Part shown: piece by piece, positions 1-64,000 of the stretch
Position numbering within the stretch: position 1 is the stretch's first letter
Layout of the letters: every line of letters begins with the position of its first letter
Source of the DNA: a bacterium
GTDB lineage: Bacteria; Bacteroidota; Ignavibacteria; SZUA-365
DNA length: 64,000 nucleotides
Direction: 5' to 3'
Assembly: GCA_020444325.1 (NCBI GenBank)
Contig: JAHLLD010000011.1
Span: forward strand, 1-64,000
The notes under the pieces: model-generated
Database searches by the model: none
What the model was told of the DNA's origin: nothing
Seen by the model: only the letters and a program-made list of their open reading frames with translations
Translations under genes and position numbers: made by a program

Positions 1-90
1 TCAAATTGCAGATTTCAAATTGCAGATTTCAAATTGCAGATTTCAAATTGCAGATTTCAAATTGCAGATCGCAGATTGCAGATTCCAAAC
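1..90. repeat. 7-bp tandem repeat array (TGCAGAT / TTCAAAT)
   Basis: The window opens inside an array of alternating heptamers TTCAAAT and TGCAGAT, ending with degenerate TGCAGAT units. The same heptamer, as ATCTGCA/ATCTGCC on the other strand, recurs at about 25990-26045, 41350-41392 and 42995-43033, always between genes. The array is cut by the window start, so its full length is unknown. Confidence 0.9.
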
Positions 91-165
91 TCAGCTGGAG
101 CAGGGATTGCTTCCCCTGCCATGTCTCCGGACGCCTGCTGGCTTTACGGAAGCAATCCCTGAATT
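91..165. repeat. Hairpin module with AGGGATTGCTT / AAGCAATCCCT arms
   Basis: An 11-bp inverted repeat (AGGGATTGCTT near 101, AAGCAATCCCT near 151) encloses about 40 bases. A related copy lies in the opposite orientation at 41276-41345, also next to the heptamer array and sharing the flank AGCTGGAGCAGGGATTGCTT. It is a dispersed non-coding repeat, not a gene. Confidence 0.75.
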
Positions 166-312
166 CGCAGTCCATGAATGAATTTGCAGTCCATGGAAAG
201 ATGGAATGATCGAATAATGGAAATATCACCGTGCCACATTCATATTTTCATATTTCCATTTTTCCATTTTTCCATAGTTCCAGATACCCAATCACCTAAC
301 TTAATACGTTCC
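166..312. repeat. 8-bp repeat tract (TTTCCATT) upstream of the M28 peptidase gene
   Basis: This stretch holds ATGGAAA-type octamers near 190-232 and their complements, TTTCCATT repeated with a period of 8, near 253-277. Together with positions 1-165 it makes a heptamer-hairpin-octamer cassette. No clear Shine-Dalgarno sequence is visible before the peptidase ATG at 313. Confidence 0.7.
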
Positions 313-1740
313 ATGCAGCTTCAACACCGCATTATCTGTACACCACTGCTGATACTCCTCACACTCCTTGCGCTCGTCTCGGCGCAGACACACGCCCAGT
401 CCACGGCCATGCAGCGTCAGCTCATGGGTTCTGCTTTTCTGGATAATGCGTCGTATGACATGCTCGAGCGGTTGAGTGATGAGGCAGGGGGACGCTGGAT
501 CGGCTCGAAGCAGAACAAGCAGGGCATGCAGATTCTGATGGAAGAGCTGCTCAGACAGGGACTGAAACCGCGGATGGAGAAATTCACCGTGCCTGGCTGG
601 GTGCGGGGCGAGGACGAAGTGCGCATGATCACTCCATCGGATCGCGTCTTCCGTGCTGTCGCACTTGGCTATGTCGATCGCACGCCCGAGTTCGAAACGG
701 CGCTCACCTGGTGCAACCGCGGGTATGTCGAGGACTTTGACAGCACGAACATCGCAGGGAACATCGCACTTGTCACGCAGGAGAAACTCGGGGGACGGGA
801 TGCACTGCTGCGTATGGAGGTGATACGGAATGCAGCGAACGCCGGAGCGCGTGCCGTACTGTTTATCAACAACAAGAAAGGCGGCATGGTACTCTGTGGC
901 ATGGGGAATTTCTCGGGAGATCCCACGCCCATACCCGCGTTCAGTATCACATGGGAGGAAGGACAGCGCCTGTACCGTCTGCTGGAACGCAACGTGCCGG
1001 TTCGCATGCGCATTACGACCAACTCGTACTGCACCGAGGTGCAAAGTGCCAATGTCGTCTGCACTCTGCCGGGTGCCAGCGAGGAAAAAATTGTGATCGG
1101 CGCGCACTTTGATTCCTGGGATATCGGGCAGGGAAGCATCGACAATGGACTCGGTACCGCCATCCTCTTTGATGTCGCACGCATTCTCGCCTCCGAATCC
1201 CCCGGCAACGCCCGCACTATCGAATTCGTCTGGTTCAACGGCGAGGAGATGGGACTGTGGGGTGCGCGCAGGTACGTCGAAATGCATGAGGACGAACCCA
1301 TCCATACTGTGATCAATATGGATATGACCGGCTCCATCAATGGCTTCAACGCCATGGGAAACAAGCATCTCCTCCCCTTCCTCGAAGAACTGAATGCCGG
1401 AATGCACGGTTTTGAGATGTCCCGCGGCGTGATCAGCACGCCCTGGACCGCAAGCGATCATGCCCCGTTCATGCTCGCGGGTATTCCCGCCATTACCCCT
1501 CTGGGACACCTCGACAAGCACATGGTAGAAACCTACCATGACTTCGGCGACACCTTCGACCTCGTCAACCGCAAATACCTCAGTGAGGTTGCGGGAGTCG
1601 TCTCCATACTCGCCAATGAACTTGCGAATCGAAGCGATCTCCCCTACGTCCGCCGCAACCGCGAAGAAACCCGTGACTGGCTCATCGAGCACAAGCTGGA
1701 TGAAAAACTGAAACGAACAGGCGAGTGGACCTTCGACTAG
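313..1740 (+). CDS. Secreted M28-family metallopeptidase
   Basis: Zinc-dependent exopeptidase of the M28 (aminopeptidase/carboxypeptidase Q-like) family, about 475 residues, probably periplasmic or secreted. The ATG at 313 is preferred because it begins a clean signal peptide (basic start, Leu-rich core, AQTHAQ end); the upstream in-frame extension runs through repeat DNA. The middle region resembles a protease-associated insert. Metal and catalytic residues can be read in order: AHFDSWD, SIDNGLGTA, FNGEEMGLWG (paired Glu), NMDMTG, and a late HLDKH/YHDFGDTFD segment. Monocistronic; faces a bidirectional terminator at 1949-1980. The substrate is not predictable. Confidence 0.9.
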   Translation: MQLQHRIICTPLLILLTLLALVSAQTHAQSTAMQRQLMGSAFLDNASYDMLERLSDEAGGRWIGSKQNKQGMQILMEELLRQGLKPRMEKFTVPGWVRGEDEVRMITPSDRVFRAVALGYVDRTPEFETALTWCNRGYVEDFDSTNIAGNIALVTQEKLGGRDALLRMEVIRNAANAGARAVLFINNKKGGMVLCGMGNFSGDPTPIPAFSITWEEGQRLYRLLERNVPVRMRITTNSYCTEVQSANVVCTLPGASEEKIVIGAHFDSWDIGQGSIDNGLGTAILFDVARILASESPGNARTIEFVWFNGEEMGLWGARRYVEMHEDEPIHTVINMDMTGSINGFNAMGNKHLLPFLEELNAGMHGFEMSRGVISTPWTASDHAPFMLAGIPAITPLGHLDKHMVETYHDFGDTFDLVNRKYLSEVAGVVSILANELANRSDLPYVRRNREETRDWLIEHKLDEKLKRTGEWTFD

Positions 1741-1785
1741 CGACGATTGTTAATAATCATCGTCCTCACGCAGAGCTTCATCGTT

Positions 1786-1900
1786 CATCGTCCCCACGCT
1801 CTGCGTGGGGACGTACGAAACCGCCGCTCTGCGGCGATTCATGGGTTGCATGAACGCAGAGCGTTCAGGATACGCGTCCCCACGCAGAGCGTGGGGACGA
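1786..1900. repeat. REP-like composite of four palindromes
   Basis: Four imperfect palindromes in a row: 1789-1813 (CGTCCCCACG...CGTGGGGACG), 1822-1836 (CGCCGC TCT GCGGCG), 1852-1866 (GAACGC AGA GCGTTC) and 1875-1899 (the CGTCCCCACG palindrome again). The same order occurs at 25877-25986. A degenerate half-copy precedes it at about 1760-1776. Similar CCCACGC-core palindromes are known as dispersed REP-type repeats in many bacterial genomes. It is followed by TTTCCATT octamers to 1945. Confidence 0.85.
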
Positions 1901-1904
1901 TGGA

Positions 1905-1945
1905 TGTTTCCATTTTTCCATCCTTCCATCATTCCATCATTCCAT
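1905..1945. repeat. 8-bp repeat tract (TTTCCATT)
   Basis: Degenerate tandem octamers (TTTCCATT, TTTCCATC, CTTCCATC, ATTCCATC) directly follow the palindrome composite and precede the terminator hairpin. The same octamer family occurs near 253, 25827 and 41205. Confidence 0.8.
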
Positions 1946-1948
1946 GGC

Positions 1949-1980
1949 AAAGGGGCAGGCCCGAACGGGCCTGCCCCTTT
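1949..1980. terminator. Bidirectional intrinsic terminator
   Basis: A 14-bp perfect GC-rich stem (AAAGGGGCAGGCCC, loop GAAC, complementary arm ending CCCCTTT) lies between convergent genes: the M28 peptidase and the end of the hydrogenase operon. A- and T-runs flank both sides only weakly. Confidence 0.85.
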
Positions 1981-2025
1981 GCATTCAATCCATCCTGGTG
2001 AGGATCCGTTCAGACCATCACTCCA

Positions 2026-2400
2026 CTATCCCAGCTTCTTTTTCAGGATGGAGAGAAGTGTTTTCGGATGTATGGGTTTCTGGAACACGCCATCGAGGCC
2101 GAGTTCCCTGTAGTCGGTGTTGTCGTCGAGACTGTCTCCGACGGAGCTGAGCATGAACACCGGGGCCGTATTGCCGAGGACTTTCATCTCCTTGGCGAAG
2201 TTGGTTCCGGCGTCCACTTCCTCCATCATGAGGTCGACGAGAAGGAAATCGGGATTGGTGTCCTTGTACACCTGCAGTCCTTCCTCGGCACTGTGCGCTT
2301 CGACCATCTCGTAGTCATTGGCTTCGAGAATGATGCGCACCGCGTCGAGCATGTCCTGATCGTCGTCCAGGTACAGGACCACGTGTTTGCCGTCATTCAT
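2026..2400 (-). CDS. Single-domain response regulator (CheY-like receiver)
   Basis: A 124-residue stand-alone receiver domain. Visible features are the acidic pocket (YLDDDQD, residues 10-16), the phospho-acceptor Asp in LLVDLMM, a Ser/Ser switch position (MLSSVG) and the KP motif (FQKPIHP). There is no output domain, so it acts by protein contact or phosphotransfer. It lies 56 bases after the hydrogenase maturation protease on the same strand and before the terminator at 1949-1980, so it is probably co-transcribed with the hydrogenase operon. The partner kinase is not identified. Confidence 0.9.
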   Translation of the reverse strand: MNDGKHVVLYLDDDQDMLDAVRIILEANDYEMVEAHSAEEGLQVYKDTNPDFLLVDLMMEEVDAGTNFAKEMKVLGNTAPVFMLSSVGDSLDDNTDYRELGLDGVFQKPIHPKTLLSILKKKLG

Positions 2401-2456
2401 TGTGCATCTCCATATGATGAAATCTCGTGTATTCGCATGCGGTTTCCTGCGAAGGA

Positions 2457-2939
2457 TCAGTTGGCTTCGCCGCTCGTCTGTTCGAGCAGCTGTGGATCCT
2501 CGAGTACCATTCTGATGTATTGCAGCGCGTGATCAAGATTTTCCTGCGCTGCCGGTGACAGACGTTCGCCAAATTCGTTGAATTCATATCCGCGAATGCC
2601 AAGGATGTAGCCACGTGTCTTTGCCTCGAACAGTGTCTGTGCAAGGTGCAGCAGCACGGCGGGTTCGACGCTGTGACTCGAAAAACTCAAGGCGGCCTTG
2701 GGTTCAATGGCTTCCACGTAATACGGTTCCTTCCCGCTGGTCGACGCATCCGCAAAGATCACGATATCGTGCTTCGCGACATCACTGGCATCTTCCACGG
2801 TCAGCTGGTAGTCAGAGTCGACTGTGACATGAGACATTGGCCAGCCTTCCACCTCAGCGGCGAGGGCGGGACCGAGTCCGTCATCGAGCCGGCCCGGATT
2901 GCCGAAACCGATCAACAGAATTGTGCGCGCTTCACTCAT
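2457..2939 (-). CDS. hoxW: [NiFe]-hydrogenase maturation endopeptidase (HoxW/HyaD family)
   Basis: Cytoplasmic protease that removes the C-terminal extension of the hydrogenase large subunit after nickel insertion. About 160 residues, normal for the family. The N-terminal GFGNPGRLDDGLG motif contains the Glu/Asp position that binds nickel in relatives (here Asp), followed by a VDSDYQ segment and a FADAS strand; the conserved late His is in SFSSHSVEP. Its ATG overlaps the hoxH stop by one base (TGATG), so translation is coupled to its substrate. Confidence 0.9.
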   Translation of the reverse strand: MSEARTILLIGFGNPGRLDDGLGPALAAEVEGWPMSHVTVDSDYQLTVEDASDVAKHDIVIFADASTSGKEPYYVEAIEPKAALSFSSHSVEPAVLLHLAQTLFEAKTRGYILGIRGYEFNEFGERLSPAAQENLDHALQYIRMVLEDPQLLEQTSGEAN

Positions 2940-4381
2940 CAGGTACTCTTCTTCGCAACCTCGTTACCTTCGGCATCGACCAGGCGCACGACCAGCGGCA
3001 TTTTGCCCAGTGCGTGGGTGGCGCAGGACAGGCAGGGATCGTATGCGCGAATGGCGACTTCAATGTGATTGAGCAGTCCCTCGGTGATTTCCGCCTTACC
3101 GGAAATATGATCCATGGCGACCTTGGACACTGCCCTGTTCATGGGCTCGTTGTTCGACGTTGTCGATACGATGAGATTGGCCATCTCGACCTGGTCGTTT
3201 TCGTTGACACGGTAGTGATGGAACAGCGTACCGCGCGGCGCTTCGATCAGACCCACGCCCTCGGGACGACGATCGCCCTTGACCACAAGATCGGTGCCCT
3301 GCAGATCGGGATCCTCGAGCAATTCGCGGATTTTCTCGATGGAATGCAGCGTCTCGATCATGCGTGCCCAGTGATAGGCCATGGTCAGATTGTTCGGCTT
3401 TCCGTCGGTCACCGCCATGAATTCCTTCCGGGCGGCTTCCGCTTCGGGAGTGTCGATGAAATCACAGGCGTTGACGCGTGCGAGGGGACCCACGCGGTAC
3501 CAGCCATCATCCACGCCGAGCGATTTGATGAAGGGGAACTTCATGTATGACCAGTCACGGACGTCTTCCGCGATATAGTCGAGGTAGTTCTGATAGTCGA
3601 CCTGGTCGAAAATCTTCCCGCCCTGTGCGTCGATGGCGCGCAGGTTTCCATGGTAGAGATCCATGGCACCGTCTTCACGGATGAGCGAGAGATGATTCGA
3701 ATCGAAGGAGCCGAACGGCGCCACAGCTTCGAGATTCTCCACTGTGTAATCCTTCGCAATCTTGAGTGCGCCGCGTGACCATTCCGTCATCTGATCGATG
3801 TCTTTCAGGAAACTGTCGCGTTCCTCGATCGAAAGATTCTTGTTGATACCGCCCGGAATGGCACCGGTACCGTGGATTTTCTTTCCTGCCGTGGCCTTGA
3901 TGATTTCCTGGCCATACTTGCGCATCATCACACCCTGCACCGCGAGGTCTCTGTGCTTGGCGGCGACGCCGATGACGTTGCGAATGGCGACGTCGGCGTC
4001 GAAGCCGAACAGCAGGTCCGGTGATGCGAGATGGAAGAAATGCAGACTGTGCGACTGGAACATCTGTCCGTAATGCATCAGCCGGCGCATCTTCTCCGCC
4101 GTCGGCGTCAATTTGTCGACACCTACCACGAGGTCCATCGCCTTCGCTGCGGCGAGGTGATGGCTGACGGGACAGATGCCGCACAGACGCTGCACGAGCA
4201 CGGGCGCTTCGGTGTAGGGACGTCCCTGGATAAAGCGCTCAAAACCGCGGAACTCCACGATATGGAGCCGCGCCTGTTTGACCTTGTTCTGCTCATCGAG
4301 CAGGATGGTCACCTTCCCGTGTCCTTCGACACGGGTCACGGGTTCAATGACGACCCGCCTGAGATCTTGTGTATCTTGCAC
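2939..4381 (-). CDS. hoxH: NAD-reducing [NiFe]-hydrogenase large subunit HoxH
   Basis: Catalytic subunit of a cytoplasmic bidirectional (group 3, 3d-like) hydrogenase that splits or makes H2 at a Ni-Fe site. Both nickel-ligating motifs are intact: RLCGICPVSHH (Cys 67 and 70) and DPCLSCATH (Cys 450 and 453, His 456). The 24 residues after His 456 form the tail cut off by the maturation protease encoded next. A GTG at 4381 is preferred as the start because AGGAGA lies 8 bases upstream; another in-frame GTG at 4405 would overlap that ribosome binding site. Length 480 residues fits HoxH. Confidence 0.95.
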   Translation of the reverse strand: MQDTQDLRRVVIEPVTRVEGHGKVTILLDEQNKVKQARLHIVEFRGFERFIQGRPYTEAPVLVQRLCGICPVSHHLAAAKAMDLVVGVDKLTPTAEKMRRLMHYGQMFQSHSLHFFHLASPDLLFGFDADVAIRNVIGVAAKHRDLAVQGVMMRKYGQEIIKATAGKKIHGTGAIPGGINKNLSIEERDSFLKDIDQMTEWSRGALKIAKDYTVENLEAVAPFGSFDSNHLSLIREDGAMDLYHGNLRAIDAQGGKIFDQVDYQNYLDYIAEDVRDWSYMKFPFIKSLGVDDGWYRVGPLARVNACDFIDTPEAEAARKEFMAVTDGKPNNLTMAYHWARMIETLHSIEKIRELLEDPDLQGTDLVVKGDRRPEGVGLIEAPRGTLFHHYRVNENDQVEMANLIVSTTSNNEPMNRAVSKVAMDHISGKAEITEGLLNHIEVAIRAYDPCLSCATHALGKMPLVVRLVDAEGNEVAKKST

Positions 4382-4421
4382 GTTATTATCTCCTTTTCCT
4401 TTCACGTGTCATCCCGAGGGA

Positions 4422-4967
4422 TTAGTCGTATTTGATCAGTTCGTACGGCAGTTCCAGCGGCTTGTCCGTCAGCAGCGCGGTGAGCGCCTGCCAGATGGTT
4501 TCTGCGGATGGCGGACACCCGGGCAGGTGATAATCCACTTTCACCACTTCGTGGCAGGGATACACCTTGTCGAGCAACAGGGGGATTTCCGGATCGTTAG
4601 GAATTTTCCCTGTACTGTTGTGCACGGAGGGACCGTTGAGATATGCCTCATCAAGACATTCCTTCAGCGGGATGGTATTGCGCATGGCGGGGAGTCCGCC
4701 GTTGATCGCGCAGTCACCGAGGGAAATGAGGATCTTGCAATGCTTGCGGAAGTCCTGCAGCACGCGAACGTTTTCCTCGTTCGCACAGCCGCCTTCGACG
4801 ATGCCAACGAGGCATTCGCCGGTGAACTCCTTGATATCGTTAATGGGAGACTTGTCGAAGTCTATGATTTCCACGAGGTCGAGGATGCGGTCGTCGATGT
4901 CGAGAATGGACATGTGACATCCGAAGCATCCGGCCAGGGACGTGGTTGCAACTTTTGGCTTGGCCAT
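4422..4967 (-). CDS. hoxY: NAD-reducing hydrogenase small subunit HoxY
   Basis: Small electron-transfer subunit that holds the proximal [4Fe-4S] cluster and partners HoxH. At 181 residues it is the short HoxY type, not the long membrane-bound type, and has no Tat signal. Cluster residues are visible: CFGCHMS (Cys 14 and 17), EGGC, GDCAINGG (Cys 86) and PGCPP (Cys 151). ATG 4967 is chosen over an upstream TTG at 4991 because AGGAGC lies before it and hoxU ends at 4988. It sits between hoxU and hoxH in one operon. Confidence 0.95.
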   Translation of the reverse strand: MAKPKVATTSLAGCFGCHMSILDIDDRILDLVEIIDFDKSPINDIKEFTGECLVGIVEGGCANEENVRVLQDFRKHCKILISLGDCAINGGLPAMRNTIPLKECLDEAYLNGPSVHNSTGKIPNDPEIPLLLDKVYPCHEVVKVDYHLPGCPPSAETIWQALTALLTDKPLELPYELIKYD

Positions 4968-4987
4968 GATGTGTTCCTGCTCCTTGG

Positions 4988-5701
4988 TCAATGTTTGTTT
5001 GCTTCGATGTCCGCACCGATGGGCGCGTGGTCGTACTGGCGTTTGCCGACGGGCGTCGCGTAGCCTTCATGCTTGCGCAGGATGGCACCGACGGGACAAA
5101 CGTCAATCGCCTTGTCGCTTGCGTCGAGATCCGTATCCACAAGACGTGCGCGTGAATTGAACGCGATACGCTTCTCGTGTCCGCGGCCCACGAACTGGAA
5201 GACATTCTTCCCGTCGAGGTCGCGCGAGGCGCGCACGCAGCGGGCGCAGAGAATGCAGCGGTTGTGGTCGATGAACACGGCGGGATGCGATGCATCCACA
5301 TTGCGGTCGGCCGGGAACATGTACGGATATTTCGGCGCGGTGATGCCGAGCCTGTAGGCCAGCGCCTGCAGTTCGCAGTTCCCGCTCTTCTCACAGAACA
5401 TGCAGAAGTGGTTTCCTTCCACGAACAGCATGTCTACCAGGTTGCGGCGGAACTCGAGCAGTTCTTCCGTGTCGTTTTCTACGATGATGTCGGCTGCGAT
5501 CGGCTGGGTGCAGGCAGACTGAAAGCGTCCGTTGACCTTCACCGTACAGACGCGGCAGCTGCCATATGGCAGCAGTCCGTCAAAAGCACAGAGGCGCGGG
5601 ATATAAATGCCCGCGGCATCGGCGGCCTGCATAATGGTCTGCCCGGCCGTTCCCTGCACTTCTACGCCGTCAATTTCGAACGTGATGGTGTTCTCACTCA
5701 T
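4988..5701 (-). CDS. hoxU: NAD-reducing hydrogenase diaphorase subunit HoxU
   Basis: Iron-sulfur subunit that carries electrons between HoxF and HoxY; homologous to the N-terminal part of NuoG. 237 residues. An N-terminal [2Fe-2S] ferredoxin fold has Cys 38, 49, 52 and 64; a His-Cys3 cluster motif follows (His 98, Cys 100, 103, 109, in HFCMFCEKSGNC); then a [4Fe-4S] set with Cys 149, 152, 155 and Cys 202 (CPVGAI). The gap to hoxF is 30 bases and to hoxY 20 bases. Confidence 0.95.
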   Translation of the reverse strand: MSENTITFEIDGVEVQGTAGQTIMQAADAAGIYIPRLCAFDGLLPYGSCRVCTVKVNGRFQSACTQPIAADIIVENDTEELLEFRRNLVDMLFVEGNHFCMFCEKSGNCELQALAYRLGITAPKYPYMFPADRNVDASHPAVFIDHNRCILCARCVRASRDLDGKNVFQFVGRGHEKRIAFNSRARLVDTDLDASDKAIDVCPVGAILRKHEGYATPVGKRQYDHAPIGADIEANKH

Positions 5702-5731
5702 GATTGTATTCCGATTTCGTTCAATTGCGTG

Positions 5732-7546
5732 TTATTCGGCGAAGTGCATGGAGGGTCGGCCCGCAATACGCTTGGCGTCGCCCAATGCCTTCTGGATATC
5801 AAAGGTCGGCTGGAAGGGCTGATCTTCCTTGACCAGCGCGTCGTATGCCGAACGGAAGTTTTTCAGTGTCGTCAGCACCGGATTCGGAGAGGTCTGACCG
5901 AGTCCGCAGCGGCTCGTGGATTTCACGACTTTGCCGAGATCCTCAAGGTACTGCAGATCGGCGGGCTCACCCTTTCCTTCCATGATCTTCTGGAGACGCT
6001 CCTTCAGCAGCACGTTGCCGACACGGCAGGGTGTGCAGTAGCCGCAGCTCTCATCGATGAAGAAGTCCATGAAATATTCCGCGATCTCGAGCACGTTGCG
6101 GTTGGGACCGAATATCATCAGCGCGCCGCCCGTGGCCAGATCGTCGTAACAGATCGTGCGAGTGAAGTCTTCAGGCCCGATCAGACTTCCGCTCGGACCG
6201 CCGACCTGCACCGCCGTGGCTCCTGCGCCACCGGCCATTTCCAGGACTTCATTCATGGTGATGCCGAAGGGAACTTCGTACACTCCCGGACGACGGCAGT
6301 CGCCGGAGATGCTCAGCAGCTTGGTGCCGGTACTTCCCTTGGAACCGATCTGCGAGAACCAGCCCGCGCCCTGATCCAGGATGCGTGCCACACAGCAGAA
6401 GGTTTCCACGTTGTTGACGGACGTCGGATGCCCGAGATAGCCCTTCTGTGCCGGGAACGGCGGACGATTCTTGGGATCACCGCGCAGTCCTTCACATGAA
6501 CTGATCAGTGCGGTTTCCTCACCACAGACATAGGCGCCTGCGCCCATCTGGATGCGAATGTCAAAGGAATATTTCTCGTTGCCGAAAACTTTCTCACCGA
6601 GCATGCCCGTGTTGCGGGCTTTCTGCAGCATATCCTCGAGGAAAGGACGCAGGTATGCGTATTCGCCTCGAAGGTAAATGATGCCTTCCTGTGCGCCGAT
6701 GGCGTAACCGGCGATGGCCATTCCTTCAATCAACAGCTCGGGACGTTCGGTAAGGATTACGCGATCCTTGAACGTACCCGGCTCCCCTTCGTCGGCGTTG
6801 CAGATGACGAACTTTTTTTCGCCCTTCGCAGCGCGCGTGAAATCCCATTTCATACCGGCAGGGAAACCTGCGCCGCCACGGCCGCGCAGACGCGCCGTCT
6901 TGATGTCACGAATGACTTCATTCGGACTCATGGCCAACGCTTTCTTCAGTGCGCGTCCACACTCGAGCGGAGCAAAGATGACTTCGCCTTCCTTGCGAAT
7001 GTTGTTCGCTACCGCGGCACCGACGAGGGGACTCGAATTGTTGCCGTCACCAAGGCGCCGACGAATCCGTTCCGGAGCGACACCTTCCTTCAGCTGTTCG
7101 ACAATATCATGCACGGTGTCACGCGACACTTCCGTGAAGATTTCTTCGTTGACCATCACGGCGGGAGCCTGATCGCACATGCCGATGCATGGCGTGGTCT
7201 CGAGCGTGAATCGTCCGTCCTCCGTGGTCTCTCCCACTTCGATACCGAGAGCCTCGGTGAAGGACTGCTTGATCCGCTCAAAGCCGAACATGCGGTCGAT
7301 GATGTCGTCGCATAGGCGTATGACGACACTGCCATTCTGTTTTTTGGTCAGGAACGCGTAGAAAGAAACCACGCTCTCGACCTCGACGCGAGGTGTCTGC
7401 ACCTGCGCCGCGATGAGATCCATCGCATCATCGTTCACGCTGCCGAAGGTCTCCTGTACTTCCCGAACGATATCCATCATCCGGGTCGCGTCGTTTCCGA
7501 GCCCTTCGCAGATCGTCTTGATGACCGATTCCAGGTTTTCTGACAT
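5732..7546 (-). CDS. hoxF: NAD-reducing hydrogenase diaphorase subunit HoxF (NuoE-NuoF fusion)
   Basis: NAD(H)/FMN-binding subunit, about 604 residues, first gene of the hox operon. Residues 1-150 are NuoE-like; the rest is NuoF-like with GRGGAGFPAG (FMN/NAD), CNADEGEPGTFKDR, GAGAYVCGEET and the [4Fe-4S] motif CGYCTPCRVG. The ATG at 7546 is chosen because GAGAGG lies 7 bases upstream. In the NuoE-like part only three of the usual four [2Fe-2S] cysteines are visible (Cys 79, 120, 124); the partner expected five residues after Cys 79 is Asp. Two copies of a 17-bp palindrome lie 130-235 bases upstream. Confidence 0.95.
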   Translation of the reverse strand: MSENLESVIKTICEGLGNDATRMMDIVREVQETFGSVNDDAMDLIAAQVQTPRVEVESVVSFYAFLTKKQNGSVVIRLCDDIIDRMFGFERIKQSFTEALGIEVGETTEDGRFTLETTPCIGMCDQAPAVMVNEEIFTEVSRDTVHDIVEQLKEGVAPERIRRRLGDGNNSSPLVGAAVANNIRKEGEVIFAPLECGRALKKALAMSPNEVIRDIKTARLRGRGGAGFPAGMKWDFTRAAKGEKKFVICNADEGEPGTFKDRVILTERPELLIEGMAIAGYAIGAQEGIIYLRGEYAYLRPFLEDMLQKARNTGMLGEKVFGNEKYSFDIRIQMGAGAYVCGEETALISSCEGLRGDPKNRPPFPAQKGYLGHPTSVNNVETFCCVARILDQGAGWFSQIGSKGSTGTKLLSISGDCRRPGVYEVPFGITMNEVLEMAGGAGATAVQVGGPSGSLIGPEDFTRTICYDDLATGGALMIFGPNRNVLEIAEYFMDFFIDESCGYCTPCRVGNVLLKERLQKIMEGKGEPADLQYLEDLGKVVKSTSRCGLGQTSPNPVLTTLKNFRSAYDALVKEDQPFQPTFDIQKALGDAKRIAGRPSMHFAE

Positions 7547-7678
7547 CCAATTACCTCTCAAAGTAACTCACTGTTTATCAGCTCAATCTCAGATTAAGAG
7601 ATTTTCATAGTGCAAATTATCATTCGAGTGCAACCTATCCAAACAATCACGAAAAATTTCTCGATTAGAGAGAAAAAA

Positions 7679-7695
7679 TATGCAGTTTCTGCATA
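7679..7695. promoter_or_regulatory. 17-bp palindrome TATGCAG-TTT-CTGCATA, candidate operator
   Basis: A perfect dyad with 7-bp arms and a 3-bp centre, about 133 bases upstream of the hoxF start. Identical copies occur at 28858, 28891, 28924 and 60937. The protein that binds it, if any, is unknown; an RNA hairpin role is the alternative. Confidence 0.6.
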
Positions 7696-7762
7696 ACCTG
7701 CCCCGTATCCAGTCATTTCAAACGGGATTTTCCTCTCGATTCGCGCAGAACACCGAGATGGA

Positions 7763-7779
7763 TATGCAGATTCTGCATA
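7763..7779. promoter_or_regulatory. 17-bp palindrome TATGCAG-ATT-CTGCATA, candidate operator
   Basis: Second copy in the hoxF upstream region, 84 bases (about eight helical turns) from the first. It abuts the A-run of the terminator at 7784-7815. Confidence 0.6.
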
Positions 7780-7815
7780 AAAAAATCCCGGCAGCATGCA
7801 GACACTGCCGGGATT
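7777..7815 (-). terminator. Intrinsic terminator of the repeat-lipoprotein gene
   Basis: An 11-bp stem (AATCCCGGCAG paired with CTGCCGGGATT, 7784-7815) is followed on the minus strand by a run of T residues. It ends the gene 7868-9826 and insulates the hox promoter region. Confidence 0.9.
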
Positions 7816-7867
7816 CTGTTGTCATGATCAGGAAGTTGCGGGGAACTCCTTCATCAGGTGTGCATGG

Positions 7868-9826
7868 TTACGGGATGAGTTCCACCGTCTTGTTATAGGG
7901 GTCGCAGTTCGCATTGATGGCAAAGCCGAATTCACGGTTATTGAATCCGCTCTTCATAACGTCAACGCCGTATTCTCCCTTGCAGAGCCCGTCGAACACC
8001 GCTTGGCCATTCGGACCGGTCTGCGTGCTCTCAATGACCACGCCGTTTTTCCAGAGCTTGACGGTTGCGCCCTGCACTGGTGTCGATGAGGAATCGACTG
8101 CGGTAACCGTCAGCACGCCACTGCAGCAGACCGATTCGGTTTCAAGGATCACTTCCTTCGTCACCGGATCGCAACTGCTGTTGATGCTGAATTCTCCTTC
8201 GACGACCTTGTAGCCTTCCTTCGACACGCGGTAATTGTATTCGCCCTTGCAGAGTCCGTCAACGATGATTTTCCCGTTGGCGTCGGTACGAGGATCCTCG
8301 ATAACCTGCGATCCCTTACGCACCAGCACTTTGGCGTTCTGCACAGGATTGTTGTTGCCGTCGCGCACGACCAGCGTGAGCACGCCTTCACAACAGGGCT
8401 GCTGTTCCATGACCACCGTTTTTGCAACGGGCTCGCAGTTTTCGCCGATACCAATTTCGAACTCACGTTCCGTCCAGCCATCCTTTGACACATCAACGCC
8501 ATATCCACCGGTACAGAGACTGTCGAATACTGCAATCCCACTGGCATTCGTCTGTGCCGAACGGAGCATTGCGCCGTTGTGCCAGAGACGAACGGTGGCG
8601 CCGGCAATGGGCTGACTCTGCGGATCGAGTGCGGTGACGGTCAGCACGCCGCTGCAGCATTCCGGGGTGACAGACTCCAGCGTCACTTCCTTTGTGACCG
8701 GATCGCAATTTTCATTGATGGCGAACACCCCTTCAACCACCTTGTATCCTTCTTTCGAAACACGGTAGTTGTACTCACCCTTGCAGAGTCCATCGACGAT
8801 GATTTTCCCGTTCGCATCGGTGCGGGGATCCTCGATCACCTGCGAGCCCTTGCGTACGAGCACCTTGGCATTCTGCACGGGATTGTTGTTGGCGTCACGC
8901 ACGATGAGCGTAAACACGCCCTGGCAGCAACCCACCTGCTCCATCACCACGGTTTCGGAAACAGGGTCGCAGCTCTCGTTGATATTGAAATTGAACTCCC
9001 TTCCCGTCCAGCCTTCCTTGACAATACCGACGCCATACTTTCCGCCGCAGAGATCTTCGAATACGGCGATACCGTTGCCGCTGGTCGTGGTTTCCGCAAT
9101 CTTCACGCCGTTTTTCCAGAGTCGGACTGTGGCCCCCATGATGAACTGCCCCTGCGGGTCCTTGACGGTCACGGTAAGCTTCCCGTCGCAGCACACTTCA
9201 GCCTTCGGCTCCAGCACTGCGGTCATTTCCACGGGCTCACAGCTGGTATTGATGGTGAATGTCCCTTCGTACACTTTGTAAGTCTCGGTGGCGATACGGA
9301 ACGTATAGACGCCTGGACACAATCCGTCCTCGACGGCTTTCCCATTCTCATCGGTACGCGGATCCTGTACGATGACGCCATCCTTCTTGATCACGACGGG
9401 AATGTTCTGCAGCTTTTCTCCTGCGGTATTCTTGACATGCAGAATGAACACCCCACTGCAGCAGCTGTCCACCGCTGTCATCTGCACGGACATCGCGGAA
9501 AGATCTTCCGTTGTCGTGGAAGGATCCATGGCGCTGAAAAGCACCGGAGAGTATCCATCCGCTTCCACGAGGAGGTCCATCACGACCTGCGGGAGACCCG
9601 AGATGGTAAATGAACCTTCGCCGTCGGTCACCGCACTGCCGAGCACTTCACTGTTGTCGTGCCGACTTGCAGTCACCTTCGCCCCGGTGATAACATCGCT
9701 GCCTCCCGCTTTCTTCACGACGCCGGACACGCTTACTGTTGCCGGCTCGTTCGTCGAATCGTCTGAACAGGAAAGGAGAAATATTCCGAAAAACAGGAGG
9801 AGAAGAACGTATCTGTTGATCTGCAT
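7868..9826 (-). CDS. Lipoprotein with one carboxypeptidase-regulatory-like and six Cys-rich repeat domains
   Basis: About 652 residues. A lipobox (FLLSCSDD) near residue 20 predicts membrane anchoring. After a first carboxypeptidase-regulatory-like domain (GVVKKAGG...ITGAKV) come six tandem domains of about 85-95 residues, each opening with a paired Cys (SCCSG, VCCDG, GCCQG, ECCSG, PCCEG, VCCSG), with a middle LC-x-G motif and closing with a C-[DE]-P pattern. Two alternating subtypes are visible: RKGSQVIEDPRTD and LWKNG/LWHNG. The ATG at 9826 has AGGGTG before it; the longer upstream reading is not signal-like. Function is unknown; a surface or adhesion stalk with disulfides is an inference. 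Confidence 0.8.
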   Translation of the reverse strand: MQINRYVLLLLFFGIFLLSCSDDSTNEPATVSVSGVVKKAGGSDVITGAKVTASRHDNSEVLGSAVTDGEGSFTISGLPQVVMDLLVEADGYSPVLFSAMDPSTTTEDLSAMSVQMTAVDSCCSGVFILHVKNTAGEKLQNIPVVIKKDGVIVQDPRTDENGKAVEDGLCPGVYTFRIATETYKVYEGTFTINTSCEPVEMTAVLEPKAEVCCDGKLTVTVKDPQGQFIMGATVRLWKNGVKIAETTTSGNGIAVFEDLCGGKYGVGIVKEGWTGREFNFNINESCDPVSETVVMEQVGCCQGVFTLIVRDANNNPVQNAKVLVRKGSQVIEDPRTDANGKIIVDGLCKGEYNYRVSKEGYKVVEGVFAINENCDPVTKEVTLESVTPECCSGVLTVTALDPQSQPIAGATVRLWHNGAMLRSAQTNASGIAVFDSLCTGGYGVDVSKDGWTEREFEIGIGENCEPVAKTVVMEQQPCCEGVLTLVVRDGNNNPVQNAKVLVRKGSQVIEDPRTDANGKIIVDGLCKGEYNYRVSKEGYKVVEGEFSINSSCDPVTKEVILETESVCCSGVLTVTAVDSSSTPVQGATVKLWKNGVVIESTQTGPNGQAVFDGLCKGEYGVDVMKSGFNNREFGFAINANCDPYNKTVELIP

Positions 9827-9932
9827 GGCACACCCTTGTGTTTGCGGGCCCGGGAAGCTCGGGCGACATGATTGAGGGAGAAATGGGAAATCAGCGTGAG
9901 CGTGAATACATAACACCTTATGAGGTATAAAG

Positions 9933-10520
9933 TTACACCCTCGGGTTTAATGTGCGATCCGCTTCGATGCCATAGCGGTCCATTAGTGTATACATCGTCG
10001 TGCGTCCGATGCCGAGCAGGCGGGCGGCTTCACGGACATTCCCCCGACTGCTGCGGAGCGCCTGCCGAACGGCGGCCTGTTTCACTTCGTCCATGGTCAT
10101 TGTCTTTGTGCTCTCGCGGCTGGAAGCTAATGAGGAACGCGCGATCATACGCGGAAGTACGTGACTGAGCCTGCGGACGTCGATGGGACGCGAAAAATAG
10201 TCTGCCGCACCCCTGCGAAGCGCTTCGTAGGCTGTTTCGCGGTGCTGCGTGTCAGTGAGGATGATCAATGGGACGGATGCGCAGCACTTCTGTACCCGCG
10301 AAACATCTGACAACGGTGCAATGCCTTCCCCTGTCAACGCAAGGAGGATTGCGGAAGGACACGCACTGCCGTCCTCCTGCATATGTTCTACAAAGCGTGC
10401 AGCAGTCGGATACGCACGAAGCTGATACCCCTCCCCGCTGCCGAGCGTGCGCTGCAACAATCGCACTGTTGCGGCGTCCTCGTCGATAGTGGCGATGAAA
10501 AATGGCTGAGTGTCCGGCAT
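9933..10520 (-). CDS. Atypical response regulator with Fis-type DNA-binding domain
   Basis: About 195 residues: a receiver-like domain (residues 5-120) and a C-terminal Fis-type helix-turn-helix (GNVREAARLLGIGRTTMYTLM). The order resembles NtrC-family ends or PrrA/ActR-type two-domain regulators, without an AAA+ domain. The acidic pocket is kept (TIDED), but where the phospho-acceptor Asp should sit the sequence reads LLALTGEG, and the usual Lys-Pro is SRPID, so the receiver looks degenerate. ATG 10520 is the natural start (MPDTQ). It follows the sensor kinase gene but a strong terminator (10613-10656) separates the two. Confidence 0.8.
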   Translation of the reverse strand: MPDTQPFFIATIDEDAATVRLLQRTLGSGEGYQLRAYPTAARFVEHMQEDGSACPSAILLALTGEGIAPLSDVSRVQKCCASVPLIILTDTQHRETAYEALRRGAADYFSRPIDVRRLSHVLPRMIARSSLASSRESTKTMTMDEVKQAAVRQALRSSRGNVREAARLLGIGRTTMYTLMDRYGIEADRTLNPRV

Positions 10521-10612
10521 ATTTTCTTGTATATACGGCTGAAATTCGTGCATGCAATATACGCAGCCGCGCACTGTTCCGAAACGGGACACCGATGATT
10601 TTCAAAATAAAA

Positions 10613-10656
10613 GCAGAAAGCCGCGGAACCATGAATGGTTGCATGCGGCTTTCTGC
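10613..10656 (-). terminator. Intrinsic terminator between sensor kinase and response regulator
   Basis: A 12-bp perfect stem (GCAGAAAGCCGC / GCGGCTTTCTGC) with an inner AACCAT/ATGGTT hairpin; on the minus strand it is followed by TTTTATTTT. It lies 50 bases after the kinase stop codon. Confidence 0.9.
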
Positions 10657-10706
10657 CCTCGTGTGTGAGGAGGGAATCGTACGGTATTGCCTGTCATTCC
10701 ATGGGA

Positions 10707-12458
10707 TCAGGCCACATTGGCAGCATCCCGGATGAGTCTGAGTGAGGGCGCTTCGACCGTGGGACGGCTTTTCTTCCATTCCTCTTCCGGAATGGCATGC
10801 TGTGTTGTTGCCGTCGCAGGAAGCGTAACGGTGAACACTGATCCGACGCCTTTTTCGCTGTGTACGTCGATTTCACCGCCGTGGAGCTGGATGTATTCTC
10901 TCGTCAGCGCCAGTCCCAGTCCGATACCTTCATAGGGACGCGAATAACCAATCTGTTCCTGGGAAAACACGTCGAATGCGTGTTTCAGATATTCCTCGGA
11001 AATCCCGATACCGGAATCTTTCACCTGCAGGGTACAGGAATTGCTGTTTCCGTCAATGGAAACTTCGACATTGCCTTTTTCGGTGTATTTGATGGCATTG
11101 TCAAGCAGGTTGTGCAGTATCTGGTCAACGCAGTACCTGTCGGCATGTACGTTTGCACGCAAGAGTCGTGAACGGAATACCAGTCCCAGTCCACGGTCTG
11201 AGGCTGCCTGATGATAATTCTGCATGACATCTTTCGTTTTGCGAACGATATCAATGTCCTCCCTGCTCAGCTGGAAGGTGCCGGCACGGAGACTGGAGAT
11301 ATGCAGCACTTCCTCCACGGTCCGCATCAATCTGCCACCGGCATTGCGCATGCTGTCGATGTAGGCATCCTTATCATGCCCGATTTCTTCATCCGGCGCC
11401 CGCAGCAGTTCGACATACCCCAGAATGACATGCAGCGGCGTGCGAATTTCATGCGACATACTGCTGATGAAGGCATCCTTGAGTCGTTCCGAATGTTCCG
11501 CCTTGTCGCGGGCGGTGATAAGGTCCTTCTCGGTGCGTTTGCGCGCATCGATTTCCTGCTGCAGCTCGGTGTTGAGAGTGCGCAGTTCCCCCGTCCGGCT
11601 CTCGACAAGGCGACTGAGCACGTATTTGTTGCGCGTCGAGACGACGAAGAGGCTGAGCAGGAGCAGAATGATGATTCCTCCCGCAATGCGGAAGGCATTG
11701 ACCTGATCGCTGACGGAAGCAGACCAGCCGATAGAAGGCACCGCAGCGAGTTCCCAGAATCCATCTATGAGTGGAATGCGCTGCACGGCAGGAGCGGATT
11801 TAAAAACTTCGGGGTCGCCGTAAAAAATGTTTTTGTCCGGATCACGTACTGATACGAGCATACTCCCGAGCCGGGATGTAACCTCCGCTTCCAGCATGAG
11901 CTGCTCAAGATCAATCACCACTGCAGCCAGTCCCCAGGTCTCTCCATTCTTCTGAATAGGCAGACGTGCGATGAGCCCGCGGCCTCCCTGCTTGAGTTCG
12001 AGGGGACCGTTGAAGGTAACACCGTCCGAGGCCATGGCTTTGCGAATGGTACGGGGAACCGAGGGACGCGGATCGGCAAGCAGATCGTAACCAATCACGG
12101 CTTCGTTGCCTTCTTCCGGCCAGACATGGCTGATGACGCCATCGTGCACGAGCTGCAGGCAGCGGATGCCACCTGAATTTCCGCGCAACGTGGCCGCGAT
12201 ATACGGGAATTCCCTCTCGAGACGAGCCTCGGAAGGATCAATTTCCACGAAACTTCGCATGCCGTACAGCAGGGAAATCTTGCCGTTCAGCGTGTTGCTG
12301 AGCCTTACGCCGCGCTGCACCAGCTGCTCGGCGACATGCGCGCGCACCCTGCCTTCGACCCAGCGTGTATGCACGGAATCGAGCAGGTAAAACGCCCACA
12401 TCATGAGCAGCATGACGAGCGAAAAAGTTGTGAGTTCTCGATATGTGTAGCGAAGCAT
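10707..12458 (-). CDS. CHASE-domain sensor histidine kinase
   Basis: Inner-membrane hybrid-free sensor kinase, about 583 residues. Order: a transmembrane helix (about 11-29), an extracytoplasmic CHASE-like sensor (about 50-240, with the GYDLLADPR and LARLPIQK-type segments), a second transmembrane helix (about 255-280), a coiled-coil linker, HisKA with the phospho-accepting His in SMSHEIRTPLH, and HATPase with N (HNLLDNAIKYT), G1 (DSGIGIS) and G2 (GIGLGLAL) boxes. ATG 12458 starts a basic segment before the first helix. The adjacent Fis-type regulator may be its partner, but that receiver lacks the usual Asp, so the true target could lie elsewhere. The ligand is unknown. Confidence 0.9.
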   Translation of the reverse strand: MLRYTYRELTTFSLVMLLMMWAFYLLDSVHTRWVEGRVRAHVAEQLVQRGVRLSNTLNGKISLLYGMRSFVEIDPSEARLEREFPYIAATLRGNSGGIRCLQLVHDGVISHVWPEEGNEAVIGYDLLADPRPSVPRTIRKAMASDGVTFNGPLELKQGGRGLIARLPIQKNGETWGLAAVVIDLEQLMLEAEVTSRLGSMLVSVRDPDKNIFYGDPEVFKSAPAVQRIPLIDGFWELAAVPSIGWSASVSDQVNAFRIAGGIIILLLLSLFVVSTRNKYVLSRLVESRTGELRTLNTELQQEIDARKRTEKDLITARDKAEHSERLKDAFISSMSHEIRTPLHVILGYVELLRAPDEEIGHDKDAYIDSMRNAGGRLMRTVEEVLHISSLRAGTFQLSREDIDIVRKTKDVMQNYHQAASDRGLGLVFRSRLLRANVHADRYCVDQILHNLLDNAIKYTEKGNVEVSIDGNSNSCTLQVKDSGIGISEEYLKHAFDVFSQEQIGYSRPYEGIGLGLALTREYIQLHGGEIDVHSEKGVGSVFTVTLPATATTQHAIPEEEWKKSRPTVEAPSLRLIRDAANVA

Positions 12459-12692
12459 GACGTTCGCCCTTGTGTTGTTCTCTCCTCTTACGAATGTCCG
12501 CCACGTCACCACATCGCAGCGAACAATGACAACTTACAGTGCGAACATTAACAGAGACTTAACGCCACATGAAAAAATTGTAGGGAAACTGCAGCTTTCC
12601 CTTCCCGGCATGTAACAATTCACGGACTTATATTGTCATTATCACATATGCAGCGGCAAATCATTCATTCTTCATAACAACGGAGGAACACC

Positions 12693-15600
12693 ATGAGAGG
12701 AAGATTACCACTCATCCTCGCAATTCTGCTGTGTTCGACTTCTCTGGCTCTGGCTCAGAATACGCGTATGATGCTGGAGATCAGTCCGTCCCACACACCT
12801 GCGGGACCCCTGACGGTCAAGCCGGGCGAACAGATTCAGTTCACCGCCAAGGCTTACGAGTTCACGGCGGCGGGACGCCAGGAGGTACAGATCGGGCAGC
12901 TCAGCTGGAGCCTGGATCCCCAGGCATTCGGCAGTATTGACGGCAACGGTCTTCTCACCGCCGCAGCGCAGAACGGCGCGCCCCGCGGTGTCGTCACTGC
13001 AACGGCCACGGTAAATAATGTCACACTGACTGCCGATGTTGCAATTGTCCTCGGACTCGGGGCCTCGACGCATACATTCTCCGGCAACGTCAGCGACGTT
13101 AACGGACCGATACAGGACGCCGAAGTGTCGGTGATGAGTGTCGGCATGCTTCCCTTCCTCGTAACGGGGAAAACCGACGCGCACGGCGATTACAGCGTGG
13201 ACGTTCCCGCAGGCAGTTATATCGTCTACGCCGAGGCGTACGGGTACATCCCTGAGTACCATGACGATGCCCTGACCCGTGACAAGGCAACAACGTATGT
13301 GACGGATCCCAACGTAACGACTATCGATGATATCGACTTCGTCCTGAGCACAGGCGGCAGTATTTCCGGTACGGTCTACGACGCCGCCACGAACGCGCCG
13401 ATCGAAGGCGCCATCGTGTTTGCGGGTCCCGACGGGAACCGCATTCCGCCCAATGGCAGCACTGCCGGATTCCATGCCCGTACCGATGCACAGGGGCACT
13501 ATGAAATCAAGGGCCTGGTGGATGACGACTATATCGTCATGGCGATGGAACAGAATTACGTCCAGCAGTACTACGATGGCGAAACGGATCCCGCGAATGC
13601 AGATCCCGTCACCATCGCAAATGCCGGTACGGCCTCGGGCATCGATTTCGGACTGAATGAGCGTCAGCCGGATCCTGTCTACACCATCTCCGGAACGGTG
13701 TACGACAATAACAGCAATCCCATCGAAGGCGCCACGATCTTTGCTGAAATGCAAAGCGGTCCGATGCTTCGCTGGCTCTCCGCGCGCAGTGCGGTGGACG
13801 GCAGCTACAGCATCGACGTGCCCGCAGGCACCTTTATCGTGCATGCCATGATGCAGGGACTCGTGACCGAGTATTACGACAACGTCGCGGATGCCTCCCA
13901 GGCAACTTCCCTCACTCTCGATGCGAACAACACGGCCGAAACGGGTATCGATTTCACGCTGGGTGAAGGCGGTGTGATTACCGGTACCGTGAAAGATGCC
14001 AACGGCAATCCCATCGAAGGCGCTGCGATGAGCGCGTTCGGCGATCCGAATCATCGTACGCCATCCGGAAGCAACGCAGGTGCGTTCAGCCGGACCGACG
14101 CGAACGGCGAGTATCGCATCACCGGACTGGCCACGGGCGACTGGTATGTGCAGGCTGTCAAAGACGGCTATGTCATGGAATACTATGATGACGAGACGGA
14201 CCTGACACTCGCCACCAAGGTTTCGGTCATCGACGGTCAAACCACCAGTGGTATCAATTTCGGGCTGGATATGCTCCCGGGCATCGATGGCACGGTCACC
14301 GACGCTGCGACCGGTGCTCCGATTGAGCATGCACTGATCGTGCTCGACGGACCCAATTCCCGCGCATTTGCGTACACCGACGCCAATGGCAACTACCACC
14401 TTGCCACGCATCCTGGCACGTTCATGGTCCATTGCAGCGCCACGGGTTATGGTGCCGAATGGTATGATGATGTCACCGATATCGCCCAGGCCACAGCCGT
14501 CACCGTCACGCAGAGCGGCTCTGTCACCGGCATCGATTTCGCACTCGACAAGTTCGGTGGCTCGATTACCGGTGTGGTGAAAGACGCCGCAGGCAACGGA
14601 ATTCAGGACGCCATTGTGCGCGCCTGGTCCAACGTCCGCATTACGCCCGCCGGAAATGTGCCGCACAATTTCGGCACTGCACGTACGGCAGCAGATGGCA
14701 GCTATGTCATCGATGGACTCCCCCCTGCAGATTACATCGTCCGCGCAGAGGCGCAGCACTATCTTCCAGAGTACTATGACGATGCAGCCGATATGAGCAA
14801 TGCCACCTCCGTAACGGTCAGCAACCAGACCGTGTCGGGCATTGACTTTGCACTCGACGCTGGCGGAAGTATCAGTGGCACAATCACGGATGAAGACACC
14901 GGCGATCCCCTCCCCCATGCCGTCGTCTTCGTACGCGGCAGCAACATGCGCTTTGAACGCGCGGCCCGCACGGATGCCAATGGTGATTACACGATTGAAG
15001 GACTCCGTTCCGACAGTTACATCGTCTTCGCGGCCGGACCCGGTCATCTCGGTGAATTCTATGATGACGCAACCAGTCCCAGCACTGCGACCCCTGTCAC
15101 GGTCAGCGCTCCTTCAGCAGTGACCGGCATCGACATGGCCCTGGCGACTTCACCTGTTGGTCCGCGAATCTTCCGCGGTTACGTCTTCGCGCGGGGCAAC
15201 AGCTCGGTACCGCAGTACGTGCTCGTCGAAGCCATCAACCCCGTCAACGGCATGCGTCTGACCACGACCACCAACATCCAGGGGCATTTTGAATTCCAGG
15301 CCTGGGAAAACGCCATCATCCGTACCCGCGCGATCGGGTATGTCGGACAGTATGCCGGCGGTACCATGAACTGGAAGGAAAGCCGCTGGGAAGGTGCAAC
15401 AGGCAGCATGACCTTCATGCTCGACCCTGTGTCCGAAACCGGTATGGCTGAGGTCAGCGGTGTCGTCACCGATGCCTCGACCGGCAATGCGCTGGCCGAT
15501 GCATGGATCTATGGCATGGATGCCGAAGGTAATGTCTTCTTCACCGTCACTGGCGGCGATGGCAGCTACCTGATGCAGAACACGACCAACGGAAGCCTTG

Positions 15601-15995
15601 ATGTCATGGTTTCGGAAGTGCTGTTCGACAATTCCGGTCAGCAGACAACAGTGGACGATGCGAGCGGCAAGGCAAACATCGCCGCGCAGCGCAGCTCCGT
15701 CACTGCAGTGGACGATAGTCCTTCCCTGCCTGCCACGGTGCGCCTGTATCAGAACTATCCGAACCCCTTCAATCCTTCGACCACCCTGCGCTTCGATCTC
15801 CCGGAACGTACCGATGTCACGCTACGCGTGTACAACCTTCTCGGACGCGAAATCGCAACGCTGGCCGAGGGCATGCATGACGCAGGAAGCTACTCCGTCA
15901 ACTTCGATGCGACGGGACTTCCGTCCGGTCTCTACTTCGCCCGTCTCAAGAGCGGCGAGGTGCTCCAGACCAGACGCATGACGTTGATGAAATAA
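12693..15995 (+). CDS. Secreted multi-domain carboxypeptidase-regulatory-repeat protein with T9SS sorting domain
   Basis: 1100 residues with a signal peptide (ends LALAQ), preceded by GGAGGAACACC. Residues 20-115 look like a Big/Ig-type domain; then about nine tandem carboxypeptidase-regulatory-like repeats follow, with the pattern G-T-V-x-D-A...PIEGA...GxY...YIV.A...GY..EYYDD and closing with tGIDFgL. The last 75 residues are a classic T9SS type A sorting module (YPNPFNPST, LGREIATLAEG, LPSGLYFARL, TRRMTLMK), so the protein crosses the outer membrane by type IX secretion. Probably a cell-surface adhesin or stalk; the ligand is unknown. A 780-codon open frame on the opposite strand is a shadow. 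Confidence 0.9.
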   Translation: MRGRLPLILAILLCSTSLALAQNTRMMLEISPSHTPAGPLTVKPGEQIQFTAKAYEFTAAGRQEVQIGQLSWSLDPQAFGSIDGNGLLTAAAQNGAPRGVVTATATVNNVTLTADVAIVLGLGASTHTFSGNVSDVNGPIQDAEVSVMSVGMLPFLVTGKTDAHGDYSVDVPAGSYIVYAEAYGYIPEYHDDALTRDKATTYVTDPNVTTIDDIDFVLSTGGSISGTVYDAATNAPIEGAIVFAGPDGNRIPPNGSTAGFHARTDAQGHYEIKGLVDDDYIVMAMEQNYVQQYYDGETDPANADPVTIANAGTASGIDFGLNERQPDPVYTISGTVYDNNSNPIEGATIFAEMQSGPMLRWLSARSAVDGSYSIDVPAGTFIVHAMMQGLVTEYYDNVADASQATSLTLDANNTAETGIDFTLGEGGVITGTVKDANGNPIEGAAMSAFGDPNHRTPSGSNAGAFSRTDANGEYRITGLATGDWYVQAVKDGYVMEYYDDETDLTLATKVSVIDGQTTSGINFGLDMLPGIDGTVTDAATGAPIEHALIVLDGPNSRAFAYTDANGNYHLATHPGTFMVHCSATGYGAEWYDDVTDIAQATAVTVTQSGSVTGIDFALDKFGGSITGVVKDAAGNGIQDAIVRAWSNVRITPAGNVPHNFGTARTAADGSYVIDGLPPADYIVRAEAQHYLPEYYDDAADMSNATSVTVSNQTVSGIDFALDAGGSISGTITDEDTGDPLPHAVVFVRGSNMRFERAARTDANGDYTIEGLRSDSYIVFAAGPGHLGEFYDDATSPSTATPVTVSAPSAVTGIDMALATSPVGPRIFRGYVFARGNSSVPQYVLVEAINPVNGMRLTTTTNIQGHFEFQAWENAIIRTRAIGYVGQYAGGTMNWKESRWEGATGSMTFMLDPVSETGMAEVSGVVTDASTGNALADAWIYGMDAEGNVFFTVTGGDGSYLMQNTTNGSLDVMVSEVLFDNSGQQTTVDDASGKANIAAQRSSVTAVDDSPSLPATVRLYQNYPNPFNPSTTLRFDLPERTDVTLRVYNLLGREIATLAEGMHDAGSYSVNFDATGLPSGLYFARLKSGEVLQTRRMTLMK

Positions 15996-16012
15996 CCAAT
16001 TCCCCTAACAAG

Positions 16013-16051
16013 ACAACAAGGGCTGCCCGCAGTTTGGGCAGCCCTTGTTGT
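16013..16051. terminator. Bidirectional intrinsic terminator
   Basis: A 16-bp perfect stem (ACAACAAGGGCTGCCC and its complement, 7-base loop) lies between the convergent T9SS protein and msrA genes. Confidence 0.9.
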
Positions 16052-16109
16052 ATATGGTCCTGAAATTCAGCGTTGCGGTGGTACTCCGTCCCGCGGTCCG
16101 AAGCACAGG

Positions 16110-16817
16110 TCAATCATCGAGTTTCAGCTTGCGCAGTTTCGGGGCGATGACCGCCTGGCAATACGGTGCGCGCCGGTTGTTGCGGTAGTAATCCTGGTGA
16201 TAATTCTCCGCCGGCCAGAAACGGTCGAGCGGCGCTATTTCCGTCACGATGGGATCGTCGAAATACTCCTGCGCAGCTTTTTTCGATTTTTCCGCGATTT
16301 CATGCTGCTCTTCATCATTGTAGAATATGGCAGAGCGGTATTGTGTTCCGACATCCGCACCCTGGCGGTTCAGCGTTGTAGGATCGTGTGCCTGCCAGAA
16401 CATTTCCAGCAGTTCGGCATAGCTGATCAGTCCGGTATCGAACACGATCTGCGCCACCTCGGCATGACCGGTTTCCCCGCTGCACACCGCCTGATACGTG
16501 GGATTCGGCACCGAGCCCCCGGCGTACCCGGCAGTGACGGACTCCACTCCGTCGAGCTGCTCGAAAATTGCCTCAATGCACCAGAAACAGCCACCGCCGA
16601 AGGTCGCCGTATCCTTGATACCACTCGCCTCCTGCTGTATTCCGTCGTCTGCAGTCGGCAGATCCTCTGTATTCTGCATAGCTGTATTCCTCATTTCTTC
16701 CGAATTGCCTGTTGATGTCATCTCAGATGTTGCCGCCTGATCAGCACCGCTGTTGTTTCCGCAACCCGTCCAGAACGGGAAGCAGAACAGGGCGACAGCG
16801 AGAACAATAGTACGCAT
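16110..16817 (-). CDS. msrA: Peptide-methionine (S)-S-oxide reductase, lipoprotein form
   Basis: Repairs oxidised methionine in proteins. The family motif GGCFWCIEAIF holds the catalytic Cys; QGADVGTQYRSAIFY and NYHQDYYR are further MsrA landmarks. 235 residues, longer than typical cytosolic MsrA because of an N-terminal lipobox (FWTGCGNN) and a 50-residue low-complexity linker rich in Thr, Glu and Met. The linker and anchor place it in the periplasm or outer membrane. A GGAG sequence precedes the ATG. Monocistronic. Confidence 0.95.
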   Translation of the reverse strand: MRTIVLAVALFCFPFWTGCGNNSGADQAATSEMTSTGNSEEMRNTAMQNTEDLPTADDGIQQEASGIKDTATFGGGCFWCIEAIFEQLDGVESVTAGYAGGSVPNPTYQAVCSGETGHAEVAQIVFDTGLISYAELLEMFWQAHDPTTLNRQGADVGTQYRSAIFYNDEEQHEIAEKSKKAAQEYFDDPIVTEIAPLDRFWPAENYHQDYYRNNRRAPYCQAVIAPKLRKLKLDD

Positions 16818-17029
16818 TGTGTGCTACTCCATCGTTGTTCGTATGAGTATAACAGCAAGGAGCGGGAAAATCGTCCCCGGTGCAACGCAAAAGCTTCCCC
16901 CCCTTCGCTCAGAACACGCCAGGCGGTCGCTGTCCGGGATCCTTCTCGAGCATTTTGGGAGTGACGGTGGATAAGCGACATGAAATGTCTTATAATGTAT
17001 CAGCCGTCAAACAATAACCGTCGCATTTC

Positions 17030-17683
17030 ATGCAGCCTGATATTCCACTCCTGGCCCAGGCTTCCGAAGCCGTACATTCATCCTTCGAGAAGCATGCCAT
17101 TCTCCAGAGCATCCCTGCAGGAACAGAACTCAGCCGCGAGGGGGACGCCTGCCATCATTTTCCCATCGTCAAGACGGGAATGATTCGCGTGTTCAAACTC
17201 AGCAGGCAGGGACACGAAGTCACACTCTATCGCATACGCGAAGGTGAGAGTTGTATTCTCACGCTGACCTGTTTGATGAAAACCTCCATGTTTCCCGCGC
17301 ATGCCGTCGTGGAGGAGGACAGTGAGGTCTGGCTGGTGCCGGCAGATGTGTTCCGCGACTGGACGGCACGGGAGGATTTCTGGCGCGATTACGTGATCGG
17401 CTATCTGAGCAGGACGTTGAATAATGTGATAGGACTCGTTGACGACATGCTGTTTCGCCGCGTCGAACTTCGCTTGCTCGATGCGCTGCTCGAACAGACC
17501 AGTGATGCGCAGCCCGTACTCACCATCACGCATCAGGAACTTGCCAATGAAGTAGGCAGTGCGCGTGAAGTTGTCAGCCGGCATCTCAAGGAATTCGAAC
17601 GTGATGGATTGCTGTCACTTGCGCGAGGAGAAATCCGCATTCTCGATCGCAGGGAAATGAAGAAAAGAAATGAGCTTTTGTGA
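17030..17683 (+). CDS. Crp/Fnr-family transcriptional regulator
   Basis: 217 residues: an N-terminal cyclic-nucleotide-binding-type beta roll (about 15-125) and a C-terminal winged helix (QELANEVGSAREVVSRHLKEF, about 165-200). There is no Fnr-like N-terminal Cys cluster; the only cysteines are in DACHHF and GESCILTLTC. Genes of this subtype (with a GESC-LTLTC segment) are frequent in Bacteroidota and often sense redox, NO or other small signals; that is family knowledge, not shown here. It stands alone. A 14-bp palindrome GTGACT-AA-AGTCAC overlaps its stop codon. It is one candidate for binding the 17-bp palindromes of this window. Confidence 0.9.
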   Translation: MQPDIPLLAQASEAVHSSFEKHAILQSIPAGTELSREGDACHHFPIVKTGMIRVFKLSRQGHEVTLYRIREGESCILTLTCLMKTSMFPAHAVVEEDSEVWLVPADVFRDWTAREDFWRDYVIGYLSRTLNNVIGLVDDMLFRRVELRLLDALLEQTSDAQPVLTITHQELANEVGSAREVVSRHLKEFERDGLLSLARGEIRILDRREMKKRNELL

Positions 17684-17693
17684 CTAAAGTCAC
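17680..17693. promoter_or_regulatory. Crp-like palindrome overlapping the regulator stop codon
   Basis: GTGACTAAAGTCAC is a perfect dyad. In context it reads TGTGA-N6-TCAC, close to the classical Crp half-site arrangement, and it spans the stop codon of the Crp/Fnr gene. It could control a transcript starting downstream or feed back on the gene; chance is not excluded. Confidence 0.4.
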
Positions 17694-18048
17694 TGATTCG
17701 CCGCGCGCGGGGAAGTATTTTCCCTCTGAGCATGAATCAGCAGCACACAGTACACTGTCCGCTCTCGGTATTGCTGTCCGTGCACGGTATAGCTACCTGC
17801 AGGCAGTCGCGGCTCCCCACGAGGAATGCTGTCCCCATAATCATAGACAGCGGCAGAATACCCTTGGCTCAGGATAGACTTCCGCTTCAACCCGGTCCTC
17901 TGGACCGGGTTTTTATGTCCCTGCCCCCGTAAAGCGCAGCAGAATATGGCCCCATGCAAGGGAAACACGTATATTGGATACCGGTCCCACGGGACCCTTT
18001 ACCTGAAAGTAATCGAAGTATTATTTCACAATATGCAGGGAACACCGC
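17684..18048. other. Intergenic region with terminator, no convincing gene
   Basis: A 64-codon frame begins with a GTG overlapping the regulator stop codon (17680-17877), but it has no recognisable domain and no ribosome binding site of its own, so I do not call it. The terminator at 17890-17914 ends transcription here. The last 30 bases hold the CAGGG sequence before the next gene. Confidence 0.5.
17890..17914 (+). terminator. Intrinsic terminator
   Basis: A 9-bp stem (ACCCGGTCC / GGACCGGGT, loop TCT) followed by TTTT on the plus strand, about 205 bases downstream of the Crp/Fnr gene. Confidence 0.9.
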
Positions 18049-18516
18049 ATGACACAGGACAAACTTGAACTCGTCACACAGCATCTGACGGATTTGATGG
18101 ATGCAGGATGGACGGTTGCCGCAATCTCGCGGGAATCCACCGTCAACCAGATCACACTGGGCAATATCAAGAACAGGAAGGCGACGCGGGTGACAGACAA
18201 AGTGTATCAACGCGTTGCCGATTTCAAGGCGCGTGTTGACAAAGGACTGGTTGAGGCGCCGACCCGCGGAAGAAAGGCCGGGAAAAAAGCCGGCACGGGG
18301 AAAGTCCAACCGACAGCTTCTGCCCCCAAATCTCCCACTCGCACACCGCGTGCAGCTGCTGCAACGAGGTCTGTACCCGCACAGAGAGGTAGCATCATCA
18401 ATAATGATTACGTCCCTGTAAATGCCTCGCAACTCGGAAGCGTCATCGATCGCCTGATCGACAATTTTTCTGCGGCCATCGCCGAACTCGAAAGCATCCG
18501 CAAACAGCTCGGCTGA
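18049..18516 (+). CDS. Small HTH-like protein with basic, AT-hook-like linker
   Basis: 155 residues in three parts. Residues 1-60 look like a Xre-type helix-turn-helix (WTVAAISRESTVNQITLGNI...). Residues 65-115 are a Lys/Arg/Pro/Ala-rich, probably disordered tail with GRK cores (PTRGRKAGKKAG) like AT-hooks. Residues 120-155 form a predicted helix with regular hydrophobics (VIDRLIDNFSAAIAELESI) that could dimerise. The combination suggests a nucleoid-associated or regulatory DNA-binding protein; function is inferred only. A CAGGGAA sequence precedes the ATG, and a terminator follows at 18613. Confidence 0.75.
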   Translation: MTQDKLELVTQHLTDLMDAGWTVAAISRESTVNQITLGNIKNRKATRVTDKVYQRVADFKARVDKGLVEAPTRGRKAGKKAGTGKVQPTASAPKSPTRTPRAAAATRSVPAQRGSIINNDYVPVNASQLGSVIDRLIDNFSAAIAELESIRKQLG

Positions 18517-18612
18517 TATCCGCAAGCAACTGGTTTTCGCGAAGCGAGGCTGTGAATCAGAAGCTGTGCCTGCGCGTAAGCGATATCACTGCTCAAACCG
18601 GCCGGTCATGAA

Positions 18613-18643
18613 AAAGCCCACCTTCCGCTTGAAGGTGGGCTTT
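18613..18643. terminator. Intrinsic terminator
   Basis: A 13-bp stem (AAAGCCCACCTTC and its complement, loop CGCTT) with TTTCTT on the plus side, about 100 bases after the HTH gene. Confidence 0.9.
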
Positions 18644-18660
18644 CTTAATGGGCAGAAAAG

Positions 18661-18691
18661 AAAACGTCCCCACGAACCGTGGGGACGTTTT
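18661..18691 (-). terminator. Intrinsic terminator of the cytochrome gene
   Basis: A 14-bp stem (AAAACGTCCCCACG, loop AAC) with TTTTCTTTTC following on the minus strand. Its CGTCCCCACG arm matches the arms of the REP-like palindromes at 1789 and 25877. Confidence 0.9.
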
Positions 18692-18712
18692 CGAATAGTC
18701 TATGAAAGGTGC

Positions 18713-19798
18713 TTACTGAATCGCTTCGATAGCGTTCTGAAGCATTGCCCTTGCATACTTGGGATTGTGCACGCCGTGCGAACCATCCTCGAGAACGAGG
18801 AAGCGGTAGTTCCACAGTGCGCCAGCGAGATCCGCAGAGACGGTCTGACCAGAAACGGCCGATCCGCTCTCGGTGAGGACGCCCTTGTCAATGAGAAGCT
18901 GCTCGAGCTGAGCGGCGAGGTTGTCAAAGGTGTCAATGGCGCCATTGATATTGAAGTCTTCAGCACTGCCGTGGCAGTTTGCGCAACCGGCCATGTTGTC
19001 TTCAATATTTCCATGATAATCATACGCCATCTTCCAGGTGTGCGCACCGGCCTGCGTTCCGTACGCAGCGGCCATATGACAGGTGATGCAGCCATCGCTG
19101 ATCATCGTCGTGTGGGCGGTGTTGTCGTAAGGAAGGGAACCAGCAACTTCATAGCCACCGGTACCGGCGAGCAGGGCTGACTGCGGACCGTGATGCGGGC
19201 CATAACGTGAGCTGCTGATCTCGACATCCGGACCACCGACTTCCGGCGCCCAGACACGCGGCTGGTGACAGTTGGCACAGAGATTGGAGTTACCGAAGTC
19301 GTAGGATTCGCTTTCGTTGGCGAGGAAGGTCACAGGGGCCGTCGTCGTCAGCTGATAATCACTGGGTGCGTAATCTTTGTGAAGATTGTGGCAGGTGCGG
19401 CAGCCGACCGGAGTCGGATTCGCAATCGTAGCAGCAACGGAGCCCGTCTCCATCTTCTCGATGAAGCCTTCATGCGTATGGCATTCGGCGCAGGACGACG
19501 TCGCGCGCTCGAAGTTGCCACCGAGGAAGTGCGTCGATGCCTGATACTGCAGCACTTTCGCCTTCACGTCGGTAGAAACATCATGGCACTGGATACAACC
19601 GGCGGTACCGGCTTCACCGGGATCGCCTTTCTCGCCTTTTTCACCCTGCGCACCGGCAGGACCTGCAGGCCCCGTCGCTCCGGCAACGCCGTCTTCGCCT
19701 GCGGGACCTTCCGGACCTTCGCAAGCACTAAGTGAAAAAGCGAGGCATGCAAGCACAAACATACCTGCAATCGCACGAAGCATGGCGGGTAGTTTCAT
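18713..19798 (-). CDS. Six-haem c-type cytochrome lipoprotein with collagen-like segment
   Basis: 361 residues. A signal sequence ends in a lipobox (LSACEG, Cys 26). Residues 28-67 are a collagen-like Gly-X-Y run of 13 triplets ([19 protein letters not shown] region). Six CxxCH haem sites follow at about 68, 103, 133, 174, 217 and 252 (CIQCH, CAECH, CRTCH, CANCH, CITCH, CANCH); extra His residues could be distal ligands. The fold beyond this resembles ammonia-forming nitrite-reductase/OmcA-type multihaem proteins only in general. ATG 19798 has GGAGAGG upstream. Probably an outer-membrane or periplasmic electron carrier held on a stalk; acceptor unknown. Confidence 0.9.
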
Positions 19799-20173
19799 AA
19801 CCTCTCCTGTAATGGTAATGGTGGGATTGTGGGTCATGGCCGGTTCTACGGCTCTATGAGAATCAATCAAGTGCAATTTCTTTTACTTCTGCCTTTCTGC
19901 GCGTTCCCCTCGATACAGCCATTATGCAACTTCTGCATAAACAAGGGTTAAGCATGTTCTAACCCGATAATACTCTATTTATCTGACAGAAGCAAATATT
20001 ATTTTCATGTCCTTTTTTCTTTTGTCCAGCTCAGGAAAACTCGAAAAGAGTTTTGAGAGACGATTGTCGGGATTCAATGTATGGAATAGGACGGATGCAG
20101 TCAAGTGATGAACACAAATAATAACAGGCTTTTGCATTGCATCGCGGGAGCATGCGACGTAAGTTGCCTGACA
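19799..20173. other. AT-rich divergent promoter region
   Basis: The gap between the cytochrome gene and the Cys-rich gene is AT-rich around 19980-20060 and likely holds divergent promoters. It contains one diverged copy of the 17-bp palindrome at 19923. I see no further coding potential. Confidence 0.5.
19923..19939. promoter_or_regulatory. Diverged 17-bp palindrome TATGCA-ACTTC-TGCATA
   Basis: Six-base arms match the family exactly and the centre differs. It lies about 125 bases upstream of the haem-lipoprotein start, a spacing like that of the nearer copy before hoxF (about 133 bases). Confidence 0.5.
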
Positions 20174-20683
20174 ATGCTAACGCGCAGTTCATATCGCATG
20201 CAGATCGCAACAGTTGCCATGCTCATTTTTTTTCTCGCTGTCCCTTTGAATGGACTCGGCGTCGTGCAGGCATCCCCCTCCCTGCAGGGTGAAGCACCGC
20301 TACTGCATGGTGAAACTCAGCAGCTGCACGTTGAAACTCAGCAGCTGCACGTTGAAACTCAGCAATCCGTTGTGGCAATGTGTGATGACGCGCAGGCATG
20401 CTGCCACGCGGACGATGTGCAGGACTACGACAAGCAACCATCGTCGGCGAAACACGAAAACCGTTCCGCACGCGACGCCGCCTCCGCGCCCTGCGAAGAT
20501 TGCGGCGGTCCCTGTGACAATCAGCATTGCACGGATTGCGGCTGTCAATCCGCTGCGTTGATTTTCCTGCACGTTGACGCCACTGCACACACCGTACTCC
20601 CTTCCTCACCTCTCCTCCTGCTCGGCGATCAGAATCTGACATCCATCGACCTTGCTCTCCCCCTGCAGCCCCCTCGCGGCTGA
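20174..20683 (+). CDS. Secreted Cys/His-rich protein upstream of a TonB receptor
   Basis: About 169 residues from the ATG at 20174, which begins a signal-like segment (TVAMLIFFLAVPLNG); longer starts at 20105 and 20108 are possible. After the signal come three copies of a 7-residue unit (LHVETQQ, encoded by a 21-bp tandem repeat), then a CCHAD segment and a dense Cys cluster (CEDCGGPC, HCTDCGCQ). Cys- and His-rich secreted proteins of this size next to TonB receptors often handle metals; that is inference from layout. The following receptor starts 46 bases downstream. Confidence 0.65.
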   Translation: MLTRSSYRMQIATVAMLIFFLAVPLNGLGVVQASPSLQGEAPLLHGETQQLHVETQQLHVETQQSVVAMCDDAQACCHADDVQDYDKQPSSAKHENRSARDAASAPCEDCGGPCDNQHCTDCGCQSAALIFLHVDATAHTVLPSSPLLLLGDQNLTSIDLALPLQPPRG

Positions 20684-20729
20684 TCTCTCCTCATCTTTAT
20701 TCCCATTCCATTTTCACAAGGAGAGATCC

Positions 20730-23018
20730 ATGCAGTATTCTCACGCATTCGTGGCACGGGTGCGCAAACGCACTTCGACCATCATCATTTTACTTGCACT
20801 GCTCATCCCGGCAGCTCTTCATTCCCAGCAGCAGGTTACCGGTACCGTACGGGGTGAGCTGAATAATGAGATTCAGCCGGTCGAGGGAGCACATGTCTAC
20901 TGGGCAGGGACAAGGAGCGGCACGGTCACCGACCGGAAGGGGCGGTTTCAGCTGCAATACTCTGAATCCCCGGGCACCTCGCTGATCGTCAGCCACGTGC
21001 AGTTCAGAGCCGACACCCTCGTGGTGCCGAACCCGGGAGAAATCACCATCACACTTACGCAGGCCAGGAGTGCCGGGGAAGTCGAAATCACCGCTACTGC
21101 GCCGGACACCTACATTGCTCCTTTGACGCAGAAAACGGAAGTCATCACCTCTGACGAACTCGAACATGCCGCCTGCTGCGACCTGGCGGGCTGTTTCGGG
21201 ACGACTGCAACCGTGCAGGCAGAGGCGGTGGATATTGTCACGGACACAAAACAGCTGAGTATGCTGGGACTCGATGGCAGATACACCCAGGTCCTCGTTG
21301 ACGATGTGCCGCAGATGGTAAGCGGACTCAATGCGCGCTTCGGTGTCAGTTTCCTGCCCGGTCCGTTCATCGACAGGATATACGTAAGCAAGGGAGCGAA
21401 TTCCGTCATCCAGGGCAGCGACGCCTTCTCAGGTCAGGTCAATGTCATGTTGCATGAAAGTGACGGCGAACGTCCGCTGCTGTTCAACGCATTCACCAAC
21501 AGCTTTCTCGAGCAGCAATACAACGCCTATGTCATGCGCAGCATGGATCGATGGAGCGGCATGCTCGCCGTGCAGGGAATCCGGCGCGGAGTACGACGCG
21601 ATCGCAATGGTGACGGGTTCATGGACGCCCCTCTTACGGATCGATTTTCGCTGTTTACGAAATGGATGTATGAGAATGACGGTGCTCTGCTGATGCGCAG
21701 CGGACTGAAATACACCTGGGAGGACCGTCTGGGTGGATCGATGGATTTTGAGCAGGAACGTGATCTGGGTGGCGGCAGACGATATAGCCAGTTGATTCAG
21801 AATCGCAGAATCGAATTCTACAACCGCACTGAGTTTCCCCTCGGTGAGCAGCAGGCGCTCAAGCTGCATCTCGCAGGCAGCCGACATCAACAGCAGGCAT
21901 GGTATGGTACAACCCTTTTCGATGCAATCGAACACAGCGGATATGCAGATATTGCATATTCCAGTACCTGGACCGACGACCAGGTCCTGCTCGCCGGCGC
22001 ATCCTGGCAGTATTCCAATCTCGATGCCAGCATTGATCTCGGCAGCAACCCCCACGGCAAGAGCTACGCCGGAAACCATGATGATCTGATCAGTTCGCCG
22101 GGTATTTTCGTGGAGAATGCATCTTCCTTCTTTGAAGACAGGCTGGGAATTGTCGCCGGAGCCAGGGTCGACTACCACCGCCTCGACGGCGCAGTTCTGA
22201 CGCCCCGTGCCATGCTGCGCTACAACCTCGATGAGGAGACAACAGTGCGGGCATCGGCCGGAACCGCCTATCGCAATGCGCGTCCCTTCCTCGAACACCC
22301 CGCAGCCTTCGCCAGCTGGCGTGATATCGTCATAGAAGGCGATCCTCGTCGTGAGCGCGCGGTCAATTTCGGGGCAAATCTCACACATATGTACACAACA
22401 GGCGAAATTCGTGGAACGCTCTCACTGGATGCCTACCGCACGGTCTTTTCGCGGCAGGTTGTCGCGGAATATGACGATGATCCATCGTTGGTGGTGTTTC
22501 GCAATATCGATGGGACCTCGGCAGCCGACAATATTCTGTTGGAAGCAACAGCTGAAATCGCAGCCGCTACCTGCCGTCTTGCATATACCTACTCCGACAA
22601 TTACGAAGAAATCAACGGTGAAACACGGCGCATTCCGTTCACTACCCTGCATCGCGTTCTCGGGGTTCTCCACCTCTCCACCGAAGATGAGAGCTGGCAG
22701 GGCACTCTGACGCTCGAATGGCATGGAGAACAGACACTCCCTTCGACAATTGCGTCGCTGCCCCTCACTCCCGGTCCCACCGCTGCTGTACCGGAACCGA
22801 GCCGGAGTTTCTCACTCGTGCATCTGCATGCGCAACATCGTTGGGATTGGCTCGATATTTACGTTGGTGTGGAGAATCTGCTGGATTTCAGACAACAGTC
22901 CCCCATCCTGAACGCACAGCGTCCCTTCGAACGCGGCTTTGAGACCGCATTCGTGTGGGGTCCTGTCCGCGGGAGGGAGGTCTATGCGGGAATCAGGACG
23001 CGCGTAAACGTGTTTTGA
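20730..23018 (+). CDS. TonB-dependent outer-membrane receptor
   Basis: About 762 residues with a signal peptide ending ALHSQ. An N-terminal carboxypeptidase-regulatory-like domain (GTVRGELNNEIQPVEGAHVYW, about 35-110) precedes a plug (about 125-240) with the segment AACCDLAGCFGTTATV and MLGLDGRYTQVLVDDVPQ, then a 22-strand-type barrel ending YAGIRTRVNVF. The CCDL segment in the plug is typical of Bacteroidota receptors found with metal or cofactor uptake. ATG 20730 follows GGAGAG. It needs TonB-ExbBD, not in this window. Substrate unknown; the Cys-rich partner hints at a metal. Confidence 0.9.
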   Translation: MQYSHAFVARVRKRTSTIIILLALLIPAALHSQQQVTGTVRGELNNEIQPVEGAHVYWAGTRSGTVTDRKGRFQLQYSESPGTSLIVSHVQFRADTLVVPNPGEITITLTQARSAGEVEITATAPDTYIAPLTQKTEVITSDELEHAACCDLAGCFGTTATVQAEAVDIVTDTKQLSMLGLDGRYTQVLVDDVPQMVSGLNARFGVSFLPGPFIDRIYVSKGANSVIQGSDAFSGQVNVMLHESDGERPLLFNAFTNSFLEQQYNAYVMRSMDRWSGMLAVQGIRRGVRRDRNGDGFMDAPLTDRFSLFTKWMYENDGALLMRSGLKYTWEDRLGGSMDFEQERDLGGGRRYSQLIQNRRIEFYNRTEFPLGEQQALKLHLAGSRHQQQAWYGTTLFDAIEHSGYADIAYSSTWTDDQVLLAGASWQYSNLDASIDLGSNPHGKSYAGNHDDLISSPGIFVENASSFFEDRLGIVAGARVDYHRLDGAVLTPRAMLRYNLDEETTVRASAGTAYRNARPFLEHPAAFASWRDIVIEGDPRRERAVNFGANLTHMYTTGEIRGTLSLDAYRTVFSRQVVAEYDDDPSLVVFRNIDGTSAADNILLEATAEIAAATCRLAYTYSDNYEEINGETRRIPFTTLHRVLGVLHLSTEDESWQGTLTLEWHGEQTLPSTIASLPLTPGPTAAVPEPSRSFSLVHLHAQHRWDWLDIYVGVENLLDFRQQSPILNAQRPFERGFETAFVWGPVRGREVYAGIRTRVNVF

Positions 23019-23159
23019 TGGTACACGACTCGCACACTGTTCCGTGGATTACCATTGCTCCCTGTCTTTTTGAGCCTTATCTTGTTGTAATGTGCCTATC
23101 CCGATAGGCACTCGCAGCCGACCCAGCCGCGTTACTCAATTCTGACGATTGGATATTTC

Positions 23160-24965
23160 ATGACCATAGCCACTGATCATACATTCCATATCCCCGTTCT
23201 CGGTATCGGCTACAGTGTCGATGCCCCGCTGAAGGTTGCGCATCTCGGAATATCGTCCGTGATGTCTCTCGTCGACGACTCTCTGCTCGAAGAGCTGCGG
23301 AAGCATTACATGCAGCAGGACGGTCTTCCATATTCCCCGATTGAAGCAAAGGACGAGGACAGCCGCGCACGCCGCATCACCGCGTACCTCGATATGATCC
23401 AGCGAAAAGTGCAGGAACGTTTCCAGGCCCTGCGCACCGCATCCTTCGAAACCGACGAAGAATTGCAGCGCTATTTCACAATGCTGCCTGACTCCTCCCT
23501 GCTCAAGCGTCGCTACGATGAAATGCTCGCCGAACAGGATATGGAGAAAAAGTTGCTTCTGCAGCAGTGGCTGCGGCAGAACATGACCAGCGGCGCTATC
23601 GATGTCAATATCATGACCAAGCTCGATACAGCCCAGCAGCTCCCCGGCGGCGAGACGCAGCCGACAGAGTTCAACGACGCCCATGCCGCGCTGCGCGGTT
23701 TTGCCAACAGTGCCCTTGAGAGTTCCGTCGTGTTTTCTGCGGGAATGAATCCCCGACTCTACGGCTATCTCTCCAACTTCCCGGATTTCTTCCCTGACGA
23801 ACAGGGCGTTCTACGCAAACGTATCACGATCAAGGTCAGTGATTTCCGTTCTGCACTTATCCAGGGAAAATACCTGGCCAAGCGTGGACTGTGGGTTTCC
23901 GAATTCCGCATTGAGTCAGGACTCAACTGTGGCGGACATGCGTTTGCGACGGATGGATTGCTCATGGGACCGATACTCGAGGAATTCAGGCATCGTCGCG
24001 ACGAACTGTTCGCCGACCAGCATGCCGAATACCTCAAGGCTCTCGAAAAACGTGGGACGCAAACGATTCCTCCGCATCTCAATATCTCAGTGACTGCACA
24101 GGGCGGCGTCGGGACGCCGGAAGAACAGAGCTTCCTGCTGCGTCACTACAACCTGGAATCCATCGGCTGGGGAAGCCCCTTCCTCCTGGTTCCCGAAGTC
24201 ATGAATGTGGAACACGACACGCTCGACCTTCTGAGCAAGGCAGGCGAAGACGATCTCTACCTCAGCGACGTTTCACCACTCGGTGTGCCTTTCAACAACG
24301 TCCGCAGAAACAGCAAGGATTTGGAGAAGGCAGCGCTCGCTGAATCCGGTAAGCCCGGGAGTCCCTGTGTCAAGAAATTCCTCACCTTCAATACCGAGTT
24401 CACGGACAAGCCAGTGTGCACGGCTTCGATCACCTATCTCAAGAAGAAGATTCGTGACCTGCGTGATCGTATCGAAGACGATGAGACCTATCAGAAGGAA
24501 TACGCCAAAGCAGTCGACAAAGCCTGCCTGTGTGAAGGACTGACCATTTCCGCGCTTGCGGTAAAAGACATCGAGATGCCGAAACTCAGCAAGGCTGTGT
24601 CGGTGTGTCCCGGTCCGAACCTCGCATACTTCTCGCGTATCGCTTCATTGCGACAGATGGTGGATCATATCTATGGCCGCATCAACCTGATGACCGATCC
24701 CGATCGTCCCCATGTCTTCATCAAGGAATTGCAGCTGTACGTGGATTACCTGCACCGCCAGATGAAGGAGCAGATGGAGAGCCTCTCACAGCGCAAATCC
24801 GCCCTCTTCGATACCTTCCATGAGAACCTGATGCAGGGTATCAAGTACTACCGCTCGCTCATTCCGGAAATCCGCGAAGAAAGTGAGCAGGTACGCAATC
24901 GCATGCAGGAAATGCTCGCGCAACTCGAAGCGCGCCTGCTGGATCTCCAGCCTGCGGCTGTGTAA
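23160..24965 (+). CDS. Conserved 601-residue protein of unknown function
   Basis: I recognise this as a family widespread in Bacteroidota without an assigned function. Highly patterned segments are HIPVLGIGYSVDAPLKVAHLGI, DVNIMTKLD, NDAHAALRGFANS, SAGMNPRLYGYL, WVSEFRIESGLNCGGHAFATDG and SVTAQGGVGTPEE. The CGGHAFA and AQGGVGT segments recall Gly-rich phosphate-binding loops of flavin-dependent TIM barrels (nitronate monooxygenase/FabK type), and a set of later cysteines (PCVKK, PVCTAS, ACLCEG, VCPGPN) could bind a cluster or metal. The C-terminal 100 residues are helical. Both ideas are inference. Monocistronic with its own terminator at 25016. Confidence 0.75.
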   Translation: MTIATDHTFHIPVLGIGYSVDAPLKVAHLGISSVMSLVDDSLLEELRKHYMQQDGLPYSPIEAKDEDSRARRITAYLDMIQRKVQERFQALRTASFETDEELQRYFTMLPDSSLLKRRYDEMLAEQDMEKKLLLQQWLRQNMTSGAIDVNIMTKLDTAQQLPGGETQPTEFNDAHAALRGFANSALESSVVFSAGMNPRLYGYLSNFPDFFPDEQGVLRKRITIKVSDFRSALIQGKYLAKRGLWVSEFRIESGLNCGGHAFATDGLLMGPILEEFRHRRDELFADQHAEYLKALEKRGTQTIPPHLNISVTAQGGVGTPEEQSFLLRHYNLESIGWGSPFLLVPEVMNVEHDTLDLLSKAGEDDLYLSDVSPLGVPFNNVRRNSKDLEKAALAESGKPGSPCVKKFLTFNTEFTDKPVCTASITYLKKKIRDLRDRIEDDETYQKEYAKAVDKACLCEGLTISALAVKDIEMPKLSKAVSVCPGPNLAYFSRIASLRQMVDHIYGRINLMTDPDRPHVFIKELQLYVDYLHRQMKEQMESLSQRKSALFDTFHENLMQGIKYYRSLIPEIREESEQVRNRMQEMLAQLEARLLDLQPAAV

Positions 24966-25015
24966 TACGTGCCTGGCAATTCCCCACCCCGAATTCCCTT
25001 CCCTGACAGAAATGC

Positions 25016-25041
25016 AGCGCCCCGGTTCTTCCCGGGGCGCT
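25016..25041. terminator. Bidirectional intrinsic terminator
   Basis: A 10-bp GC stem (AGCGCCCCGG / CCGGGGCGCT, loop TTCTTC) between convergent genes, followed by ATCATTTTA on the plus side. Confidence 0.85.
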
Positions 25042-25047
25042 ATCATT

Positions 25048-25758
25048 TTACTTCAGTTCGCGTGCGCGCTGAAACACATCGTCCAGCGCCGGCCCCAGCA
25101 GAGCCGGATCATCGGTCTTGCTCGGCATATTGTCGAACACCACGTAAGGCACCCGGTGCCCCTTGATCTCAAGGTGGGTCGGGGAAGCGGCGGAAAATTC
25201 CTCCCAGTCGATATCCCGGTACATTTTCTCCAGCTTGGCATCCGGCAGTCCGTGCTCGAGTATGGAATCGGGCCGGTCGGGATTGAAGCGTTTGCGGTTC
25301 TTCCGCAGTGATTCCTCGTACGGCACCTGGATAAACACCACCACGGCCTTCTCCAGGATGGCATCGTTCAAATGCTGAAATGCGCTCCGATACCCGCCAT
25401 GCTCGCTGCCGCGGGAAAATTCGAGAATCGCAGTGTGTGTGTCGTGATACTGCGGATCCCGCAGCTTTTTATCATACTCCAGGCTGATGCGTTCAATCAG
25501 CAGATCCCACTGATACTGGTGCAGGAAGTATCCATCGGCATCCGTATGCATACGCGGCTTACCCATTACCTTCTCGAGCAGCGCATCGTCCTCGAACCAG
25601 GTCCACAGCATCGGAAAATCATCGATCTCATCAAACGCCCCGATACCGAAACGACGCAGTCGCTCCTCCACCGGCGTCTTCTTCAGAAAATCAATCACCT
25701 CCGACTTCCCCGCCGCCGGACGTCCTATCAATATTATTACCGGAAAATCAGGCTTCAT
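25048..25758 (-). CDS. P-loop nucleoside-kinase-like protein
   Basis: 236 residues. A Walker A motif at the start (IGRPAAGKSEV, residues 8-18) and downstream HTAILEFSRG and KAVVVFIQVPYEES segments fit the kinase/adenylate-kinase-like P-loop fold. ATG 25758 has AGGAGT upstream; the longer in-frame extension reads through octamer repeats and is rejected. Substrate unknown. It stands alone, with a repeat cassette between it and the transporter gene. Confidence 0.8.
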   Translation of the reverse strand: MKPDFPVIILIGRPAAGKSEVIDFLKKTPVEERLRRFGIGAFDEIDDFPMLWTWFEDDALLEKVMGKPRMHTDADGYFLHQYQWDLLIERISLEYDKKLRDPQYHDTHTAILEFSRGSEHGGYRSAFQHLNDAILEKAVVVFIQVPYEESLRKNRKRFNPDRPDSILEHGLPDAKLEKMYRDIDWEEFSAASPTHLEIKGHRVPYVVFDNMPSKTDDPALLGPALDDVFQRARELK

Positions 25759-25786
25759 AGTATCACTCCTTCGTCGTGAATTGAAA

Positions 25787-25876
25787 GATGGAAAAATCGA
25801 AAAATGGAATAATACCGGATCTGCCATCTTTCCATTTTTCCATCTTTCCATTTTTACATCTTTCCATTTTTTTCAT
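25787..25876. repeat. 8-bp repeat tract (TTTCCATY)
   Basis: Tandem octamers (TTTCCATT, TTTCCATC, TTTCCATT, TTTACATC, TTTCCATT) with exact period 8 from about 25827, preceded by GGAAAAA-type inverted copies at 25787-25806. Confidence 0.85.
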
Positions 25877-25986
25877 CGTCCCCACGCTCCGCGTGGGGAC
25901 GTGAATTACCGCCGCTCCGCGGCGATTTGGAATTCAATGAACGCAGAGCGTTCGAGCTCGGCGTCCCCACGCAGAGCGTGGGGACG
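25877..25986. repeat. REP-like composite of four palindromes, second copy
   Basis: Palindromes at 25877-25901, 25910-25924, 25939-25953 and 25962-25986 match in order and core sequence those at 1789-1899. It is bracketed by octamers on the left and heptamers on the right. Confidence 0.85.
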
Positions 25987-26046
25987 ATGAATCTGCCATC
26001 TGCAATCTGCAATCTGCCATCTGCCATCTGCTATCTGCAATTTGAA
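25987..26046. repeat. 7-bp tandem repeat array (ATCTGCM)
   Basis: Eight near-perfect heptamers (ATCTGCC, ATCTGCA, ATCTGCA, ATCTGCC and so on) run up to the end of the transporter gene on the opposite strand. Confidence 0.9.
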
Positions 26047-26047
26047 A

Positions 26048-27391
26048 TCAGGCCTTTTTCTTCGTCGGGATGGCATGCCAAATCCGTATTGTGAGCAGGA
26101 TGCCGGCGATGGCGAATGGGATGAGGAAAATGGGCCAGTACTGCCAGTTGCTGCTGGTGATGTAGCCGAGAGAGAGTGATTGGATGCCCGTGCCGAGATA
26201 CACGAGTCCGTCAATCAAACCCACAGCGGTGGCCGCTGCCTTGCGTCCACCGAAATCCATAGTCGCAGTGCCGCTCAGCATGCCATGTGTTCCGATCACG
26301 GCGATTGAGATGACAAAGACCAGGATGCCGAGTACATGCGGGTGTCCGTACAGGGCGAACACCATACCGATGACAGCGAGCAGAAGTACACTGTAGAGAA
26401 TACCCGCGACGGGTGCGCGGCGGGAACCGAAAAGGTGGTCAGACATCCAGCCCGCGAGCATGCCGCCGGTCGCACCTGCAATCATCAGCATGAGTCCCCA
26501 GTTGTTGAGCCAGAACTCCCAGGAGGAGACCTGCGATACGGCAGCGATCTGCTCATTCGCGTAAATCGGGAACCAGTGCATGACGCCATTGCGCAGTACC
26601 CCTGTACACAGTTCGATCATGCCGACGGTTATGATGACAGGATTCGTGAAGATGCGGCGCAGAATATCCTTGAGTACGAACGGCGCGTCTTCTTCTCCGC
26701 TGGATGCATCGCCCGTGTCGAAGTCTTCAAATCCCGCCTGTCCGGGAGTATCGCGCAGGACAGCAATATCCATCAGTACCCAGAACAGCAGGATCACGGC
26801 GGGGACGAAAAACACCAGCCAGTATTGCGGGTGATGCGGATTTGCGGCTTCCGTCCAGTTGACGATGGCCTGACTCCAGTCGAAGGCGAAATACAGTCCC
26901 AGCGAAATCAGGATGCCGAATATCCCACCGAACACGCCGCGTTCGCGCACATGAAACCATGAGGAATTCACTTTCACGATGGCCACGGCGCCGTAACTCT
27001 GGAAATACATGTTCATGGCATAGGTGACGGAGAACGCCAGTGTCAGGTTCAGCGTCCATCCCCACTCGAGTATGCCCAGAACCAGCAAGCCCATGACGCC
27101 GTTCATGATGGCGGAACCTGTGGCACCGATAAGTATCGCTTTTTTCCCCCCGATACGATCAGTGAGGGGACCATTGATCAGGAAAGAAAACGCGTAGGTG
27201 ATCGTTCCCGCGGCGAAAATAATGCCGAACGCCTCTTTCGACATGAGGGGACCAAGGGCATTTTTCGACACGGTAAGATTGTACCGGGCCATATAAAGAA
27301 AAGCATACGTGAGCCCAAGCGGCAGCCAGTTGAAAACGCGCCTTCGGCGGAAAGCGGGACTGTGCTGCATCGGATTTCGGGAAAACGGCAT
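26048..27391 (-). CDS. MFS transporter, organophosphate:phosphate antiporter (OPA) type
   Basis: 447 residues with about 12 transmembrane helices in two bundles and a charged central loop (residues about 215-250). The N-terminal part (YMARYNLTVSKNALGPLM, FLINGPLTDRIGGKKAIL) and SSWFHVRERGVFGGIFG match GlpT/UhpT-like OPA carriers of the major facilitator superfamily, which exchange sugar phosphates or glycerol-3-phosphate for phosphate. AGGGGA precedes the ATG. Substrate not determined by sequence. Confidence 0.85.
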   Translation of the reverse strand: MPFSRNPMQHSPAFRRRRVFNWLPLGLTYAFLYMARYNLTVSKNALGPLMSKEAFGIIFAAGTITYAFSFLINGPLTDRIGGKKAILIGATGSAIMNGVMGLLVLGILEWGWTLNLTLAFSVTYAMNMYFQSYGAVAIVKVNSSWFHVRERGVFGGIFGILISLGLYFAFDWSQAIVNWTEAANPHHPQYWLVFFVPAVILLFWVLMDIAVLRDTPGQAGFEDFDTGDASSGEEDAPFVLKDILRRIFTNPVIITVGMIELCTGVLRNGVMHWFPIYANEQIAAVSQVSSWEFWLNNWGLMLMIAGATGGMLAGWMSDHLFGSRRAPVAGILYSVLLLAVIGMVFALYGHPHVLGILVFVISIAVIGTHGMLSGTATMDFGGRKAAATAVGLIDGLVYLGTGIQSLSLGYITSSNWQYWPIFLIPFAIAGILLTIRIWHAIPTKKKA

Positions 27392-27496
27392 GGCATCCCC
27401 TGTTCACAAATGATGGCGTTGCGATAATCAATGAAAGATAGAGTTTTCCCCCGTCGCGCCAAAGAGATCGGGCCAGCGATCATACGCAAACAGCAT

Positions 27497-27531
27497 AAAA
27501 AAACCCGTTCCGCTGACAGAAGCGGAACGGG
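27497..27531 (-). terminator. Intrinsic terminator of rubrerythrin gene
   Basis: An 11-bp stem (CCCGTTCCGCT / AGCGGAACGGG, 27504-27531) followed on the minus strand by seven T residues. Confidence 0.95.
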
Positions 27532-27553
27532 CAACAGCGCATTGCTGACAGAA

Positions 27554-28051
27554 TCAGACCTGGACGAACTTCTCGCCTTTCAGTCCGCAGGTGGGACAAT
27601 TATCCGGTGCGGTACCGAATTCGATGTGTCCGCAGACGGGACAGAGGTAGAACTCTGTGACTTCGAGATCTTTTCCCTGCTCCGCGGCTTCCAGCGCCAG
27701 CGAATACAGTTTCGCATGCACGGCCTCTGCCGTCAGCGCATACTTGAACATGGTCTTCGCGCGATGTCCCTCGCTCTCAGCCTGCTCGAGCATCGGGGGA
27801 TACATGGTCTCAAATTCAAACGTCTCGCCACCGATGGCTGCCTTGAGGTTGTCGGCTGTCGTGCCGATGCCCTCGAGCGAACCGAAATGTCCTTCGGCAT
27901 GGATGCGCTCCGCTTCCGCTGTCGTACGGAACAAGCGGGCGATATTCGGATACCCGTCTTTCTCGGCTTTCTTTGCGAATGCACGGTATTTCTGATTCGC
28001 CTGGCTCTCGCCTGCGAATGCTTCCTGCAGATGATCTTTTGTGCTGGCCAT
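27554..28051 (-). CDS. rbr: Rubrerythrin
   Basis: Non-haem diiron peroxidase that detoxifies H2O2 in anaerobes and microaerophiles. 165 residues: a four-helix ferritin-like domain with ExxxxxN-type and ExxH iron ligands (AFAGESQANQKY, AEAERIHAEGH, LTAEAVHAKLY) and a C-terminal rubredoxin domain with two CxxC pairs (LCPVCGH, NCPTCGL). Single gene with its own terminator. Consistent with the hydrogenase and cytochrome context. Confidence 0.95.
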   Translation of the reverse strand: MASTKDHLQEAFAGESQANQKYRAFAKKAEKDGYPNIARLFRTTAEAERIHAEGHFGSLEGIGTTADNLKAAIGGETFEFETMYPPMLEQAESEGHRAKTMFKYALTAEAVHAKLYSLALEAAEQGKDLEVTEFYLCPVCGHIEFGTAPDNCPTCGLKGEKFVQV

Positions 28052-28182
28052 GGATTGTCCTTCTGCTTGCGTGATACGATGATGCTCCTCCCTTCCCGCT
28101 GCCCTTGCAGCTCTACGAATGTAGCATCACGAAAGCGGATAATCAAACCCCATTATATAACACTTAGACCCTTCCTGCGTCC

Positions 28183-28707
28183 TCACATCCCCCAGGGATA
28201 AATATGACGTGGCACCCGATGCTCGCCCTCGGACTCGGAGGCCAGGTCAATTTCGAATTCCATCGGTGTATCCGTTACATGGCGATATGGCTCCTCGACC
28301 ACAATATGCCAGACCTGTGCTGCGAGATGCGTGAGCTTCAGGTCAAGGTCGTACAGGCAATTGCAGCGACAGGCAGCTTCGCTCTCGTGCTCGGTGATGG
28401 TGATCACATCACCATTGATGCGCATATCCGCTCCGAGCACACCGGGACAACAGTTAAATCCTGCGTTCTCATGTTTGAGCGAGAGCGTCTGCGTCTCACG
28501 GTCGTAGGTAAAAAGCATTGCCGACTCTGAAGAGCCGTTGCGATCATCGAACGCATGCTTCATGAACAACTTGCATTCGGTCGCACTCGTCAGCGAAAGT
28601 TCCGGGTCATGCGAGGCCCCGTCATCGACCGGCGACGAGTCTTCACTGCAGGAAATCATTACAAGCGCAATCAATGAAATGAATACAGATACCTTCAGGC
28701 GTTTCAT
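28183..28707 (-). CDS. Small lipoprotein of unknown function
   Basis: 174 residues with a lipobox (VMISCSED, Cys 20). The mature part has conserved-looking cysteines (NCCPGV, CRCNCLYDLDLK) and a beta-rich pattern; the CCPGV segment is reminiscent of calycin-like or META-type lipoproteins, but I do not recognise the family. GAGGAGAG precedes the ATG. Three copies of the 17-bp palindrome lie 150-235 bases upstream. Confidence 0.75.
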   Translation of the reverse strand: MKRLKVSVFISLIALVMISCSEDSSPVDDGASHDPELSLTSATECKLFMKHAFDDRNGSSESAMLFTYDRETQTLSLKHENAGFNCCPGVLGADMRINGDVITITEHESEAACRCNCLYDLDLKLTHLAAQVWHIVVEEPYRHVTDTPMEFEIDLASESEGEHRVPRHIYPWGM

Positions 28708-28857
28708 TGTTCTCTCCTCGTGCTTGGAAACTGCTGAACCGCACGGCGCCTTGTCCGTGCGACGACTGCTTCATAGACCAGCGACAGTGAAAAACGTTAC
28801 GTCAAAATTACATAAAAAACGGGGCATTTACCCGGTATCTGCCTCGACCCTCCGGAA

Positions 28858-28940
28858 TATGCAGTTTCTGCATATTTCAGGCGGAATAATTATGCAGTTT
28901 CTGCATAATTCCAGGCGGCAGTTTATGCAGTTTCTGCATA
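28858..28940. promoter_or_regulatory. Three 17-bp palindromes at 33-bp spacing
   Basis: Identical TATGCAGTTTCTGCATA sites at 28858, 28891 and 28924. The intervening 16 bases are also partly alike (TTTCAGGCGG, ATTCCAGGCGG). Spacing is about three helical turns, so bound dimers would sit on one face. The array is upstream of the lipoprotein gene and 20 bases beyond the stop codon of the metallo-beta-lactamase-fold gene. Confidence 0.65.
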
Positions 28941-28959
28941 TGGAAGGACGTGAAGGACG

Positions 28960-29886
28960 TCAGTAGATTCCCAGATCCCTTCCGACCCTGACCTCACCAT
29001 CGTAGGTGGAGTGTACTTCGTCAAGCAGATCCTGCTCCGATGCGCCCCAGAACAGGATGTGGTAGAGCAGAAGCAATTTCGGCCGGGCCTGTGCGGCGAT
29101 GCGTCCCAGTTCGATCGTGGATGTGTGATGTGCATGATGGTAGGATTGCCACGCGTGCCGTCGGCCTTCCTCGAGTCCCCGCGCATAGTAGACCTCATGC
29201 ACCAGCACGTCTGCACCCCGGGCGATGCGAGCGATGGTTTCCGAGGGACGTGAATCCCCGGAGATGACGATGACCCGGTCCGGGGTCGTGAAACGATACG
29301 CCAGCGAAACGGGCCAGCTGCCATGGGGAACGGCGAAGGCCTCGACACGCACGAGGCTGTCCGCATACACCAGGCCGGTATCCACCTCCGTTACAGCGGT
29401 GCGCCAGCCCTGGTTGTTCGCGGGTTCTTCTCCGAAGAGCCGGTACTGGATATCGGCACTGTACGCCTTCTGCAGATGCGACATCATGTCACTTGTCCCT
29501 TCGGGACCGTAAATCTGCAGTGGTCTGTCGCGTCCCATCACCCACGGCGTGAGCATGAGATCCGGGAGTCCGACGGTGTGATCGGAGTGCAGATGCGTGA
29601 GGAATAGGATATTGAGCTTTGAGGCTGCGAGAGCGGTGACCGCGCCACCGTAACGGGGAGAAAGCTTCGCCGCACGCCGTACGATGCCGGCTCCTGCATC
29701 CACCAGGTACGCCTGATCGTCGACGACAACGGCGACCGCCGGACCCGCGTGCTCCGGATCGGGGTTGGGATTACCCGTCCCGAGCAGGACGACCTTACTG
29801 CGGGGAGCGACAGCGTCGTCGCTCTGCGCCAAGACGCTCGTTGAGCAGAATGCTATAAAGACAAGGAGAATGAGGATGGATCGCAT
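28960..29886 (-). CDS. Secreted metallo-beta-lactamase-fold hydrolase (RNase Z-like)
   Basis: 308 residues with a signal peptide (LLVFIAFCSTSVLAQ). The metal motif FLTHLHSDHTVGLPD, a VISGDSRPSE segment, LVHEVYY and the late HHTSTIELG His match the RNase Z/arylsulfatase-type branch of the metallo-beta-lactamase superfamily. A periplasmic location argues against tRNA processing and for a small-ester hydrolase role. ATG 29886 starts the signal peptide; no strong ribosome binding site is visible. Confidence 0.85.
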   Translation of the reverse strand: MRSILILLVFIAFCSTSVLAQSDDAVAPRSKVVLLGTGNPNPDPEHAGPAVAVVVDDQAYLVDAGAGIVRRAAKLSPRYGGAVTALAASKLNILFLTHLHSDHTVGLPDLMLTPWVMGRDRPLQIYGPEGTSDMMSHLQKAYSADIQYRLFGEEPANNQGWRTAVTEVDTGLVYADSLVRVEAFAVPHGSWPVSLAYRFTTPDRVIVISGDSRPSETIARIARGADVLVHEVYYARGLEEGRRHAWQSYHHAHHTSTIELGRIAAQARPKLLLLYHILFWGASEQDLLDEVHSTYDGEVRVGRDLGIY

Positions 29887-30022
29887 GCGTTGCTCATGAC
29901 TGTGACAATGCAATAATCTGTGGCGGAAACGACAAAAGTGCAACACCGCCGAACTGTCTCACGGGAGCGGCTGGACACGAAAGCGGCTGGACACGAAAGC
30001 GTCAGATCACGGCAGTGGGTGG

Positions 30023-31369
30023 TCACGGGAGCGGCAGCTTCCCGAGCAAGGCGGAAAAGGCCTTATCCCGGCGTGAGAAATCGAATCGTGCTCGTTCCTG
30101 TCGGAGGAAATCCCCGATCTGCGTGATTCCGGGATTTCCGGGACTGCCGAGGTGCGTCGATGGGACAGCAGCTTCTGCTGTAAAACTTCCATCATCCAGT
30201 TCCACGCCGACCTGGCGGTAGGCTTCCCGAAACGGTGTACCGGCTTCCACCCTGCGTTGAATCTCGTCGACTGAAAATATGACGTCGTAGCGGCGGTCTT
30301 CAAGGATGTCGCTCTGTGCTTCGATGTGCGCCGTGGCGTGCTGTGCGATGGCAAGGCAGCGCTGCAGGCGCGTCAACGCGGGAAGCATAAGCGATTTGCA
30401 CAGCTGGAAGTCACGGTGATAGCCTGACGTCAGGTTCGTGGCAAGCCCGCTGACATTCCCGGGAAGTGATTGCAGCAGGTTGCAATGCGCGCGGATCAAC
30501 TCGAAGACGTCGGGATTATGTTTGTGCGGCATGATGCTCGATCCGGTGGTGATCTCGGGATGCAGGCGGATGAAACGGTAATTATCGGACGCATACATGC
30601 AGACATCAGCGGCGAAGCGTCCCAGCGCTGTCGCAACGACGGCAAGTGCATTCGCCACTGCGAGGTCCGTCGACACTCTCCCCATTTGCGCCTGCACCGC
30701 GCTGACATGCATACCGGAAAATCCGAGCAGTTCCGTTGTGCGCTCACGGTCGATGGGAAAAGATGTTCCAAACCCGGCGGCGGATCCGAGGGGATTGCGA
30801 TCCGCAACACGGTAGGCTGTCTGCAACGGAAGCAGCGCCTCCGCCAGTGCCTCTGCATGTGCGGAAAACCATTGACCGAACGAAGACGGCATGGCAGCCT
30901 GACCGTGCGTATACCCCGGCAGCAGTAAATTCAGATTCTCTTCAGCACGCCCGAGCAACGTCTTACTGAATTGCGTGACCTGTTCGACGATGTCCCGCAG
31001 CCTGTCCCTGTAAAGCAGCTTGATGTCGACGAGTACCTGGTCATTCCTGGACCGGGCCGTATGCAGCCGTTTCCCGGCATCACCGCACATCCGTGTAAGT
31101 TCAAACTCCACCTGACTGTGGATATCCTCCATGCCTTCTTCCATGCTGAACGTGCCGTTGATGATGCGTTCATATATCTCACGCAGTCCATTGTCAAGCG
31201 CCTGCCAGTCGTCCAGCGGCAGCAGTCCACGTTCATGCAGCATGCGAGCATGCGCCAGCGATGCGATGACATCGTACGAAGCAAGCTGCATGTCGTACAG
31301 CGGATCATCACCGACGGTAAAGTCGTGTACCAGGGCATCCATTTTCATTCCCTTGTCCCATAATTTCAT
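30023..31369 (-). CDS. argH: Argininosuccinate lyase
   Basis: Last step of arginine synthesis: argininosuccinate to arginine and fumarate. 448 residues. Fumarase/aspartase superfamily marks are visible: TARSRNDQV, LPGYTHGQAAMPSSFGQW and the signature GSSIMPHKHNPD with the catalytic Ser in the flexible loop. Last gene of the arginine operon; its ATG overlaps the argE stop codon by four bases (ATGA). Confidence 0.95.
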   Translation of the reverse strand: MKLWDKGMKMDALVHDFTVGDDPLYDMQLASYDVIASLAHARMLHERGLLPLDDWQALDNGLREIYERIINGTFSMEEGMEDIHSQVEFELTRMCGDAGKRLHTARSRNDQVLVDIKLLYRDRLRDIVEQVTQFSKTLLGRAEENLNLLLPGYTHGQAAMPSSFGQWFSAHAEALAEALLPLQTAYRVADRNPLGSAAGFGTSFPIDRERTTELLGFSGMHVSAVQAQMGRVSTDLAVANALAVVATALGRFAADVCMYASDNYRFIRLHPEITTGSSIMPHKHNPDVFELIRAHCNLLQSLPGNVSGLATNLTSGYHRDFQLCKSLMLPALTRLQRCLAIAQHATAHIEAQSDILEDRRYDVIFSVDEIQRRVEAGTPFREAYRQVGVELDDGSFTAEAAVPSTHLGSPGNPGITQIGDFLRQERARFDFSRRDKAFSALLGKLPLP

Positions 31370-32442
31370 TGCATGATCTCCGCATATTCATCCAGTAATC
31401 GCAGGTAGGTTTCGATGCCGTTTTCCAGTTCATCCGCAGTCACGAATTCGTCTGCGGTGTGCGAACGGGAAGAACGGCCGGGACCCAGTTTGACGGAAGG
31501 GACCGAGAGCAGGGCCTGGTCTGACATCGTGGGTGACGCATAGGTTTCGATGCCGCAGCGTTGGGCGGCAAGGACAACAGGATGATCGAGACTGATCGCG
31601 GAGGGACGCAGGCGGGTCGACCGCGGGACGACATCAGCGTCAACGTGCGACCGGATGATGTCGAGCAGTTCCTCATGCGTGTAGGCATCGGTGACACGCA
31701 CATCCACCACATACGTACAACGGTCCGGAATGACGTTGTGCTGCGTTCCCGCGTTGATCTGCGTGACGGACATCAGGATGTCGCCAAGCGCAGGTGAGGA
31801 TTTCTCAAACTCGTATTCCTGAAACCACCGCACCTGCTCCAGCGCAAGGGTGATGGCGTTCGTCCCATCTCCCCGTCCCGCATGTCCCGAAATCCCGTGC
31901 GCGGTGCAATCGAGCACCATCAGTCCCCGCTCCGCAATCGCCATGCGCAGTGAGGTCGGTTCACCGACGATGGCAAGATCGACGGGCGGCAGCTCATCCT
32001 GAAGCAGTCGTATGCCTCCCTCACCCGCTATCTCTTCTTCGGCGGTGAGCGCAAGGATGAGGTTGAAAGGCAGCATACGCTGCTGCAGGGCATCAAAAGC
32101 GACGCTCATGCAGGCAAGGGATGCGCCGGCGTCATTGCTTCCGAGTCCGCACAGCTTCCCATCGGAATAGAACGGCGCGAAAGGATTCTCGGTCCAGGTG
32201 GAAACAGGGCGCACGGTGTCATGATGGGAACACAACATGACGGTGGGACGCGAGGCATCGAAGTCCTCGCGTTTCACCCAGATGTTGTTTCCCTTCCTGC
32301 GTGGGGTGTGTCCTTTCGCAGCGAGCCATGTTTCCAATATGTCCGCGGTGCCCTGCTCCTCCCGGCTGAATGACGGAATGCGGATGAGATCGCAGAGCAG
32401 CTCAAAGGCATCGCCGAATCGAGTCCCGTACTTTGCCCTCAT
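31366..32442 (-). CDS. argE: M20-family deacylase, probable N-acetylornithine or acylcitrulline deacylase (ArgE-like)
   Basis: 358 residues, zinc-dependent M20 hydrolase. Metal ligands appear as MLCSHHDTV, GSNDAGASLA, TAEEEIAGEGG, AIVGEPTS and a late His in SRSHTADEF. In Bacteroidota-type arginine synthesis the carbamoyl transferase acts on acyl-ornithine, so this enzyme probably frees citrulline from N-acylcitrulline. ATG 32442 has GGGAGG upstream and overlaps argB by four bases, against a longer upstream reading. Confidence 0.85.
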   Translation of the reverse strand: MRAKYGTRFGDAFELLCDLIRIPSFSREEQGTADILETWLAAKGHTPRRKGNNIWVKREDFDASRPTVMLCSHHDTVRPVSTWTENPFAPFYSDGKLCGLGSNDAGASLACMSVAFDALQQRMLPFNLILALTAEEEIAGEGGIRLLQDELPPVDLAIVGEPTSLRMAIAERGLMVLDCTAHGISGHAGRGDGTNAITLALEQVRWFQEYEFEKSSPALGDILMSVTQINAGTQHNVIPDRCTYVVDVRVTDAYTHEELLDIIRSHVDADVVPRSTRLRPSAISLDHPVVLAAQRCGIETYASPTMSDQALLSVPSVKLGPGRSSRSHTADEFVTADELENGIETYLRLLDEYAEIMQ

Positions 32443-33257
32443 ATTGATGCCACCTCCCTCCGTTGCGCCGATGTACGTACCTGTGTCCAATTTCCTTCCC
32501 CTCCCTGTGCCGCTGCGGCAATGTCCCCGGCAGCACAAAGCACAACGCGTGAAACGCCCCGTGTACTGGCAGACAACGCAGCTTGCACCTTGGGGATCAT
32601 TCCGCCATTGATATACCCGGAGTTGATGCCGTGCTGCAGCATGTCGCGGTCAATCACCGGCAAGGTGTGCTGCTTTGCATCCTGGACGCCCGGACGATCG
32701 AGAGCCAGCAGCAGCTGCGTCGTTGCGTGCTCAGCGCTGGCAGTAGCGACAGCTGCAGCGATGGAATCTGCGTTCGTATTCAGCAGCTGACCATCGCCGT
32801 CATGTGTCAGTGGCGCGAGTACGGGGAGCAGTTTGGCCTCAAGGAGCTGCATGAGTACGTCGAAGTTGACGGCAAGGATATCCCCGACAAAACCGTAGTC
32901 GATATCGGCTCCGAAGCGCCGCTGCGCAAGAATGCAATTTGCGTCGGCGCCGGTGAGTCCGATCGCAGGTCTGCCCAGGGCAGACAGTTCAGCGACAAGC
33001 CGTTTATTGACCAGTCCCCCGTACACCATGGTCACCACATCGAGCATGTCCTTCCCGGTAACACGTCGTCCATCGACAAGCGTTGATGGGATCCCGGCGC
33101 GATCGCCCCAGGCGGTCGCTTCGCGTCCACCGCCATGGACGAGGATGCAGTGGCCCGGATAGGAGGTAACCGCAGTAAGGACTTCCTTCCTTCCATGTTT
33201 ATGCTCGAGCAGTGCCCCACCCAGCTTGATGACGGTAATTGTTGATGAAGAGTTCAA
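32439..33257 (-). CDS. argB: N-acetylglutamate kinase
   Basis: Second step of the acyl-dependent arginine pathway (N-acetylglutamate phosphorylation). Amino-acid-kinase fold with VIKLGGALLE, LVHGGGREATAWGD, LTGADANCI and NTNADSIAAAVA segments; 272 residues. The best start is TTG 33257: GGAGG lies 7 bases upstream and the codon overlaps the argF' stop (TTGA). An ATG at 33302 would force a 49-base overlap. Transcription-translation coupling runs through the operon. Confidence 0.9.
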   Translation of the reverse strand: MNSSSTITVIKLGGALLEHKHGRKEVLTAVTSYPGHCILVHGGGREATAWGDRAGIPSTLVDGRRVTGKDMLDVVTMVYGGLVNKRLVAELSALGRPAIGLTGADANCILAQRRFGADIDYGFVGDILAVNFDVLMQLLEAKLLPVLAPLTHDGDGQLLNTNADSIAAAVATASAEHATTQLLLALDRPGVQDAKQHTLPVIDRDMLQHGINSGYINGGMIPKVQAALSASTRGVSRVVLCAAGDIAAAAQGGEGNWTQVRTSAQRREVASI

Positions 33258-34204
33258 TTCATCGCCTCCAGCATGCGTTTGAGTACGACCTGGGCTGTCC
33301 ATATCCGGTTTTCTGCCTGAGGGATGACAATGGAGTGATCGCTGTCGAGTACCGCATCCTCAACGACGACGTTGCGGCGTACCGGAAGACAGTGCATGAA
33401 ATGCGCATTCGCGGTGTGCCGCAAATCCTCCGCAGTCACCATCCATTCGCTGTCCCGGGTGAGGACTTCCCCATACGAAGTGTAACTGGACCAGTTTTTC
33501 GCGTACACGAAATCGGCGGACGCCAGCGCTTCTTCCCTGTCATGCAGTACCTGCACTCCTTCCGTGAAGGCGGGATTGAGTTCATAGCCTTCGGGATGGG
33601 TGAGGACCAGATTGACATCCATGTGCCGCATCCATTCAAGAAAGGAGTTGGCGACACTGTGCGGCAGCGCCCGGGGATGCGGGGCCCAGGTGAGAACGAC
33701 CCTTGGTCGTGCGCCGGTACGGAATTCTTCCACCGTGAGACAATCGGCAAAGGATTGCAGCGGATGACGCGTGGCCGATTCCATGCTGATGACGGGTTTC
33801 CCCGAATGACGGATGATGCTGCTCAATATCTCTTCCTTCTCATCGTCATCCCGGTCTTGCAGTCCCGGAAATGCGCGAACGGCAATAATATCACAGTACG
33901 CACCGAGCACTGCGGCCGCTTCACGGATATGCTCGGCAGTGCCACCGTCCATGACGGTCCCGTCCGCAAATTCGAGTTTCCAGGCATCGCCACCGGTATT
34001 GAGGACGATCACATCGAGTCCCAGGTTGCGCGCGGCCCGCTGCATGCTGAGCCTCGTGCGCAGGCTGTTGTTGAAAAACACGAGTCCGAGTGTCTTCCGT
34101 TGTCCGAGCGCGCTATGCGCAAAAGGATCTTCCTTCAGACTGCGAGCTTCCGCGATGGCCGCCTTGAGATCTCCGATATCCGCGACGGAAAGAAATTGCT
34201 TCAT
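33254..34204 (-). CDS. argF': N-acyl-ornithine carbamoyltransferase (Bacteroidota ArgF' type)
   Basis: Transfers a carbamoyl group to N-acetyl- or N-succinyl-ornithine, not to free ornithine. 316 residues. The carbamoyl-phosphate motif FFNNSLRTRLS, SATRHPLQSFAD and HCLPVRRNVVVEDAV match the acyl-type transcarbamylases of Bacteroides and Xanthomonas. Whether the acyl group is acetyl or succinyl depends on one loop position and is not resolved here. It lies between argC and argB. Confidence 0.9.
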   Translation of the reverse strand: MKQFLSVADIGDLKAAIAEARSLKEDPFAHSALGQRKTLGLVFFNNSLRTRLSMQRAARNLGLDVIVLNTGGDAWKLEFADGTVMDGGTAEHIREAAAVLGAYCDIIAVRAFPGLQDRDDDEKEEILSSIIRHSGKPVISMESATRHPLQSFADCLTVEEFRTGARPRVVLTWAPHPRALPHSVANSFLEWMRHMDVNLVLTHPEGYELNPAFTEGVQVLHDREEALASADFVYAKNWSSYTSYGEVLTRDSEWMVTAEDLRHTANAHFMHCLPVRRNVVVEDAVLDSDHSIVIPQAENRIWTAQVVLKRMLEAMN

Positions 34205-34234
34205 GGGTTACCTTGTTCCCGTTGATAACATGAA

Positions 34235-35215
34235 TTAATACACCGACGCCTTGAGCTGCAGTCCCTCGCCCTCATCGAGGTCCAGCACGAGATTCATATT
34301 CTGCACCGCCTGTCCCGCGGCGCCCTTGAGCAGATTGTCGATTACCGAAGTGACCACGAACATGCCCTCCCGCACCTCGACATGCACCTGACAGTTGTTC
34401 GTGTTGACCACATCCTTCAGCGCAGGCTGTTGTTCACACACCGCAACGAAATGCTCCAAATCGTATGCGCCGTGATAGAGATCCGCGACAGCACTCGCAT
34501 CTCCATCGAAAGCCGTATACGTACAGGCAATAATTCCACGGGTGAAAGGTCCCCGGTACGGGATGAAGAAATGCCGTCCTTCATATCCCGGTACATGCCG
34601 CCGCAGCGTCTCCCGAATCTCACCCAGATGCTGATGTGTCAGCGGTTTGTAGACCTGCATGTTCCCCTGCCGCCAGGAGAAATGTGTCGAGGGGAGTTGC
34701 GCGTTCCCGGCTCCGGTCGATCCCGTCACCGCACTGCTGTGAAGATCGCTGACCGGGAGTCCGGCACGCAGCAGAGGGAGCAATCCCAGCTGAATCGCCG
34801 TCGCAAAGCAGCCCGGGTTGGCAATATGCTTACCCCGCCGCCGTGCGCCGCGAATTTCTTCCCTCCGATCCTCCGTGAGTCCATACACGAAATCTGCTGA
34901 AGCATCGCGCAGACGATGGTCGGCGCTCAAATCGATAACTGTCGTCCCCTGCGAAATCGTCAGTGTCCGAAGCGCCGCGGCACTTTCCCCATGGGGTAGA
35001 GCCAGGAAAAGAATATCCGCTTCCGCCACAGCTTCCCCCGCAAACGGCATGTCCGACAGCGCCGTGAGTCCCTGATGCACACTTCCCAGTTTCTGTCCCG
35101 CCTGCGATGCGCTCACAACCGAAACCACTTCAGTATCGGCGTGCTGCTCGAGCAAACGCAGCAGTTCTCCCGCCACGAGTCCACTGCCCCCCAGAATTGC
35201 GATTTTATATCGCAT
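34235..35215 (-). CDS. argC: N-acetyl-gamma-glutamyl-phosphate reductase
   Basis: Third step of arginine synthesis, NADPH-dependent. 326 residues: Rossmann start (IAILGGSGLVAGELLRLL), the catalytic Cys in ANPGCFATAI and the HQHLGEI segment with the active-site His. It overlaps argG by 11 bases. Confidence 0.95.
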   Translation of the reverse strand: MRYKIAILGGSGLVAGELLRLLEQHADTEVVSVVSASQAGQKLGSVHQGLTALSDMPFAGEAVAEADILFLALPHGESAAALRTLTISQGTTVIDLSADHRLRDASADFVYGLTEDRREEIRGARRRGKHIANPGCFATAIQLGLLPLLRAGLPVSDLHSSAVTGSTGAGNAQLPSTHFSWRQGNMQVYKPLTHQHLGEIRETLRRHVPGYEGRHFFIPYRGPFTRGIIACTYTAFDGDASAVADLYHGAYDLEHFVAVCEQQPALKDVVNTNNCQVHVEVREGMFVVTSVIDNLLKGAAGQAVQNMNLVLDLDEGEGLQLKASVY

Positions 35216-36410
35216 CCGACCCCCGGTGCTTTGTGAAGTACATCATTAACTGATTGGCGTAAATCTTTGAAAAACCACGCACATCTTCTCCATTCCACAA
35301 AGAATTTTCCTCCCCGTACGTCCCGAAGTCGGTAGACAGCAGATCATGATCGGAGCGTATTCCGAGCAGGTCGAATCGATGCGGAGCGAGAAGGATATCG
35401 ACCTCTCCGGTCACATGCCGCTGTGTGCTCAGCAGCAGCGCTTCAATATCACGTGCGGCGGGTTCGAGGAACTGCGCTTCATGGACCAGGCTGCCATAAG
35501 TGAGTGCGACCTGCTCTTTCATCAGCTGCTGCTGCCTGGTCAGCGTGTGTTTCTCGAGCAGACGATGTGCAGCGATGATGACATGCGGCGCCGCGGCAGC
35601 AAATCCCACACGCCCCTTGAGTCCGATAATGGTATCCCCGACATGCATACCTCTGCCGATTCCGTATGGGGCGGCGAGATCTTCGAGCTGACGAATCACG
35701 GAGATTGAATCAGCGGAATGTCCGTCAATGCCGTCCACCTCACCCTGTGTGAAGTGAAGGGTGACCTTGCGTTCATCGATTGCAGTCTGAGGCACGGGGT
35801 AGGCAGTTTCCGGCAGCACTCCGTCGGATTGCAGCGTTTCACGTCCCCCGATGGACGTCCCCCACAATCCGGCATTGATCGAGTACACGGAAGCTGCGGC
35901 ATCCATGTCCACTCCAGCTTCCTGGAGGTATGCGATTTCCTGCTCCCTGGAGAGCGACATATCCCGAACGGGCGTGATAATGCGCGCTTCGGGCAGAATG
36001 ATGCGGAACACGGTATCGAAACGCACCTGGTCATTGCCCGCACCGGTTGAGCCATGGGCGATGGCATCGGCATGCTGATCACGCGCGTAGGCTGCAATGG
36101 CTTCTGCCTGGAACACGCGCTCGGCGCTCACGGACAGTGGATAGCTGTTTCCGCGAAGGACGTTCCCGAACACGAGGAAGCGAATGCAGCGGCTGTAAAA
36201 CTCCTGCGTGCGCTGCAGCGTGACATGTTTTTCCGCACCGAGCAGCAGGGCCTGTTGTTCCATGGCAGCAAGTTCTTCAGCCGTATGCCCCCCGGTATCG
36301 ACAAACACGGTGTGCACGCGATACTGCAGCTGTTTCGACAGGTACATTGCGCAGTAGGAAGTATCGAGTCCCCCGCTGAATGCGAGCACGGCGAGTTTTT
36401 TCTCAGGCAT
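35205..36410 (-). CDS. argG: Argininosuccinate synthase
   Basis: Joins citrulline and aspartate using ATP. 401 residues, with the P-loop-like AFSGGLDTSYC near the start and HGSTGAGNDQVRF for ATP/citrulline binding. Sequence and length fit the Bacteroidota branch. Overlaps the GNAT gene by 8 bases. Confidence 0.95.
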   Translation of the reverse strand: MPEKKLAVLAFSGGLDTSYCAMYLSKQLQYRVHTVFVDTGGHTAEELAAMEQQALLLGAEKHVTLQRTQEFYSRCIRFLVFGNVLRGNSYPLSVSAERVFQAEAIAAYARDQHADAIAHGSTGAGNDQVRFDTVFRIILPEARIITPVRDMSLSREQEIAYLQEAGVDMDAAASVYSINAGLWGTSIGGRETLQSDGVLPETAYPVPQTAIDERKVTLHFTQGEVDGIDGHSADSISVIRQLEDLAAPYGIGRGMHVGDTIIGLKGRVGFAAAAPHVIIAAHRLLEKHTLTRQQQLMKEQVALTYGSLVHEAQFLEPAARDIEALLLSTQRHVTGEVDILLAPHRFDLLGIRSDHDLLSTDFGTYGEENSLWNGEDVRGFSKIYANQLMMYFTKHRGSDAI

Positions 36411-37020
36411 CGAGTCCCTCCTTCTCCATGTTTATCGCAGGGATGGCGACTTCGCTGCGCTGCACTGTCTTCACCGGATCATAGAGCATGCTCGTGCACA
36501 GGCACATGCTGCGTCCCGTTCTCTGGAGAATATCGTAGTTGGGACAGCTTTTACAGCCGTTCCAGAATTCGTCATCATCCGTCAGTTCCGAATACGGTAC
36601 CGGCACATAGCCGAGATCCGTATTGATCTTCATCACTGCATGACTGGTGGTAATGCCGAACAGCCGGGCTTCAGGAAACAGTTCACGCGAAAGCGCGAAC
36701 GCCTGCCGTTTGATGGAACGGGCGAGTCCGCTGTGCCTGAATGCCGGTACGACAATGAGACCGGAATTCGCCACATACTTTTTCCCGCCCCAGGTTTCGA
36801 TATAACAGAAACCGGCGAAGGTCGCAGCAGCCTCCCCTTCATCGAACGCCAGGGCGATGACCGCCTTGCCCTCGCGAATTTTGGCGATGATGTATTCCTC
36901 CGTACGCAGGGCGATGCCCGTGCCGCGTTCCTGTGCTGCGCGCGCGATGGACTCGCAGATGTGAGGTGCCCAGGAAACATGGACTTCCGTTGCTCGTTCT
37001 ATGTTGAGACGTACTGACAT
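36403..37020 (-). CDS. GNAT acetyltransferase, probable glutamate N-acyltransferase of the arginine operon
   Basis: 205 residues, first structural gene of the arginine operon. A GNAT core with the acyl-CoA region NSGLIVVPAFRHSGLARSIKRQA; the C-terminal half is unusual, with a Cys cluster (NGCKSCPNYD, MCLCTSM) that may bind zinc. Genes of this type head arginine operons in Bacteroidota and are thought to replace ArgA (N-acylglutamate synthase); that role is inferred from position. AAGGA precedes the ATG. Confidence 0.8.
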   Translation of the reverse strand: MSVRLNIERATEVHVSWAPHICESIARAAQERGTGIALRTEEYIIAKIREGKAVIALAFDEGEAAATFAGFCYIETWGGKKYVANSGLIVVPAFRHSGLARSIKRQAFALSRELFPEARLFGITTSHAVMKINTDLGYVPVPYSELTDDDEFWNGCKSCPNYDILQRTGRSMCLCTSMLYDPVKTVQRSEVAIPAINMEKEGLDA

Positions 37021-37050
37021 ACCGTATCCTTAAACCTGTAGCGGAATGGG

Positions 37051-37078
37051 GAAAAAAATGCCGCGTATCACACGCGGC
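37051..37078 (-). terminator. Terminator inside the arginine operon leader (attenuator)
   Basis: A 7-bp GC stem (GCCGCGT / ACGCGGC, loop of 5) followed on the minus strand by seven T residues, 31 bases before the first structural gene. Nothing else is encoded upstream on this strand except the leader peptide, so it can only act on the leader transcript. Confidence 0.85.
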
Positions 37079-37117
37079 TGCACAAAATGTTCGGGGGATT
37101 CTAAACGAAGGGGAGAA

Positions 37118-37225
37118 TTACCAGAAACGCATACCGGTGTGGAGAGCGGCGGTTCGTCGTCGCGGAAAAGCAGCACCCGGAATGAGCGCGGAAAATGCGA
37201 AGTATGCGTGTTCAGTATTCAGCAT
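37118..37225 (-). CDS. Putative 35-residue leader peptide with Arg-Arg-Arg
   Basis: A short open frame begins ATG at 37225 and ends TAA at 37118, 40 bases before the terminator stem. It encodes 35 residues with three consecutive Arg codons (CGA CGA CGA at 37162-37154) and one further Arg three codons before the stop. This is the layout of amino-acid attenuators. No clear Shine-Dalgarno sequence precedes it, and I could not find a convincing antiterminator pairing, so translation is unproven. Confidence 0.5.
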   Translation of the reverse strand: MLNTEHAYFAFSALIPGAAFPRRRTAALHTGMRFW

Positions 37226-37375
37226 ATGGTCTAGTGATATTCAACTGGGATAAAGGTAGTCCTAATTACAGATAAAATCCAAATAAAAAATTCATCGGAC
37301 AGGTACACCTTAAGATGATGTAATTTATTTGTAACGCAATGTTCAGGCAGCGCAATGACCTGTGCCGTAGATTAT

Positions 37376-37413
37376 TTCCGTGGGATGCCCCCTTATCGGA
37401 GCATTCCACGGAA
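37376..37413 (+). promoter_or_regulatory. Strong hairpin upstream of the pilin-like operon
   Basis: Thirteen-base arms (TTCCGTGGGATGC and its near-perfect complement, one G-U in RNA) enclose 12 bases. No T-run follows, so it is not a terminator. It lies 60-95 bases upstream of the preferred start of the first gene. Confidence 0.5.
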
Positions 37414-37471
37414 CGTGGCCCGCACGGACTGCGGCGGTTTCATTCATGTACAACAACGACCGGGAATCACC

Positions 37472-37954
37472 ATGGGTGGTGTTCAAATGATGCTCGTACT
37501 GGCGGCGATGACCCTGCTGTCCATCCTGGTACTCTCGATGAACAGGGCGAAGCTCTTTTCAGACGAGCAGCTGTCACAGGCCGAGTACACGATGGCCGCG
37601 ACTGCCGTGGGACAAACCCTGATCAACGACATCGTCAGCAAGGAATACGATGCCGCTACCGTGGGAAAGGATTTCGTGGACGTTTCGCAGTTCACCGCAC
37701 CGCAGTCGCTCGGACATGGCTCCTGGGAAAGCTATCCCAATTTCAATGATGTGGACGATTACAACCGGCTGCGAACCACGGTAAACACACCACGGGCCGG
37801 CAGCTTTGACCTTACTTGCCGTGTGCACTACGTGAATCCGTCCAACCCGGACACTCCCGTGTACGTGCGCACACGCAGCAAACGCATCGAGGTTTCGGTC
37901 AACTCCGCATTCCTCGCCCATCCCGTCACACTCGTTTCCTACAAAAGCTTCTAA
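37472..37954 (+). CDS. Pilin-like envelope protein, operon gene 1
   Basis: About 160 residues from the ATG at 37472. A hydrophobic N-terminal helix (MMLVLAAMTLLSILVLSM) is followed by a helical then beta-rich region, as in type IV pilin-like proteins. If a longer start at 37385 is used, the segment PG-ITMGG before the helix resembles a prepilin cleavage site without the usual Glu at +5. The start therefore stays uncertain. The next gene starts 10 bases downstream; the three genes look like one operon for a surface or secretion structure. Confidence 0.65.
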   Translation: MGGVQMMLVLAAMTLLSILVLSMNRAKLFSDEQLSQAEYTMAATAVGQTLINDIVSKEYDAATVGKDFVDVSQFTAPQSLGHGSWESYPNFNDVDDYNRLRTTVNTPRAGSFDLTCRVHYVNPSNPDTPVYVRTRSKRIEVSVNSAFLAHPVTLVSYKSF

Positions 37955-37963
37955 GGCATCGAT

Positions 37964-38884
37964 ATGGGATCTTCTCTCGACCTGTTAGGATCGTACATCA
38001 TCGGCGGCATTGTCATCATTCTTATGGGTGCAGTGATACTGAATTTCCAGGAGGGTGCGCAGCAGGCGACGCTCAATGAAATTTCCCAGGTGACCATGGC
38101 GGAAATGAGTCAGACCATGGAGAAAGAACTCGTCAATCTCGGCTATCGCGTGCCGGGAAATAAAATTGTTTCCATCGATTATCGTTCCATCACTTTCCTC
38201 TCGGACTATGACAATGACGGTACGGTCGACACCATCAGCTATATGATGGGCAAGGGCGCAAGCGGACCGGTGATCACGCGCCGCATTGCCACTCCCGGAC
38301 AGCGTCCCATGGAATGGACCACGCGCGGATCGATGGTTCTGTTCTCAGGTTACGATTCGACCGGAACGCAGACGTCCGTCGCGTCCCGTGTCCGTGCAGT
38401 CGAGGCCTCCATGCTCACCAGCAACGTCCTTTTTGAAAAAATCTCGGATGCGAACGCACAAACTTCCACGCTGCTGAGCGGTGACCTGGACGGCAAGCAA
38501 CTGACAGTCTCGCATGACCGCCTGCTGACAACAGCGGTGGACTGTGAGGCCGGAGCATACTGGCACAAGGTCATCTACCCACGCAACCTCGGCACCGTTG
38601 CCCCGCAGATCGCAGGTGCCACACCCTCATCCTCCACCGGATCGAGTACCGATGAAGGAGATACTGATGATGGAGGATATACCTATCCCGGCGATACGGG
38701 TGACACCGGTGATACGGGTGATGCCGGCGATACAGGCGGTACGGTGGACGCAGGCGACACAGGTGGATCGGAAGACGACAGCGATATCCTGCCCACAAAG
38801 GATCCCTGTGATCCCCCGCCGGGGAAAAATGACCCGTGCTGCTGCGGCAGTGGTCTGAAGTACAAACAGTGCTGCGGGAAGTAG
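37964..38884 (+). CDS. Pilin-like envelope protein with TGD-rich linker and C-terminal SEC-C motif
   Basis: 306 residues. N-terminal membrane helix (LLGSYIIGGIVIILMGAVIL), a globular region to about 215, a Ser/Thr/Gly/Asp linker of tandem DTGDTGD repeats (about 230-270), and a C-terminal zinc-type motif DPCCCGSGLKYKQCCG. That motif matches SEC-C (as at the SecA C-terminus), normally cytosolic. Here it ends a protein that otherwise looks exported. It may be tail-in, or SEC-C may serve a different use. Function unknown. Confidence 0.75.
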   Translation: MGSSLDLLGSYIIGGIVIILMGAVILNFQEGAQQATLNEISQVTMAEMSQTMEKELVNLGYRVPGNKIVSIDYRSITFLSDYDNDGTVDTISYMMGKGASGPVITRRIATPGQRPMEWTTRGSMVLFSGYDSTGTQTSVASRVRAVEASMLTSNVLFEKISDANAQTSTLLSGDLDGKQLTVSHDRLLTTAVDCEAGAYWHKVIYPRNLGTVAPQIAGATPSSSTGSSTDEGDTDDGGYTYPGDTGDTGDTGDAGDTGGTVDAGDTGGSEDDSDILPTKDPCDPPPGKNDPCCCGSGLKYKQCCGK

Positions 38885-38938
38885 TCGCGATGATGCGCGC
38901 GCGAACCGCAGATATGGAATCGTATATAGGAAAAGCTC

Positions 38939-40063
38939 ATGGGTAAAATGCTTGTCATATTGGTCATCGGAATGGGACTGATTGCGTCCTGGTCGATGAT
39001 GCAGCTCAACGAAAGCAATATGAACGTTACCGACAATGCGTCGGACGATTATGAAATCAACCAGGCACGCAATCTCGCGGCGAGTGGTGTTGAACATGCC
39101 ATCATGGAACTGGCACAGGACAGCACCTGGTCGAGTGGATATAAAAGCGAGATGGCAAGCGGGACTGTTGCGGTGTCGATTGAACGCACGCGCGCCATGT
39201 ATCCCGGAGGTCCCGACGAGGGACTCAACAACGCCCGCCTCATCACTGCAACAGGTGTCGTACAGGGAAGAACAGTGACCGTGCGCACCGTGGTTGAAAT
39301 CCCTTCGGTATACGTCCGTCCCCCGGGACTCGGCTACGGCATCTTCTCGGATCAGAGCATGGATCTGAGCGGAAACATCTTCGCCGGGGACTACAACAAT
39401 CCTTCACTCAACGCAAACATCCATACGAATAATGATCTCACGTATGGTGGAAGCACCAAGGTGGAAGGATACGGTACCTTCAGTGAAAGTTGTCCCTCCG
39501 GCACAGGCGATGCCGCGAAGTACTTCGACCCCAATCGTGACAGCGGTGGCGACCTGGTGTACAAAGACGATCCCGTTGCCATCCCGGAAATCGATCCGGA
39601 CAAATGGGAGCATCTGGCGACACGGAAATTCTATTCCAACACCAAGGTGACCGGGAAAATGAAACTGGGCACAAAGGAGCAGCCTGAGATCATATTCGTG
39701 CAAGGGGACCTTGACCTGAACGCCCAGATGGAAGGATACGGCGTGTTTCTCGTCACGGGTGACTTGAAAATCAACGGACAGGCAACGGTGTCCGCCGTCG
39801 ACCCCAGCGGAAACAATCTCGGCATAATCGTTGGCGGTGATGCACAGATCAATGGTACGAGTGATATCGAAGCCACACTGCTGATCAAGGGCAACGCAAA
39901 GATCAACGGTACCACGCGCATCGTTGGCTCCATTATCGCAGAAGGAGAATTGAACTTCGGCGGTACGGCGGACGTGCTGTACAATCCCATGCTTGATGAA
40001 CTCGCACGCAAGATTTGGGAAGGAAAGGCCGAGCGTCCCCGCATTGTTTCGTACTACGAGTAA
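38939..40063 (+). CDS. PilX-like N-terminus with polymer-forming (bactofilin-like) beta domain
   Basis: 374 residues. The first 60 residues (membrane helix, then NQARNLAASGVEHAIMELA) match the PilX/minor-pilin assembly type. Residues about 230-340 hold short repeated strands (GDLDLNAQMEG, GDLKINGQAT, GDAQINGTSD, GNAKINGTTR, GELNFGGTAD), like bactofilin right-handed beta coils. Third gene of the operon; a terminator follows at 40091. Confidence 0.8.
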   Translation: MGKMLVILVIGMGLIASWSMMQLNESNMNVTDNASDDYEINQARNLAASGVEHAIMELAQDSTWSSGYKSEMASGTVAVSIERTRAMYPGGPDEGLNNARLITATGVVQGRTVTVRTVVEIPSVYVRPPGLGYGIFSDQSMDLSGNIFAGDYNNPSLNANIHTNNDLTYGGSTKVEGYGTFSESCPSGTGDAAKYFDPNRDSGGDLVYKDDPVAIPEIDPDKWEHLATRKFYSNTKVTGKMKLGTKEQPEIIFVQGDLDLNAQMEGYGVFLVTGDLKINGQATVSAVDPSGNNLGIIVGGDAQINGTSDIEATLLIKGNAKINGTTRIVGSIIAEGELNFGGTADVLYNPMLDELARKIWEGKAERPRIVSYYE

Positions 40064-40090
40064 TCCCTCCAGCAGTTATACATCCCCGTC

Positions 40091-40121
40091 AGCACCGTTC
40101 CGCTCAACGTGGAGCGGTGCT
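40091..40121 (+). terminator. Intrinsic terminator of the pilin-like operon
   Basis: A 7-bp stem (AGCACCG / CGGTGCT) with a 17-base loop that can form an inner CCGCTC/GAGCGG pairing, followed by TTTCG. Confidence 0.65.
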
Positions 40122-40172
40122 TTCGTATAAAAGCCATATTGTCTTTTGTTCCGGGACTGCGTAGATTTTCAC

Positions 40173-41183
40173 ATGCAGCAACAACACTCCCCTCATGTTC
40201 CCCGGCTTGCATGGACTGCGCTTTTCAGCGAGAACGGTACCCCCATCGCTTCCGGCGCACAGGCATTCGGTGATGCCCTGCGTGTGACTGGTTTCGCCGT
40301 CATTTCCGGCGCGCCGTTCCGCAGCGACCTGCTGCAGACCAACTACCAACTCATGCGTGAAGTGTTCGGGCTCGGGAGCGAACAACTGCAGCGTGAGTGC
40401 AGTCATCCGGAAATCGGCTTTCAGCGCGGCTACATGCCGACACGCACCGAAGTGGGCATCCGCTGTGGTGGCGATCCCGACGACAAGGAAGTCATGGCCT
40501 TCGGGTCGTATCACAATGTCGCCGTCCCTTCCGTGCCTGCCTATCTCGATGCAGCCGAGCAGTACTATTCCGCCTGCCAGGACATCGGCTACGCGCTCAT
40601 GCATGTCCTTGCCCTGTATCTCGATCCCTCTGGGGCTGAAACCGGCTACGTGCTCGGACTCTTCCGGAATGCTGACGGAAGGCGCATCGACGATTCACAC
40701 ATGCGGCATATCCGCTATCCCGGCACCGCCCGGCGCATGGCCTGCGAACATACGGATTCCAACATGCTCTCCCTCCTTCCCGCTGCGACGAGCAGAGGAC
40801 TCGAGGTACTCGACAACAGCGGGAACTGGCTGGCGGTGGAAACGACGGAGGGGGACCTCGTCGTTAACGCCGGAGACATGCTCAACTTCATTTCCGGGGG
40901 ACGCATTCGCAGCACGCTGCACCGCGTGGAAAACCGCTTCAACGATCCCACGCGCTACCGTCACTCCATGCCCTTCTTCTACCACCCCGACCACACCCAG
41001 GAACTGAAAATCCTCGACAGCTGCACCGATGAACCCACCGACCGGCGCATGTTCCCCCACCAGCGCATCACCGGCTACGCCCTGCTTTACGAACTCCTCT
41101 CCACCTACAAAGTCATCCCACCCGATGTGTCTCTCTCGCAGTGGGTCGACTCCATGGAACATCTCAAGCATCACGGTTTCTGA
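40173..41183 (+). CDS. 2-oxoglutarate/Fe(II)-dependent oxygenase, isopenicillin-N-synthase-like
   Basis: 336 residues. The iron triad reads CEHTDSNMLSLL (His and Asp) and STLHRVEN (His); RYRHSMPFFY gives the Arg-x-Ser that binds 2-oxoglutarate. This is the DIOX/IPNS-like branch of cupin dioxygenases, which hydroxylate or ring-close small molecules. ATG 40173 is chosen over an upstream TTG. No pathway partners are next to it, so the substrate is unknown. Confidence 0.85.
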   Translation: MQQQHSPHVPRLAWTALFSENGTPIASGAQAFGDALRVTGFAVISGAPFRSDLLQTNYQLMREVFGLGSEQLQRECSHPEIGFQRGYMPTRTEVGIRCGGDPDDKEVMAFGSYHNVAVPSVPAYLDAAEQYYSACQDIGYALMHVLALYLDPSGAETGYVLGLFRNADGRRIDDSHMRHIRYPGTARRMACEHTDSNMLSLLPAATSRGLEVLDNSGNWLAVETTEGDLVVNAGDMLNFISGGRIRSTLHRVENRFNDPTRYRHSMPFFYHPDHTQELKILDSCTDEPTDRRMFPHQRITGYALLYELLSTYKVIPPDVSLSQWVDSMEHLKHHGF

Positions 41184-41189
41184 GAGCCA

Positions 41190-41275
41190 TGGAACGATAG
41201 AAGGATGGAAAAATGGAAACATGACACCCCGGTGTCATATTTCCATCCTTCCATTTTCCTATCTTTCGATAAGCG
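41190..41275. repeat. Octamer tract folding into a 68-base hairpin
   Basis: Arms of 33 bases (41196-41228 and 41231-41263, about six mismatches) with a two-base loop; the core is GACACC-CC-GGTGTC and the arms are TTTCCATY octamers. It begins just after the oxygenase stop codon and could also act as a terminator. Confidence 0.8.
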
Positions 41276-41349
41276 ATCAGGGATCGCTTGCGGGATGAAG
41301 CCAGGCATCTCGGAACACGCAAAAGCAAGCAATCCCTGCTCCAGCTCTG
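41276..41349. repeat. AGGGATTGCTT hairpin module, second copy
   Basis: Reverse-complement relative of 91-165, with the shared flank AGCAATCCCTGCTCCAGCT. It separates octamers from heptamers, the same order as at the window start when read on the minus strand. Confidence 0.75.
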
Positions 41350-41392
41350 TTTGCCATCTGCCATCTGCAATTTGTCATCTGCCATCTGAGGT
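41350..41392. repeat. 7-bp tandem repeat array (ATCTGCM)
   Basis: Five to six heptamers (GCCATCTGCCATCTGCAATTTG...) lie directly before the ATG at 41398, so they form the untranslated leader of the FG-GAP-like gene. The annotated ribosome binding site (GAGGTCACC) starts inside the last unit. Confidence 0.85.
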
Positions 41393-41397
41393 CACCT

Positions 41398-42987
41398 ATG
41401 CGAAGCATTCTCGCCCTCATCATCCTACTAAGTTCAATCGCAGCAGCCCAGACGCCGACAAAGCTGTGGGAATTCGATACGCAGGATGCGAGTTTCGGAC
41501 AGTCCGCCGCAGGGGACATCGACGGTGACGGACGACTGGAACTGGTGTTCGGCTGTTATCGCAATGATGGACACATTTACGCATTGAATGCTGAGGACGG
41601 TTCGCTGCTGTGGAAAGTGGATGCCACAGCTCCCGGTGGACAGGGTTGCAATGACGTCGCACCGGCGATTTTCGATACTGATGGAGACGGCACGCTCGAG
41701 GTCATCGTACCCAGCAGTTGCAATCCCATCACGTATTGCTTTGATGGAGCAACGGGGAATATCCGTTGGTCCGCCCCCACGCGCGGAAGCGATTCCCCTC
41801 CCTCCGTGGCCGACATTGACAACGATGGCGTCCTTGAAATCCTTCACGGGGAATTCGGAGGCTGGGTGCGCTGTCTTGATGCGCGCAACGGTGATCTCGA
41901 GTGGGAGCTTGCGGTGGATACGCATTCCTGGATACAGACCGCACCCACGCTGCTCGACGCCGATGGCGATGGCGGGATGGACTTCGTGGTTGCAACCTGG
42001 AACCGCACCGAAGGCGACACCAACACCATTCGCTGCTACCGATGCAGCGATCGCGCACTGCTCTGGAGTCATCCGCTGAGGGATGTCGTCTATCACGGAA
42101 CAGCCGTGGCCGACCTGAACGCGGACGACATCCCGGAACTCGTGATCGGGGATTACAACGGAGACATCAACGTGCTGCGTGCCAGCGATGGCCAGTGGCT
42201 CTGGGGAGTGAATACTCCGGGACATTATGTCGGGAGTCCCATCACCGCTGGCGACGTCGACGGAGACGGAAGCTGCGAACTGTTCGCCGTCGTGTGGTAC
42301 AGGGTATACGGCATCAATTCCAGCGGGAGTATCATTTCGGAATACATCATCGATCAGCGACAGACCGCGTTCCGGGGCGTCGTGCTGTCCGACGTCAACG
42401 GGGATTCCCGGCTCGACCCCGTCTTCGGCACGAGTGACGGGAAACTCATCGCACTCAGGGACACATCGAGCGAAGAGCTCTGGAAAATCGACCTCGCGGC
42501 GGAATACGGCGACAGCCGCTATGAACTCGATCACGCACCCATCATTGCCGATTTCGACGGCGATGGCGGACTCGACGTCTTCATCGTGGGCGGACACGCC
42601 GAGTACCCCGACATACAGAACAACTTCGGGCGCGCATACGCATACAGCATCGGCCGCGGCGAGGGTCCCCCCTGGCTCATGTTCCAGCAGAATCTGCACC
42701 GCAGCAGCAGTCTCTTCCCCGCCCGCACCGTCGGCATCAGCGATCTGCCCTCCGCCAGCACGCCCGAACTCGAAATCTACCCCCACCCCGTCCGCAACAT
42801 TATGCACATTCTGCATAATTCGGAGGGGCCCACCAGGATATACGATCTCTACGGCCGTGAAGTCCTCAGAGTTAGCTCAATCGAATCAGCTGGGAGCATA
42901 AATCTCAGCGCCCTTCCTTCAGGTATGTACATTCTTCGCATTGACAATGAATTGCAGCCAGAGACAATCCCCTTTGTCAAGCGCTAA
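41398..42987 (+). CDS. Secreted FG-GAP/VCBS-type beta-propeller protein with T9SS sorting domain
   Basis: 529 residues: signal peptide (LLSSIAAAQ), then about seven blades with Asp-rich calcium-type loops (GDIDGDGRLE, FDTDGDGTLE, ADIDNDGVLE, LDADGDGGMD, GDVDGDGSCE, ADFDGDGGLD) alternating with PQQ-type GSLLW strands. The last 75 residues are a T9SS type A sorting module (LEIYPHPVRNIMH, IYDLYGREVL, LPSGMYILRI). Extracellular, ligand unknown. A TATGCA...TGCATA palindrome at 42801 falls inside the coding sequence. Confidence 0.85.
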   Translation: MRSILALIILLSSIAAAQTPTKLWEFDTQDASFGQSAAGDIDGDGRLELVFGCYRNDGHIYALNAEDGSLLWKVDATAPGGQGCNDVAPAIFDTDGDGTLEVIVPSSCNPITYCFDGATGNIRWSAPTRGSDSPPSVADIDNDGVLEILHGEFGGWVRCLDARNGDLEWELAVDTHSWIQTAPTLLDADGDGGMDFVVATWNRTEGDTNTIRCYRCSDRALLWSHPLRDVVYHGTAVADLNADDIPELVIGDYNGDINVLRASDGQWLWGVNTPGHYVGSPITAGDVDGDGSCELFAVVWYRVYGINSSGSIISEYIIDQRQTAFRGVVLSDVNGDSRLDPVFGTSDGKLIALRDTSSEELWKIDLAAEYGDSRYELDHAPIIADFDGDGGLDVFIVGGHAEYPDIQNNFGRAYAYSIGRGEGPPWLMFQQNLHRSSSLFPARTVGISDLPSASTPELEIYPHPVRNIMHILHNSEGPTRIYDLYGREVLRVSSIESAGSINLSALPSGMYILRIDNELQPETIPFVKR

Positions 42988-42994
42988 CCGGAAG

Positions 42995-43033
42995 CATCTG
43001 CAATCTGCAATCTGCGATCTGCAATCTGTATTC
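42995..43033. repeat. 7-bp tandem repeat array (ATCTGCA)
   Basis: Five heptamers between the FG-GAP-like gene and tmRNA; no hairpin module or octamers accompany them here. Confidence 0.85.
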
Positions 43034-43093
43034 TGCCCACGCGGAATGGTATTGCCTTCGACTGCGTAGCAATGTACTTTATATATTCCCAAT

Positions 43094-43453
43094 GGGGATG
43101 CAATGGTTTCGACGGGTTGTCGGGATTATGCAAACGCGTTCCGTGCCTGGTGTAAGCACGTTAATCTTGGACCATTTGGTATAATTGCCAACTACGATTA
43201 CGCACTGGCCGCTTAATTGACGGTCACGTCCCCCGGAGACCCGCCTGTTGGCCAAAGGGTAGGACGACGCCAATAACAGGATAGGCACCTCTAGCGTTCG
43301 AGGCGAGGGCCGAAACACTTCTTCGAACTAGCTTCATCGCACGTCCTGTCTGTCGGGCAGCGACGAAGCGAACCATCAAAAGACAGACTATGAGCGTAGT
43401 AAGTTGCAGGTTCTGCTTCTCGGACGGGGGTTCGATTCCCCCCATCTCCACCA
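43094..43453 (+). ncRNA. ssrA: Transfer-messenger RNA (tmRNA)
   Basis: 360 bases. The 5' end GGGGATGCAATGGTTTCGAC and the 3' end GGTTCGATTCCCCCCATCTC plus ACCA are diagnostic; GGGGATG pairs with CATCTCC as the acceptor stem, and CCA is encoded. The tag frame reads Ala-Asn-Tyr-Asp-Tyr-Ala-Leu-Ala-Ala then TAA (43187-43216), with TAATT just before the resume codon as expected. tmRNA with SmpB frees stalled ribosomes and tags the product for proteolysis. Confidence 0.97.
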
Positions 43454-43484
43454 GCCTCCGCTTCGCGCCGTCAGGCGAGAAGCA

Positions 43485-43626
43485 GAGGCTGTCCGCCGAA
43501 GCCTTGGCGAAGGCGGAATCTTTTCGAATCGGTTCAGGCTCAGCTTCGGCTGGCACAGCCATTCAGATGTACCCGCTCAGCTACTGTGTCCGCCGAAGTT
43601 GAGCGTAGCGAAACGAAGGCGGGCGG
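43485..43626. repeat. Two TCCGCCGAAG...AAGGCGG imperfect palindromes
   Basis: Two units at about 43490-43517 and 43590-43624 start TCCGCCGAAG and end GAAGGCGG, with different centres. Short repeats with this outline are common between genes in several uncultured bacterial lineages. They are interleaved with the 51-bp direct repeat. Confidence 0.6.
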
Positions 43627-43674
43627 CTGGCACAGCCATTCAGATGTACCCGCTCAGCTACTGTGTCCGCCGAA
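43547..43674. repeat. 51-bp direct repeat pair
   Basis: Identical 51-bp segments at 43547-43597 and 43624-43674 (beginning CGGCTGGCACAGCC, ending GTCCGCCGAA), 77 bases apart start to start. They lie between tmRNA and the GIY-YIG gene and are not explained by any gene. Confidence 0.85.
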
Positions 43675-43722
43675 TTTGAGAGCAGTATTTTTTTCTCATG
43701 CATTCAATGTAGGGAGCATCGA

Positions 43723-43968
43723 ATGTACTACGTATATGTCCTTCAATCTAATAGGTATCCAAAGCAGCACTATTATGGATTCACGACACACGTCGAGAAT
43801 CGCGTGCGAGCGCATAACGCTGGACAGGTACCCAGCACTGCACGGCTGAGGCCATGGAGGCTATTGGCATACACCGCGTTTCCAGATAAGGGGCTAGCCC
43901 TCTCCTTCGAGCGCTACCTCAAATCCGGCTCGGGCCGTGCGTTTGCGAAAAAGCACTTTGAAGCGTGA
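43723..43968 (+). CDS. Small GIY-YIG domain protein
   Basis: 81 residues, almost all one GIY-YIG nuclease fold: YYVYVLQS (first motif), HYYGFT (second motif, in place of YIG), HVENRVRAHNAGQ and a late Glu (LSFERYLKSGSG). Related single-domain proteins (YhbQ/UPF0213 type) have unclear roles in DNA repair or mobility. AGGGAG precedes the ATG at 43723. Its place directly after tmRNA and repeats suggests arrival at a common insertion site. Confidence 0.85.
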   Translation: MYYVYVLQSNRYPKQHYYGFTTHVENRVRAHNAGQVPSTARLRPWRLLAYTAFPDKGLALSFERYLKSGSGRAFAKKHFEA

Positions 43969-43982
43969 TGCAGATTCCTGTT

Positions 43983-45101
43983 TTACCGCAGCAGGAGAAT
44001 CTTACGTGTCTGTGCACCTGATGTCGTCTCGAGACGTATGAAGTAGGGTCCGGGTACAAGTTCACCGGCATTCATCGTATACATGTGGCGACCCGGTGAA
44101 CGATCGCCCTCTGCCAGCACTTTCACAATCTCACCCACTGAGTTCAGAAGGGTCAGACGAATCCTGTCCATTCGCAACAGGTTAAATGAAATTTGTGTGC
44201 TTGAATGAAAGGGATTCGGAATATTTGTCTCAAGTTCAAAGCCGAGTGCGTCGGCGGGAGAATCGACCCCATCCCAGATTTCCCATTCAAGAATGAATCC
44301 CGAGCGGGTGGGCGAGCTTGTGGTTACATCGATGCCATCGGTGGCTTCCACAAACCAGAAAAACTCCATATACCGACAGCTTCGACACCCCTGTGAGCGA
44401 AGAATCTCAATCAATTGACCGTTTGCGACGGTAGCTCTGGGCAGGGCACCTGCACTGTCGGAAGGACAACGGAAAATGGTCGTGCCGTATATGTTTGCAA
44501 TGGAAAGGGTGTAGCGAACGCTATCGGACCAGCGGGTAGAATCGTTTATGGTCCGACGCATTGAATCGTAGGGATCCGGAGGCTCGGGTTTCTCCCAGCT
44601 GAACACTGCTGTCCTGTTGGGGAGATGGAACCATACCGTGATTTCGCCATCAGGAGGAGGATCTTCCAGGGAGAAGGACGAAGGGGGATGTGGAAGCACG
44701 AAAAACTGCTCACTTTGACCGCTGCTATGCACCGAATCTTCGGAGTACAAAAGCAGCCTCTGCTGCTCCATCCCGCCAACCCGTTTGAAGGAAGGCGTAA
44801 GCATGATTGAAGTTGCTCCACGAATTTCGAATGGGAACTGGAAGTACCCCATAGATGCGGCATCGAACTCACCCGGGAAACGCGCACCCAGACGGACACG
44901 GAGCAGCGTGTCGATCGCGTTCCCGTCACTGTCGCATGGTGTGATTCGCAGTTCAAAGGGACGCTGCACATACACATTATGCATCCCTTCCTGTGGCCAG
45001 GTTATCTCCAGTTTAAAATCTGCAACGCGTCCCGGTGTCGAATGTGCGAGAGATGGAACGCTCAGCAGGAAGAGTATGAGGATGATTCGGACAGTCTGCA
45101 T
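43983..45101 (-). CDS. Secreted protein with T9SS sorting domain, unknown function
   Basis: 372 residues with a signal peptide (LILFLLSVPSLAHS). The middle is beta-rich without a domain I recognise; it has a Cys pair in QGCRSCRY. The last 75 residues form a T9SS sorting module (LETNIPNPFHSSTQISF, GHMY-type strand, ARKILLLR). GAGGAGC precedes the ATG at 45101. It ends 15 bases from the convergent GIY-YIG gene. Confidence 0.75.
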   Translation of the reverse strand: MQTVRIILILFLLSVPSLAHSTPGRVADFKLEITWPQEGMHNVYVQRPFELRITPCDSDGNAIDTLLRVRLGARFPGEFDAASMGYFQFPFEIRGATSIMLTPSFKRVGGMEQQRLLLYSEDSVHSSGQSEQFFVLPHPPSSFSLEDPPPDGEITVWFHLPNRTAVFSWEKPEPPDPYDSMRRTINDSTRWSDSVRYTLSIANIYGTTIFRCPSDSAGALPRATVANGQLIEILRSQGCRSCRYMEFFWFVEATDGIDVTTSSPTRSGFILEWEIWDGVDSPADALGFELETNIPNPFHSSTQISFNLLRMDRIRLTLLNSVGEIVKVLAEGDRSPGRHMYTMNAGELVPGPYFIRLETTSGAQTRKILLLR

Positions 45102-45277
45102 CTGCTCCTCACGGAAGTACTTAATGTCCACTGCATGACACATGACACAGCTGATAATTCCGCTACGGAGCAATGGCGGACAAGTTCATCGAAGCCTGGT
45201 CCGTACCGTTTCCGGTGAGTTCCTTCCCCTCAAATTCGTAGCACATTGGATTAACGCTTCAATTCTGCACTGCCGAT

Positions 45278-47368
45278 TCACCGCACCAGCACCATTTTTC
45301 TCGTCTGCCTCTGCCCGCCGGCCTCAAGGCTGTAGAAATACACCCCGGAAGATAAACCGGAGGCATCGAACTGTGCGCGATGCGTTCCTGCCAACTTGAA
45401 TTCGCCTTCGAGGATACGTCGCACTTCGCGGCCATAGTGGTCACTGACAACGAGAGAGACGTGCTGCGGCTGCTGCAAATTGTAGTCGATCGTGGTTGCC
45501 GGATTGAAGGGATTGGGGTAGTTCTGATGCAGTACGACGTTCTGTGGCACGGACTTCTGATCATTTACCGATGTCACACGTCCGATGCTGTTGTGAAGTA
45601 CGATGCCGAATTGGCCGGCGACGGAATATTTCCTGCCACCGAATGCATACGCCACGGTCAATCCCCAATCGAAGAGCTTGGGTTCAGCAATCCACGTCTC
45701 TCCACCATCAGTGGTACGAAGTATTGTCCCGCCATCTCCGGCAATGCATCCATTCCATCTGTCTGTGAATGCAACAGCAGCAAGGTCAGCGCTGCTTCCA
45801 CTTGTTTGCGTTTCCCAGGTGTCACCGCCATCCTCCGTTTTCCAAATGGCGCCGTTGTTTCCCACGACGAATCCCAGCCGGGCATCGATGAAATCCATCG
45901 CGTTCACAGAGTACGTTGGAGAGGCAATGGTTTTAGGACTCCAGCTATCGCCCTTGTCGGTGGAGATAAGCAGGATGGCGTTGGCATCCAGCACGAACAC
46001 AGTGTTCGAATCCATATGGCAGACCTGGACGAGCTGATGATTGGTTTCGGCAGTAATCTGGGTCCATGTGCGTCCCGCATCCGTGGACCGTATCATGGCT
46101 CCTCCTGTGCCGACTGCAATGCCGTTCCTCTCATCGCTAAAGGATACATCCTGCCAGTTGACGGTGGATACAGGTGCAAGCATCTTGCGCCAGTTCTGTC
46201 CACCATCGGTCGTCCGCAGGATGGTACCCGCTTCACCGACGACCACTGCTGCATCCCTGTCAATACAGGCTACCCCCATGAAATGCCTCGCCTCCCCTCT
46301 CTCATTGAACTGATGCGCCTGCTGAAATTCCCAACTTCCACCCCTGTTCGATGTTCGAAGTATTGTGCCGGACAAACCAACGGCATATCCCGTAGAAGAG
46401 TCGCAGAAGTCCATATCCTTGAGATTCCAGATCGACCCGCCGGCTGCATACCCCCATGCCCAATCGTCTACCGGAGCGTAAGCGATTATCCCCATGGTAC
46501 CGAAGCCTAAAGCATTCAGAGAATCGGGCATGAAGGCAGCACTATAGTTCCATCCGTGGATGAAGGGCACGGACCGCTCCCATGACGCACCTGCATCTGA
46601 TGACTGATAAAATCCGAAACTGCCGAGACCGGTCCACCTGGAGGCATCATTGAAGTATACGGCAGCAATGAAATCCCCTGCGATCCATGTCTTTCCGCCA
46701 TCGTACGTTCTGTAGTTACTGTACGCGAGGATACCGGTATTGTTGTCATAGAAATGAAAACGCTGTCCTTCACCCGTGTTCTCGAAATTCAAACGCGTCC
46801 AAGTGATTCCTCCATCCGTGGTCCGGGAGGAGGAATCTCCGCAAATGATGAACGTACGGTCATCGAACATATGGACATCATACAGGTTCGAGTCTTCACC
46901 GTACTCGAGTGAAGTCCAGTGTTCCCCGCCATCCTTGGTTTGAAGGACGGTACCTGCATCACCGACCACCACTCCTGTCTCTGGAGTGAGGAAATCCACT
47001 CCGATCAGATGCTTTGAAACGTCGGCACTGCTTTCCTCCCAGTGAACTCCGCCATCGGAGGAGAACAAAATGAGTCCATCCTGTCCGACTGCTACCACGT
47101 GAAAAGCATCGATCATGACAACATCGTTAAGATCGGTCCCGTTATATGGAGTGCGGAGCACCCATTCTTTCCCGCCGCTCGTTGTAGTAATGACGGTTCC
47201 CTGATCCCCCACGCCCACACCCTGCTGTTCGTTCGCAAAATCAACTGCCACGATGCTTTTGTGATGCGTGAGTGGATTCTGCCACTGCCAGTCGGACTGC
47301 GCCCTGGCGATGAAACATCCCGACAATGCCAGTGACAGGAATACTACTGCTGATATTGATTTGTGCAT
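45278..47368 (-). CDS. Secreted YCF48/BNR-type beta-propeller with T9SS sorting domain
   Basis: 696 residues from the ATG at 47368, which has GGAGGGACC upstream. After the signal peptide come about a dozen YCF48-like blades of the form GVGDQGTVITTTSGGKEW, GVVVGDAGTVLQTKDGGEHW and AVVVGEAGTILRTTDGGQNW. The end is a T9SS module (LHQNYPNPFNPATTIDY, LVVSDHYGREVRRIL, LSSGVYFYSL, RKMVLVR). Family members are extracellular; role unknown. Confidence 0.9.
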   Translation of the reverse strand: MHKSISAVVFLSLALSGCFIARAQSDWQWQNPLTHHKSIVAVDFANEQQGVGVGDQGTVITTTSGGKEWVLRTPYNGTDLNDVVMIDAFHVVAVGQDGLILFSSDGGVHWEESSADVSKHLIGVDFLTPETGVVVGDAGTVLQTKDGGEHWTSLEYGEDSNLYDVHMFDDRTFIICGDSSSRTTDGGITWTRLNFENTGEGQRFHFYDNNTGILAYSNYRTYDGGKTWIAGDFIAAVYFNDASRWTGLGSFGFYQSSDAGASWERSVPFIHGWNYSAAFMPDSLNALGFGTMGIIAYAPVDDWAWGYAAGGSIWNLKDMDFCDSSTGYAVGLSGTILRTSNRGGSWEFQQAHQFNERGEARHFMGVACIDRDAAVVVGEAGTILRTTDGGQNWRKMLAPVSTVNWQDVSFSDERNGIAVGTGGAMIRSTDAGRTWTQITAETNHQLVQVCHMDSNTVFVLDANAILLISTDKGDSWSPKTIASPTYSVNAMDFIDARLGFVVGNNGAIWKTEDGGDTWETQTSGSSADLAAVAFTDRWNGCIAGDGGTILRTTDGGETWIAEPKLFDWGLTVAYAFGGRKYSVAGQFGIVLHNSIGRVTSVNDQKSVPQNVVLHQNYPNPFNPATTIDYNLQQPQHVSLVVSDHYGREVRRILEGEFKLAGTHRAQFDASGLSSGVYFYSLEAGGQRQTRKMVLVR

Positions 47369-47689
47369 GGTCCCTCCAATTTGAATTTCCCAGGCTACCA
47401 AGTAGACACATTAAATGAAAAATGGTTGCGGATCAACAGGGAGAAAGACCCGTGTCCCCCATCGGGCGATGATATTTACTGCATGAGGAATCGCTATGCA
47501 TCTCTGCAATCGAAGAGAAGAAGGCAGAATAATTGTAACAACACACTACCTCTGGTGTTTAACTCGTACCACATCATCGAAATAACTGTGCCTCCCAATC
47601 GTTGAAATGCTGAACAAAATTTTTTATTCTCGACAGTTGCCGAAAACAGGGATCACTTCGGAAAAGATCGTACTGCATCAGGAGGGTTT
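47369..47689. other. Divergent intergenic region, no gene seen
   Basis: AT-rich gap between two divergent propeller genes; it should hold both promoters. No repeats of the cassette type occur here. An AGGAGGGTTT ribosome binding site precedes the gene at 47690. Confidence 0.6.
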
Positions 47690-49846
47690 ATGAAACTCGT
47701 ACTACAGGGCATGTTCACCATACTCAGTCTCATTGCGGTGCTGCCGCTTCCGGCCCAGGCCCAATGGACCCGTCTGATGTCGCTGGAGGGTATGAATGTA
47801 TGGGACTTTGAAGTATCGACTTCAGGGGTTCTGTATGCCCTTCCTTTCCCGCGGACTGAATTCTATGTTTCGACGAATGGCGGAGATTCATGGGAATTGC
47901 GTGCCGCTCCCGATTCCCTGGAGGTTCGGAATTTCGAGGTAAGTGGAGAAGATCTGTATTTGCTCGCAGAAAGTCCTTCCTCCACAACAAGATTCTACCG
48001 CAGTTCGGATCAAGGGAGAACGTTCACGTTCGTTCCGACCGAACGTCCGTTACGGGCTTTCTGCTGCAGCGCTGACGGAAAGGTGTACGGGGTAATGCAT
48101 GCCGTGGAGATGGATTCCGTCTTCGTATCTGAGGATAAGGGCGCACACTGGGGTGGTTTTGCTCCGATCGACTTCCAACTGTCGCAGCTTTATACCGAGG
48201 ACGTCTTGAGTACGGGATATGATGGCAGTCTGTGGTGCAACGACCGCAACCGGCTGCTGCGCTTCGATGGAGGAAGCAGCAACTGGATTCCGTATGAAGG
48301 CGGCGTTGAGGAGGGCACGCAATTGCAGACAGTATTTCATCAGCCAAACGGTGACATCTATATGAACAGCTGGTATCGCATGCTCAAATATGATGCCGTT
48401 GCGGACTCGGTGAAAGAGCTGTACAACCGTGATAACCTTTGGCCGTTTGCATTCAATGCCATCGCGACGGAAGACGGCCGTCTGCTCGTTTCGCATGGGT
48501 CTCCCTACGGGCCACACAGTTACATCCTGGAGAGCAGCGATGATGGAGCGTCGTGGAGAATCGCCGACTCCACACTTGCCTCCACTCTTGAGTACTACGG
48601 ACAATATGACGGACGCATATTCGCCGGAAGTGAGAGTGTCATGCGCAGATCCACAGATGGCATCGCCTTCGAGGAATGTATGAATGGGCTGTCTTCGCCA
48701 CATATCATCCATTTCGAAACGCGTGGTCAACGGGTACATGTCATGGGGGGAAGGTACGCCTTGAGCAGTGACGGCGGGACAACCTGGTGCTACCCGGGAA
48801 TCGGGAGCGGCATCAATCCATACGCACTGCAAATGACCTCCGACGGAATCATGTATGAGAACCGCGGACGTCTTCGTATCTCACGCGACAGCGCCAGGAC
48901 CTGGGAGCAGCCATTCGAATGGGAGATGTATGACTTTATCGCGCTGGATGAAATCATCCTTGTTTCGGTCTCGGACAGCAGGATCATTCGGTCAACGGAT
49001 CAGGGACGAAGCTTCTCGGATACCTATACGAGCCTGACCCCTGTATCCAATTTCAGGGAAGAAGGAAACACGCTGTATGCCCTGACGCGGGATGTACTTT
49101 TACGTTCATACGACAGAGGTGCCAGCTGGTCGGAATTCTCTCTGCCCCAGGGCCAGGGAGGGTACAGAAACATCATCGCCAACGACCATGTGCTTGTGTA
49201 CACTGTCGGCAACATGGCATGGACGTCGCGGACACAGGGAGAGGACTGGACAGGTCCAACCGAAGCCGGACTGGATGTCGGATTGGTTGACGCGACAGTC
49301 AACAGCGATGGCACCTTCGCGGGGATTGTCTGCCGCGGCTTCCTCGATGAGCGACACCAGACGCATCCGATACAGGATGTCGTGCTCTCCACAGATGACG
49401 GAATGTCCTGGAAGTCAATCGGGGAAGGTCTGCCAGCGGCATTCTTCACACCCAGGAATTACATCATGTATTCAAGAGTCGGCTATACGGAGCGCAGCCG
49501 TCTGCTCGTGAACAGCGAGTATGGATTGTTCGCGTATGATGCAGTTCCGCTATCGGTAACGGAGGATGCAGTATCCCCTGAAGGACCTGTTCTTTCTGCG
49601 TGGCCGACACCCGCACATGACAGGATCACATGGACTATACATGGAGCAGATGCCACGGTCAATGTATGTCTCATCGATCTTTCCGGCAGAGAGGTTGTCC
49701 ATTCAAGCAGCACCTCCGCCCTCACTGGAAGCATTGATGTCTCCGGGCTGCCGGAGGGAGTGTACCTGCTTCGTGTCGCCTCTTTAAGCGACCGGCTGCG
49801 TTCCGGTGGTCCGCGCCTTACCAAAAGGGTGGTGGTCCTGCGGTAA
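47690..49846 (+). CDS. Secreted BNR/sortilin-like propeller with T9SS-type C-terminus
   Basis: 718 residues: signal peptide (LIAVLPLPAQAQ), then BNR/Asp-box-like blades (VSTNGGDSWEL, SSDQGRTF, SEDKGAHW, SSDDGASW, STDQGRSF, SYDRGASWSEF) typical of sialidase or sortilin-like propellers. The last 80 residues resemble a T9SS sorting module (LSAWPTPAHDRITW, VCLIDLSGREVVHS, LPEGVYLLRV, KRVVVLR). AGGAGG upstream of the ATG. Related to the genes at 45278 and 49939. Confidence 0.85.
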   Translation: MKLVLQGMFTILSLIAVLPLPAQAQWTRLMSLEGMNVWDFEVSTSGVLYALPFPRTEFYVSTNGGDSWELRAAPDSLEVRNFEVSGEDLYLLAESPSSTTRFYRSSDQGRTFTFVPTERPLRAFCCSADGKVYGVMHAVEMDSVFVSEDKGAHWGGFAPIDFQLSQLYTEDVLSTGYDGSLWCNDRNRLLRFDGGSSNWIPYEGGVEEGTQLQTVFHQPNGDIYMNSWYRMLKYDAVADSVKELYNRDNLWPFAFNAIATEDGRLLVSHGSPYGPHSYILESSDDGASWRIADSTLASTLEYYGQYDGRIFAGSESVMRRSTDGIAFEECMNGLSSPHIIHFETRGQRVHVMGGRYALSSDGGTTWCYPGIGSGINPYALQMTSDGIMYENRGRLRISRDSARTWEQPFEWEMYDFIALDEIILVSVSDSRIIRSTDQGRSFSDTYTSLTPVSNFREEGNTLYALTRDVLLRSYDRGASWSEFSLPQGQGGYRNIIANDHVLVYTVGNMAWTSRTQGEDWTGPTEAGLDVGLVDATVNSDGTFAGIVCRGFLDERHQTHPIQDVVLSTDDGMSWKSIGEGLPAAFFTPRNYIMYSRVGYTERSRLLVNSEYGLFAYDAVPLSVTEDAVSPEGPVLSAWPTPAHDRITWTIHGADATVNVCLIDLSGREVVHSSSTSALTGSIDVSGLPEGVYLLRVASLSDRLRSGGPRLTKRVVVLR

Positions 49847-49875
49847 CACACAGACGAACACTAAGTAACACTGGA

Positions 49876-49914
49876 TTGCATGGTATGTCAATAATTTGAT
49901 TACATACCATGCAA
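49876..49914. other. 13-bp perfect inverted repeat between convergent genes
   Basis: TTGCATGGTATGT and its exact complement are separated by 13 AT-rich bases. No T-run follows on either strand. It could still end transcription from both sides or bind a protein. Confidence 0.6.
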
Positions 49915-49938
49915 AATCATGCAGATTATCAAGTAGCG

Positions 49939-51858
49939 CTACAATGGAGTTCTCGACCTGAACAATCCCGATGTCGTGCCGAGAAACAGGTGGCCTTTTG
50001 AATCCAGCACTGCGCTTGTGATGTGTCCGTGTTTCCCGATTGCGAGCTGAATTTCTCGCCAGGTCGCACCTGCATCCATGCTCAGGTATATGTAGGGCCG
50101 CTTCCCGATAATGGCAACAGTGGAGTCGTTCACGGTGAGAAGATGCTCGAATCGTAGATCATCACGATCTTTGCGCCATGCGTCCCAGCTCTCGCCGGCA
50201 TCCGTGCTGCGCATGAGTTTCCATGGAGTCAGGCAGATGATCGTATGACCCATGGTGAAAACATCTTGCAGAAAGCGTTCCGTAAGAAGCATAGTTGTTT
50301 CCTCTGCATCGTACCGCCGATGAAACAGCGTATCTCCTCGAACCGCATATATACCCGAAGTAGTAGCATGGATGTCACGCGCTTCGCTGAACATTGGGTC
50401 CGTCGACCAGGTGTCCCCTCCATCAGTGCTGAAATTGTTCTCACGTCCGCCAGTGAATACGTGCATTCCTTTCCCTGGCTCCATCGCCCAGTTATCGACG
50501 CTCCGGACATCCAGTGTGCTCCAGGTTTTACCGGTATCATGAGAGACATGAACACTCAGTCCGGTGCAAATGAAATCCTGGTGAAGGACACTGCCATTGA
50601 ACCTGTAAATATCATTCGGTGCAGATGAACTGCTGCCGATGACAATGTGTCCAGGTGCAAGCGAGAAACCGCGTTTGATGTTATGGAGTCCGGGAGTAGA
50701 CCGCATCCAGCTCCCGCCATCGTCCGCCGAACGATACAATCCACCCAGTGCCGTCCCGGCCCAAGTATTCCCCGCATCATCCCTGAACAGATGGGTGATA
50801 CCACGCTGTCCGAGACCATCTGAGGATTCCATCCATGTGCGGCCGTCATCGACCGACCGCATTATCGCGCCGTGCATGGCCGCAAAGGCTGTACCGTCCG
50901 GCGTTTCACAGAAATCATTGACTGCACCGGTTATAACTGATGTTTCCTGCCAGGATTGTCCGCTGTCCGCCGAGTACCATATCCCCATCGAGGACGACTT
51001 CTTACCACTCAGCACTCTCCCACTCTGCAGGACGATGGACGGGGACTCAAGGAGAAATCGTTGTGTAAATGGAGCAGTTGTCCAACTGTCACCAGAGGGA
51101 TCAATTCGGATCAGGGATCTCGGGCCTGGACTCATCAGTGAATCCATTGCCTCTGTGATTACACCGCCCAGAGGATCTATGCTCAGACCTGAAAAATATC
51201 CGAAGGGTAAATCAAGCTTTCTCCATGAGATCCCATGATCGCTGCTGTGAAATATGCCATAGGGACATTGAGTAAACATTGCGGTATCGGACAAGATTTC
51301 CAGCGGGTATTCGCCATGGCAACGTTCTGAGTGCGGCGGTGTCCTCTGCAGGGTGGTCCATGTCACACCGTCATCCGTCGACTGATGCAGACCGGCACCT
51401 CCAACCCTGTTCTCATCCATGCCTTCGCTGTAAAGGCTTCCTTCCCATTGACGTATGACCGTACTTCCGATGTAGCGGTCGTACTCTTCGGGAAGGGACT
51501 CCCATGTATGCCCCTGGTCGGTAGAAACCGCAATCATTCTGTCGAAAAAGGGCTTTCGGATGAACGCAAAGAGTTTCCCCGTGGCAGTCACGTACAGTGG
51601 ATACACTGCCCCTTCCTTCAGCGCCGTCGCTTCCCACGAGTTCCCGCCATCGGTCGAGCGAAACACTCCCTTTCCTCGCATACCGGCAAATACCATTCCG
51701 TTGCTGTCCGACACGATGGACAACACGACGTCGCCACGTGGACCGTCGATCTTCTCGAACGTACACCCCGAACCCTGCCGGATGACGGTGTCAAGCAGCG
51801 GCAGCGATTGGCAACCGGAAAGCAACACCAGCGAAATGACGAAGAAGAAAGCGCGCAA
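49939..51858 (-). CDS. BNR-repeat propeller lipoprotein
   Basis: 639 residues with a lipobox (LLSGCQS, Cys 16). BNR/Asp-box blades are plain (RSTDGGNSWEA, STDQGHTWESL, STDDGVTWTTL, SSDHGISWRKL, SADSGQSWQET, SVDDGRTWMES, STDAGESWDAW). It ends LFRSRTPL without a T9SS module, so it is anchored by lipid rather than secreted by T9SS. Function unknown. A degraded relic of a related gene lies just upstream. Confidence 0.85.
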   Translation of the reverse strand: MRAFFFVISLVLLSGCQSLPLLDTVIRQGSGCTFEKIDGPRGDVVLSIVSDSNGMVFAGMRGKGVFRSTDGGNSWEATALKEGAVYPLYVTATGKLFAFIRKPFFDRMIAVSTDQGHTWESLPEEYDRYIGSTVIRQWEGSLYSEGMDENRVGGAGLHQSTDDGVTWTTLQRTPPHSERCHGEYPLEILSDTAMFTQCPYGIFHSSDHGISWRKLDLPFGYFSGLSIDPLGGVITEAMDSLMSPGPRSLIRIDPSGDSWTTAPFTQRFLLESPSIVLQSGRVLSGKKSSSMGIWYSADSGQSWQETSVITGAVNDFCETPDGTAFAAMHGAIMRSVDDGRTWMESSDGLGQRGITHLFRDDAGNTWAGTALGGLYRSADDGGSWMRSTPGLHNIKRGFSLAPGHIVIGSSSSAPNDIYRFNGSVLHQDFICTGLSVHVSHDTGKTWSTLDVRSVDNWAMEPGKGMHVFTGGRENNFSTDGGDTWSTDPMFSEARDIHATTSGIYAVRGDTLFHRRYDAEETTMLLTERFLQDVFTMGHTIICLTPWKLMRSTDAGESWDAWRKDRDDLRFEHLLTVNDSTVAIIGKRPYIYLSMDAGATWREIQLAIGKHGHITSAVLDSKGHLFLGTTSGLFRSRTPL

Positions 51859-52360
51859 GATTCCCCCATGCGGTCAAGAGAGGACAATGTCTTCTTTCAT
51901 ATATATGCAGAAATGAGGTGTACTGCAAGGAATGCGCAATCAATCTTCCCGGTGGTCACACCTCCACCCTCTCCACCGCTGCATGAAAAAATCTTTTGTC
52001 CATACCGCCACGCTGTCGGGAGTTCTGAGGAAGGGAAGCACCGCATTCTTCGCTGCATCAACATCGAGAGTGTCGATCCGAAGGCAGATGGCGCTTCAAA
52101 TCCAGCACCGTACTTGCGATCTGACCGTGTCCTTCCGATCTCGAGGTTAATTCCCCTGCATCCGCATCAACCATGCCCGCAATCCTGATGACACTCCAAA
52201 ATGTGGGAAACTGAAGGTATTGCATGTGTTTCTCGTATTCCATATGATGAATTACCGTATTGGGGGGAATATTTTCTGTGAACTGTATTCTTCCCCGCAG
52301 TGCGGCACACTGTCCCACTCCACTGGCATGCTGGTGATAATTTTGAACAGTCATAGGGTG
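51859..52360. other. Intergenic region with gene relic
   Basis: About 500 bases between two divergent lipoprotein genes. It holds the BNR relic described separately at 52087-52170; the remainder shows no gene or repeat I can support. TAGGGTG precedes the ATG at 52361. Confidence 0.6.
52087..52170 (-). pseudogene. Relic of the 3' end of a BNR propeller gene
   Basis: The minus-strand translation here (GHGQIASTVLDLKRHL) aligns with the end of the neighbouring BNR lipoprotein (KHGHITSAVLDSKGHL), and the DNA at 52087-52170 is clearly similar to 49989-50072. The match stops after about 28 codons and has no upstream blades, so it is a remnant of a duplicated or deleted gene. Confidence 0.65.
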
Positions 52361-53773
52361 ATGAGACGAGTGATACAAGGGGCGATGCTTGCTGGCGTGC
52401 TCATGTTCTGTCTGTCCTGCCAGGAGGATCTTCCCGTGCAGCAGCAAAGCGAAACTGCACCGCCGGCCGCATGGGAGAAACCGTTTGCCCTTCTATCCTA
52501 TCTCACTCCCGACACGATCGCGCCGCTCCCGGCACCACGGTTGCGTTGGGTTCTGTATGACAGCACCATTCGTGAAGTGAGCATCTGGTATCAGAAAGAT
52601 GCGTTGCCGCGGTGGAACTACATCGAAACGGTGCCGGCGGCACTGCCATACTATGATGTGCCGGTGGATCTTGCGGACATCTCCAGTGTGCGTTTTGCGG
52701 TGACGCGTGTGAACGGGAAGGAACGGGATTCCTCCGCTGTGCTGACAGTGGACAAGCAGCAGGTGTACCTCCTGGAACCGGTGGACGGCATGCTGTACCT
52801 GCGCTCTGATTCCCTGCGAATACACTGGCGTCCATTGGTAGATGGCATTGAAAAGGTCCAGATCGAAATAGCCACGGAGGGAAAGGACGACTGGCATCAT
52901 GCCCTGATGCTTACGCGCGCTGATACCGTATACACCTGGGTGCGGCCGCCGTTCTACGCGGGAGGATGCAACAAAATGCGCATCAGTGCCCAGTACTGGA
53001 ATACATGGTCAACTGTGGAGGAACTGAAATTCGCTTCCTTTAATGTAGACCATCCCCGTGAAGGTGATGTGCTGTATCGTTTTCTCCCGGCAAGTATCGA
53101 GGATGAGATCATCATCCCTGATTGCATGACGCCCGCGGAATCGACACAGTACGCGCTCTCGACGGATGGTGGCGTGAGCTGGAATGATGTGGAAAAAGAA
53201 TGGGTGGTCATGGCTGAGGCCACGACATCTGCCATGCTGCGCGTGACGCAGCCAACGCTGGGGATGACTGCGACTACGGGACCATTCACTATCGAGGATC
53301 GCAGCGCGACTTACTTTGCCCTGCAGAAAGGTATGGAACTCCGTTACATGCGCGCTGATGTCAAAGTTGGACTCCACCTGCCTTCCGACACCGTTTTGAC
53401 GCAATGGCTCACAGTACATATTGACGATGAGATCGTCCGCAACGGCCGCACGGAGTATCCGTGTACTGTGACTGTTCGCGACGGGAACGGCACGTCAACA
53501 ACCTCGACGCAGCTGCTCTGGCAGGAACGGAGCGGACAGCAACTGATCAAAGGAGATTTTGAACCGTTCAGCCTCGGCGAGATCTTCGGGATTCATGACG
53601 CCTCGATAGACGAATTTTCCAATAATCTGGTGATACAGCAGACACCCACATCTACAACAACCAGGCGCTATCGCACTGAGCGCGGCCGGGGACTCGTTTC
53701 CGCCGCTCATACAGTGGTCACCGGACACATCACGCCTACCTCCCAAAGCCGCACATATCAGCTCCTGGACTAA
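52361..53773 (+). CDS. Lipoprotein of a two-member paralogous family, unknown function
   Basis: 470 residues with a lipobox (FCLSCQED, Cys 18). The mature protein is beta-rich, with tryptophan-containing strands (LRWVLYDSTIREVSIWYQK, LRIHWRPLVDG, YALSTDGGVSWNDV) like fibronectin-type or Asp-box folds. It is a clear paralogue of the partial gene at 63000, sharing AWEKPF-LxSY, DEIIIPDCM and IEDRSATYF segments. No enzyme motif seen. The ATG at 52361 follows TAGGGTG; upstream in-frame codons are not signal-like. Confidence 0.75.
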   Translation: MRRVIQGAMLAGVLMFCLSCQEDLPVQQQSETAPPAAWEKPFALLSYLTPDTIAPLPAPRLRWVLYDSTIREVSIWYQKDALPRWNYIETVPAALPYYDVPVDLADISSVRFAVTRVNGKERDSSAVLTVDKQQVYLLEPVDGMLYLRSDSLRIHWRPLVDGIEKVQIEIATEGKDDWHHALMLTRADTVYTWVRPPFYAGGCNKMRISAQYWNTWSTVEELKFASFNVDHPREGDVLYRFLPASIEDEIIIPDCMTPAESTQYALSTDGGVSWNDVEKEWVVMAEATTSAMLRVTQPTLGMTATTGPFTIEDRSATYFALQKGMELRYMRADVKVGLHLPSDTVLTQWLTVHIDDEIVRNGRTEYPCTVTVRDGNGTSTTSTQLLWQERSGQQLIKGDFEPFSLGEIFGIHDASIDEFSNNLVIQQTPTSTTTRRYRTERGRGLVSAAHTVVTGHITPTSQSRTYQLLD

Positions 53774-53848
53774 GGCGGATCTGGGCAGTTTCATTCCATG
53801 CATGTCGATTTTCATTGATTGGTATGCGGGATTTGCCGTTCTTTCAAC

Positions 53849-54187
53849 ATGCTTCGGCGAATATTCATACCGGCACTGATCACCGCTTGCCTCTTTCTGC
53901 TGGCAGTTAGTCCGCAGGGCGAGCTTCAGGGATGGGTTCCTTCCAGCACCACGATGGTGGCAGGTCCTCTCATTCCAGTGCAGGAAGCCGAAGCGGAGGA
54001 ACAGCTCTCAACGGCTCAGTCCTTCGCCCATGTCCGGCAGGAACGTCGTCAGGTCAGCGTCAGCCCCGTCAAGGTGACGCCGACGCAGAGCAGTCCACCC
54101 GTTCCCCGTCTCAGACCGGCGCCTGATATCCTGCCCGATGCGCCGGAATTCCTCTTTCTCTCCCCCCGTGCCCCTCCAGCCTGCTGA
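53849..54187 (+). CDS. Small secreted Pro-rich protein
   Basis: About 112 residues with a signal-like start (RRIFIPALITACLFLLAVSP). The remainder is rich in Pro, Val, Gln and Ser, with no recognisable domain. It may pair with the 36-residue membrane peptide that follows 50 bases downstream. Existence as a gene is plausible but not certain. Confidence 0.5.
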   Translation: MLRRIFIPALITACLFLLAVSPQGELQGWVPSSTTMVAGPLIPVQEAEAEEQLSTAQSFAHVRQERRQVSVSPVKVTPTQSSPPVPRLRPAPDILPDAPEFLFLSPRAPPAC

Positions 54188-54237
54188 TTCCACGACAACA
54201 GGCATCTTTTCGAACATTTCAATTTTGGAGGAGCACC

Positions 54238-54348
54238 ATGTCTGAGCAAACTCAGCAAACGGAGCGCCTGCCCATTGGCCTCATCCTTATGGTATCGGTC
54301 ATTGTTCTGGGCGTTGGCATGCTGGCCGTGCAGCTTATCATTGGCTAA
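54238..54348 (+). CDS. 36-residue single-pass membrane peptide
   Basis: A short frame with an excellent ribosome binding site (GGAGGAGCACC before the ATG) encodes a polar 11-residue start and one hydrophobic helix (LPIGLILMVSVIVLGVGMLAVQLIIG). A strong terminator follows 27 bases later. Too short for automatic calls; the ribosome binding site and terminator make translation likely. Confidence 0.65.
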   Translation: MSEQTQQTERLPIGLILMVSVIVLGVGMLAVQLIIG

Positions 54349-54686
54349 GCACACACCACAGATTATCATAGACGACAAACCCGGGCACACAGTGTGTCCG
54401 GGTTTGTTGTTTCCAGCCTGATGCAGATCTCCGCGATTAGCGACCCACCCGCTGTCTCTTTTTAGCACACTCCATCATTTTCAAAATAGCACTTGCACTG
54501 TGTCTTTATTGCACAGCGTGCGGTTCCGGCCATGCATGGATTTTTCCATTGCCGGAGTTCCTGACCTTTTACATGTTTGTGCGGTAATAAATGCATTCTT
54601 CTTTTTCCACCGTGGAAGAATGGCGGGGCCCGGGCGAGGAAAATTTGAAAAGCCCAAGTAAGGATTGTTCATAAACGAGGTCTGAA
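54349..54686. other. Intergenic region with terminator and promoter
   Basis: Contains the terminator at 54375-54408 and then about 270 bases with no gene, presumably the promoter of the large T9SS gene. GAGG lies shortly before its ATG at 54687. Confidence 0.6.
54375..54408 (+). terminator. Intrinsic terminator
   Basis: A 16-base stem (ACAAACCCGGGCACAC with a single G-U, loop AG) followed by TGTTTCC on the plus strand. Confidence 0.8.
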
Positions 54687-57600
54687 ATGCACAAGTGCTC
54701 CATGTTTCCCGGTACGCGGTGCGGCGTGAACACGCCGACATTCGCTCAGCGGATGCTGCGTATAGTCCTGATCTTCTGTGTCGCGCTCGGCAGCGGACTG
54801 CTTGGCAGCGCCCTGCTGCCCGCAGCTGTGCAGGCGCAGGGATCGATGTCTCTTTCCACCGGGCACACCGCCAACAACGGTGCCGGCGCGAACAGTTCGA
54901 TCATGTTCAATATCACCGCGCTGCAGCCCGTGCAGATTTATCGCTTCTCCAGCGCCTTCGGGACGACGGGAACGGACTATGTCGAAATCTGGGCCAAGGC
55001 CGGCGGTATTGTTGCGAATGACAATACAGGTTGGACCTTCGTCGGTCGCGCACAGACGACGGTGACGAACACCACCGGCGATTTTGAAATCCCGGTCAAC
55101 ATGAATTTCAACATCAATCCAAACCAGACGTATGGATTTGCCATCTTCTCGCCGCTGGGCGTGCGCTATCAGACAGGCGTGACGGGTACATACATCACGT
55201 CTGATTCGTGGATCTCCATCAATACCGAATCCTACGCCAGCACCGGTTCGACGAACTGGCAGGCCGGTACGGTCAGCTTCGGGTACGTCAACTATCCCCG
55301 TCAGCTTTGCGGCACGGTGAAATACGATCCGGGCGTCGTCGCTCCGAACGACGCGGCGCTCTTCTCCCTGACATCGCCTGTCAATTTCTGTGGCGGAACG
55401 GAACCGATCAAGGTGCGTCTGTTCAATATGGGCAACAACACGCTTACCAGCGTGCAGATCAACTGGACCTTCGACGGTATACCGCAAACGCCACTGTACT
55501 GGACCGGAAGTCTCCCGAGCACTGCAAATGAAGAAGTCACGCTCGGAACGAAAACCTTCAATCCCGGTGTGCTCCACAATATCGTGGCCATCAGCAGTCT
55601 GCCGAACGGCGTGCAGGATACGCGCATCAGCAACGATACGCTCATGGCGAGCGTGAAACCTGCGCTGAGCGGCACCTTCACCGTCGGCGGCGCATCGCCG
55701 GATTATGCGAACCTGACGGATGCCCTGGCTGATATCCATGCCACCGGACTCTGTGGTCCTGTCGTCCTCAAGGTGCGTTCCGGCACCTACAACGAACAGA
55801 TGCGTATCGGTCGTCCGACAAGTATCACCGGCGTTTCCTCGGTAAACACCATTACCATCGAGTCGGAAAGCGGTAACCGCGGTGATGTCACCGTGACCTA
55901 TGCATCGACCACCGGCAATCCCACGCTCGTCATCGACAACACGGATTACGTCACCATCCGCAACATGACCATCCGCGCTACCAATCCTTCGGACTGCCGC
56001 GCTCTGCACATCACAGGCGGCGCAGAGCATTGTACATTTGAGAATCTCGATCTCATCTCCATGCCGACGACCACGATTTCCAACGTCACCGCGGTGGTGG
56101 AATCCCCGAGCGGTTCTCTCGACAATTACATGACTTTCCGCAACTGCAACATCCAGAACGGCAGCTACGGCATGTATATGTACGGTTCAGGCACAACGGC
56201 AACTGAGGACTTTAACGTTATCGAGAACTGCACGTTCACCGGACAGTACTACTATCCCCTCTACATGTACTATATCGGCGAGCTCAGCTTCCTCGGGAAT
56301 ACCGTGGTTCAGAACTCCGCATATACCACCAAGTATCTCGGACTGTTCTATTACGGCTACAACACGAAGATGGAACGCAACACCTTCCTGGCGGATGGTG
56401 GTACCTACAGCTACGGCGTCTACCTGTATTACGACAACTACTATCAGACGGGTGAAAGCCGCTTCGTGAACAACTTTGTTTCGGTAATGAATTCGACGTC
56501 CACCACCTATGGCGTGCGTCCCTATTACTGCGACAACCTCCTGTTCGCGCACAACACCGTGTACACGAAAACTCCATACACAAGTTCGTACACGGTGTAT
56601 TCGTACTACGGCTCGAACCAGCGTTACTACAACAATATTTTCTATACTGACGGACCGGGGATGAACTGGTATGTGCCGAGTACGACCAGTATCATTGCAT
56701 CCGACTTCAACGTATTCCACACCAACGGCAGCAGCTTCGGATACTGGGGCGGCACGATCACAAACCTCGCGGCTCTGCAGGCAGCTTCGGGAATGGATGC
56801 CAACTCCATCGACAAGCTGGTCAGTTTCAAGAACACCCTCACCGGTGATCTGCATCTCGCCAGTCCTTCCGACGACGACATCGCTCTCTTCGGCACACTG
56901 CTCACGGAAGTCACCGATGACATCGATGGCGACACGCGCGTCAATCCCTACCGCGGGGCGGACGAAGCCTGCTACGTCATTCCCGGCTCCCTGAATTATT
57001 CGTTTGTCGACGAGTACGGGTACCCCGCAGCCTACTGCGAAGCGCCGGGCAGCATCGGCGTGAAATACTCCGTAACCTTCCCCGAGTTTGCTTCGACTGT
57101 CGGCTTCACCGTGCGTTTCATCAACGTCCATACGGAAACCGTCGTCTGGCAGACCTCGTTCAATGCGAACAAGGCCGCGGACGTTGCGCTCAACGGCGTG
57201 CAGTACATCACACTACCGTCTTCTCTGCCGCCGGGCGCGTACAAGATCGAAGTGGTGTTCAACACGAAGAACAGCTGTGATGTGTACCATGAGTACATGC
57301 CGTATCCTTCCGCACTGCTCGTGGTCGGAACCGGACAGCAGCCCTGCGTTGTGTGGCCGGGTGACGTCAATAATGACGCCATCGTCAACTACACCGATCG
57401 ACGCGCGCTGAATCTCTACATCTTCAACGCCAACCTCCGTACGACCTGGCTCAACGGTCCCGCACGCTACCAGGCTGATGTGGAAAGCAATCCCTTCACC
57501 TACCTCGAATGGAAACCGCAGGCCGGCGCGCCGTGGCTCACCCCCGAGGGCTGCTACATGGACACCGACGGGAACGGCGTGGTGAACAACCTCGATTACG

Positions 57601-57956
57601 TTGCCATGAAGATCAACTGGGCGCAGTCCACCCCGTACTACGGCGGAACACCGAAGTCCGGCAACAGCAATGCGAACAGTTTTGCGATGGATCAGAACTA
57701 TCCCAACCCGTTCAATCCCACAACGGTGATTCGTTACCACGTGCAGGAAAACAGCAACGTGCGTCTTACCGTTACCGACGCGCTGGGACGCGCGGTCGCC
57801 ACGCTGGTTGACGGTATCGTCGAAAGCGGCACACACGAAGTGACCTTCGATGCGTCTTCGCTCTCCAGCGGCACGTACATCGCGACGATCAATATGACCG
57901 GTGCGTCCTCTGGCGTCACCTTCACGAAGAATATCAAGATGGCGCTGAGCAAATAA
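54687..57956 (+). CDS. Secreted beta-helix protein with dockerin-like module and T9SS sorting domain
   Basis: 1089 residues with a signal peptide (LLGSALLPAAVQAQ). N-terminal 200 residues are a beta-sandwich-type domain, then an Ig-like stretch, then a right-handed parallel beta-helix (about 345-760, with ITIRNMTIRA, FENLDLISM, FRNCNIQNG ladder strands) as in pectate-lyase-like proteins. Around 895-985 two dockerin-like calcium loops appear (GDVNNDAIVNYTDRRALN and DTDGNGVVNNLDYVAMK). The last 75 residues are a T9SS module (NYPNPFNPTTVIRY, VTDALGRAVATLV, LSSGTYIATI, KNIKMALSK). Probably a surface carbohydrate-active or adhesive protein; no catalytic residues identified. Confidence 0.85.
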   Translation: MHKCSMFPGTRCGVNTPTFAQRMLRIVLIFCVALGSGLLGSALLPAAVQAQGSMSLSTGHTANNGAGANSSIMFNITALQPVQIYRFSSAFGTTGTDYVEIWAKAGGIVANDNTGWTFVGRAQTTVTNTTGDFEIPVNMNFNINPNQTYGFAIFSPLGVRYQTGVTGTYITSDSWISINTESYASTGSTNWQAGTVSFGYVNYPRQLCGTVKYDPGVVAPNDAALFSLTSPVNFCGGTEPIKVRLFNMGNNTLTSVQINWTFDGIPQTPLYWTGSLPSTANEEVTLGTKTFNPGVLHNIVAISSLPNGVQDTRISNDTLMASVKPALSGTFTVGGASPDYANLTDALADIHATGLCGPVVLKVRSGTYNEQMRIGRPTSITGVSSVNTITIESESGNRGDVTVTYASTTGNPTLVIDNTDYVTIRNMTIRATNPSDCRALHITGGAEHCTFENLDLISMPTTTISNVTAVVESPSGSLDNYMTFRNCNIQNGSYGMYMYGSGTTATEDFNVIENCTFTGQYYYPLYMYYIGELSFLGNTVVQNSAYTTKYLGLFYYGYNTKMERNTFLADGGTYSYGVYLYYDNYYQTGESRFVNNFVSVMNSTSTTYGVRPYYCDNLLFAHNTVYTKTPYTSSYTVYSYYGSNQRYYNNIFYTDGPGMNWYVPSTTSIIASDFNVFHTNGSSFGYWGGTITNLAALQAASGMDANSIDKLVSFKNTLTGDLHLASPSDDDIALFGTLLTEVTDDIDGDTRVNPYRGADEACYVIPGSLNYSFVDEYGYPAAYCEAPGSIGVKYSVTFPEFASTVGFTVRFINVHTETVVWQTSFNANKAADVALNGVQYITLPSSLPPGAYKIEVVFNTKNSCDVYHEYMPYPSALLVVGTGQQPCVVWPGDVNNDAIVNYTDRRALNLYIFNANLRTTWLNGPARYQADVESNPFTYLEWKPQAGAPWLTPEGCYMDTDGNGVVNNLDYVAMKINWAQSTPYYGGTPKSGNSNANSFAMDQNYPNPFNPTTVIRYHVQENSNVRLTVTDALGRAVATLVDGIVESGTHEVTFDASSLSSGTYIATINMTGASSGVTFTKNIKMALSK

Positions 57957-57984
57957 ACGCACCATCTCGATTACCTCATGGATG

Positions 57985-58010
57985 CAGGCTCCGGAAACGG
58001 GGCCTGTTTT
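57985..58010 (+). terminator. Intrinsic terminator
   Basis: A 9-bp stem (CAGGCTCCG / CGGGGCCTG, loop GAAA) followed by TTTTATT, 28 bases after the T9SS gene. Confidence 0.9.
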
Positions 58011-58141
58011 ATTCTATCCAGCGCAGAGCTCTTGGTCAATCATACATGCTCGAGCGATGGTCACTGAACGGGAAACGCATGGAATTCGTTATCATTGCAT
58101 AAGAAAAAGTCTTCACGCAAACAGGAAATCTGAAAGCACGC

Positions 58142-59707
58142 ATGTCTGAACATACCGCTGAAACTCCCACACCGGCTCCCGCGACAATCGAACTCCGTCA
58201 TCTGCAGCTCGAGGATTATCTCGACCTCAAGGAGGCGATGACCGATGCGTATTCCGCCATCGGCGGAGCGCACTGGTCGGAAGACGCCATACGCAAGCTG
58301 CTGGATATTTTCCCGGAGGGACAGATCTGCGTGGTGGTGAACGGTCGCGTGGTCGCTTCCGCGCTGGCCATCATCGTCGACTACAGCAAGTTCGGCGACA
58401 ATCATACATACCGTGAGATCACGGGGACATACAGTTTCGACACGCACGATTCAGATGGGGATATTCTGTACGGCATCGAGATTTTCGTGCATTCGGAGTA
58501 CCGCGGACTGCGTCTCGGCCGGCGACTGTACGATGCGCGAAAGGAGCTCTGTGAGAACCTGAATCTGCGGGGCATCGTCGCCGGGGGACGCATCCCGAAC
58601 TTCGAGAAATACGCAGACAACATGACGCCGCGTGAGTACATTGAGAAAGTCCGGCTGCGGGAATTGCATGACCCGACTCTCTCATTCCAGCTTTCCAACG
58701 GCTTCCACGTGAAGAAAGTCCTGAAAGGATACCTGCCCGGGGACAGTCAGTCGCGCGAGTATGCCACGCTTCTCGAATGGAATAACATTTACTACGAGGA
58801 GGAAACCAGACTCATCAAGCGCCCCAAACCTGTCGTGCGTCTCGGTGTCGTCCAGTGGCAGATGCGGCATTTTGACGGACTTGAGGCGCTGCTCGAGCAG
58901 ATGGAGTATTTCATTGATGCCGTCAGTGATTATGCATCGGATTTCATCCTCTTCCCTGAACTCTTCAACGCGCCGTTGATGGCCGAGTACAATCATCTCG
59001 GAGAGGCGAAAGCAATTCGTGAGCTGGCAAATTTCACAGAGGATATCCGCGCGAAATGCGTGGAGTTCGCGATGAGCTACAATGTGAATATCATCATCGG
59101 CAGCATGCCACTGCTCGAGGATGGGAAACTCTACAACATTTCATATCTCTGCAGGCGTGACGGAACATGGGATGAGTATCGCAAGATTCATATTACGCCG
59201 AGTGAAGTAGACGCCTGGGGAATATCAGGTGGAGACAGCGTCGTTGCATTTGACACGGATGCCGGACGCATTGGAATCCTGATCTGCTATGACGTGGAAT
59301 TCCCTGAGCTTGCGCGGCTGTACGCTGACCAGGGGGTGCAGATTCTTTTCGTACCCTTCCTCACCGATACGCAGAACGGCTACAACCGTGTCAAGCGCTG
59401 CGCACAGGCACGGGCGATTGAAAACGAATGCTACGTTGCCATCGCCGGCTGCGTCGGCAATCTCCCCAAGGTCAACAACATGGACATCCAGTACGCGCAG
59501 TCAGCCATCTTCACTCCTTCCGACTTCGCCTTCCCCACCAACAGCATAAAGGCGGAAGCGACGGCGAATACAGAAATGACACTGATCGCAGATGTGGACC
59601 TCGAACTGCTCATGGAACTGCATGAACATGGAAGTGTGCGCACGCTCAAAGACCGAAGGACGGATCTGTATGAATTGAAGATGAAAAGCAGGGGTGGTGG
59701 ACAGTAG
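58142..59707 (+). CDS. GNAT acetyltransferase-nitrilase (carbon-nitrogen hydrolase) fusion
   Basis: 521 residues. Residues about 15-200 are a GNAT domain (EIFVHSEYRGLRLGRRLYDAR acyl-CoA loop); residues about 225-500 are a carbon-nitrogen hydrolase with the Glu-Lys-Cys triad visible as FPELFN, KIHITPSE and ICYDVEFPE. This bifunctional arrangement is a known family of unclear biochemical role (amide-linked N-acyl compounds are plausible). It is convergent with the membrane-protein gene 45 bases away. Confidence 0.9.
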   Translation: MSEHTAETPTPAPATIELRHLQLEDYLDLKEAMTDAYSAIGGAHWSEDAIRKLLDIFPEGQICVVVNGRVVASALAIIVDYSKFGDNHTYREITGTYSFDTHDSDGDILYGIEIFVHSEYRGLRLGRRLYDARKELCENLNLRGIVAGGRIPNFEKYADNMTPREYIEKVRLRELHDPTLSFQLSNGFHVKKVLKGYLPGDSQSREYATLLEWNNIYYEEETRLIKRPKPVVRLGVVQWQMRHFDGLEALLEQMEYFIDAVSDYASDFILFPELFNAPLMAEYNHLGEAKAIRELANFTEDIRAKCVEFAMSYNVNIIIGSMPLLEDGKLYNISYLCRRDGTWDEYRKIHITPSEVDAWGISGGDSVVAFDTDAGRIGILICYDVEFPELARLYADQGVQILFVPFLTDTQNGYNRVKRCAQARAIENECYVAIAGCVGNLPKVNNMDIQYAQSAIFTPSDFAFPTNSIKAEATANTEMTLIADVDLELLMELHEHGSVRTLKDRRTDLYELKMKSRGGGQ

Positions 59708-59752
59708 TCCAACGCCTGTCCCATCGTCGCAGCCTCCCCCCCAGCATTTCGA

Positions 59753-60556
59753 TTACCGGCTCCTGAACAACCCGGATTCCGGGGCATCGGTTCGGGCGCT
59801 GTCACTATCACCGAGCAGAGAACTCATCACCTTGTCGATAATTCCGATGGAGAAACGTTCGGAGAAGCCGGCCAGGAAAGCAATGATCAGGAGGAGATGG
59901 TTCTGGTCGATGACCGCATCTCGTGATATGGCAAGAAGCGCGGTCTGGATAATGAGCACAGCGAGTCCACCCATGATCGCTCCCATCGCAGGTTTGAGCA
60001 TGTACCACGTGCCGTAGGATGGGTCGAACGCCAGGCTGCGCGTATGCCGGACGATACCCCACCACGATGCTGTCACACCACCGAGCATCCCAAGCCAGAG
60101 ATATTGATAGAGATCAGGAAGGAATTTCCCGAGAGAAATGTCAGAGTCCGCCATCGATCGGAAGGTGTACTCCAATCCCAACAGCGCTGCAAACCAGACA
60201 ATATTCACAAAGAAGATTCGCCATCGCGTGTCCCTGGATTCATCGGAAATGATGGCACGGTTGATCATGGACACGGCGCGATTCATTTCCGTGATCGCTT
60301 CGTTTGCGCTGGCTCCCGTGAGCAAGCGCCGCGCCCGCGTGGTGTGATCAAGCACGCCACGGGTGAACTGCGGATTGTGTGCGTACTGCTGTGCCGCCTC
60401 TTCGACCTCCGCGAGCCGACGGTACAGCATCGGGAGATCGTCTTTCCCTTCTTCCTCCATCTCACTTAATTCCGTGAGGTGGATGATCGGATATTCACGC
60501 CGTACCGATTGAATTGGTTCGACTACGGCCGCCTCTACCGTTTCTTCTTCAGACAT
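59753..60556 (-). CDS. Multi-pass membrane protein of unknown function
   Basis: 267 residues. A long N-terminal cytoplasmic part (about 110 residues, helical, with a coiled-coil-like PMLYRRLAEVEEAAQQY) precedes four probable transmembrane helices (IFFVNIVWFAALLGL, LWLGMLGGVTASWW, AIMGGLAVLIIQTALLA, LLLIIAFLAGFSERF). I do not recognise the family. It lies alone, 415 bases from the next gene upstream. Confidence 0.7.
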   Translation of the reverse strand: MSEEETVEAAVVEPIQSVRREYPIIHLTELSEMEEEGKDDLPMLYRRLAEVEEAAQQYAHNPQFTRGVLDHTTRARRLLTGASANEAITEMNRAVSMINRAIISDESRDTRWRIFFVNIVWFAALLGLEYTFRSMADSDISLGKFLPDLYQYLWLGMLGGVTASWWGIVRHTRSLAFDPSYGTWYMLKPAMGAIMGGLAVLIIQTALLAISRDAVIDQNHLLLIIAFLAGFSERFSIGIIDKVMSSLLGDSDSARTDAPESGLFRSR

Positions 60557-60970
60557 GAGGGCTACTCCTTTAGAAGATGCGTCTACTGCTGCGCCTTTCA
60601 GCAGTGATCGAATGGCGTCACCTGGACCAATGAAGTACTCCGGGCCGTACGCTCCTCTTCACGCATCTGGGACAATGCTCAAACAATGAAATATGATGGG
60701 ACCAAGAACAATATAAGGAATTCAGGGAAAGATGCATATGCCGCCATCTTGATCCGGCCGGGATGTACTACCCCCATCTGTAAAGCGAAGGCACCCCGGC
60801 AGCATCACCGCGAGCCCTCACGCAGCGTATTGTCATCATGCCGTAAATCCTTGCCAAGAGGACGGGAATTCCGTGTTCACCCAGCACCTGTCGGTTCCTT
60901 TACCGTATCGACTGCTCCGTTCCTCATCTGAAGCATTATGCAGTTTCTGCATATTGCATTTCACCCAGCA
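60557..60970. other. Intergenic region with a 17-bp palindrome
   Basis: About 410 bases without a gene. The palindrome at 60937 sits 18 bases after the stop codon of the T9SS gene on the minus strand and about 380 bases upstream of the membrane-protein gene. Confidence 0.55.
60937..60953. promoter_or_regulatory. 17-bp palindrome TATGCAGTTTCTGCATA
   Basis: Identical to the sites at 7679 and 28858-28940. Like the 28924 copy it starts about 20 bases after a minus-strand stop codon. Confidence 0.55.
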
Positions 60971-62839
60971 TCAGTATACAAGCAGCTTGGTGTGAAGGGC
61001 ACGGCTGGATTGGTGCAGTGTCACCATGTACAGGCCAGGAGAGGTATTGTTGAGTGTGATTTGATGTCGAACGCTTGAACCGACAAGTGAGATACTGGCA
61101 GTCTGAATTTCGCGTCCAAGCATATCTGTAACACACAGCTGCGCCATCCCTGCCTGAAATCCGTCACCCACAATCACCACATCCTGCTGGCTCAGCGGGA
61201 TGGGATTTGGATACACAGAAAGTTCGAGACTGGAGGGCTGCAAGAGTTCAGTGTCAATCTCTACAAGATCGCCCCAGGTCTCACCACAGTTTTCCGCGTA
61301 TAAAAGCTCAAACCGTGATTTGTACTCCCATCCTACCCACTCAGCCAGTTGCATCCCCACTCCTGCCAAAAGGTACACTGTCCATCCTGGAGCACCTTCA
61401 GTGGAATAACCGATATCGGCTGCGGCTTTCAACAATCGACGGTGTACACCGGCATCGATGACGGTGCTCGTGTCATACACGATGCCCCACTCGCACCAGT
61501 CGCCAAGACTCGCATCACTGCGAAGAATAAGATTGTCTGCGCCTCCCTGCGTGTCATAGCTATGCAGCCCGTCCTCAGCCCATCGCAACCACCCGGAAAG
61601 TGGTCTGCCGAATATGCCTAACCTTGTCTGCGGGAGGAGAAACCAGGTATCGCCCGAAATGATGGAGTCGGCTGCAAACTCCCACCAATCTATGCTTTCA
61701 CTCCATTCAAACGTCCGTTTGAATTGCATGCGATCACCTTCACAGAGGTCGAAATACCTGTAGCGCGAACTGTCACGATTGAAAGACGTATCTCGCACCA
61801 CAGCCGAAGTGAGATAGCATTCTCCTGCGTCAACCGATTCGGATCCGGTAAACGCGCGGATCTCTCCGAATCGGTCAGTAATGATACGTGAATGGGGGCC
61901 GCGGACCAACTCATACGCCCTACAATCCGCTCCCAAAACCAGCGTGTCAAAACGCCGGGCAACTGTCCAGGCTACATCGTTCAGGAGTATTTCATCCCTC
62001 GTTGGAATGAACGCGGGGTACAGTTCGAGGGAATCGTTTTCGTAAACCTCATACCAGGTCAGGACATTTCTCTCATTCAGGGAAACGCGCACTCCATCGT
62101 ACGGGATACGATATCGTTTTGGCAGCAATAAATATCCTGAATGCCAGGATCCCCTGATATTCTGTCCCCTCTTCAGGGTCTTGAGAAAATAATTATGCCA
62201 ATCCGTTGTGAACCAGTGTGTGGTTCGGCGCCGAAACACGAGCAGATCTTCGTCTCCGAAGGGTGGAGTGAATTCCTGTTCCTGGAAGATTCTCAGAGGC
62301 GCGAAACATGATGTCGATTCCATGAAGCGAAACGTGCGATTCCCCTGATCCACCTGCACCGCGCCAAGTTGGTCCGCCCATCTCCATACTCCATCTGCAC
62401 CGTAGTCAATCGTCACCGTACTTCTTCGCGTTACACCACAGTGTACGCTGCCGGTATCAACGATCATTCCGCTTTCGAAAATTTCACCAACGCTGCACTC
62501 AAGAGGAAGCCACAACCGGTCAACGGTGCTGCCTGCACTGTCTTTGAGCATATGTAATCCATCGACTGCGTACCGGTACCAGCCGCACATGGGACAATCA
62601 TTTCTGCCCGAGTGCAACTCAACCCATGCATTCCCCAGGCTATCTCTCACAGCCCCGGATTTGAGCTGCATAGCCTCCCCCAGCATCTCTGTATGATCAT
62701 CCACGACGTAGCGCGAGGATACGTTCTCAAGCGGCACAGTAAGAGGAGTTCGATTCAATCTACTCCCTCTCGGTTGTGCATCCATCGCACCTGACAGGCA
62801 GGAAAGTGCAATTGCGAGAAACAGAATACGCATTGCCAT
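60971..62839 (-). CDS. Secreted protein with T9SS sorting domain, unknown function
   Basis: 622 residues from the ATG at 62839, which has GGAGGG five bases before it; an ATG at 62833 is also possible. After a signal peptide (LAIALSCLSGAMDAQ) the protein is beta-rich with Trp/Tyr-rich strands and two Cys pairs (NDCPMCGWYRY, SVHCGV), and I find no known domain. The last 75 residues form a T9SS module (LSVYPNPIPLSQQDVVIV, VTDMLGREIQTAS, TSPGLYMVTL, HTKLLVY). Confidence 0.75.
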   Translation of the reverse strand: MAMRILFLAIALSCLSGAMDAQPRGSRLNRTPLTVPLENVSSRYVVDDHTEMLGEAMQLKSGAVRDSLGNAWVELHSGRNDCPMCGWYRYAVDGLHMLKDSAGSTVDRLWLPLECSVGEIFESGMIVDTGSVHCGVTRRSTVTIDYGADGVWRWADQLGAVQVDQGNRTFRFMESTSCFAPLRIFQEQEFTPPFGDEDLLVFRRRTTHWFTTDWHNYFLKTLKRGQNIRGSWHSGYLLLPKRYRIPYDGVRVSLNERNVLTWYEVYENDSLELYPAFIPTRDEILLNDVAWTVARRFDTLVLGADCRAYELVRGPHSRIITDRFGEIRAFTGSESVDAGECYLTSAVVRDTSFNRDSSRYRYFDLCEGDRMQFKRTFEWSESIDWWEFAADSIISGDTWFLLPQTRLGIFGRPLSGWLRWAEDGLHSYDTQGGADNLILRSDASLGDWCEWGIVYDTSTVIDAGVHRRLLKAAADIGYSTEGAPGWTVYLLAGVGMQLAEWVGWEYKSRFELLYAENCGETWGDLVEIDTELLQPSSLELSVYPNPIPLSQQDVVIVGDGFQAGMAQLCVTDMLGREIQTASISLVGSSVRHQITLNNTSPGLYMVTLHQSSRALHTKLLVY

Positions 62840-62999
62840 GTGGCCCTCCACCAGTAATATTCAGGGAACCTGATTGAAGATATAATCGTCATTTAATATG
62901 TTATGGTCAAGCTCATGTGCATAGGAACGGCTACAGCTATTCATGTGTCTTGTAATTCGAGCACATAGATGCAGAAGTCATGACAGTCAGGTACAGACA

Positions 63000-64000
63000 A
63001 TGACAGCAGCGCCACGTTCTCTCCAATTCCACTTTCGTCTACAACAGGCGACCGGACTACTCGTCCTCTCCCTGCTTCTGCTCTCCTGCACAGAGGAGAC
63101 TCCACAGGAACCATCTGCCTCGGTCGTGCCGTCGGTTACATGGGAAAAGCCATTTGAGTTGACCTCCTATACCACATTCAGCACACTGCTATCCCGGGAT
63201 ACGGTACGCCTCAGCTGGGTACTCTATGACACGAGCATGACCAACCTTGCTGTCTGGTATCGAAAAATTCCGAAATCTGAATGGACCTTCCTCAAGCTTG
63301 TTCCCGCAATAAAGCAGAGAACCGATGTGGAGGTGGCCCTCTGGGACGCTCCTGCCTGGAGGTTCGCGATCGCCAGGACGGATACCCTTGAGATGGATTC
63401 GACTGCGGTTATAGGCATTGAGCAGGAAGCAGCCTATTTCATCGAACCGAGGGAGAATACGATTTACTTCAATTCAGACTCCGTTTTGATACACTGGAGA
63501 CCAAAAACTGATCGTCCCATCAGAGCCATACTCGAATACACGAAGATGGGGAATGAGGACTGGAAGGAGGGTGTCATACTGGGTCCCGCAGATACCGTTT
63601 TTACATGGACGGACAATCCGCTCGGACAGGGAGGCTGCTATCAGATGCGTCTTTCCTTTATAGACGCGCCCCCCTCCTACGTACGTGGTGTCATGTTCGG
63701 CGGATTCGAGGTGCACAAGCCGCAGGAGAATGCTATCCTCTACCGCTTCCTGCCTGTCGACATTGATGCCGAAATACATATTCCGCATTGCATGAATCAG
63801 GATGGTGAAACCGTGTATGAATTTTCCTCCGATGGTGGAAGCTCCTGGCGGGAAGTCGATAAAGGCTGGCGACTGACAGCGGATGCCACAAACAATGCTG
63901 CGCTACGTGTCTCGGAGCTCACGATGGGAGTTTCACAGATCATCAGTCCTGTGATCATTGAAGATCGCAGTACGACATTTTTCGAACTGAACCCTGGGCT
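63000..64000 (+). CDS. Partial lipoprotein, paralogue of the 52361 gene
   Basis: The window ends inside this gene; at least 333 codons are open. The ATG at 63000 starts a signal with a lipobox (LLLLSCTEE, Cys 30). The mature part aligns throughout with the gene at 52361 (VTWEKPFELTSY, LSWVLYDTSMTNLAVWY, EIHIPHCM, IEDRSTTFFEL), so both belong to one lipoprotein family. Function unknown. Confidence 0.8.
   Translation, partial: MTAAPRSLQFHFRLQQATGLLVLSLLLLSCTEETPQEPSASVVPSVTWEKPFELTSYTTFSTLLSRDTVRLSWVLYDTSMTNLAVWYRKIPKSEWTFLKLVPAIKQRTDVEVALWDAPAWRFAIARTDTLEMDSTAVIGIEQEAAYFIEPRENTIYFNSDSVLIHWRPKTDRPIRAILEYTKMGNEDWKEGVILGPADTVFTWTDNPLGQGGCYQMRLSFIDAPPSYVRGVMFGGFEVHKPQENAILYRFLPVDIDAEIHIPHCMNQDGETVYEFSSDGGSSWREVDKGWRLTADATNNAALRVSELTMGVSQIISPVIIEDRSTTFFELNPG

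Follow-up and report, generated by a model that had tools for sequence, protein, structure and literature searches.

How is arginine biosynthesis controlled in a bacterium whose genome yields no trace of the usual regulator? Arginine operons are commonly regulated by ArgR, the C-terminal domain of which (PF02863) was absent from the genome studied here (G000), rated 100% complete. The question is raised by a 64,000-nt stretch of this genome (the window), which carries an operon with the order argA-like-argG-argC-argF'-argB-argE-argH on its minus strand (37020 to 30023). The genes were assigned as follows.

36403 to 37020, minus strand: first gene, argA-like acyltransferase (weak similarity to GNAT structures; role suggested by its place beside argG)
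35205 to 36410, minus strand: argG, argininosuccinate synthase (PF00764 and PF20979)
34235 to 35215, minus strand: argC (TIGR01850, above cut-off)
33254 to 34204, minus strand: argF', N-acyl-ornithine carbamoyltransferase (NF003384, above cut-off; nearest solved chains, 1js1, 2g7m, and 2fg6)
32439 to 33302, minus strand: argB (TIGR00761, above cut-off)
31366 to 32454, minus strand: ArgE/DapE-type deacylase, start approximate (PF01546 and PF07687; best NCBIfam model, TIGR01910, below its cut-off)
30023 to 31369, minus strand: argH (TIGR00838, above cut-off)

The first gene had no Pfam or NCBIfam match; by its place beside argG, it would resemble the Bacteroidota N-acylglutamate synthase BT3761 (PMC7311316). 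The argF' product matched 1js1, 2g7m, and 2fg6 at ~390 bits, versus ~199 bits for chains named N-acetylornithine carbamoyltransferase. Because a Bacteroides fragilis enzyme acts on N-succinylornithine (PMC7311316), the pathway encoded here possibly uses succinylated intermediates. Regarding the four other genomes of the same genus (G001 to G004), none contained the first gene or argH above the cut-off. The operon may have been lost in these four genomes or gained in the window's genome, and the four may be arginine auxotrophs.

The leader upstream of the first gene offers a candidate answer. The first-pass annotation had described a 35-codon minus-strand frame with three consecutive CGA codons and a fourth Arg codon close before the stop, followed ~40 bases later by a GC-rich hairpin with seven T residues. 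The frame lies exactly at 37225 to 37118 (minus strand; 35 codons plus stop) and the hairpin 39 nt past its stop codon. The leader contains the following elements.

37251 to 37282, minus strand: putative promoter of the Bacteroidota type, recognized by motif, i.e., TTG (37282 to 37280), a 21-nt spacer, and TACCTTTA (37258 to 37251)
37118 to 37225, minus strand: ORF of a putative leader peptide, translated as MLNTEHAYFAFSALIPGAAFPRRRTAALHTGMRFW followed by the stop (length and Arg block kept in L002 to L004)
37154 to 37162, minus strand: candidate sensing codons CGA-CGA-CGA, Arg22 to Arg24 of the ORF (CGA, a minority codon)
37052 to 37078, minus strand: predicted intrinsic terminator from terminator scans, composed of a hairpin (37078 to 37060; 90.6% of cells in its columns kept in relatives) and a T tract (37058 to 37052)

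The fourth Arg codon is CGT (37129 to 37127). Across 12 genes of the window, CGA accounts for only 19 of 288 Arg codons, yet for all 3 of the sensing codons. This preference is not phylum-wide because Flavobacteriaceae leaders mostly use CGY. The lack of a clear ribosome binding site had been listed as a weak point of the peptide; indeed there is no Shine-Dalgarno site, but this carries little weight because such sites are often absent in Bacteroidota.

Taken alone, the ORF is within chance. Equally dense Arg clusters appeared in 14 to 19% of shuffles of this GC-rich leader, and CGACGACGA is not rare in the window (two occurrences versus 1.3 expected). These figures are what one would expect if the arrangement were a coincidence, i.e., a constitutive leader terminator next to an untranslated chance ORF. 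Because the ORF alone is not significant, the case has to be made by conservation and geometry.

We therefore turn to the relatives, among which the first gene was present in 17 of 100 sampled genomes (the window's own counted). Three members of the same family (L002, L003, and L004) have a leader peptide of exactly 35 aa with RR(R) at codons 23 to 25 (MTHVRAFEQCRILSLLRRSSFLRRRALPVRHDMRR, MAHLRTYGQRCISSLLRILAFQRRTTAAFRAGMRR, and MKYFRSYGQRCILSFLRSLPFQRRTTAAICAGMRR). TTG-N21-TAnnTTTA occurs at the same place in each of the three, making four leaders with the window's own, and the terminator region aligns alongside this promoter motif. The comparison of related leaders that had been proposed as a check thus found the 35-aa peptide, the Arg block, and the terminator region conserved. 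A codon-position test was weak; second-position changes were fewer among L002, L003, and L004 only.

Farther away, CGACGACGA is invariant in ten leaders of family f16, and four leaders of family f17 all carry the second block, CGACGACCCTGCC, unchanged. Arg-rich leaders were found in f16, f17, f21, f30, and other Bacteroidota families, and more distant members of the class still have an Arg block ahead of the first gene. We scanned ORFs ending 50 to 200 nt before the first gene in 66 genera of the phylum; clustered Arg was enriched (p ≤ 0.05) in 23 genera, with ~3 expected. Arg was the only one of the 20 amino acids that was strongly enriched, followed by Ala (8 of 66 genera) and Pro (6 of 66). 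The Arg-cluster scan did not detect an Arg leader in several families that have the first gene (e.g., f24, f54, and f64). Conservation at the same place in relatives raises the leader ORF above chance. With such conservation in many families, the strong enrichment of Arg, and the spacing from Arg block to antiterminator in eight leaders (see below), coincidence becomes a very improbable explanation.

The terminator hairpin reads GCCGCGTG-TGA-TACGCGGC and is followed by a single A, the seven T residues, and then 31 nt up to the first-gene ATG at 37020. Among terminator-like sites in a scan of 18 kb, it ranked first. Under a strict rule (at least seven perfect pairs, at least six of them GC, and at least seven T in eight positions), four sites were found in the 64-kb window, including the leader hairpin, versus 0.0 in 40 Markov shuffles. 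The other three sites are at 27531, 18688, and 7813 (minus strand); the one at 27531 lies directly past the end of a rubrerythrin-like ORF (27554 to 28051). We rejected the possibility that the leader hairpin terminates an upstream gene: the neighboring ORF (37355 to 37954) is divergent, and the T tract is present on the minus strand only. Because that ORF is divergent, the terminator sits in a leader with no gene upstream of it, as the first-pass annotation had maintained.

Not all relatives share this strength. L002 has no T tract and only a weak terminator, and many Flavobacteriaceae leaders contain no clear intrinsic terminator; therefore, some relatives must work differently. Such leaders would fit control exerted mainly after transcription or through Rho, with leader translation exposing or hiding the first-gene start or Rho sites and the hairpin being secondary; the orf34 leader of speF operates through Rho and mRNA decay (PMC6386406). 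In the window, however, the hairpin with its T tract belongs to the four strongest intrinsic terminators found over the 64 kb, and the partner of the antiterminator described next is precisely the 5' arm of this hairpin, making control of this kind unlikely here.

Regarding the antiterminator, none had been obvious at first pass. We found a good candidate, in which CACACCGGT within the ORF pairs with the 5' arm of the terminator. Folding the leader for alternative structures, another check that had been suggested, thus allows a mutually exclusive terminator and antiterminator to be drawn from the following regions.

37202 to 37209, minus strand: region 1 (ACGCATAC), from the minimum-energy leader fold, able to pair with 37134 to 37127 (GTATGCGT) and thereby to occupy part of region 2; putative role
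37133 to 37141, minus strand: region 2 (CACACCGGT, codons 29 to 31), candidate 5' strand of the antiterminator, by predicted pairing with region 3
37069 to 37078, minus strand: region 3, predicted 3' strand of the antiterminator, including the 5' arm of the terminator (pairs kept in L001 to L004)

Region 2 starts five codons past the last CGA, where a ribosome stalled on that codon would have its leading edge. The same geometry recurs in eight leaders, in which region 2 begins 4.7 to 6 codons past the last Arg of the block, matching the leading-edge distance of a stalled ribosome. The antiterminator and the terminator each keep 90.6% of their pairs in L001 to L004, versus 56% or less after sliding of the partner; covariation of the two structures was not above that of shuffles with only these four sequences.

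To model the ribosome, we masked the RNA as far as 11 to 14 nt beyond the A-site codon's first base. In the window, the predicted pairing probability of regions 2 and 3 was 0.98 with the A-site at Arg22 to Arg24 and 0.00 from codon 28 on. The equilibrium probability of the terminator was 0.01 at Arg22, 0.59 at Arg23 and Arg24, and at least 0.95 from Thr25. Because the terminator still reaches 0.59 at Arg23 and Arg24, the argument for the window at these codons relies on co-transcriptional order. A similar terminator switch was predicted near the respective Arg blocks of L002, L003, L014, and L176. The contrast before and after the block was reached by the following numbers of shuffles (out of 200 each: L001, 6; L002, 7; L003, 16; L004, 19; L014, 0; L175, 6; L173, 30; L176, 0).

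When the RNA was cut just past region 3, mimicking the transcript while the polymerase is still transcribing, all eight leaders had a predicted antiterminator probability of 0.75 to 0.99 at the Arg block, which dropped to ~0 within 3 to 5 codons beyond it. L173 and L175 had almost no switch at equilibrium because their terminators are very strong; the antiterminator was clear in their truncated transcripts. In most related leaders, the switch point is predicted to coincide with the Arg block. In the unoccupied leader of the window, positions 37209 to 37202 are predicted to form a hairpin with 37134 to 37127.

We conclude that this leader most probably works by ribosome-mediated transcription attenuation, with charged tRNA-Arg as the signal sensed and the arginine biosynthesis operon as the target (probability, roughly 0.85). 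The conclusion draws on the ORF, the terminator, the promoter motif, their conservation, and predicted pairings that depend on ribosome position. The genes downstream (argG, argC, argF', argB, the deacylase gene, and argH) make the very amino acid that would be sensed. Attenuation of the arginine operon by an Arg leader peptide, as originally suggested, is supported by conservation, by the exclusive structures, and by the rare co-occurrence with ArgR (see below). What needs replacing is the term "translational attenuation," since the process would be premature termination, i.e., ribosome-mediated transcription attenuation.

In operation, we infer that the leader is translated, that transcription does end at the hairpin, and that arginine governs the outcome. 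Transcription would start ~20 nt upstream of the leader ATG, with the ribosome trailing RNA polymerase. Given ample arginine, the ribosome would pass CGA-CGA-CGA and cover region 2 on its way to the stop codon; with region 2 covered, the terminator would form and transcription would end before the operon. When arginine is short, the ribosome would stall with a CGA codon in its A-site and leave region 2 free just past its leading edge. Region 2 could then pair with region 3 before the 3' arm of the terminator is made, and transcription would continue. Without translation, region 1 would pair into region 2, and the terminator would form.

Could another sensor of arginine serve this operon? Candidates are an ArgR operator, a T-box, or a riboswitch, and other families of this class do have ArgR. 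We rejected an ArgR operator, since the genome contains no ArgR, and a T-box or known riboswitch, since the leader region (36900 to 37500) had no Rfam match at E ≤ 5. No Rfam match at E ≤ 1 was obtained in the leaders of seven relatives either. The only Rfam match within the window was a tmRNA gene (43094 to 43453, plus strand; tag, ANYDYALAA). In a first sample of relatives, PF02863 was found in 0 of 17 genomes with the first gene and in 37 of 83 others. In a sample from across the phylum, 6 of the 170 genomes that have the first gene also have ArgR, versus 119 of the 223 that lack this gene; these counts follow clades and are not independent events. Among the six exceptions, the match in G416 (25 bits) contains an internal stop codon, and those in G564, G570, G645, and G667 lie directly upstream of the first gene; G643 is the sixth. 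A different sensor of these types is exceedingly improbable.

Arrest by the nascent peptide also deserves consideration. Here, the Arg-rich peptide itself would stall the ribosome together with an effector in the exit tunnel (free arginine, ornithine, or some other molecule), as with the fungal AAP or the enterobacterial SpeFL, and uncharged tRNA-Arg would play no part. Arg-sensing leader peptides are known (orf34/speF; PMC6386406), and the peptide is partly conserved outside its Arg codons in L001 to L004 (F-x-RRx-T-A-A ... GMR). Between families, however, the sequences outside the Arg block diverge strongly, while the block itself and its spacing from region 2 are retained. Moreover, stalling at the Arg block by excess arginine would cause antitermination in the presence of arginine, the wrong sign for a biosynthesis operon. 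We found no Pfam match to the SpeFL/orf34 family (DUF2618) in six leaders at E ≤ 1 and rejected a SpeFL-type peptide on this ground; the leader peptide had no PHROG match. Taken together, these points make peptide arrest distinctly unlikely.

The attenuator that we favor resembles those of trp, his, leu, ilv, thr, and phe in having a short leader ORF in which several codons for the pathway's product stand in a row. It further shares with the classical cases, here as predicted from sequence, the mutually exclusive antiterminator and terminator, a 5' antiterminator strand located where the stalled ribosome has its leading edge, and the terminator before the first gene. It differs from them in that arginine is sensed, the host is a member of the Bacteroidota (Kapaibacterium relatives), the codon is the minority codon CGA, and there is no Shine-Dalgarno site. 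ArgR-controlled operons, which serve the same pathway and occur in some relatives (e.g., f4, f11, f12, and f59), differ in that the window's genome has no ArgR C-terminal domain and that ArgR and the first gene rarely share a genome.

In the literature searched, the bacterial arginine-sensing leaders were orf34/speF and rbfL, whose targets and mechanisms both differ from those proposed here. The Salmonella orf34 (SpeFL) leader of speF likewise has consecutive Arg codons among its 34 codons and senses arginine; in contrast, its target is an ornithine decarboxylase, it acts through Rho, ribosome binding site occlusion, and RNase G, and it has no sequence relation to the present leader (PMC6386406). 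Staphylococcus aureus rbfL likewise uses leader ORF Arg codons to sense arginine limitation; its target is a biofilm regulator, whose ribosome binding site is covered to control translation initiation, with no termination before an arginine operon (PMC13009471). Within the same phylum, leader-peptide attenuators have been reported upstream of amino acid biosynthesis operons in Flavobacterium psychrophilum, and the main text of that report names no arginine case (PMC9723704). Our search found no Arg-codon attenuator of an arginine biosynthesis operon; an earlier prediction is possible, the 2010 survey cited in PMC4833913 having lain outside the search.

The attenuator is a new amino acid specificity of a known mechanism and, if true, adds arginine to the amino acids sensed by attenuation for their own biosynthesis. 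Its elements are short and directly testable in a reporter, and the repeated minority codon CGA provides a natural test of whether rare isoacceptors sense starvation better.

Leaders of a different build were observed in Flavobacteriaceae (L127, L102, L118, L097, L191, L199, L225, L232, and others). Their Arg leader ends in RRP or RRRP directly before the stop, ~75 to 105 nt upstream of the first gene, and a short hairpin (CCC-GUAA-GGG or similar) holds the stop codon in its loop. A second hairpin follows; its GGUGAGUCC core is near-invariant, and its outer stem shows compensatory changes. This leader RNA had no Rfam match and no obvious terminator; TAGGTGAGTCC occurred once per genome in two genomes, at the Flavobacteriaceae leader only.

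Arg-codon attenuation is apparently widespread in ArgR-less Bacteroidota and would explain how they regulate their arginine operon. The evidence is evenly balanced on the broader proposition that Arg-codon leader peptides are the general regulator of arginine operons in these bacteria, coupled to lineage-specific RNA switches, i.e., an intrinsic terminator with an antiterminator in the present genome and in Kapaibacterium relatives, and the undescribed RNA with the stop codon in the loop in Flavobacteriaceae.

Two further arrangements were observed in individual leaders. In L064, L108, L223, L224, L227, L228, and L231, the first gene is preceded at ~155 to 230 nt by a second Arg-rich ORF (ending in RRRF, RRRR, or LLRRR before the stop), which lies either beside the RRP leader or ahead of it; these are possible tandem leaders. 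L216, L217, and L219 (genus g203), which have no RRP leader, share a conserved 28-aa ORF (MNK.S.H.TSLSRTNRP.TSPEVRMLSL) ending ~235 nt upstream of the first gene.
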